34,179 bases of DNA from Bacteroidales bacterium (GTDB lineage: Bacteria; Bacteroidota; Bacteroidia; Bacteroidales; JAADJA01), in assembly GCA_030596605.1 (NCBI GenBank), contig JAUVJI010000035.1, positions 1 through 34,179 on the forward strand. Direction: 5' to 3'. A program made the position numbers and the translations under genes. The notes beneath the pieces are model-generated. The model did no database searches and had not been told where the DNA came from. It saw nothing but the letters and a program-made list of their open reading frames with translations. This document shows positions 1 through 34,179 of the stretch, one piece after another; the stretch's first letter is position 1, and each line of letters begins with the position of its first letter.

Positions 1-1330
1 AGTCTATTCGCGGCTCAGTAGATATGTTTGACTTGATATTATAATCTTTTCCCTTTTCAATTGTGCAGTATTTCATTGATGAGGAAGCACCATAATTGTC
101 GCTATAATCATGGAAATAAATCCCATCCCAACCACCAACAAGTCCGTTGAGTGAAGTGAACGTTATGAGACTGTCCGCTGTACCTTCTGCAATAATTTCC
201 CCTCCTCGGAAATTATTATAGGAATAATGTTGGCCAATTTGAATAAATACTGATGTATCTAGTTTTACAGTATTTCCCGGTTCGATGGTAAGTGTACTAT
301 TTGTGTTTTGTTTGGCAATAATTATGTCTCCAACTACAATGTATTCGCCACCGAAGTTATACCATGTTTTATTGATGCTTTGGACCCCGGTGCCAACATA
401 TACGGTTGAAACAGTATTTGTTATATGCTGGACATCATTGGGGGCAACAGCATAAATATCATAGCCATCTGAATTTGTGATTGTACATAAGTCTATTCGC
501 GGTTCAGTTGACCCGTTTGATTTGATATTATAATCTTTTCCCTTTTCAACTGTGCAGTATTTCATTGATGAGGCCGCACCATAATCATCGCTGTACGGAT
601 GGAAATAAATCCCATCCCATCCACCAACAAGTCCGTTGCGTGAAGTGAATGTTATGAGACTGTCCGCTGTACCTTCAGCAATAATTTCCCCTCCAAGAAA
701 TTGGTTATAAGAAGTTTGATCACCAACTTGAAAAATTACTGATGTATCTAGTTTTACTGTAATTCCCGGTTCGATGGTAAGTGTACTATTTGTGTTTTGT
801 TTGGCAACAATAATATCATTCAGAATAACATAATCACCACCTCCGAAATTATACCATGTTTTATTGATGCTTTGAGTTCCCCCGTCAACATAAACAGTAG
901 AAGTAGAAGCAGTGATATGTGGAACGCTGTTCGGATCCTGAACATATATATCATGATTCATTGAGTTGGTGATAATACAACTGTCAATTCGTGGCTGCAA
1001 TGTGGTTACACATCGAATGTTATAGGAATTGCCATTTTGAATACTACAGTTTTTTAACTCTGAAATGGATTCGAAACTATCACTATCGTTATGGAAATAA
1101 ATTCCATCCCATCCTCCGGACTGTCCATTTATTGATGTAAAAGTAATCAGGCTGTCGGCAGTTCCAATGGCAAATAATTCCCCACCATAATTTTGATTGT
1201 AATAAATATAATTCCCCACCTGAAGCTGAATTGTCGTGTCAAAATATATTGTATTTCCAGGCATAATTGTTAATCTGGAATGTGAATTAATTTTTGCAAT
1301 GGTTACATCTCCCAAAACTGCATATCCCAA
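1..1330 (-). repeat. Intragenic tandem repeat of about 489-492 bp (163-164 aa), two strongly similar copies plus a more diverged third
   Basis: agtctattcgcggctcag at 1, agtctattcgcggttcag at 490, and gtcaattcgtggctgc at 983. Long blocks such as 'gtccgttg.gtgaagtgaa.gttatgagactgtccgctgtaccttc.gcaataatttcccctcc' recur in the first two units. Confidence 0.9.
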
Positions 1331-3502
1331 TGAATTAAAAGGCCAGGTTTGGTTGCTCGAAATAATTCCTCCGTCCATGGCAATTCCGCTTATTGTGTTG
1401 TTATAAGTAGCTATTCCCGAAACGGTTGGGAAAGAATAATTGGGAGAGAAATAATAAATACCGTATTTATTATTGCTTATATCGCAATTAAAATAATTGG
1501 GAGAAGATCCCAAATCAGCAAATCGAATACCCGCTATGCCATTGTTTGAGAGGCTGCAATTTGATACTGATGGATTTGAATTTTGCAAATAAAGTCCATT
1601 TTCTGTATTAAATTCAAAATTACATAAGTCAATAGAAAGATCAGCATTGTTAAGTCTTACCCCTTGTCCGTCGGACAAGGTAAATAAACAGTTTTGCAAA
1701 AGTGGTTCATTAGTATTTTCGCAATAAAAATTTGCATCCCTTGTACCATATCCGGCTTTTTCTATCGTAACATAATCCAATTGTGAAGAAACACCATTAT
1801 CGCTGTTGGTATTAAAATAAACTCCGTTCCAGACTCCTGCTTCAGAAGTAAAGGATGTCATTAATATTGGATCTAATGCCGTTCCTTCAAAGGTCATATT
1901 TGCCTGGCCAATCTCTAATCCGGTATTAGTGGAGAAAAATATCTCAACACCGGCTTCTATAACATGTGTCCCCCCGGTAAATGAAATATCGGTAGTAGCC
2001 CAAAAAGGGCTATCGGCATACTTTAAAGTGTCAATTGCGTTCAGGCTTCCGGTTAACTGGGTATATCCTGAAATATTTACTGATAAATCATGGAGGACAA
2101 TGTTATCATCACCTGTACCATCGAATTTTATCAAATACTGAATATACTGTTTGTACAGCCCGACAATAACAGGGTTATCCTGTCCTGCCTCAATCCAGCT
2201 TCCCCATTGTTGATCCGCTCCCGCAAGCCTGTATATAAGGTTATATTCATTATACATATTACTATATATGTCATAAGTAAGGCTTACAATTTCGCGTTCT
2301 TCTCCCAATTGATAAAAAGGATACGACAAAAAACTTCCTTTGTGGACACCATCCAAAACTAAGTCAACCGCTGTATATCTTGTATTATGAATAGGTTCAC
2401 CGGAAATATTCTCGCCGCCGGCAAAAACGATTTGTCCGTTGGATGTATATGCAGCACCATCTTTGCGAGCTAAATTTAACATATCGGCAGCCGTAACCCA
2501 TATTAAAGAACTAAGATTGTCTATATCGGCGTAATAAATTTTATCACTAAGTCCTCCGGTATCCTCTCCTCCTATTACAGTTATCCAACCATTATTACAT
2601 GTTGAAGAGTGGTTGCTTATATCCACCGGGAGTGCAGCTGCTGATGACCATGCCGAACATGTTCCGTTAAGGTTTAAATCTGAATAATAAACCGTATTGT
2701 ATTTTGTGCCGGTATTGTCATATCCACCCATTACTATAAGGTGGTTATCGTAACATACCATTGAATGCTTATTTCGTGCTTCCGGCAATGAATTAGTAGC
2801 AGTAAAGGCTGAAATATCTCCGTTAATTCCCGCAATCTTTGTAAAATATACGGCATTGTTTGCTGTATTTTCAACTGTGCTGCTTGTACCTCCAACCACA
2901 TAAATAAAACCATTTAAAAATATTGCAGTGTGGCCCCAAAGTGGTTGGGGTAAAGTAACTGAGCTTTCAGTCCAATCTCCGAGTGTGCCGTCAGAATTAA
3001 TTTTTGTATAATAAATTTTATCCACTGGAGCTCCGCCCTTTCTGCCCCCTAAAATATACATATACTCATTGCTTGCCACCATTGCATGATCGGCCAATGA
3101 ATCCGGAATTGAGTCGTAAATTGTCCATGTGCTGTTTCCTGTGGTTTGCATGGTGGCCCGATATACCATATCGGAAAAATTCGTTCCGTTGAAACCGCCA
3201 GACAGATAAACGTAGTTTTTCCAACGTGTAACCTTATGTCCGGTTAGCGTTTGAGGAAGGTCATTTGCAGTAATCCAATTATTAATTTCGGTGGCTTTAT
3301 ATGCAAGATAAACATTATTACTTGCGACTACTACATTATCAAGGTAGCCAGCAGAAAAATCGGCATCAGTTGTTTGTGTAAAAACAACCTGAGCACGACT
3401 GCACACTGGTATGGTATTTAAAATACCCATAAATGCCAAAAAAAGGAATAGATTTCCGATTCTCTCTTTTTTTAAGGAAAATAAAAATTGATAGTTTTTC
3501 AT
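1..3502 (-). CDS. Large secreted protein: signal peptide, about six Kelch-like repeats, then right-handed beta-helix-like region with long tandem repeats; 3' end lies off the left edge
   Basis: Own translation from ATG at 3502..3500 (MKNYQFLFSLKKERIGNLFLFLAFMGILNTIPVCSRAQVVFTQ...) stays open for about 1167 codons to position 2. Kelch-type GG motifs: YVYLSGGFNG, YMYILGGRKGG, FIYVVGGTSS, HLIVMGGYDN, WITVIGGEDTGG, QIVFAGGENIS. Then NGVYFNTNSDN/DGIYFHNDSD/YCTVEKGKDYNIKSN beta-helix-like units. Absent from the ORF track because no stop lies in the window. Confidence 0.85.
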   Translation of the reverse strand, partial: MKNYQFLFSLKKERIGNLFLFLAFMGILNTIPVCSRAQVVFTQTTDADFSAGYLDNVVVASNNVYLAYKATEINNWITANDLPQTLTGHKVTRWKNYVYLSGGFNGTNFSDMVYRATMQTTGNSTWTIYDSIPDSLADHAMVASNEYMYILGGRKGGAPVDKIYYTKINSDGTLGDWTESSVTLPQPLWGHTAIFLNGFIYVVGGTSSTVENTANNAVYFTKIAGINGDISAFTATNSLPEARNKHSMVCYDNHLIVMGGYDNTGTKYNTVYYSDLNLNGTCSAWSSAAALPVDISNHSSTCNNGWITVIGGEDTGGLSDKIYYADIDNLSSLIWVTAADMLNLARKDGAAYTSNGQIVFAGGENISGEPIHNTRYTAVDLVLDGVHKGSFLSYPFYQLGEEREIVSLTYDIYSNMYNEYNLIYRLAGADQQWGSWIEAGQDNPVIVGLYKQYIQYLIKFDGTGDDNIVLHDLSVNISGYTQLTGSLNAIDTLKYADSPFWATTDISFTGGTHVIEAGVEIFFSTNTGLEIGQANMTFEGTALDPILMTSFTSEAGVWNGVYFNTNSDNGVSSQLDYVTIEKAGYGTRDANFYCENTNEPLLQNCLFTLSDGQGVRLNNADLSIDLCNFEFNTENGLYLQNSNPSVSNCSLSNNGIAGIRFADLGSSPNYFNCDISNNKYGIYYFSPNYSFPTVSGIATYNNTISGIAMDGGIISSNQTWPFNSLGYAVLGDVTIAKINSHSRLTIMPGNTIYFDTTIQLQVGNYIYYNQNYGGELFAIGTADSLITFTSINGQSGGWDGIYFHNDSDSFESISELKNCSIQNGNSYNIRCVTTLQPRIDSCIITNSMNHDIYVQDPNSVPHITASTSTVYVDGGTQSINKTWYNFGGGDYVILNDIIVAKQNTNSTLTIEPGITVKLDTSVIFQVGDQTSYNQFLGGEIIAEGTADSLITFTSRNGLVGGWDGIYFHPYSDDYGAASSMKYCTVEKGKDYNIKSNGSTEPRIDLCTITNSDGYDIYAVAPNDVQHITNTVSTVYVGTGVQSINKTWYNFGGEYIVVGDIIIAKQNTNSTLTIEPGNTVKLDTSVFIQIGQHYSYNNFRGGEIIAEGTADSLITFTSLNGLVGGWDGIYFHDYSDNYGASSSMKYCTIEKGKDYNIKSNISTEPRID

Positions 3503-3815
3503 GATGATAAATAGTTTATAATTTAATAAATTGAAGTGTCGATCCTGTTATGGGGTTAAAGGTATAAAAAATTTTCCAATAACAAAAAAAATACCGGAAT
3601 GACTATTCCCTGCTTTCCATTAATTGAATAAACTTCTATATTATACCATGTATTTGTATTGTAATCAATATTATCCTGGACAAGAATTGTTTCAACTCCA
3701 TGCACATATTTTGATAGCCTCCTGTAGTTGCTCTGAAGATTCCAATTAAACATATGTATATTAAGCTCGTCCTGCCAGTTCCATACAAGCCTGTTAAAAC
3801 CAGAATAAATAAAAA

Positions 3816-3837
3816 ATCCCACTCAGCAGAGTGGGAT
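3816..3837 (-). terminator. Intrinsic terminator for the minus-strand giant gene ending at 3905
   Basis: Perfect 9-bp stem ATCCCACTC/GAGTGGGAT with 4-nt loop; on the minus strand followed by TTTTTTATTTATTC. Confidence 0.85.
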
Positions 3838-3904
3838 CAATTGGATTGTATTTGCGAAGATGTAAACTCTAAAAAGAGCTTAGAATTTTATGTCTTGTAC
3901 TAAA

Positions 3905-6900
3905 TTAGTCTTTCACACATCTTATTGAAAAGGCGAAAGTCTTGGTGTTATTTGCCCTATAAACACCGGTTTGTGTTGTGACCAAATGTCTACTGATACT
4001 AGTGGATCCGGACAATGAGGAGGACCAGAAATAAGTATACACACCAAAATTTTGAAAAGTACCATCCCAATAGCGGCCTCCTGCAAGAATGGCTTCAAAT
4101 CCTGATGTGCCTCCTTGTTTAAATTGTGTGCCTATATCGGTGCCCCGCCATGCGACATCATCACAAACAACGGTAGGGTCGAGAAGTTGTTCCATAATAC
4201 ACCATTCCGGGTGTGAAGGAATATGCCATCCAGCCGGACAAATGCCCTGACTACCGGCAACTGAGCCATATTCCATCATCTCATCCCATTGGTAAAAACC
4301 ACCATTCAGATCACAATTGGCTGTATTATCATCATAGCAGTATTTTTCGATGGTTGGGTTGTTTGATGGACTATTTGATCCATTAATCATAGTTCCGATA
4401 TTCAGGTTTTCTGTCATCCAGCATTGTGTTCCGATTTGTAAAGTGCTGTAAGATTGGCCATCACGGGCATCAATAATGTCATCACCACACGAGGTAAATC
4501 CTGCCGCTGGAAGCTGCTCTGATTTTCCATAATTAGATAACCAAACATCATTTTTATCCGGGTTATTAACCTGTCCGTCCATATTTACATCACCGGATAA
4601 ATAACCTGATTGTCCTATCTGGGGATACCATGCTTCGATTCCATCAAGTTCATTGATAGTACCATCGGCATTGGCATCGCCGCCAATCATTCCAAATTTA
4701 CCACCTCCCAAATCACTTTGGTTATCGCTATAAGCCTGGTCGGCAGCTGTTGTAAAATCATATGAATATATTCCACCTGACTCTGCTAATTGATTTGCCG
4801 ACAATACAGGAAGATGATTTCTATGCCACAATACAACAAAAAGATTTTCCGAAATGGTATAGTCAAATGATAGGGTTGAATTTCCATTCAGGTCAACAAT
4901 ACTTCCATCCATAAGGATAAAAGCTGCTTGTCCGCCCAGGCTGGTTGCAGAGGTAGCTGAATTTACATCCGCTGCATCCCTGAATTCAACCAATAGCCAG
5001 TCAACAATGTCACTGTTTGGAATACTTGCTACATTCTCACCGCCATTATATTCCCAGGGATACACATTGTAAGGTTGTTCGATGGGTAAAATGCTATTGA
5101 GATCAGCATTCATGTCTGTGCCGTTGAATGGACCTTCGAAGAAGGCAGTAATGTCAACCTCAAGACCCACAGATTCAACTAATTCAGCCTGAACAATAAG
5201 CTGTGGATATCCTTCAATCCCATTATTTTCGTTATAGAGTGCTTCAACCTCATCTTCTGTCAGCCCACGATCGTACATCCTGATATCATCAATCTTACCG
5301 TTAAAATTCCTGCTGCCCCCATACCAACGACCAATTTGAAGATAAGGGTTGCTATAATTAATTGTTGACGATGTAGCTGTTAATTCATCCTGCAAGATAC
5401 CATTCATGTATGTTTTCAGAGATAATCCATCTTTTATAAATACAAGATGTTTCCATTGATTATTAGGAAGTGTAAATGCTGTTGCCCCAAGTGGAGCTGT
5501 ATAAAAAACATAATCACCTGTACTCTGATCATGTTGTATAACCCAGTTGGCAGAGCCAGAATGATTATTATCAATAATGTCAACATAAGTGCTGTTTATA
5601 GCATCCTGTTTTACCCAAACCGAAATGGTAAAATCCTGATAAGTAAACCAGTTTCCGGCACTAATCCAATCATCATGTCCATCAAAATCATAAGCTGAGT
5701 TGTTATTTCCAAAACGGTCTGTTGAAAGTTGTGCTCCCTGGGCATTTCCATTATGTCCGTTCCCGCTTTCATCATTGGCATTCCCGTTAAACGGATACCA
5801 GGCAACAAGCCCGTCTTCGAGGTCAATATTTTGGCTGGTGCCGGTGGATATGATTAGGGTGTCGGTGTAAGTTCCTACAGCAAAATCTTTATTGAGGATT
5901 ACAGGTATTTCAAGAGAATCGCCCGGCAGTATTGAAGCTGATGACATGCCTGTTGTATCGTAGCTGTAAGGTTGTTGTAAACCAAAAAGATCGTTTATAT
6001 ATAGCTGGCAATTGCTTGTGTTTTTTAACCAGCTTGAAAGGGTATCCTTATCGGGAGTAATTTCATTCATTCCAAAATCCAAAGAGCCTGGTAAAATTCC
6101 CATTGTAGGGTTACAATCAACAACAATAATGTAATCTATCTTATTTGAGAAATCGGAATATATACCATCAGAAATAAGTAGCGAAACAGAATTAATGCCA
6201 GATTCGGAATATACATATTCAGGGTTTTGGTCGTAGCTGTCAATCGTTCCGTCATTTTGAAAATCCCATTCCCAGCTTATTGGCGTACCTGTGCTAAGAT
6301 CAGTAAAATGGATATTATCCCCAAGGGAAATAGTTGTATTTGAAGCAAAAAAATCAGCTTGTAAAGGTGATGTAAATTGATAACTTAAATAGGGATAGCC
6401 CTGATTGTTGTAACCATCAATATCCCAATAGTCATCGTTACCTGTATCACCATGGGGGTTACCCACAAAATCCCAGGCATAGGATAAACCGGCTGTGGTT
6501 TCATTTGTAAAGGTTGCCACATCTTTCATTTCATCAGACGTTTTTCCTGTTCCTCCGCCCGGACTTGACATCGTTCCTGATGTTTCATAATCCCAGAAAG
6601 AATTGTCAACACTTGCAAACCAGTAAATTTCCCCAACCAAACCCCCTACATAAGAACCGGTTCCTGTAACAATCCCGGTGCTATAGCAATTCCAGATATT
6701 GGTTTCATGTCCAAAGCCCACGAGACCGGCTACATGGGAAACGCCATTCACATTACTTCTGGAGTAGCAATTGTTTACAGCTGTTACACCACATGTTCCT
6801 GCTAAACCTCCAACATTGTTGTTTCCGCTTACACTTCCGGTACTAAAACTATTGGTGATGGTGGCCGAAGCGATTGAATATCCTACTAAACCCCCAACTT

Positions 6901-7573
6901 TCTCACTCCCACTCACACTACCGGAGCCTGAGCAATAACTTATAGCGGAACGAGAACTTTGCCCAACAAGCCCTCCAACATTATCTCCTCCGGAAACATG
7001 ACAAGAACTATGACAGTTTGTTACATAAGCCTGGGTCCATCCTCCATTGGATTCCCCTACCAGGCCTCCAACCCTGTCCGTTGTACCGGTCACATAACCG
7101 GAACTGGTACAGTTGTTGATTGTATGAACAGAATTAAAACCCACTAAAGCCCCAACACCGGAGTCACCGTTTATATTAACATTCGTAAGATTTGTATTAT
7201 CAAGTGTGCCCCCCGAAAAACCAAACAACCCCTGATCAAAATGGGATGGACGATTAATATACAAGCCATTAATTGAATAACCCTGGCCATTGTAACTCCC
7301 TGAAAAATTTGTTGTACTATTTCCAATAGGAATAAATCCTTCGCCTCCATTCCAGTTTTGGGTGTCAGTTGCATCAATATCTGCTGTTTGTATAAACACA
7401 CTTGTCCATGAACTTGAATTTGTACTCACCCACAATAAATTGTCTAAGGTGGCAATTTGATATGGGTCTGCTCCAGTTCCCGAACCTGTGGGTTGAATTT
7501 GAGCATTGGCTGTTGTTGTTATTAACACAAATAACAATAGCCCTAAACTAAACTTTTTATAAAAATATCTCAT
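3905..7573 (-). CDS. Multidomain secreted protein: GLUG-type repeats, PKD domain, LamG/concanavalin-like domain, VDW-LVE/RHRNHL-type module with dockerin-like Ca-binding loops, C-terminal FISUMP domain
   Basis: ORF 3905..7657; likely start MRYFYKKFSLGLLLFVLITTTANAQ at 7573 (signal peptide). GGLVG repeats; PKD-like ISWEWDFQNDGTIDSYDQNPEYVYSESG; LVAWYPFNGNANDESGNGHNG...LQIGRWYGGSRNFNGKIDDIRMYDRGLTEDEV; C-term DARDGQSYSTLQIGTQCWMTENLN...FSIRCVKD. Confidence 0.9.
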   Translation of the reverse strand: MRYFYKKFSLGLLLFVLITTTANAQIQPTGSGTGADPYQIATLDNLLWVSTNSSSWTSVFIQTADIDATDTQNWNGGEGFIPIGNSTTNFSGSYNGQGYSINGLYINRPSHFDQGLFGFSGGTLDNTNLTNVNINGDSGVGALVGFNSVHTINNCTSSGYVTGTTDRVGGLVGESNGGWTQAYVTNCHSSCHVSGGDNVGGLVGQSSRSAISYCSGSGSVSGSEKVGGLVGYSIASATITNSFSTGSVSGNNNVGGLAGTCGVTAVNNCYSRSNVNGVSHVAGLVGFGHETNIWNCYSTGIVTGTGSYVGGLVGEIYWFASVDNSFWDYETSGTMSSPGGGTGKTSDEMKDVATFTNETTAGLSYAWDFVGNPHGDTGNDDYWDIDGYNNQGYPYLSYQFTSPLQADFFASNTTISLGDNIHFTDLSTGTPISWEWDFQNDGTIDSYDQNPEYVYSESGINSVSLLISDGIYSDFSNKIDYIIVVDCNPTMGILPGSLDFGMNEITPDKDTLSSWLKNTSNCQLYINDLFGLQQPYSYDTTGMSSASILPGDSLEIPVILNKDFAVGTYTDTLIISTGTSQNIDLEDGLVAWYPFNGNANDESGNGHNGNAQGAQLSTDRFGNNNSAYDFDGHDDWISAGNWFTYQDFTISVWVKQDAINSTYVDIIDNNHSGSANWVIQHDQSTGDYVFYTAPLGATAFTLPNNQWKHLVFIKDGLSLKTYMNGILQDELTATSSTINYSNPYLQIGRWYGGSRNFNGKIDDIRMYDRGLTEDEVEALYNENNGIEGYPQLIVQAELVESVGLEVDITAFFEGPFNGTDMNADLNSILPIEQPYNVYPWEYNGGENVASIPNSDIVDWLLVEFRDAADVNSATSATSLGGQAAFILMDGSIVDLNGNSTLSFDYTISENLFVVLWHRNHLPVLSANQLAESGGIYSYDFTTAADQAYSDNQSDLGGGKFGMIGGDANADGTINELDGIEAWYPQIGQSGYLSGDVNMDGQVNNPDKNDVWLSNYGKSEQLPAAGFTSCGDDIIDARDGQSYSTLQIGTQCWMTENLNIGTMINGSNSPSNNPTIEKYCYDDNTANCDLNGGFYQWDEMMEYGSVAGSQGICPAGWHIPSHPEWCIMEQLLDPTVVCDDVAWRGTDIGTQFKQGGTSGFEAILAGGRYWDGTFQNFGVYTYFWSSSLSGSTSISRHLVTTQTGVYRANNTKTFAFSIRCVKD

Positions 7574-7705
7574 TGCAATAAAGTTTATGTTAAAATGATT
7601 TAAATACCTTATGAGGAATAGAATTCCTTGATTTGCTTGAGTTGTGCAAGTACTCAAAAAAACTATTTAGAACTAAAATAAATTATTACATCAGTTTTTA
7701 GATAG

Positions 7706-9256
7706 TTAATTCTTAATAAATACCTTATTAGTTGTAAAATTTTCAGATGTTTTTACCTTTACAATATAATAACCGGTTTTATAAATAGGCTCTCTGGTTA
7801 ACTCCTGATGCAGCTTGAAAGAGGATACTTTCTTCCCAAGCATATCAAATACTTCTGCTTCTCCTTTTGAGGAAGCGGGTATTTTTACATAAACCTGATT
7901 TTCGTAAGAATAAATTGAAACTTCGGAGTAAATCTCTTCTTCAATTATGTTAGGCTCTCCAAAATGCAACAGAAACCGATTTGGGTTATCCAATGGATGA
8001 GTAAAATAATTATAGCTGTTTTGATATCTCAGATTAATCATTTCTCCTTCCTTTAGGTCTTCAAGGTAAATGGGAGTATAAGGATCAAAGCCTTCAATCC
8101 CGGAAACAGTAATTGTACATTCTTTTTCTAATCCTAATTTAAAACCTACAGGTATTATAGGTGTGTCAGTTGTGCTGATAAAATCATGGGGCAACACATT
8201 AACCGAATATGATATATTCCCTTCTGCACCCGAATAAATATTAGGCGCTTCATCCACATTATAAAGCTTTTCCAGGTCATATAAACCATCAAAACCTTTG
8301 GTTGCTCCTTCCATGAAAATAATTACAGCTTCATCCTCGTAATTATTAGCAATTGCTTTTAGCCGTAAGCTTTTGTAATTACTTTTCTCAGCATCTTTAT
8401 AAAATATCTGACTGTTATGAGTTCGCAGACTTTGAGGTAGGATGAGATTTGCAGGACTTGCAAAGGCCCTTACCCAAAATCCCTGTGTTGCTGGAATTAT
8501 TCCATCTGTTTTCCCATTATATGATCTGTCATTCCCGGATAAAAAGGGATTCCATCCCTTGAAAGTAGCATTATCATAAACTACTATCCAACCACCAACA
8601 TTTGTTCTGTTCCAGCTGGTATCCAAATTCCATTCTATGGTTGAAGGATATGGATTTCCAATAAGGTTCCAGCCGGTGGCATTACTTGTTGGAGTATATG
8701 CCAGTGAAACATTATAATCTCCATTATTTAGATTACCTTCATAATTCACTGTTGTTGGCCCGGTAAGGGCATCTGAAACCCATGCGGAATATCCTGTTGT
8801 TGCATTCAACGGCATGCTCAAGGGTTGAACAAGGTATGTCCATGTGCTGTCTGTTTCATTCCACTGTTTTAAATAAATATCAATATAAGTTTCAATGGTT
8901 GCATTCGCCATTGGAGAAGAAACCAGGTGCCAGCGCTCTGAAGTGAGGTATTGTTCCATTGATCCGGGAACATCTGCTGTATTATGAAGCAATGAACCAT
9001 AACCGTTTTGGTCAGCTTTGAGGATCAATCCCGGTGTTCCGGCATCATTTGCCAGAACTCCGTTTACTGTTAAGTCACCCCGGTTAACAAGCTGACTGCC
9101 GCTGCCAATGTCCAGGTTTTGATTTTGAACCGTTGTACCGGATGAAATATATATCTTTCCTCCGTTGGCAACATTTAAGGTGCTTTGCCCAATTGTGTAA
9201 TTGGAAATAATCAGGAATAATAAAACCAGTATTTTTATATGTAGTTTTTTACTCAT
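7706..9256 (-). CDS. Secreted protein with C-terminal T9SS type A-like sorting domain
   Basis: N-terminal signal peptide; C-term SIYSYENQVYVKIPASSKGEAEVFDMLGKKVSSFKL...GYYIVKVKTSENFTTNKVFIKN matches the T9SS CTD pattern. Confidence 0.85.
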   Translation of the reverse strand: MSKKLHIKILVLLFLIISNYTIGQSTLNVANGGKIYISSGTTVQNQNLDIGSGSQLVNRGDLTVNGVLANDAGTPGLILKADQNGYGSLLHNTADVPGSMEQYLTSERWHLVSSPMANATIETYIDIYLKQWNETDSTWTYLVQPLSMPLNATTGYSAWVSDALTGPTTVNYEGNLNNGDYNVSLAYTPTSNATGWNLIGNPYPSTIEWNLDTSWNRTNVGGWIVVYDNATFKGWNPFLSGNDRSYNGKTDGIIPATQGFWVRAFASPANLILPQSLRTHNSQIFYKDAEKSNYKSLRLKAIANNYEDEAVIIFMEGATKGFDGLYDLEKLYNVDEAPNIYSGAEGNISYSVNVLPHDFISTTDTPIIPVGFKLGLEKECTITVSGIEGFDPYTPIYLEDLKEGEMINLRYQNSYNYFTHPLDNPNRFLLHFGEPNIIEEEIYSEVSIYSYENQVYVKIPASSKGEAEVFDMLGKKVSSFKLHQELTREPIYKTGYYIVKVKTSENFTTNKVFIKN

Positions 9257-9273
9257 CGTTTATGGTTTTTGAA

Positions 9274-10215
9274 TTAGTCTTTTAGGCATCTTACAGGATA
9301 ATAATTATACTTATAGAAAGCAGCCCGGTATGATTGCTGTCTATTATAATCAAACTCTCTGATCCAGGCATAACTTGATCCTGAATATTGTTCGGATGAT
9401 GTTATAAAAACTTCAAAATATTTCTGACCGGTAAATCCTCCTGAACTGGTTCTCCAACCACCTCCCAAAAGTGTCATTCCACTTGAATTAGTTGCTCCTG
9501 TATTTGGGCCATTCCAATGGGTATATCCAGCTTCCTTTAATTGGCCTCCAATATCATAACCCCGCCAGCCAGTTTGAGATGGACTATATACATTCGGGTC
9601 TAAGAAATTTTCCATTAGAAACCATTCCATATCAGATGGTACATGCCATCCATCAGGACAAATACCTTGTGTTCCTTGGGTAGTCGTATATTCCATCATT
9701 TCATTCCATTGGTATAAGCCCCCATAAGTATCACAGTATGAAGTATTGTGTTGATAACATGATTTCTCAATTATTCCATTATTATATTGGCCTCCCGTAG
9801 ACATAGTACCAACATTCAAGTTCTCCGCCATCCAACATTGCCCATTAATATCCACGGTGGCATAGGATTGCCCGTCACGGGGATCGGTAAGTGGGTTGCC
9901 ACATACAAAAGGGGTCATGGTACTTGTTCCATATGCAATCTCTTTCCAGGCATTTTCTCCCTCTAAGTAAGCATAGTATTTATTATCTGTTGTGTTAAAT
10001 ACTATCAAACCATTTGCGGGGTTCTGAATGTCCGTAATTTGATTTTGGGCCATCCTTGGAACCAGTAAACCCTTATCAGTACTTTGTAAATCCAAAATTG
10101 CCGAAGCATCAGGATCAGTTCCATCGTTGTTGATTGATACGCCTTGTGCATTAACCGACAGATTAAATAAAAGTGTAAAAACCAGGATACCTGTTAGTGT
10201 AAATTTTGCCTTCAT
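9274..10215 (-). CDS. FISUMP domain-containing secreted protein
   Basis: ORF 9274..10248; better start MKAKFTLTGILVFTLLFNLSVNAQ at 10215. DPRDGQSYATVDINGQCWMAENLNVG...WNEMMEYTTTQGTQGICPDGWHVPSDMEW...PVRCLKD; N-terminal ASAILDLQSTDKGLLVPRM...NPANGLIVFNTTDNKYY resembles tail-fibre-like Bacteroidota segments. Confidence 0.9.
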   Translation of the reverse strand: MKAKFTLTGILVFTLLFNLSVNAQGVSINNDGTDPDASAILDLQSTDKGLLVPRMAQNQITDIQNPANGLIVFNTTDNKYYAYLEGENAWKEIAYGTSTMTPFVCGNPLTDPRDGQSYATVDINGQCWMAENLNVGTMSTGGQYNNGIIEKSCYQHNTSYCDTYGGLYQWNEMMEYTTTQGTQGICPDGWHVPSDMEWFLMENFLDPNVYSPSQTGWRGYDIGGQLKEAGYTHWNGPNTGATNSSGMTLLGGGWRTSSGGFTGQKYFEVFITSSEQYSGSSYAWIREFDYNRQQSYRAAFYKYNYYPVRCLKD

Positions 10216-10301
10216 ATTACCTTGATTTATTGTAGATTTAAAATACATTAATTGCTCACGAGCATATATACGGTTGTAATCAGGTAAGGATGGGAGAAAT
10301 A

Positions 10302-10356
10302 TAAATTCGGTTGAAATGGACTTATATCCGGTAAAGAAAGATATATATCCGGTAAA
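10302..10356 (-). promoter_or_regulatory. Phased direct repeats (21-bp period), candidate LytTR-type binding sites upstream of the FISUMP gene
   Basis: TATATCCGGTAAA at 10323-10335 and 10344-10356 are identical with a 21-bp period. A degenerate third copy, TAAATTCGGTTGA at 10302-10314, is in the same phase (9/13 matches). CGGT cores at 10308, 10329 and 10350. Confidence 0.6.
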
Positions 10357-10359
10357 AGA

Positions 10360-11106
10360 TTATATCATTTCCAGCAATTTCAGGAAACTATCTTTTTTAC
10401 GCCTGGCAACCGGCAATGTTGAATTATCCTTCATCACTACCGCTCCTCCTTCGGCCTTGCTGTAATGATCGATGTATTTGATATTGACCAGATGTGATTG
10501 GTGGATCCTGTAAAACCCAAATCCGTTCAACATTTCATCAAAATCTTTCATGTTTTTGGATACCATGATTTCTTTGCCATCAATAAGGTAAAACCGTGTA
10601 TACCCGCCATCCGACTCACATCGAATAATGTCGGAAGTATTTACCAGGTAAATACTTTCTGCTGTTTTAAGAACAAGCTTTTTATTTTCGGGGCTATTGT
10701 TTTCGAGGTTGGCATATAGGGCATTCAATCTTAAACTGATATTTTCCTGCTCCACCAAGTGTTGAGCTTTGCTCAAAGCTTCCATCAACTTGGCAGGATC
10801 AACGGGTTTTAATATGTAATCAATAGCTGAGAAATCAAATGCCCGTACAGCAAATTCATCATAAGCAGTAATAAATATAATCTTAAAATTAATCTGATCA
10901 AATTTTTTTAGCAGATCGAACCCACTTCCGTCAGGCATATTAATATCGAGTAATACCAATTCGGGCTTGTGTTTTTGTATGGCCTCAAATCCGGTTTGTA
11001 CATCTTCTGCCTCTGCAATAAGTTCTATTTCAACAGGACTGAGCTTAAGTAAATTGGCAATGCCCTTCCGCGACCTGGCCTCATCATCAATGATTATTAC
11101 CTTCAT
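10360..11106 (-). CDS. LytTR-family response regulator (REC + LytTR DNA-binding domain)
   Basis: MKVIIIDDEARSRKGIANLL...LVLLDINMPDGSGFDLL...IIFITAYDEFAVRAFDFSAIDYILKPVDPAKL; C-term DIIRCESDGGYTRFYL...FYRIHQSHLVNIKYIDHYSKAEGGAVVMKDNSTLPVARRKKDSFL. Start at 11106 rather than 11133. Confidence 0.95.
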   Translation of the reverse strand: MKVIIIDDEARSRKGIANLLKLSPVEIELIAEAEDVQTGFEAIQKHKPELVLLDINMPDGSGFDLLKKFDQINFKIIFITAYDEFAVRAFDFSAIDYILKPVDPAKLMEALSKAQHLVEQENISLRLNALYANLENNSPENKKLVLKTAESIYLVNTSDIIRCESDGGYTRFYLIDGKEIMVSKNMKDFDEMLNGFGFYRIHQSHLVNIKYIDHYSKAEGGAVVMKDNSTLPVARRKKDSFLKLLEMI

Positions 11107-11163
11107 ATTTTTCTTTATTTTATTGACGGTCAAAAATATGTAGTTTGTACCATATTTCCGCTT

Positions 11164-14100
11164 TTAAATTTTAACAAATGGAATAATAAATTTAATCCTT
11201 GTCCCTTTTACATTCCCGCCAAGATCAATTGAATCCTTAATTTCCATGTAGTACTTCTTGTTTTTTTGACCTTTGTTAAGGATTTCGATTCTTTCGCGTG
11301 TGATGATGGTAGCCAGGGATTGATGCTCTTTTGCTTTGATATTGTTTAATTTTTTTGCTGCATGGATTCCAATTCCGTTGTCTTCTACAATAAATAGAAT
11401 TGTTTCATCGAGAAGCATAAAACTGATATTGATTAATCCCGGGTGATCAAGGTGTTTAATACCATGTTCAATGGCATTTTCAATGAAGGGTTGTGCCATC
11501 ATTGGGGGGATAGAAACAGTATCTATGTCGAGTAATGGATCAATATCAATTTCATAATCAAATTTGTTATCATAACGTAATTTCTGTAGATCAAGGTAAT
11601 TGGTAAGGGTTTGCACCTCCTTTTCAAGTGTTATGAATTCTTCCCTGGAGTTATATAATATGGACCGGATCAATTCTGCAAACCTTGAGAGGTAGCTTCC
11701 GGCTTCAACAGGATTGTTTTCAAAAATAAAGCTTTGAATAGAACTGAGGGAATTAAAAATAAAATGTGGATTCATTTGAGATCGCAGGAGTTTTTGTTCC
11801 AAAATAAGAAAACGGTTTTGCTCCTTTATTTTTTTCTCGCGGAATTTAATAATGAATATTACAGATGAGATAACCAGTAGAATTTCCAATAAATAAAACC
11901 AGGTGGTTTTCCAGAAAGGAGGTCGAATAATCAATTGAATGGTCAGCCCTGTTTCATTCCAAATACTATCCATATTGGTGGCCTTAATACGAAATGTATA
12001 GCGACCCGGATCTACATTGGTATATCTGGCAACCCGATTAGTGCCTTGCGTGTAATTCCAATCGCTATCAAAATTTTCAAGTTTATATGCAAATGAGTTT
12101 AGTAACGGGTCGGAAAAATCCAGTGCAGCAATTTCAAATGAAAAATAATTTTGGTCATACTTGAATTTTATAGCTTTATTTTCATTGAAATTGAATTCAA
12201 TTGCTTCGTCAAAAAGTTTAAAACCTGTAATGGCAATGCGTGGCGGCAGGTAATTTGTATTCAAATTTTCAGGATCAATCACTGATATTCCATTTTTACC
12301 ACCAAACAATAATAGGCCGTTTTTAAGCTTAAAACCTGCTCGTGAAAACTCATTGTCCTGTAATCCGTCTTTTTCATAGAAGTTTTCAAAAGTTAAATTA
12401 TCAGTTTCCATTTTGGAGATTCCGGATTTTGTGCTGACCCATAAAAACCCTTCATGGTCTTCAAGAATTCCACTAACCTGATTGTTGGCTAAACCATCTG
12501 TTTCGGTGATGTGGGAAAAAGATTTGTTCTTCGGATCAAATTTATTCAGTCCTTTTCCACCGACCCAAATAGTACCTCTTGAATCCTGAAAAATGCATGA
12601 TGCTTCATCTCCCCAAAAAGCTGAAGAATCATTATGATTTGGTTTGAACTGATCTATATGACCACTTTTTGTTTCAAGTCGGTTAACACCTTGATTTGTT
12701 GTGCCCACCCAAATATATTCATCTTGGTCTTCAAAAATAAAACTGATCAAATGTGATGACAGATAAACTTCCTTTTGCTCATTGTAAGCGATAAATTTAT
12801 TTGTCTTAAGATCAAGCATACAAACCCCTATATTTGTGCCAATCCACAATTCATCGGGCGGATTATAATCCAATGACCAAATGGTGTCGTTGATCAAGCC
12901 TGTGCTGTTTTCATTAGAATATCGATAAATCTTTTCAACTTTTTCCCCTCTTATTTTATACAATCCCTCGTAAGTTCCCACCCACATACATCCTGAATCA
13001 TCTTTGATGTAAGAAAGTATCTTCTTGTTAATTATATTATTGATTTCTTTTTCATTGATTTTTGGGGGAGGAGGATTGAAATTTTCATTTATCAGGGAGA
13101 ATGAAAAATACGGAGAGTTATTTTTTATATAAATTCCGTTATCTGTTTTAAACCGTACATTTCCTTTATTATCAGTGTATGCTTCAGTGATTTTTGTAAA
13201 ATCAAATGAAAAATAATTCTCCCGGCCATAAGAACTGTATTTTGAAGTCACCGGATCCAGACAAATAAACCTGCTTTGATTTCGGAATAATGGCCAAATA
13301 AAACTTCCATCATGGGCCAGGCCTACAACAGGTGAATTATAAGTTTGGTTTGGAGGAATAAACCTATCATCTGTAAATTTCCCTTTATCTTTATCAAAAT
13401 TGTACAAGCCTTGTGCGCCCCATATACCTATCCAATACTTGCTTTTACTGTCCTGAAAAAAATCGTTATACCAGTCAGCTTTTAATGAACTCTCATTTAA
13501 CTTATAATGCTTATTTATATCAAGATCAGGATTTACTATTTGAAACCCCCTGCCTGACCACAGGCCAATCCAGATATCGCCGTCATCATCTTCCATTAAA
13601 GCTGAAATTTTGTCTGATACAAGCTGATAAGGTGATTTGCTTTTTGTGCTGTATTGAAATAGTTTATTAAAATCCTGATCGAAACATTCAAGACCTTTGC
13701 TTGAAGTGCCTATCCAAATCCTGTTTTTACTATCCTCCAATATACATGTTATATGATTGGATACGGGTGAATTATCATTTTCAGGAATGTGGTTTATTTG
13801 CCTGAATTTATTTTTGGATGGGCGGTAAATACTAACACCGTCTGCCGTTCCGATCCAAACATTATTGTTTCTATCAATGTAAATTTTATTTACATGATCA
13901 TTTACCAGTGAATGAACACTATTGTCGTTGTGAGTTAAATGCCGGAATTCATTTTTCTTCTTATTCAGAATATATACACCATTTCCTGTCCCAATCCATA
14001 AATTTTTATTAGCATCCTCCTGTATGCTGAATGTAGAGATCGGAAGGGTTTTTTGAAATGTTTCGTTTTCAATATCAAAAGTGTATAGCCCATCAGTACC

Positions 14101-14829
14101 GCTCACCCAAAAGGTTCCATCGGAATCTTCGAAATATGTGGCTACATCCTTATCTCTTTTTTTAGTCTTGTCTTCAGGATTTGCTTTATACTCATAAAAC
14201 AATTCTTTGTCAGTGTTAAACCGAAATATGCCCATATACCTTCCACCCACCCATAAATCTCCCTTTTTATCTTTATAAATAGTATGATAATAATATGTAT
14301 CGATCATGGTTGGTTTGGTATGATCGAATTTTTCGATTATTTTTTCATCTGGGTAAAATTTATGCAGAACACCATCTGCAGCTTCAATCCATAAATTGTC
14401 ATTATCATATAAAAGCGCTCTGATAAAATTACCTGATAATGTATTTTCAACTGAATCATTGTGATAATACCGGATGAAAGTATTATCCGTGTTAAGTTGG
14501 TTCAGCCCATTTTTGGTACCTATCCAAATATTGCCGATTGTGTCTCCGGTGATGCACGTTATGAGATTGTCTGAGATAGTGGAAGAATCTTGCGGATCAT
14601 TTAAATACTGAATGAACTTATAGCCATCATACCGATTCAAACCATTTATGGTGGCTATCCAAATAAACCCGTTCTTGTCCTGATAAATATCCAGGATATA
14701 ATTGCTGCTTAATCCGTCTTTTTTGGTAAGATGATCAAATTTCAGGTATGGATCCTGAATCATGGTGGGCTGAGTTTTACCCGGGGAAAGTATAAAAAAG
14801 AATAATATTAATAATACCCAAAATTTCAT
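11164..14829 (-). CDS. Sensor histidine kinase: periplasmic two-component-regulator propeller repeats, Y_Y_Y domain, TM, LytS-type His_kinase domain
   Basis: Repeated 'IWIGT..GLN/FDxxxxxF' propeller units; Y_Y_Y-type region; TM TTWFYLLEILLVISSVIFII; LRSQMNPHFIFNSLSSIQSFI...PPMMAQPFIENAIEHGIKH...EDNGIGI. Confidence 0.95.
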   Translation of the reverse strand: MKFWVLLILFFFILSPGKTQPTMIQDPYLKFDHLTKKDGLSSNYILDIYQDKNGFIWIATINGLNRYDGYKFIQYLNDPQDSSTISDNLITCITGDTIGNIWIGTKNGLNQLNTDNTFIRYYHNDSVENTLSGNFIRALLYDNDNLWIEAADGVLHKFYPDEKIIEKFDHTKPTMIDTYYYHTIYKDKKGDLWVGGRYMGIFRFNTDKELFYEYKANPEDKTKKRDKDVATYFEDSDGTFWVSGTDGLYTFDIENETFQKTLPISTFSIQEDANKNLWIGTGNGVYILNKKKNEFRHLTHNDNSVHSLVNDHVNKIYIDRNNNVWIGTADGVSIYRPSKNKFRQINHIPENDNSPVSNHITCILEDSKNRIWIGTSSKGLECFDQDFNKLFQYSTKSKSPYQLVSDKISALMEDDDGDIWIGLWSGRGFQIVNPDLDINKHYKLNESSLKADWYNDFFQDSKSKYWIGIWGAQGLYNFDKDKGKFTDDRFIPPNQTYNSPVVGLAHDGSFIWPLFRNQSRFICLDPVTSKYSSYGRENYFSFDFTKITEAYTDNKGNVRFKTDNGIYIKNNSPYFSFSLINENFNPPPPKINEKEINNIINKKILSYIKDDSGCMWVGTYEGLYKIRGEKVEKIYRYSNENSTGLINDTIWSLDYNPPDELWIGTNIGVCMLDLKTNKFIAYNEQKEVYLSSHLISFIFEDQDEYIWVGTTNQGVNRLETKSGHIDQFKPNHNDSSAFWGDEASCIFQDSRGTIWVGGKGLNKFDPKNKSFSHITETDGLANNQVSGILEDHEGFLWVSTKSGISKMETDNLTFENFYEKDGLQDNEFSRAGFKLKNGLLLFGGKNGISVIDPENLNTNYLPPRIAITGFKLFDEAIEFNFNENKAIKFKYDQNYFSFEIAALDFSDPLLNSFAYKLENFDSDWNYTQGTNRVARYTNVDPGRYTFRIKATNMDSIWNETGLTIQLIIRPPFWKTTWFYLLEILLVISSVIFIIKFREKKIKEQNRFLILEQKLLRSQMNPHFIFNSLSSIQSFIFENNPVEAGSYLSRFAELIRSILYNSREEFITLEKEVQTLTNYLDLQKLRYDNKFDYEIDIDPLLDIDTVSIPPMMAQPFIENAIEHGIKHLDHPGLINISFMLLDETILFIVEDNGIGIHAAKKLNNIKAKEHQSLATIITRERIEILNKGQKNKKYYMEIKDSIDLGGNVKGTRIKFIIPFVKI

Positions 14830-14948
14830 TCAACCTGTATACGGAGGAAAATGCTAAAAGTATATAAAAATATAGGTTAATGTATATTTGTTTTGAAAAT
14901 AAAAATACCGACCTGGTTAGACGGTTGAATAATAAGGTTTAAGTCTGA

Positions 14949-16793
14949 TTAGGGTACCTGGGTCATATTCCCAATATTTAAATGCCAGATGTCATTTTTA
15001 TCCGGATTATTGATTTGTCCATTCATATTATAATCTCCATTATGATATCCTGCTTTACCGATTGAAATAGCCCAAATTGATGATTTATCAGAATTGTCAA
15101 TTACACCATCACCATTTCCGTCACCACCTATCATACCATACACCCCGGTAGCAAGGTTTTTTTGTGCTGTTGTTCCTCCAAAAGCTTTATCAGAAGCAAT
15201 TGTAAAATCATAGCTGTATATGCCTTGAGATTCTGTTACCGCATAATTACTCATGACACCGAGATGATTTCGATGCCGGATGACAATAAATAAATTATTT
15301 GTTACAGATGCATTAAAATTTAAAAAACTTACACCATCAAGTGATACGATATTTCCGTTATTTAAAATAAATCCGGCTTGAGTAGCAATTGTTGTACTTG
15401 TATTTGCAGAAGCAGCATCTGTCGCATCTCTTAATTCAACCAATATCCAGTCAACCACATTGCTATGTGGGATTGCAGTTACTGATTCTGTTCCGGTATA
15501 GTTCCAGGGTAGTGTATAGTATGGCTGATTTAGCGGGAGTATGGCATTGATGCCTGACTCCATTTCTGATCCATTATACGGGCCTTCAAGAAAGGCTTTA
15601 ATATTTACTGAAATTCCATCATTGGTCATAGATTGAAGGAAGATATTTCTTGACCAGAATGCATCATCGGTATAGCAGTTGTATATCCCGTAATGAGCCG
15701 AAGTAGCAGGAAACAAAAATGATAAAGTTGGAGTCCCTCCACCCAAAAAATCAGGATGCCCTATTAGTGATGTATCATATAAGAACCACTCGAAACTTTC
15801 ATTACCCATCATAGCCAGAAATTGCAATCCCTGTAATATAGGCTGATCATTAACCAAATAAACATGCTGGTCAGCAGTTCCATTTAATTTAGTTTGGTAA
15901 TTATTCCAAACACCGTTGTTCGTTAAATTGCCATCAATTTGTAATATTAAAGAATACCCGGATGGATTATTTCGGGTTATACCATTATTTATTAAATCGC
16001 CGGAAATATTCACTAAACAACTGCTCTGGTCAAAATTTTGAAGGGTCCCGTTTAATATGATCTCTCCAGAGAAAGCTACACCCGTGCCAACCGTAATCGT
16101 CCCTGATAATTCTACATTTGCTCCCATCGAAACTCCAACAATATAAGCTCCGGCATCCATGTCAAGCTTTAAATCATTGCCCAATATCGTAACGTTAAAC
16201 AGGTACATCCCGGAAATAGAAAGTTTACTGTTATCCGGCATCAGAAGTAAATTATTATTTAAGTCTGCAATACAATTTAAGAAACTAATATCGGTATCAG
16301 CAATCAGTACTCCGGAAGATTTCATGTCAGTGAAATAGAAACAGCCATATACATTATTATTTAAGCAGGAAATGTGCTGATCAGTTGTACCGGTTAAAAC
16401 CATTTCATAATTGGTAATCAATCCATCATTAACAATGTCACCATTTACGATCACACTTAATACCAGATCAACTGGATTATTTCTGATAATCCCATTATTT
16501 ATCAGATTACCATTAATATTTAATATGAAGTAAGAGATAGGATTGTTCTGAACAATTCCTGTTGAGGTAAGTGTTATATTATTACATGCAACAAAGTTGG
16601 ATATGGTAACAATTCCATCAATAATTACATCATCTGATGGTCCCGGAACAGTATTACCAATCCATGTCAATGGATCGTCCCAATCGCCTCCTGCCGGATA
16701 AGACTGTATTTGGGCTTCAGCAGTAAAAGAAAAAGTAAGAAGACAAGCTACCCATGTTACGAATGTTATACTGTGAAAAATTTTCATCTGCAA
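14949..16793 (-). CDS. Secreted repeat protein (beta-helix-like NGxLINNGIxRNNP units) ending in the VDW-LVE/RHRNHL/dockerin-like module
   Basis: Signal peptide MKIFHSITFVTWVACLLTFSFTAEAQ; C-term KAFLEGPYNGSEMES...VDWILVELRDATDAASANTST...FIVIRHRNHLGVMS...GMIGGDGNGDGVIDNSDKSS...GDYNMNGQINNPDKNDIWHLNIGNMTQVP. Confidence 0.85.
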   Translation of the reverse strand: MQMKIFHSITFVTWVACLLTFSFTAEAQIQSYPAGGDWDDPLTWIGNTVPGPSDDVIIDGIVTISNFVACNNITLTSTGIVQNNPISYFILNINGNLINNGIIRNNPVDLVLSVIVNGDIVNDGLITNYEMVLTGTTDQHISCLNNNVYGCFYFTDMKSSGVLIADTDISFLNCIADLNNNLLLMPDNSKLSISGMYLFNVTILGNDLKLDMDAGAYIVGVSMGANVELSGTITVGTGVAFSGEIILNGTLQNFDQSSCLVNISGDLINNGITRNNPSGYSLILQIDGNLTNNGVWNNYQTKLNGTADQHVYLVNDQPILQGLQFLAMMGNESFEWFLYDTSLIGHPDFLGGGTPTLSFLFPATSAHYGIYNCYTDDAFWSRNIFLQSMTNDGISVNIKAFLEGPYNGSEMESGINAILPLNQPYYTLPWNYTGTESVTAIPHSNVVDWILVELRDATDAASANTSTTIATQAGFILNNGNIVSLDGVSFLNFNASVTNNLFIVIRHRNHLGVMSNYAVTESQGIYSYDFTIASDKAFGGTTAQKNLATGVYGMIGGDGNGDGVIDNSDKSSIWAISIGKAGYHNGDYNMNGQINNPDKNDIWHLNIGNMTQVP

Positions 16794-17015
16794 GATCTTT
16801 TGAAAATTCAGAGAGAAATAAGTTCTGATCTTTACAAAAGTACAACATTTTGAATAAATCTTTTGATAATTACCGAACTACATATTTATTAAGGAAGTCG
16901 TTAATAACCTGAATTTTGAGTATATGAATACGAATCCGGAATATCAAATTCTCAGATTTTGAAGCGTATCTGCTATTTCAGATAATGGAAAGTCTAAAAA
17001 TGAAATTTATACAGA

Positions 17016-18200
17016 TTAATTTGGCAACTGGCTGCTATTTCCCTGGTTTATGAGCCATATGTCATTTTTATCCGGGTTATCAGCCTGCCCATCCAAATCA
17101 AGATCACTTTGCAGATAACCACTTTCACCGGCTGTATTTGACCAGTTAATTGTTTTATCGACCGAATTGATAGTACCACTGGCATCGGCATCACCGGCAT
17201 ACATTCCATAAACCCCATCTCCCAGATTTTTTTGTGCATCGATTCCATAAGCCTGGCCGGTGCCTGTTGTAAAATCGTAATTATGTACGCCATCCGTTAT
17301 CAAAACCGGATTATTTGTTAAAATAGGTAAATGATTTCTATGCCAGATTACAATGTAAAGATTATTTGAATATGAGCTTGAAAATTCAATCACACAATTG
17401 CCACTACCCAATAAAAAAGCCGCCTGTCGCTCAATCATTGTTCCACCTGTAGCTGAAGCGGCATCCGTTGCATCACGTAATTCAACCAATATCCAATCTA
17501 CTACTCCGGCAAAGGCTTCGGAGGATTCAGTTCCTGAATAACCCCAGGGAGAAATATTATAAGGCTGAGAAGTTGGAATATACCCTCCGGCTTTCAAATT
17601 AGTTTTCATATATGGCCCGATGTAAGGACCATCAAGGTTCACTTTTACGTTTAATAACTGGGAAACAAGATTAAAATAAACTCTGAATCTTAATGAATAA
17701 TCATCAGGGCTTGCATTAAAAGTATAAACTGAATCTGTTTTTAAGTCAATTAAAACATTATCACGAATGTCAAGAAGGTGAATAGTAACAGCCGGATCAA
17801 ATGTATAAAGCTCAGTTGCGCTAATAGTGTAGGAAGTTTCGGCACCCACATCAAAACCCATTTGTACAAAATAATCAGTTGAAATAGGGGTTGGAAGAGC
17901 ATTTACTGCAAGTTTACAACAGGGTATAATTGAATACAACTGTGGTGCTTCATAAATCCCCATTAGTTTATAAGCATCATAACTGGGATCGAAGCCAGCA
18001 GTAGCATCAGGTATAAATACTATAATGGTTTGATCGCTGTAACCATTTCCAACAGCTGTTAATTTCAGGAGATTATCAATTGTTTTTAAATCCTTGAAAT
18101 AATCAATTTTTTCAAGTAGCTGGCCATGAATATTTAATGTAGCTACTGAGAATAACAATATTAATATTAAGCTTGCAAATGTTCTTTTTGATATTTTCAT
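17016..18200 (-). CDS. Secreted protein ending in the VDW-LVE/RHRNHL/dockerin-like module
   Basis: Signal peptide MKISKRTFASLILILLFSVATLNIHG; C-term VNLDGPYIGPYMKTNL...VDWILVELRDATDAASATG...IVIWHRNHLPIL...GMYAGDADASGTINSVDK...SDLDLDGQADNPDKNDIWLINQGNSSQLPN. Confidence 0.85.
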   Translation of the reverse strand: MKISKRTFASLILILLFSVATLNIHGQLLEKIDYFKDLKTIDNLLKLTAVGNGYSDQTIIVFIPDATAGFDPSYDAYKLMGIYEAPQLYSIIPCCKLAVNALPTPISTDYFVQMGFDVGAETSYTISATELYTFDPAVTIHLLDIRDNVLIDLKTDSVYTFNASPDDYSLRFRVYFNLVSQLLNVKVNLDGPYIGPYMKTNLKAGGYIPTSQPYNISPWGYSGTESSEAFAGVVDWILVELRDATDAASATGGTMIERQAAFLLGSGNCVIEFSSSYSNNLYIVIWHRNHLPILTNNPVLITDGVHNYDFTTGTGQAYGIDAQKNLGDGVYGMYAGDADASGTINSVDKTINWSNTAGESGYLQSDLDLDGQADNPDKNDIWLINQGNSSQLPN

Positions 18201-18221
18201 TTTATTACGATTTTGGTATAT

Positions 18222-18242
18222 ATGCCGAAGGCATCCCTTCGG
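18222..18242 (-). repeat. Small palindromic element with two overlapping, mutually exclusive hairpins
   Basis: ATGCC(GAA)GGCAT 18222-18234 overlaps CCGAAGG(CATC)CCTTCGG 18225-18242; lies 22-42 bp upstream of the ATG of the 17016..18200 gene. Confidence 0.6.
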
Positions 18243-18447
18243 GTGAATTTTGTTTTAGTATTAAGTAATTATATTAAAAAAATAGCAATTTAATTGGGGA
18301 TGAAAGATACGATAAAAAATAATTGCTTGTAATAAGAATTAATTAACCTTTAAACATTCTAATGTTGAATAAAATCATGCAAGACTGACAAATAAATAAA
18401 TTGTTGAAAAAGTAATTCAACAAAACTTTTTCGTCCTCTATCTTAAA

Positions 18448-18768
18448 TTAATAGGTGTGCATAATGATGCGGTATAGCCTTATTTTTTTACCTTCCTTTT
18501 CGCATGAAGGGCAGTATTTGTGATGATCGGTATACTCAAGTCCACATTCATTGCAACGGTAATGTATAATTTTCAATATATTTTTCAGAGGCGAGGACAT
18601 AGTATATATAAATCCTGTGACCGGTGTAAAAAACAAACTAAAAATTAATGCTTTACCGCCACCACAAGCTTTGGCTGTTCCTAATTTAGCAACCGAGATT
18701 GCTATTAAAAAGTAAGTGACTACGGCTAGAATTAAAAAATCTGAACTTACATTGCTAGATGAAAACAT
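18448..18768 (-). CDS. Small membrane protein with C-terminal zinc-ribbon-like motif
   Basis: Hydrophobic N-terminal half; C-term CNECGLEYTDHHKYCPSCEKEGK. Confidence 0.65.
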   Translation of the reverse strand: MFSSSNVSSDFLILAVVTYFLIAISVAKLGTAKACGGGKALIFSLFFTPVTGFIYTMSSPLKNILKIIHYRCNECGLEYTDHHKYCPSCEKEGKKIRLYRIIMHTY

Positions 18769-18926
18769 GATAATTCTCTTTATTGTTTCAATTTAATTAA
18801 TTGTAAATTAGGCAGGTTTACGAAATATATGGCAAAAAGTTCTATAAATCAAGTAGGGATGGATGTTTGAGAGTGGAATAATCAGAAGTTGGATATTAGT
18901 AAGGCAATGGAATTTAACAAATAAAA

Positions 18927-18946
18927 AACCCGGCAAATACCGGGTT
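18927..18946 (-). terminator. Intrinsic terminator, minus strand
   Basis: AACCCGG(CAAATA)CCGGGTT; followed on the minus strand by TTTTATTTGTT. Confidence 0.75.
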
Positions 18947-19010
18947 AAATAATTTCAAAAAGATTTTTTAAAACACACTCATACACAAACCCAAACTTAC
19001 ACCTTTTCCG

Positions 19011-19051
19011 TGGGCCCACCTGCCCCGAAAGCTTTCGGGGTCGAACCAGGG
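19011..19051 (-). pseudogene. Partial copy of the tRNA(CAT) 3' end with an 18-bp perfect palindrome replacing 3 nt
   Basis: tgggcccacctg (19011-19022) and tcgaaccaggg (19041-19051) match 19386-19397 and 19401-19411 exactly. Intact 'gac' is replaced by CCCCGAAAGCTTTCGGGG (19023-19040). Confidence 0.85.
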
Positions 19052-19058
19052 TATTTAC

Positions 19059-19343
19059 TTATTTGAATTTATTTAGTAATTTTTGAGTTATTTCAGGATA
19101 TATTCTTAAGTTATTATAATAAACTCTGTTTTTCATGTTTTTTAAATACTTTTCAATCTTTAAAGATTGTTGTCTGGAATTACAGTCTATTTTTAAGAAA
19201 AGGTTCCAATCATTGGCTCTTTTAGTAAATGATTTATCGTGTATTACGTTATTATGTTCAGAGATTCGATTCTAAAGATCAACAGTTTGACCAATATAAA
19301 ACTTATCAATTTGGATGCTGTATAAAATATAAACACAATACAT
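19059..19343 (-). pseudogene. GIY-YIG nuclease family gene interrupted by one in-frame amber codon
   Basis: Own translation from ATG 19343: MYCVYILYSIQIDKFYIGQTVDL*NRISEHNNVIHDKSFTKRANDWNLFLKIDCNSRQQSLKIEKYLKNMKNRVYYNNLRIYPEITQKLLNKFK*. TAG at 19274..19272 (plus strand cta); frame otherwise open. GIY-YIG hallmark VYILYS...FYIGQT. Confidence 0.85.
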
Positions 19344-19360
19344 TTCTCCAAAAATAAAAA

Positions 19361-19381
19361 AAGTTACTTAATTAAGTAGCT
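19361..19381 (-). terminator. Weak intrinsic terminator just downstream of the tRNA
   Basis: Perfect 14-bp palindrome TACTTAATTAAGTA (19365-19378) followed on the minus strand by ACTTTTTTTATTTTT. Confidence 0.5.
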
Positions 19382-19385
19382 GTTG

Positions 19386-19459
19386 TGGGCCCACCTGGAC
19401 TCGAACCAGGGACCACTTGATTATGAGTCAAGTGCTCTAACCAACTGAGCTATAGGCCC
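19386..19459 (-). tRNA. tRNA with CAT anticodon (Ile2 or elongator Met)
   Basis: GGGCCTATAGCTCAGTTGGTTAGAGCACTTGACTCATAATCAAGTGGTCCCTGGTTCGAGTCCAGGTGGGCCCA folds as a cloverleaf; anticodon loop CTCATAA; no encoded CCA. Confidence 0.93.
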
Positions 19460-19625
19460 GGGATAATATATGATTTACGATATCCGATTATCGATGTACG
19501 AAATGAAAATCTTTATATCGCGGTAAAACAAATTGTCAGAACGTTTTGAAATTGGGGTGCAAATTTACAACTTTGCAAACGAATTTCAAAAATATAATTA
19601 ATAAAATTACTTTCACAAAAGCGCT

Positions 19626-20270
19626 ATGTCAGGACAAATAAAAAATATCATCTTTGACTTTGGAGGTGTTATTATTGATATAAGCCATAGTAATGTTGAA
19701 AAGGCTTTCAGGAATTTAGGAGCTCATAATTTTGAGGAATTGTTTAGCAAGGCCATTCAATCCGAATTATTTCAAAAGCTTGAAACAGGACAAATCACAG
19801 ATAGTGAATTCAGGGATACGCTCAGAACATTAACTGGAATAGATGTTTCGGATGAAATACTGGATGACACATGGAACCAGATCATTGGAGATTATCACCC
19901 TCCAAGAATTGATTTATTAAGAACAATCAGGCAGCATTACAGACTATATATATTGAGTAATACAAATCATATACATTTTGAGTTTTACATTCGTAAATTC
20001 AGAGAGGAATTTGGGTATGATTTTGTTTCGTTGTTTGAGAAGACTTATTGGTCTTTTGAAATCGGATGTCGTAAGCCTGACGATTCACCCTATCTTCATG
20101 TTTTAAATGAAAATAGACTGAATCCTGAAGAAACGTTATTTATTGATGATTCGATACAAAACATAAAAACAGCCCAAAAGCTTAACATAAGAACCATTCA
20201 TTTAAATCAGGAGACAGATGTAACTGACTTATTTGAAAATGGCCGGGTAATTGAAAAGATAATTGAATAG
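19626..20270 (+). CDS. HAD family hydrolase (HAD-IA)
   Basis: IKNIIFDFGGVIIDI...LYILSNTNHIHFEFY...IGCRKPDDSPYLHVL...ETLFIDDSIQNIKTAQ. Confidence 0.93.
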   Translation: MSGQIKNIIFDFGGVIIDISHSNVEKAFRNLGAHNFEELFSKAIQSELFQKLETGQITDSEFRDTLRTLTGIDVSDEILDDTWNQIIGDYHPPRIDLLRTIRQHYRLYILSNTNHIHFEFYIRKFREEFGYDFVSLFEKTYWSFEIGCRKPDDSPYLHVLNENRLNPEETLFIDDSIQNIKTAQKLNIRTIHLNQETDVTDLFENGRVIEKIIE

Positions 20271-20341
20271 TTTGTATTCTCAACAGATTAATCAAACCTA
20301 TCTCAAAATTTCTAATTTTGTCATTAAGATAGCTAAATGAA

Positions 20342-21274
20342 ATGTTTGAATTCCTGCCATATTTGAATGGTAAACCATTTTACCTGAAAATTTCAATACT
20401 AATTTTAGTAATTGCCGTTTCGCTTGTGTTGACTTCAATTTTAGGGATTCTGATTGCCTTGCCTTTTTTTGGGACAGGCATTTTAGAGAATTTCAATGAA
20501 ATAAATGGTATTAGTAATGAATTCGACATTCGGTTTCTAAAATATTTTCAGGTTGTGAATCAGTTAGGTGTGTTTATTATACCTGTTTTATTTTATGCAT
20601 ATCTTGAGAATCGTAAAATTGGCAACTATCTTAAAGTTGATAAAAAACCTGGAGCAAGGTTTTTAATTTTATCTTCAATATTAATTATAGCTTCAATTCC
20701 AGCCATAAACTGGATGGTAGTACTAAATGAACAAATGAGTTTACCCGAGTTTATGAAAGGGTTTGAAAGCTGGATGCGTGAAAGTGAAGATAAGGCCAAT
20801 AAGCTTACAGAAGCCTTCCTCGAAGTTGATACTATCAGCGGTTTAATCGTAAACCTTTTTATTATTGCCCTGCTGGCTGCTCTTGGAGAAGAGCTTTTGT
20901 TCAGGGGCGTTGTCTTGCAATTGTTTTACGAGGGATTAAAAAACAGCCACCTGGCAGTTTTTATTTCTGCAATACTGTTTAGCGCCCTTCATTTGCAGTT
21001 TTATGGTTTTTTACCAAGAACCGTATTAGGTATTCTTTTTGGATACATTTTCATTTGGACAGGGTCACTTTGGATTCCGATCATTTTACATTTTTTATTT
21101 AATGGTATCACAGTAGTTGCAGCTTATCTTTACAATACAGGACATATTTCAACAGACATTGAATCTTTCGGGACAACAGATAATAACATAATAATTATTG
21201 GGAGTTTTATTATTTCCATAATTTTATTATTTGCTATATACAGAATCAGGAAAATGAGGTCTACGCAAACATAA
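20342..21274 (+). CDS. CPBP family intramembrane glutamic endopeptidase
   Basis: EELLFRGVVLQLF...SALHLQFYGFLPRTVLGILFGYIFIWTGSLWIPIILHFLFNG in a multi-TM protein. Confidence 0.92.
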   Translation: MFEFLPYLNGKPFYLKISILILVIAVSLVLTSILGILIALPFFGTGILENFNEINGISNEFDIRFLKYFQVVNQLGVFIIPVLFYAYLENRKIGNYLKVDKKPGARFLILSSILIIASIPAINWMVVLNEQMSLPEFMKGFESWMRESEDKANKLTEAFLEVDTISGLIVNLFIIALLAALGEELLFRGVVLQLFYEGLKNSHLAVFISAILFSALHLQFYGFLPRTVLGILFGYIFIWTGSLWIPIILHFLFNGITVVAAYLYNTGHISTDIESFGTTDNNIIIIGSFIISIILLFAIYRIRKMRSTQT

Positions 21275-21278
21275 AAAA

Positions 21279-21303
21279 AGGGCAGATCAAAATGACCTAC
21301 CCT
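21279..21303 (-). terminator. Minus-strand terminator for the Tol/Exb operon
   Basis: Minus strand AGGGTAGGTC-ATTTT-GATCTGCCCT pairs over 10 positions with two G-U wobbles, followed by TTTTTTTATG. Confidence 0.65.
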
Positions 21304-21324
21304 CTATTAGATTAGTAAACTTTT

Positions 21325-21792
21325 TTATTTTCTTGCAATAGCTTTTTTAGCTGTTGAGTAATTAATTTTAAATGCACCCACCTCCCGAAGTTCCTGCTTT
21401 ACATCGGTAACGATACCCATCCTTGTCTTTTTGTCAACTTTAAGTGATGTTGTAAGTAATTTCCTGTCAGCTTCATCTCTCGATTCTCTTTCAAGCTGAA
21501 TGAATTCTCTGATATCTTTTAAATCAGCAAATCCGTCATTTAATTGTATACGGGAATCCGTTCCTAACTTTACACTCAATGGAGGCCCGATATAAATAAA
21601 ACTGACAAGTGATTTTTTTTCTAATTTTTGTACCTCGGTTGCCGAGGGTGGTTTTACCTGAACTAACAAGGTTGATTCTCTCATGGTTGTTGTTACCATA
21701 AAGAAAAATAATAGCATAAAAATAATATCAGGTAATGATGCAGTAGATATTCCCGGGGTTTTTTTACCACCTTTTTTTCTGAATTTAGCCAT
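21325..21792 (-). CDS. ExbD/TolR family biopolymer transport protein
   Basis: N-terminal STASLPDIIFMLLFFFMVTTTMRE. Confidence 0.92.
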   Translation of the reverse strand: MAKFRKKGGKKTPGISTASLPDIIFMLLFFFMVTTTMRESTLLVQVKPPSATEVQKLEKKSLVSFIYIGPPLSVKLGTDSRIQLNDGFADLKDIREFIQLERESRDEADRKLLTTSLKVDKKTRMGIVTDVKQELREVGAFKINYSTAKKAIARK

Positions 21793-21793
21793 A

Positions 21794-22384
21794 TTAATGT
21801 CCTCCTATATCTTCTGGTTCAGCTTCTGAAATTGCCATGGGAATTGCCCTTTGTATAGATTTAATTTTTGCTTCATCTGTCAACTTACTAAACTTCATCC
21901 CAAATTTATTATTTGAAAGCTCATCCCTAAGTTCTCTGATAGCTGATGCAAGTTCATTCTGAACCTGTATATACATATCATAAGAAGTACCACGGTCATT
22001 TTTCAGTGAAATAATTCCTTTTGTAACCCAAATTTCACCACCAAATAATGGAATTTCTACCATTCTTTTTTCCGGCATATCTTCCGGACTATTGGGATCC
22101 AACAAATTAGGATTACCTAAAAAAGCTTTAGCCTGATCTTTTAAAAAACTAATATGTCCTGGTTGACCGTTAAAAAGTAACCGGTCGCTCTTACTCACCA
22201 GAACCTTAAAGATATTCCTCTCTTTCACCTTGATATCTTCCATATCTTCAGGTGGTGGAGGTGGCAACTTCCTTGTAATTCCCGTGTCTATATCCATGGT
22301 TGTCGTAACCAGGAAAAAGATAAGGAGCAAGAAAGCAATATCTGCCATCGAGCCTGCATTTATTTCATTTACTGGTCTTGCCAT
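21794..22384 (-). CDS. ExbD/TolR family biopolymer transport protein
   Basis: INAGSMADIAFLLLIFFLVTTTMDIDTGI. Confidence 0.92.
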   Translation of the reverse strand: MARPVNEINAGSMADIAFLLLIFFLVTTTMDIDTGITRKLPPPPPEDMEDIKVKERNIFKVLVSKSDRLLFNGQPGHISFLKDQAKAFLGNPNLLDPNSPEDMPEKRMVEIPLFGGEIWVTKGIISLKNDRGTSYDMYIQVQNELASAIRELRDELSNNKFGMKFSKLTDEAKIKSIQRAIPMAISEAEPEDIGGH

Positions 22385-22396
22385 TGTTACCTCCTT

Positions 22397-22834
22397 TTAT
22401 TTAAAAAACCCCGAAACACTCGAAAATATTACAGATAATACTGTTATGCCACCTACTATATATGTGAAATATAATAACGCTCCAACCATTTTTGAAACTT
22501 CAGCAGTAGTCTTTAGTTGTTCAAGTTGTTCAATACTCAAAGTGTTTTTAGCCACTGAATAACAAATAAAACCAATAATTACCAGCACAACTATACTTCC
22601 TAAAATTTTTAAGGAGTTTTTTGGATTTTGGATCATAGAAATGATCGGGAATATAACAGCAAAAAATGCGGTTAAAATAATTGCAGCATAACCCAGAAGG
22701 ATATAGTTATTCAATATGCTACTCCCGACAAGTCCGTCTTCTCCCTTAACCAAAACAACAATCTGTAATATTACCGCAAGGGCAATAAATATAAGAGAGA
22801 CTATTTTAAAAATTGTTAATATCGTTTTATCCAT
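22397..22834 (-). CDS. Multi-TM hypothetical protein of the Tol/Exb operon
   Basis: Four predicted hydrophobic segments; between TolQ-like and ExbD-like genes, tight spacing. Confidence 0.75.
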   Translation of the reverse strand: MDKTILTIFKIVSLIFIALAVILQIVVLVKGEDGLVGSSILNNYILLGYAAIILTAFFAVIFPIISMIQNPKNSLKILGSIVVLVIIGFICYSVAKNTLSIEQLEQLKTTAEVSKMVGALLYFTYIVGGITVLSVIFSSVSGFFK

Positions 22835-22836
22835 AA

Positions 22837-23667
22837 TTATTTGTTTTTATTTGCATGTTTTGCAAGAATGTCAACAAAAGTAATTGAACTGTCTTCCATG
22901 TCGTTTACAAGACTATCAACTTTCGAAACGATATAGTTGTAGAAAATTTGCAGGATAATAGCTACGATAAGGCCAAATACAGTTGTTAAAAGAGCTACTT
23001 TAATACCTACTGCAACAATAGCCGGAGAAATATCACCAACAACTGCAATCATATCAAAAGCCATGATCATACCGATAACTGTTCCCATAAATCCAAGCAT
23101 CGGAGCCAGGGAAATAAACAAAGCTATCCAGCTTAATCCTTTTTCTAAGCGTCCCATTAAAACACCACCATAAGAAATGATAGATTTTTCAACCACATCC
23201 AATCCTTCGTCAGTCCTGTCAAGTCCCTGCAGGAAAATACCTGCAACCGGCCCTTTAGTATTCTTACAAACTTCTTTGGCTGCTTCAACACCACCATTCT
23301 CAAGTGAAGTCTCAACTTTGTTGAGTAACTTCTGAGTGTTAGTAGTGGACAAGTTAAGATAAATGATCCTTTCAAATGATAATGCAAGGCCAAGTATCAG
23401 GCACAAAAGAACAATACCCATAAACCCCGGGCTACCTTCAATAAATTTTTCTTTTAAAACCTGGTGAAATGATTTAGATTCTTCTGTTAGAGGTTCTTCC
23501 ATAACAGTAGTCCCTTCATCAACAGGTGTAGCTTCTTCAGCTACTGCAGTTGTATCTGTTGTTTCAACCGCTGATGTATCCTGAACTTCATCCTGTGCAA
23601 AGGTTACACTTGTAATCCCAATTGTTAGCATTCCTGCTAAAGTTAAAAAAGCTATTAATCTTTTCAT
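22837..23667 (-). CDS. MotA/TolQ/ExbB proton channel family protein with acidic N-terminal extension
   Basis: LSWIALFISLAPMLGFMGTVIGMIMAFDMIAVVGDISPAIVAVGIKVALLTTVFGLIVAIILQIFYNYI. Confidence 0.93.
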   Translation of the reverse strand: MKRLIAFLTLAGMLTIGITSVTFAQDEVQDTSAVETTDTTAVAEEATPVDEGTTVMEEPLTEESKSFHQVLKEKFIEGSPGFMGIVLLCLILGLALSFERIIYLNLSTTNTQKLLNKVETSLENGGVEAAKEVCKNTKGPVAGIFLQGLDRTDEGLDVVEKSIISYGGVLMGRLEKGLSWIALFISLAPMLGFMGTVIGMIMAFDMIAVVGDISPAIVAVGIKVALLTTVFGLIVAIILQIFYNYIVSKVDSLVNDMEDSSITFVDILAKHANKNK

Positions 23668-23771
23668 AGTTAATTTTTATTGATTTGTAATTTATTAAAC
23701 TATCGATTTTTATTTTTATTGCCAAACTTTTCAGACTTATCCGCTGATGTTCCGAACTTCAAGAACGTTAG

Positions 23772-23859
23772 CGGAGAGAGAGGGATTCGAACCCTCGGTA
23801 CACTTTTGGCGTACACACGCTTTCCAGGCGTGCACCTTCAGCCACTCGGTCACCTCTCC
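23772..23859 (-). tRNA. tRNA-Ser (GGA)
   Basis: GGAGAGGTGACCGAGTGGCTGAAGGTGCACGCCTGGAAAGCGTGTGTACGCCAAAAGTGTACCGAGGGTTCGAATCCCTCTCTCTCCG; long variable arm; anticodon loop CTGGAAA. Confidence 0.95.
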
Positions 23860-23958
23860 TTCCTCTCGTTAAGTCTTTAAGGCTCTATCTTTAATAAAAA
23901 AGTGGTGGCTAAAGTACAAAAAAAAATCATTTGCAAAATATCTGAGCTTATTTTTTTC

Positions 23959-24990
23959 TTAATCCACTGACATTTCTCCGGTGATCGATTTCTTAAGCAA
24001 TTCCTTAACTTTTTCGACATCCTTAAATGTCCCCAATAGATACATCAGTTTGGTAATTGCTGCTTCAGTTGTTATGTCTTTTCCACTTATCATACCCATC
24101 TCTTTTAACTTGATACTGGTCTCATATTTCCCCATTTCTACTTCCCCCACTTGGCATTGAGTAACATTGAGAAATATAATATCTTTTTTAACAGCAGTTT
24201 TAAGAACATCAAGAAACCAGGGATAATCAGGGGCATTTCCTGAGCCAAAGGTTTCAAGAACAACTGCTTTCAGTCCATCTGTTTTAAGAATTGATTTTAC
24301 TGTATTTTCGGATATGCCTGGATACAACTTTAATATAGCTATGTTGCAATCGAGATTTTTGTATACTCTGAGTTTCTTAAAATTAGGTTTATGAATGGCA
24401 TTGAGGTTATAATCGATATAAACACCGGCATTTGCAAGAGCAGGGTAATTGGGTGACAAAAAAGCTTCAAAATTTTGAGCATTGTATTTGCTTGTTCGAT
24501 TACCCCTGAACAACTGATTTTCAAAATAGATACAAACTTCGGGAATCAGTGGAGTTTCGCCCTCTTTTGCTGCAGCAATCTCAATGGCAGTTAAAATATT
24601 TTCCCGGCCATCTGTCCTGATCATTCCAAGTGGGAGTTGCGATCCTGTAAGAATAACAGGTTTATTCAGGTTTTGAAGCATAAAACTCAATGCTGAAGCA
24701 GTATAAGCCATTGTATCGGAACCATGTAGAACAACAAATCCATCGTATAATTCATAGTTTTTTTCAATTACATCAACAATTTGCTTCCAGTAATCCGGAC
24801 TCATGTTTGACGAGTCCATAATCGGATCAAAACTATAAGAATCGATTTCATAATTTAAAAGTTTTAGAGCCGGGAAAAGGTTATACAGGTTGTCAAAGTT
24901 AAAAGGCTTGAGCACGCCGGAATCATGGTCCAATACCATTCCTATTGTACCTCCGGTATAAAGAATCAAGATAGATGTTTGTGAAGTCAT
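23959..24990 (-). CDS. ansA: Type I L-asparaginase
   Basis: ILILYTGGTIGMV...GFVVLHGSDTMAYTASALSFML...PVILTGSQLP; overlaps the upstream TatD stop by ATGA. Confidence 0.93.
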   Translation of the reverse strand: MTSQTSILILYTGGTIGMVLDHDSGVLKPFNFDNLYNLFPALKLLNYEIDSYSFDPIMDSSNMSPDYWKQIVDVIEKNYELYDGFVVLHGSDTMAYTASALSFMLQNLNKPVILTGSQLPLGMIRTDGRENILTAIEIAAAKEGETPLIPEVCIYFENQLFRGNRTSKYNAQNFEAFLSPNYPALANAGVYIDYNLNAIHKPNFKKLRVYKNLDCNIAILKLYPGISENTVKSILKTDGLKAVVLETFGSGNAPDYPWFLDVLKTAVKKDIIFLNVTQCQVGEVEMGKYETSIKLKEMGMISGKDITTEAAITKLMYLLGTFKDVEKVKELLKKSITGEMSVD

Positions 24991-25763
24991 GTAATTATGA
25001 ATTTGAATAATCGGTTTGCGTTTTCAGTAGTGATTGAAGCTATTTCCTCAATGGTAGTATTTTTTATTTCAGCTATTTTTTTTGCGATCAGTTTTATATA
25101 TGCACTTTCATTTCTTTTCCCCCTGAAAGGAACTGGAGCAAGAAAAGGTGAATCTGTTTCAAGGACGATATGCTTCAGATCAATTTCTTTCACGACTTCA
25201 TCTAATCCTGAATTCTTAAAGGTTACAACACCTCCGATACCCAACAGAAAATTCATATCAGTAATTTTATGTGCCTGTTCCGGGTTGCCTGTAAAACAAT
25301 GAAAAACACCTGTTAGTTCATCTGATATATGATCCTTTACAATGGAATAGATTTCGTTAAACGAATCCCTCATGTGTAAAACAATGGGTAATTGGTATTT
25401 TTTGGCAAGTTCGATTTGTCGTACTAAAGCCACCTGCTGCTCCTTTAGAAATGTTTTATCCCAGTAAAGATCAATTCCTATTTCCCCGATCGCGTAAAAT
25501 TTTTGTTTTTCCAACCACAGCTCAACCAGATCCAGTTCCTCTTTGTAATTTTCCTTAACAGAGGTCGGATGCAATCCCATCATAGGGAAACAATTATCAG
25601 GAAACTGTTCACATAATTTCAACATATTGTCAATCGATGAACTGTCAATATTTGGTAATAACATCGATCTGGTATCCTGTTCTATTGCCCGCTTAACCGT
25701 TTCAGCCCTGTCAGAATTAAACTCATCCAGGTAAAGATGTGTATGTGTGTCGGTCAGATACAT
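24987..25763 (-). CDS. TatD family hydrolase
   Basis: Start MYLTDTHTHLYLDEF at 25763 (ORF listed to 25865); GLHPTSV...AIGEIGIDLYWD...PIVLHMRDS...VFHCFTGN...LETDSPFLAPVPFRGKRNES. Confidence 0.94.
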   Translation of the reverse strand: MYLTDTHTHLYLDEFNSDRAETVKRAIEQDTRSMLLPNIDSSSIDNMLKLCEQFPDNCFPMMGLHPTSVKENYKEELDLVELWLEKQKFYAIGEIGIDLYWDKTFLKEQQVALVRQIELAKKYQLPIVLHMRDSFNEIYSIVKDHISDELTGVFHCFTGNPEQAHKITDMNFLLGIGGVVTFKNSGLDEVVKEIDLKHIVLETDSPFLAPVPFRGKRNESAYIKLIAKKIAEIKNTTIEEIASITTENANRLFKFIIT

Positions 25764-25957
25764 GGTGCAAAAGTAAATGAATTGATGAGTTATTGAATTG
25801 TTGAATTGGGAGAAATGGTTAAATTCTGAGTTTATGATGACAATTAAATCGTCTGATAATTTCATTATTAGTTTTATATAGGTTTATGCTGCCCATTCTT
25901 CCATCATTCCCATTTTCCATTATTCCATTTTAATATTACTTTTGAGAAAAAATAGGG

Positions 25958-26929
25958 TTGAAGAAAATCCTGATCATACGGTTCAGTTCAATAGGGGATA
26001 TAGTACTCACTACCCCTGTTATCAGATGTCTTAAGCAACAACTTAAAGATGTGGAAATTCATTTTCTGACCAAAAATGCCTTTGAACCGGTTCTGAGAAA
26101 GAATCCGCACATAGATAAAATTTACACTATTGAAAATAAAATTGATGAGGTTATTGCTGATTTAAAAAGGGAATCATTCTATTATATTATTGACCTGCAC
26201 AAAAATTTCCGGTCGAAAGGGGTGATTTTGAAATTAAAAAGGTCATCTTCTTCTTTCAGTAAGATCAATGTAAAAAAATGGTTGATCGTCAATTTAAAAA
26301 TCAACAAGCTGCCTGCTGTTCATATTGTCGACCGTTATTTTCAGGCAGTGGAAAAGTTGGGCGTAAAAAATGATGGTAAAGGCCTGGATTATTTTATACC
26401 CAAAAAGGATGAAGTTGATCTTAAAACTTTGCCTCAGCTATTCCAAAATGGTTATATCGGTTGGGTGATTGGAGGAAAGCACAATACCAAAATGTATCCT
26501 GAGGAAAAGATAATTGAAGTTTGTCAGTCGATAAATAAACCTGTTGTTTTACTTGGTGGTAATGAAGATTCGGAGGCAGCCGAGCGTATTGTCAAAGCTG
26601 TAGGAGACAGAATTTATAATGCTTGTGGAAAATTTAACATTAGCCAGTCAGCTTCATTTGTAAAACAAGCGGATAAAATAATAACCAACGATACCGGACT
26701 AATGCACATAGCTGCTGCTTTTCGAAAAGAGATCATTAGCCTGTGGGGCAATACTATTCCCGAATTTGGTATGTACCCATATATGCCTGGCGATGAAAAC
26801 AAATCGCATATACTTGAAGTCAAAAACTTGTCCTGTCGGCCATGTAGTAAGCTCGGGTATAGCAAATGCCCGAAAAAACATTTTGATTGTATGAATAGAA
26901 TAAATGTAGACGAGATATTTAGTGAATAG
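25958..26929 (+). CDS. Glycosyltransferase family 9 (heptosyltransferase-like), TTG start
   Basis: KKILIIRFSSIGDIVLTTPVIRCLKQQ...IGWVIGGKHNTKMYPEEKI...IITNDTGLMHIAAAFRKEIISLWG. Confidence 0.92.
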   Translation: MKKILIIRFSSIGDIVLTTPVIRCLKQQLKDVEIHFLTKNAFEPVLRKNPHIDKIYTIENKIDEVIADLKRESFYYIIDLHKNFRSKGVILKLKRSSSSFSKINVKKWLIVNLKINKLPAVHIVDRYFQAVEKLGVKNDGKGLDYFIPKKDEVDLKTLPQLFQNGYIGWVIGGKHNTKMYPEEKIIEVCQSINKPVVLLGGNEDSEAAERIVKAVGDRIYNACGKFNISQSASFVKQADKIITNDTGLMHIAAAFRKEIISLWGNTIPEFGMYPYMPGDENKSHILEVKNLSCRPCSKLGYSKCPKKHFDCMNRINVDEIFSE

Positions 26930-26958
26930 GTAAAAATATAAAAATGCCCTTTACCTTA

Positions 26959-27684
26959 TCATTTGGTTTTAAACTGATAAGTGAGCCCCAAAGAAAAAGC
27001 CACAGTCCGGTTTTTAACATTTTCAACAGTTGCATAAATGCCATCTTTTGCATACCAGATATAAGCAGGTGGCTTATCCTTTAAAGCATTGGTTACATCC
27101 ATCATATAGGCTGCATCAATTATTAGTTTGAGTTTGGAAGACAGCGGAATTCCGACACCAGTGCCCATTACAAATCCCAGAGTTGATGAGTTCAACTCGT
27201 TGTTGATTTTTTCATCGGTATAGTCTGGAGGAGGATTGCCGGGGTTGGGAGCATAGTGAAACTCATCTGTTATATCAGCTCGAAGTAAGAAAGACAAGTA
27301 TAAACCAGACCGGATATAAAATATTTTGCTTTTAAACAGCTTTAACTTTAAAGTGAGAGGAAGATGAATGTATTGAAATCGGTTTTCGCCATGAAATGCG
27401 GAACCGCCAATCATTTCTTTGTCATTTTCATACTTAAATCCTTTTTGAATGTATGCTGGGTTGCTGTATAGGCTAAAGGCTTCAGTAAGAGGGTAATCAA
27501 AAATCAGTCCCACTTGCATACCAGTATGACTTTTAACTATGGTGGAACCATAACCGTGGGCATAATAAGTACCGTTGATACCTGATGAATTTATTCCACC
27601 GAAAATACCAATTGATGCGGTTTGAGAAAAAGAAGAAATGCATGCAAATAGAAAACCGAATAACAATATTGTTGATTTTTTCAT
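26959..27684 (-). CDS. Outer membrane beta-barrel (porin family) protein
   Basis: Signal peptide; alternating beta-strand pattern; C-terminal VAFSLGLTYQFKTK. Confidence 0.8.
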   Translation of the reverse strand: MKKSTILLFGFLFACISSFSQTASIGIFGGINSSGINGTYYAHGYGSTIVKSHTGMQVGLIFDYPLTEAFSLYSNPAYIQKGFKYENDKEMIGGSAFHGENRFQYIHLPLTLKLKLFKSKIFYIRSGLYLSFLLRADITDEFHYAPNPGNPPPDYTDEKINNELNSSTLGFVMGTGVGIPLSSKLKLIIDAAYMMDVTNALKDKPPAYIWYAKDGIYATVENVKNRTVAFSLGLTYQFKTK

Positions 27685-27694
27685 AAGTGTTGGT

Positions 27695-29029
27695 TTATTT
27701 TTTTAGAACTAGCATAAGTTTTAATTTTAATCCTCCAGACCCAAATTTGATATCACCGGAAGTTAAGGTGCTAACGGGGTATTTGAGATAAGGGTTTATG
27801 GTCAAGTCAAGTCTCTTGCTTAGGTGGTAATCCCAGCCAACAGAGAAGTTGATCAGTTTTGCAAAATCGAAAGTTTTAAAACCCGATTTTGATGTTTCTT
27901 CTGCCACTGTTTCTTCCACACCATATACACCAAAAGGATCGGGAGTGTCAGAAATTGTGGCAAATGTATACGAATAATTCTCCGATAAATAGAGCAAACT
28001 TGAAAATCCAAGTTCGATGAAATAATTGGATGATTTGCGCTTTATAAATTGATATTGGAAATTAATGGGAATATCGAGTCCGGTTAAACTAATTTCTGAT
28101 GGTTTGACTTCAGGATTGTTTTCAATTAAATTTTCTAAGTTCGAAAATGTTTGTTCGGTTTTATCAAGAATGTTCTGTTTATCAGAAAACTCCATATTAT
28201 ATACCGATACAATTAAACCCGGATTAAACGAAAATCGCTTTTTAATGGGTATGTCAGCTGTTACACCACCACCGTAGTTTATACTCGGGGTAATATTTTC
28301 AGGAGAGTAATTTGCGAAGGATGCAAATTCAACACCAAATCTTACTTTTTGTTTTTGCCTGGGCTCATTTTCTATTACTTCGGGTGGAATCTCAAGTTGG
28401 GCAACATCCGGTTGTATAATTACATTGTTTGGTTCAATTACCGTATCGTTATTTTGTAACCTGGTGTCAGCAATGATATCTTTAGTTTCAGGGATTGAGG
28501 AATGTGTTGAATCAGGTTTGGTTGCAGGAGTAATATTCAGGTCAGCAAGTTTCTTTGTGTCTGTAATGGTTGTTTCAGCAATTTGTTCTGCTTGTTGTTG
28601 AGAATTACCTTTGGATAATGCACTGATTTTGTTTGAGTCTTTGTTGGAATACAAATCTTCAGCTTCATACTCCTGAATAATATAATCGGACGAGTCACTT
28701 AGATGATCACTTTTTTCTATAATGTTTTCTATAGAATCCTGGTTTGTTTTAACTATGAGTTCATTGTCGTGGATTTGGGTTTTATTTTTAACCAACACAT
28801 TCCACAACATATATGATCCAACCGTAACAAACAGGATCACTGCAGCTGCTTTGGCCATTGTCCATAGCAATGGAACCAAATGTGATTTTTTTTCAGGAAG
28901 TCTATCCTTTAACATCTCCCAGTTTTGTGGATTAAAATCCGACTGATGGGAATTGAATATATCCCTGATCTTATTAATTAGTTTATGATCGAATTTTTCT
29001 TTCATTTTCCAGTTCAAAATGGTGTTCAA
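27695..29029 (-). CDS. Membrane protein with N-terminal cytoplasmic segment, one TM, and C-terminal beta-barrel-like domain (likely start 29005)
   Basis: MKEKFDHKLINKIRDIFNSHQSDFNPQNWEMLKDRLPEKK, TM AKAAAVILFVTVGSYMLWNVL, Asp/Ser/Thr-rich linker, then FGVEFASFANYSP...GGGVTADIPIKKRFSFNPGLIVSVYNMEF...LKLMLVLKK. Confidence 0.75.
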   Translation of the reverse strand: MNTILNWKMKEKFDHKLINKIRDIFNSHQSDFNPQNWEMLKDRLPEKKSHLVPLLWTMAKAAAVILFVTVGSYMLWNVLVKNKTQIHDNELIVKTNQDSIENIIEKSDHLSDSSDYIIQEYEAEDLYSNKDSNKISALSKGNSQQQAEQIAETTITDTKKLADLNITPATKPDSTHSSIPETKDIIADTRLQNNDTVIEPNNVIIQPDVAQLEIPPEVIENEPRQKQKVRFGVEFASFANYSPENITPSINYGGGVTADIPIKKRFSFNPGLIVSVYNMEFSDKQNILDKTEQTFSNLENLIENNPEVKPSEISLTGLDIPINFQYQFIKRKSSNYFIELGFSSLLYLSENYSYTFATISDTPDPFGVYGVEETVAEETSKSGFKTFDFAKLINFSVGWDYHLSKRLDLTINPYLKYPVSTLTSGDIKFGSGGLKLKLMLVLKK

Positions 29030-29534
29030 CCAATATTCTTAATTTCTTTTTAGCCCTTACCAGGTACGACCTAGATGTACTTTCATTCAGTCCGGTTTTT
29101 TCTGCAATTTCCTTGTGTGTATATCCTTCAATTTCATACAGGTTAAATATCAGCCTGTAAGGCTCGGGCAATTCATCCAGTATTTTTTTTATATCCTGAT
29201 AATTAAATGTATCAATTGCATTTATATTAAAACCTTCGTTTTCGGCCTCCTCAATTTCCAGCATCGGGCTAAACCTTGCATTCTTTCTGTAATAATCTAT
29301 AGCCGTATTTACCATTATCTTTCTTAACCAGGGCTTAAAAGGCAATTCTTCATTGAAACTATTAATGCTTTTAAATACTTTCAAAAAACTGTCGTTCAGA
29401 ATTTCCGAAGCATCTGTTTTGGTGTATGCATAGCGCAGACAAATTCCCATGGCGTAACTATAGAAATGCTTATACAGTTTTTCCTGATGCTTTAATTTGC
29501 CGGATTTACAGTTTTTAATTATTCCGGCTTCCAT
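28983..29534 (-). CDS. ECF RNA polymerase sigma factor
   Basis: YTKTDASEILNDSFLKVFKSINSFNEELPFKPWLRKIMVNTAIDYYRK...LPEPYRLIFNLYEIEGYTHKEIAEKTGLNESTSRSYLVRAKKKL. Confidence 0.93.
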   Translation of the reverse strand: MEAGIIKNCKSGKLKHQEKLYKHFYSYAMGICLRYAYTKTDASEILNDSFLKVFKSINSFNEELPFKPWLRKIMVNTAIDYYRKNARFSPMLEIEEAENEGFNINAIDTFNYQDIKKILDELPEPYRLIFNLYEIEGYTHKEIAEKTGLNESTSRSYLVRAKKKLRILVEHHFELENERKIRS

Positions 29535-29630
29535 ATATCATCTTTAAGTTATTTTTTTTTACTAATCAGTCAATATGCAAACTTTGAAAAACATAGCTGA
29601 AAAATCAGCAAATAAATGATAATTGTATTA

Positions 29631-30071
29631 TTAGTAACCAATATCTTTTATTTCAAATTCATTTGAACAAACTACAATCTCCAAACTATCCATCATTAAA
29701 TGGCATTTCAAACGATATTTGCCGGGATCAAACCAATTTGAATGGATGGTATCAAAAATTTCTTCATTTTGCTGCAATAGATGCCAATAGTATTCAATAC
29801 AAAGTGAATAGTGTTCTATTTTCCATTCTTCATTTGTATATTTCTCAAGCTCAATAACCGGTGAATAACTAAAGCCACATCCAAGATAAGTTAAATTATT
29901 ATTTGAGCTGTTACTAAGTTTAAAAGCAATATCTTGCAAATTCATATACGAATTTTTGTCCGTAGATAGTTCAACCTCCTTTTTCTCGGGTAAATCTTCA
30001 GTTTCATTTCTTTCGCATGATAAAACAAGGACTAATAAAATGAAAGATAGTGATGTAAATAATGTTTTCAT
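29631..30071 (-). CDS. Hypothetical lipoprotein
   Basis: Lipobox-like LVLVLSC; short secreted domain. Confidence 0.7.
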   Translation of the reverse strand: MKTLFTSLSFILLVLVLSCERNETEDLPEKKEVELSTDKNSYMNLQDIAFKLSNSSNNNLTYLGCGFSYSPVIELEKYTNEEWKIEHYSLCIEYYWHLLQQNEEIFDTIHSNWFDPGKYRLKCHLMMDSLEIVVCSNEFEIKDIGY

Positions 30072-30080
30072 ATTGCTTTT

Positions 30081-30488
30081 TTATCCTTTCTTTAATAGAT
30101 ATTCATCTTCAATATTACCTCTTTCTTTCCAAATCCTCAACTGATTACCAAATAATTCGTAATTCCAGTCTTCACTTAAAATCAAACTCCAGTCAAAATG
30201 GGCCGGCCAGACACATGTGTTTTGAAAAAATATTTTGTTTTCTGCTAATTCAATGTCTCCGGCACAAATAGCCGGGAAGTATTGCTGTTCGTTTGTTCCG
30301 GTGAAAGTAGAATCGGTTAGCGAGAGGGTAACTTCCGAACTACAACACCATCCTGTTTTGATGTTTGTCCTGCTGAAAGTACCTGAATAATCCCCGCTGA
30401 TTACAAAGGTTCCCGGAATGTCTTCAGTTTTTGTACAACTAAATTGTAATATGAATAATATTAATGATATGATGGTATAAGATTTCAT
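30081..30488 (-). CDS. Hypothetical lipoprotein
   Basis: Start MKSYTIISLILFILQFSC at 30488; contains GWCCSSEVTLSLTDSTF. Confidence 0.7.
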   Translation of the reverse strand: MKSYTIISLILFILQFSCTKTEDIPGTFVISGDYSGTFSRTNIKTGWCCSSEVTLSLTDSTFTGTNEQQYFPAICAGDIELAENKIFFQNTCVWPAHFDWSLILSEDWNYELFGNQLRIWKERGNIEDEYLLKKG

Positions 30489-30564
30489 AATTTCAATAAT
30501 ATTAGCAAAAAAATCTGTGTTATCTGTGCTTTCTGTGTGATACCTTTCGCTTATTATTTCAGCC

Positions 30565-31827
30565 CTATTCTTCATAATCCGGTTCCATTACTTTTCCAAG
30601 GAAAATAATTGCTTGTGTATCTCTTTCTTTGATGGCAAACAAAAAGGGTTTGTTTACTGTAAATATATAGGGGGTATCACCAACACTTGTATATTCAAGT
30701 CCAACAATGGTAACGGCAGCGGCCTCTGTCCCTACTTCATTTACATCAATAAAAGTTTTATGCTTTACAAATCCGATAAAGAGATCGTGATCAGGATTTA
30801 TTTTAGAGAAATCAGCACAACAGGGATGATTAAAGGCTATTCCCATTCCCAGGCTGATCAGCGCGTCATTCAACCGTTTCTCATATTCCAGTTTAAACTT
30901 AGGCAATGATAATTGAATGCTTTTTTCAGAAAAACTAGTCATCCAATTTGTCCAGTTTTCGGAGTTCAATTGTTCGATAATATCATCCGGAGTATAATTT
31001 TCTTTTGGAAGTAAAATGACCATACTGAAGTTACCGCTTCCATAATTCAAATCGACAGCCTTAAACATATCATTATTGAAATAGTTGAGGTTGGTTTCCT
31101 GTTTCATCATATCCACCTGTTTGGTTGTTCCATTTGACAGGTAAAATGTTTCGGGTTGGGTATTCTGTTCGTCAAATTCATATACCCATGTACCGTTGAA
31201 ATAAACTGCATTAATAAGGAACATTACTGCAGCTGGGTCAATATAATTAATGATTTCCGGTATTTTTTGATTGGTGCTTTCAGCTACCCAGTTGTTGATT
31301 ATTCCTACAGAAGCCGGATCATCAAAATCCAATGGGGCGACCTTCGCATAAAAGTAATTTTGATTGAGGTAAATAAAGTCCAGCATAACATCAAATGTAT
31401 GACGATACCAGATGGAATTTGGTATATTCATAGTGACTTTAGGATCGACAGAAGTGAGTTCATCGATCAGGGTTTTATAGCTTTCATTGATTTCTTCCAC
31501 CGATAAACCCTGCAACTCCAGGGTGTTTTCCATTGCTTCTTTGGTTTCGCCATTAGCCCCGTTATAAGTCATTCCCAGGGCAATTGAAACACTTAATGGA
31601 GAAATAATAATATTTTCTTCTGTTTCACTTTCCTCATTTAGTTTTTTAAAGAGTTTTATCCCAAAGGTGTTATCTGCTTCTACGATTGCTTTTGCTTTTT
31701 CATTCAGGAAGATTTTTTGCTGATAGGGTTCTTCCTGAGAAGGTTCATTAGTGTTGCTTTTTTCACAATTTGTCAGCGCTACTGCAACAAAAATTAAAGC
31801 TAGGATTATTACTAAATTATTTTTCAT
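30565..31827 (-). CDS. Serpin family lipoprotein (serine protease inhibitor)
   Basis: LIPOBOX VALTNC; NAVYFNGTWVYEFDEQNTQPETFY; hinge DVNEVGTEAAAVT; VNKPFLFAIKERDTQAIIFLGKVMEP. Confidence 0.95.
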   Translation of the reverse strand: MKNNLVIILALIFVAVALTNCEKSNTNEPSQEEPYQQKIFLNEKAKAIVEADNTFGIKLFKKLNEESETEENIIISPLSVSIALGMTYNGANGETKEAMENTLELQGLSVEEINESYKTLIDELTSVDPKVTMNIPNSIWYRHTFDVMLDFIYLNQNYFYAKVAPLDFDDPASVGIINNWVAESTNQKIPEIINYIDPAAVMFLINAVYFNGTWVYEFDEQNTQPETFYLSNGTTKQVDMMKQETNLNYFNNDMFKAVDLNYGSGNFSMVILLPKENYTPDDIIEQLNSENWTNWMTSFSEKSIQLSLPKFKLEYEKRLNDALISLGMGIAFNHPCCADFSKINPDHDLFIGFVKHKTFIDVNEVGTEAAAVTIVGLEYTSVGDTPYIFTVNKPFLFAIKERDTQAIIFLGKVMEPDYEE

Positions 31828-31839
31828 AATTGTGTGAAT

Positions 31840-32139
31840 TTAATTTTTTGCTATTCGTTTTACAATAATTTCATCACCGAGGCATGGATTGATTTCTTTT
31901 TCCCAGTCCAGTTTCACAGAAACAGGAAAGGTTTCATTTTCCAGGTTTAAATCACAATGATCAGGTAACTTATTGAACCTGTAGGTTGCATTATCAATTT
32001 CGATAAACCATCCTCCACAACACATACATAAACTCATGTCTATCCCGGTAATTGTGCCTACGCTCATGTAATTGTCCTCTTTAGAACATGAAAAAGCAAC
32101 CATCAATAAAATTAAAATGAGTGTAAGTTGTAATCGCAT
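31840..32139 (-). CDS. Small Cys-rich lipoprotein
   Basis: Lipobox VAFSC; CMCCGGWFIEIDNATYRF motif. Confidence 0.75.
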   Translation of the reverse strand: MRLQLTLILILLMVAFSCSKEDNYMSVGTITGIDMSLCMCCGGWFIEIDNATYRFNKLPDHCDLNLENETFPVSVKLDWEKEINPCLGDEIIVKRIAKN

Positions 32140-32358
32140 AACTATTAAAGGTTGTTTATATAGAGATACGAAAGAAGATTGGAAAACGCTGCAAGGGGAA
32201 TGGGAAAAAGTCGAAAAGGGAAATAGGTGAATAAGTATAGTGTTATTAGTTGTTGGCTTTTAGCAAGATGAGGATCATTAAAAGATCTGGATTTTTTTAA
32301 ACTTAAATTTGAAAACCTGAAACTTTGAACTTTGAACTTTTTCCTTTTAACTTTTAGT

Positions 32359-33000
32359 CTAAAACCTGACAAACGGATTATTCACTTTTTCGTAGCCAAT
32401 GGAAGTTTCTGGGCCATGGCCGGAATAAACAGTAAAATTATCCTCTAGGGTGAATAATTTTTCGTGAATGCTTTTCATTAAAATATCAAAGTTTCCGGTT
32501 GGGAAATCGGTGCGGCCAATACTATCACGGAACAGCACATCGCCGGTGATCACAAATTTTTGTGGATAATTGATAAAACAAACACTTCCATCAGCATGGC
32601 CTGGAGTATAAGCCACATTCAATTCTGATTCACCAAATTTGATTATGTCTCCATCTTTAATGAACTCTTCTGGTTCTATTGCTTTGTCTAATTGAAAACC
32701 ATACATTTTTCCAAGCTCATGCCCATTTTGGATAAAGGGCAGACCAGCCTGATGGATCAGAGGTTTAAGATCATAGGTTTCAGCAATGAAGTTATTCCCT
32801 AACATATGATCCACATGGCAATGGGTATATAATAGTTTTACGGGTTTTAAATTATTGGTGTCGATAAAGTAGGCAAATTCATCCTTTTCATATTGTTCAT
32901 AACAGCCGGGATCAATGATGACACATTCTTTTGTTTCGTCATAAAGTAAATAGGTATTTTCACCAAAAGCATTAAAAACGAATTTTTCTATTTTGATCAT
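32359..33000 (-). CDS. MBL-fold metallo-hydrolase (glyoxalase II-like)
   Basis: YTHCHVDHMLGN, YTPGHADGSVCF, VITGDVLFRDSIGRTDFPTG, VYSGHGPETSIGYEKVNNPF; start at 33000. Confidence 0.94.
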   Translation of the reverse strand: MIKIEKFVFNAFGENTYLLYDETKECVIIDPGCYEQYEKDEFAYFIDTNNLKPVKLLYTHCHVDHMLGNNFIAETYDLKPLIHQAGLPFIQNGHELGKMYGFQLDKAIEPEEFIKDGDIIKFGESELNVAYTPGHADGSVCFINYPQKFVITGDVLFRDSIGRTDFPTGNFDILMKSIHEKLFTLEDNFTVYSGHGPETSIGYEKVNNPFVRF

Positions 33001-33128
33001 TGATGTTAGATTCAGATTGTTTATTCCGGGCAAAAATAAACGAATTCATTTTAATTTTGTTAAACTGTAACTATTCAATTGTATAATCGTCGTAATTTTG
33101 AAGATGGTGTAAAATCAGAAATTTCTGA

Positions 33129-33614
33129 ATGACTGTTAACGAATACAATCAATGTGTGGATGATTTTGCTGATGGTGTTTACCGGTTTATCCTGAAAAAC
33201 ATCAAAGATGAGGATAATGCCCGTGACATTGTGCAAGATGCTTTTACCAAAATGTGGGAAAAGGTGAAAGATATATCTTATGCAAAATCAAAGTCGTATT
33301 TGTTTACAGCGGCATACCATACTATGATTGACTTTATCCGGAAACATAAAAAAGTTGACCATGTTGAAGAATTTTCAGGTATGGAACAAGATCATGAATC
33401 GGGATATTCAGACTTGAAGGAGATTCTGGATGAAGCAGTAATCCGGTTGCCTGAGATTCAACGATCAGTATTGCTGCTCCGGGATTATGAAGGTTATTCT
33501 TATAAGGAAATTGGTGAGATTACAGATTTGAATGAATCACAAGTGAAAGTATACATCTACCGTGCACGGATTTTTATGAAAAATTATTTAGTAAGCATGG
33601 ATAAGGTAATTTGA
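33129..33614 (+). CDS. ECF RNA polymerase sigma factor
   Basis: EDNARDIVQDAFTKMWEKVKDISYAKSKSYLFTAAYHTMIDFIRK...LPEIQRSVLLLRDYEGYSYKEIGEITDLNESQVKVYIYRARIFMKNYL. Confidence 0.94.
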   Translation: MTVNEYNQCVDDFADGVYRFILKNIKDEDNARDIVQDAFTKMWEKVKDISYAKSKSYLFTAAYHTMIDFIRKHKKVDHVEEFSGMEQDHESGYSDLKEILDEAVIRLPEIQRSVLLLRDYEGYSYKEIGEITDLNESQVKVYIYRARIFMKNYLVSMDKVI

Positions 33615-33647
33615 GAATGATTAAAGAAAAATTTAGGCACTTATTAA

Positions 33648-34076
33648 ATGAAAATTAACAGGAAAAATCACGAAGCATATTTTCTCGATTACCGTGAAAA
33701 TAATTTGTCACCCGAACAGGTGGCTGAACTTATGATTTTCCTGGAACAAAACCCTGACCTGAAAGCATCTTTTGAAGCATTTGAAAATATTGAACTTGTT
33801 GCTGATAATTCAATAAAGTTTGCAACTAAGGAGAATTTAAAGAAACCTCACCTCATTCCTATTGATAATATTACTGAAAGCAACTATGAAGAAAAGATGG
33901 TTGCCAAACTTGAAGGTGACATTTCTGAAGATGAAAATATAGAATTAACAGCTTTCATGGAGTTGAATCCAAAACTTAAACTTGAATACAATCTGTTACG
34001 ATCCACTTTTCTGAAACCGGATGAAAGCATAATTTATTTAGATAAGGAATCTCTTAAGGTAACCTCTAAAAATTAA
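33648..34076 (+). CDS. Hypothetical protein with two related halves, candidate sigma-associated regulator
   Basis: YFLDYRENNLSPEQVAELMIFLEQNPDLKASF versus MVAKLEGDISEDENIELTAFMELNPKLKLEY; directly downstream of the ECF sigma gene. Confidence 0.6.
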   Translation: MKINRKNHEAYFLDYRENNLSPEQVAELMIFLEQNPDLKASFEAFENIELVADNSIKFATKENLKKPHLIPIDNITESNYEEKMVAKLEGDISEDENIELTAFMELNPKLKLEYNLLRSTFLKPDESIIYLDKESLKVTSKN

Positions 34077-34137
34077 ACAACTACAAACCAATTAAATAAT
34101 GATGTTTTTGCTACCTTAGCTACCTAATATATTCAAC

Positions 34138-34179
34138 ATGGTTCAAAAGTACAAAAAACAAGGAAAACAAGGAATGTTC
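34138..34179 (+). CDS. Start of an ORF cut by the window edge (MVQKYKKQGKQGMF...), product unknown
   Basis: ATG at 34138 with an open frame to the end; too short to classify. Confidence 0.2.
   Translation, partial: MVQKYKKQGKQGMF

Follow-up and report, generated by a model that had tools for sequence, protein, structure and literature searches.

A conserved triple repeat array behind a LytTR regulator gene, a probable operator of FISUMP surface-protein genes in a Bacteroidales bacterium

Introduction

What is the role of the 21-bp phased direct repeats that separate the gene of a LytTR response regulator from that of a FISUMP-domain surface protein in a Bacteroidales bacterium, and which protein would act on them? 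The DNA sites of LytTR proteins are poorly predictable, as the family shares no single consensus (PMC4847170), and the literature searched contains little on LytTR operators of Bacteroidota. Published LytTR repeats are 9 bp long with 12-bp spacers, have a strong bias to a position 10 bp upstream of the -35 element, and include the cores ACCACTTAT and ACCGCTTAT (PMC6193735). The window analysed here is the whole 34,179-nucleotide stretch of DNA that contains the repeats. Comparisons of the sequence indicate that the array is very probably the operator of the adjacent LytTR regulator, which would be phosphorylated by the neighbouring histidine kinase, bind the three half-sites, and activate the FISUMP surface-protein genes.

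Results

Organization of the locus

The genes around the array are encoded on the minus strand:
11164..14829, minus strand: LytS-type histidine kinase with a Reg_prop propeller, Y_Y_Y, and His_kinase domains (Pfam)
10360..11133, minus strand: LytTR response regulator with Response_reg and LytTR domains (Pfam) and the DNA-contact motif FYRIHQS
9274..10215, minus strand: FISUMP-domain surface protein, the first gene behind the array (Pfam PF09603, TIGR02145)
7706..9256, minus strand: protein with a T9SS type A sorting domain (TIGR04183), 17 bp behind the FISUMP gene
3905..7657, minus strand: FISUMP/LamG/PKD/GLUG surface protein (Pfam and NCBIfam)

The regulator (P0001) matches PF00072 and PF04397 above the cut-off and contains FYRIHQS, as expected of a LytTR response regulator; the DNA-contact motif of the LytTR domain has been described as FhRhHRS (PMC4227749). 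Its start is likely the ATG at 11106. The kinase is its presumed partner. The two genes upstream of the kinase, at 14949-16793 (614 aa) and 17016-18200 (394 aa), have no Pfam or NCBIfam match. The ATG at 10215, given as the FISUMP start in the initial annotation, fits the start distances of the orthologues, which favour it over an in-frame ATG at 10248. The gene of the T9SS-sorted protein is likely part of the FISUMP operon, and that at 3905..7657 possibly so. The locus thus encodes two FISUMP-domain proteins (9274-10215 and 3905-7657), a domain that is mentioned in a paper on diversity-generating retroelements (PMC4159848). No gene of the T9SS machinery is present among the genes downstream of the array.

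Three half-sites with a period of 21 bp

The array is located between the LytTR stop codon (10360-10362) and the FISUMP ATG. The 13-mer TATATCCGGTAAA occurs at 10323-10335 and 10344-10356, offset by exactly 21 bp, and a degenerate copy at 10302, TAAATTCGGTTGA, is in phase with both and matches 9 of 13 positions, as first described. Read on the minus strand, the repeats resolve into three half-sites:
10345..10353, minus strand: half-site 1, ACCGGATAT, from the leave-one-out position weight matrix (PWM), whose triple has the top rank in the locus, and the PWM scan of the window; its extended form, ACCGGATATATATCT, spans 10339-10353
10324..10332, minus strand: half-site 2, ACCGGATAT, 21 bp from site 1, from the orthologue arrays and PWM tests
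10303..10311, minus strand: half-site 3, ACCGAATTT, extended to ATATTT, 21 bp from site 2; this is the degenerate copy

The half-sites start at 10353, 10332, and 10311, in 21-bp steps, and the whole array reads ACCGGATATATATCT-TTCTTT-ACCGGATATAAGTCC-ATTTCA-ACCGAATTTATATTT, directly behind the stop codon. A PWM-free phased-triple score gives 21 bp as its best period (p = 0.005, 200 shuffles), and the PWM scan finds no other array of its kind in the window. At +4/+5 the half-sites depart from the classic GTT core. The period of 21 bp is also that of the BtsR site, ACC(G/A)CT(C/T)A-N13.

Conservation was examined behind 12 close LytTR orthologues, 11 from genomes of the genus and one from another family. 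The array directly follows the regulator gene in all 12, with three half-sites spaced 21/21 bp and a further 41-42 bp to a TAnnTTTG-like box; 9-bp cores, 12-bp spacers, and a period of 21 bp recur in every orthologue examined. Loss of the repeats where the genes are kept, which the initial annotation had named as evidence against a regulatory role, is therefore not seen among these 12. The motif-free repeat score peaks at 21 bp behind 10 of 11 orthologues, and in eight of them shuffles give p values of 0.005 to 0.015. With the leave-one-out PWM, trained on the other loci, the true triple is the best match in 11 of 12 loci, each two to four kilobases long, and periods of 15-20 and 22-27 bp yield nothing comparable. 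In the twelfth locus, L018, it is outscored only by another array, which follows a tandem LytTR paralogue. The register of each training triple had been chosen by eye on first inspection and the loci are homologous, so that these tests are not fully independent.

In 33 of 33 half-sites, positions +1/+2 read CC and position +6 reads T, and the family consensus is ACCG(A/G)AT(A/T)T. Neither the unit ahead of half-site 1 nor the one following half-site 3 is conserved in this family (clade A below), and the array therefore has exactly three half-sites. These are LytTR-like direct repeats of about 9 bp with spacers within 11-13 bp. Individual half-sites are identical to the published BrsR half-site ACCACTTAT, which is unchanged as site 3 in L021 and L183, or read ACCGTTTAT, which we take to fit the classic LytTR consensus.

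A promoter box at a fixed distance from the array

Two features lie between the array and the FISUMP gene:
10263..10270, minus strand: -7 promoter box TATATATG, TAnnTTTG-like, from the spacing of TAnnTTT[GA] across arrays and a check for a -33 element
10253..10264, no strand assigned: inverted repeat TGCTC-GT-GAGCA, which overlaps the presumed transcription start and the last bases of the -7 box

The box differs from the Bacteroidetes -7 consensus TAnnTTTG at one base. It begins at 10270, 41 bp beyond the point where half-site 3 starts. In 33 of 38 arrays of clades A-C, TAnnTTT[GA] follows the last half-site at a distance of 41 or 42 bp (shuffle mean 0.65, maximum 3). The published geometry of LytTR activators adds up to the same distance, 9 + 10 + 4 + 19 = 42 bp, if the -33 element is taken as 4 bp and its spacer as 19 bp. 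Accordingly, the array occupies the position upstream of -35/-33 that is usual for LytTR activators. There is no TTTG in the 28 bp upstream of the box, and the window promoter therefore has no -33 element; TTTG is likewise absent at the usual -33 spacing from all 18 clade A arrays examined.

The initial annotation had also listed an unphased core at 10271 and the inverted repeat. Both exist. However, the core is not a stray site, as it abuts the -7 box, which covers most of it, and the inverted repeat sits at the -7 box and start region, not in the operator. Of the 18 clade A arrays, 11 have an inverted repeat near the -7 box, whereas shuffles average 4; several of these repeats are plain AT palindromes, and the loci are related. 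It lies just behind the box in L015, L151, L157, L014, and L153, and has the form TTTGC...GCAAA in several relatives.

Relation to known LytTR operators

The array resembles the operators of S. mutans HdrR/BrsR and other LRS operons in its 9-bp half-sites, 12-bp spacers, and ACC cores, and in being set about 10 bp upstream of -35/-33 (PMC6193735). By contrast, LRS operons have two half-sites instead of three, a membrane inhibitor protein instead of a histidine kinase, and an operator that drives the regulator's own operon. The partner here is a Reg_prop/His_kinase protein, and the PWM scan of the window finds no array in front of the kinase and regulator genes; there is therefore no sign of autoregulation. 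The LRS-like repeats predicted in Bacteroides, TCCGGTATTCA-11 bp-ACCGGAAATCA followed by TGTA-19 bp-TATCTTTG (PMC6193735 Table 3), share with the array the ACCGG core, the phylum, and a direct repeat upstream of a TAnnTTTG box; however, they comprise two repeats with a period of 22 bp, are autoregulatory, and belong to a transmembrane LytTR protein without a Reg_prop kinase. E. coli YpdB and BtsR are, as here, regulators of LytS/LytTR two-component systems, and YpdB recognizes a tandem repeat at the one promoter that it targets, but these systems have two half-sites, 7-TM pyruvate sensors, and transporter targets (PMC4847170, PMC5552118).

The operators of RcoM-1 and CoxC likewise comprise three LytTR half-sites in direct orientation, two helical turns apart (PMC11347149). 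They differ in their TTCNNGCA core and in serving one-component CO sensors. Binding to operators of this class requires three half-sites, and the exactly three conserved half-sites of clade A may be subject to a similar requirement. CoxC is a repressor, and the regulator studied here might likewise repress from the array instead of activating. However, the CoxC operator overlaps the -35 element (PMC11347149), whereas the window array ends upstream of the -33 position. A promoter without a -33 TTTG also fits dependence on an activator, although this is not decisive, because Flavobacterium promoters may lack the -33 motif anyway (PMC7366714). We consider repression unlikely.

Half-site spelling and the regulator tree

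A further 98 LytTR genes, of which most are paralogues within the genus, were scored without a PWM. The mean phased-triple score behind them is 19.4 at a period of 21 bp, compared to 16.0-17.0 at the other periods from 12 to 35 bp, and 21 bp is the best period behind 30 of the 98. The half-sites are spelled ACCG(A/G)AT(A/T)T in clade A, ACCGNNAACTGATTT in clade B, and GGCGAATAATAATT in clade C; types D, E, and F are less certain. When the array labels are placed on a tree of 109 regulators, 63 of which carry no label, since not all have a visible array, 14 changes are required, against 43.6 in shuffles. Therefore, half-site spelling follows the regulator tree. Arrays are present in 16 of 17 clade A rows and 15 of 16 clade B rows, and the clade B exception (L243) is cut off by a contig edge. 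A few fixed positions of the LytTR domain, including 194 and 206, separate clade A from clade B, but there are too few clades to derive a specificity code from these residues.

The genome encodes 16 LytTR domains, and cross-recognition of related half-sites is conceivable, so that the array might instead be bound by a different regulator, from the LytTR or another family, that acts on the promoter. This is very unlikely: across genomes the array adjoins the encoded regulator and changes with its clade, and other LytTR clades have half-site spellings of their own.

The clade A exception, L024, is a LytTR orthologue in genome G015 that has no array behind it. An array-like sequence is present elsewhere in G015 (L152), with no LytTR gene within the flank examined, and precedes a homologue of the gene behind the array of its nearest relative, L153; the array thus stays with its target promoter. 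The distance from the stop codon to the array varies from 4 to 93 bp in orthologues, whereas the spacing between array and -7 box is a constant 41-42 bp. The repeats do begin right behind the stop codon, as a duplicated tail of the LytTR gene, a transcript-end element, or a chance tandem repeat with no regulatory role might, but these distances, which also discount a dinucleotide or terminator origin, and the G015 array in front of a target-gene homologue leave that explanation with next to no probability.

Some loci have additional arrangements. In L016 (G016:C388) and L018 (G011:C236), LytTR genes are arranged in tandem, and every one of them has a clade A array of its own behind it. The next gene behind an array is there another LytTR regulator, followed in G011 by a FISUMP gene 73% identical to P0003; such clusters are possible regulatory chains. 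Behind a short LytTR protein at L205 (G000:C203), three 21-bp phased half-sites of the TACGTTCA type (p = 0.015), near the classic LytTR consensus, precede a small secreted or lipoprotein gene.

Scans of the genome and the order

The initial annotation had proposed a motif scan of the genome, and this finds the window array alone: the zero-mismatch triple pattern occurs once, at that array. Triples with up to 2 mismatches and pair-plus-box patterns give no wider regulon, as this locus alone exceeds control levels; the genome is a MAG that is 88% complete, and further targets may be missing from it. Beyond the array, the 13-mer has one lone copy in the 4.34 Mb genome, on contig C91. This copy and an 83% match on C152 were rejected as further operators, because the PWM scan shows no array at either.

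In 17 genomes of the genus, every zero-mismatch triple match lies directly behind a LytTR gene. Two matches in other families also lie directly behind LytTR orthologues, of 70% (L183) and 74% (L184) identity. In a third family, a very good array with a score of 49.6 (L191) precedes a homologue of the window gene at 2-3502, on a short contig stretch without a LytTR gene. At about 338-620 of L191, a clade C type repeat (TGCAAATAATAATTCA / GGCGAATAATAATTTA) lies about 200 bp beyond the clade A array, and the gene behind both is possibly under two LytTR regulators. Across 393 genomes of the order, the triple pattern also matches many unrelated places, mostly tandem minisatellites, as does a reversed control. 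Zero-mismatch matches outside LytTR loci were not counted, because many of them are minisatellites or isolated matches with no LytTR gene in the flank and the reversed control matches many genomes.

Discussion

Direct observations are the presence and exact spacing of the array, its conservation together with the regulator, its constant distance to the -7 box, and its near-uniqueness in the genome. The array is best read from them as a canonical LytTR activator operator, in a triple form, for the local kinase/regulator pair. The Reg_prop propeller of the kinase would sense something outside the cell, and the kinase would phosphorylate the adjoining LytTR regulator. The phosphorylated regulator would bind the three ACCG(A/G)AT(A/T)T half-sites, which a step of 21 bp, or two helical turns, places on the same face of the DNA, and recruit RNA polymerase to a promoter with a -7 box and without a -33 box. 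This would raise expression of the FISUMP protein, the T9SS-sorted protein encoded 17 bp further on, and perhaps the large FISUMP/LamG protein. We infer the binding by the regulator, its phosphorylation by the kinase, activation in place of repression, and the extent of the operon. The initial proposal that the regulator controls FISUMP/T9SS genes is thus supported by the conserved array, its covariation with the regulator clade, and the published geometry and core, except that the predicted target is an operon of surface-protein cargo and not the T9SS machinery.

LytTR direct repeats, three-repeat operators, and ACCGG-type repeats in front of Bacteroides TATCTTTG promoters have already been published. 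The literature searched, which included few subscription papers, yielded no description of a three-half-site operator linked to Reg_prop/LytTR pairs, of such operators recurring behind paralogous regulators, or of clade-specific spelling.

There is about an even chance that kinase/regulator genes of the LytTR type form cassettes in this Bacteroidales lineage, each with a private operator right behind it, in which duplication and the joint drift of regulator and operator yield insulated pairs whose recognition code could be read from genomes alone; the tandem loci L016 and L018 would then be chains of cassettes in which each regulator drives the following one. In many genomes the operator adjoins its regulator, with at least three clade spellings (A, B, and C) on one fixed geometry. 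Matched pairs of protein and operator can therefore be obtained from sequence alone, which makes LytTR specificity directly testable by swaps, and targets can be assigned to uncharacterised Reg_prop/LytTR systems in Bacteroidota.
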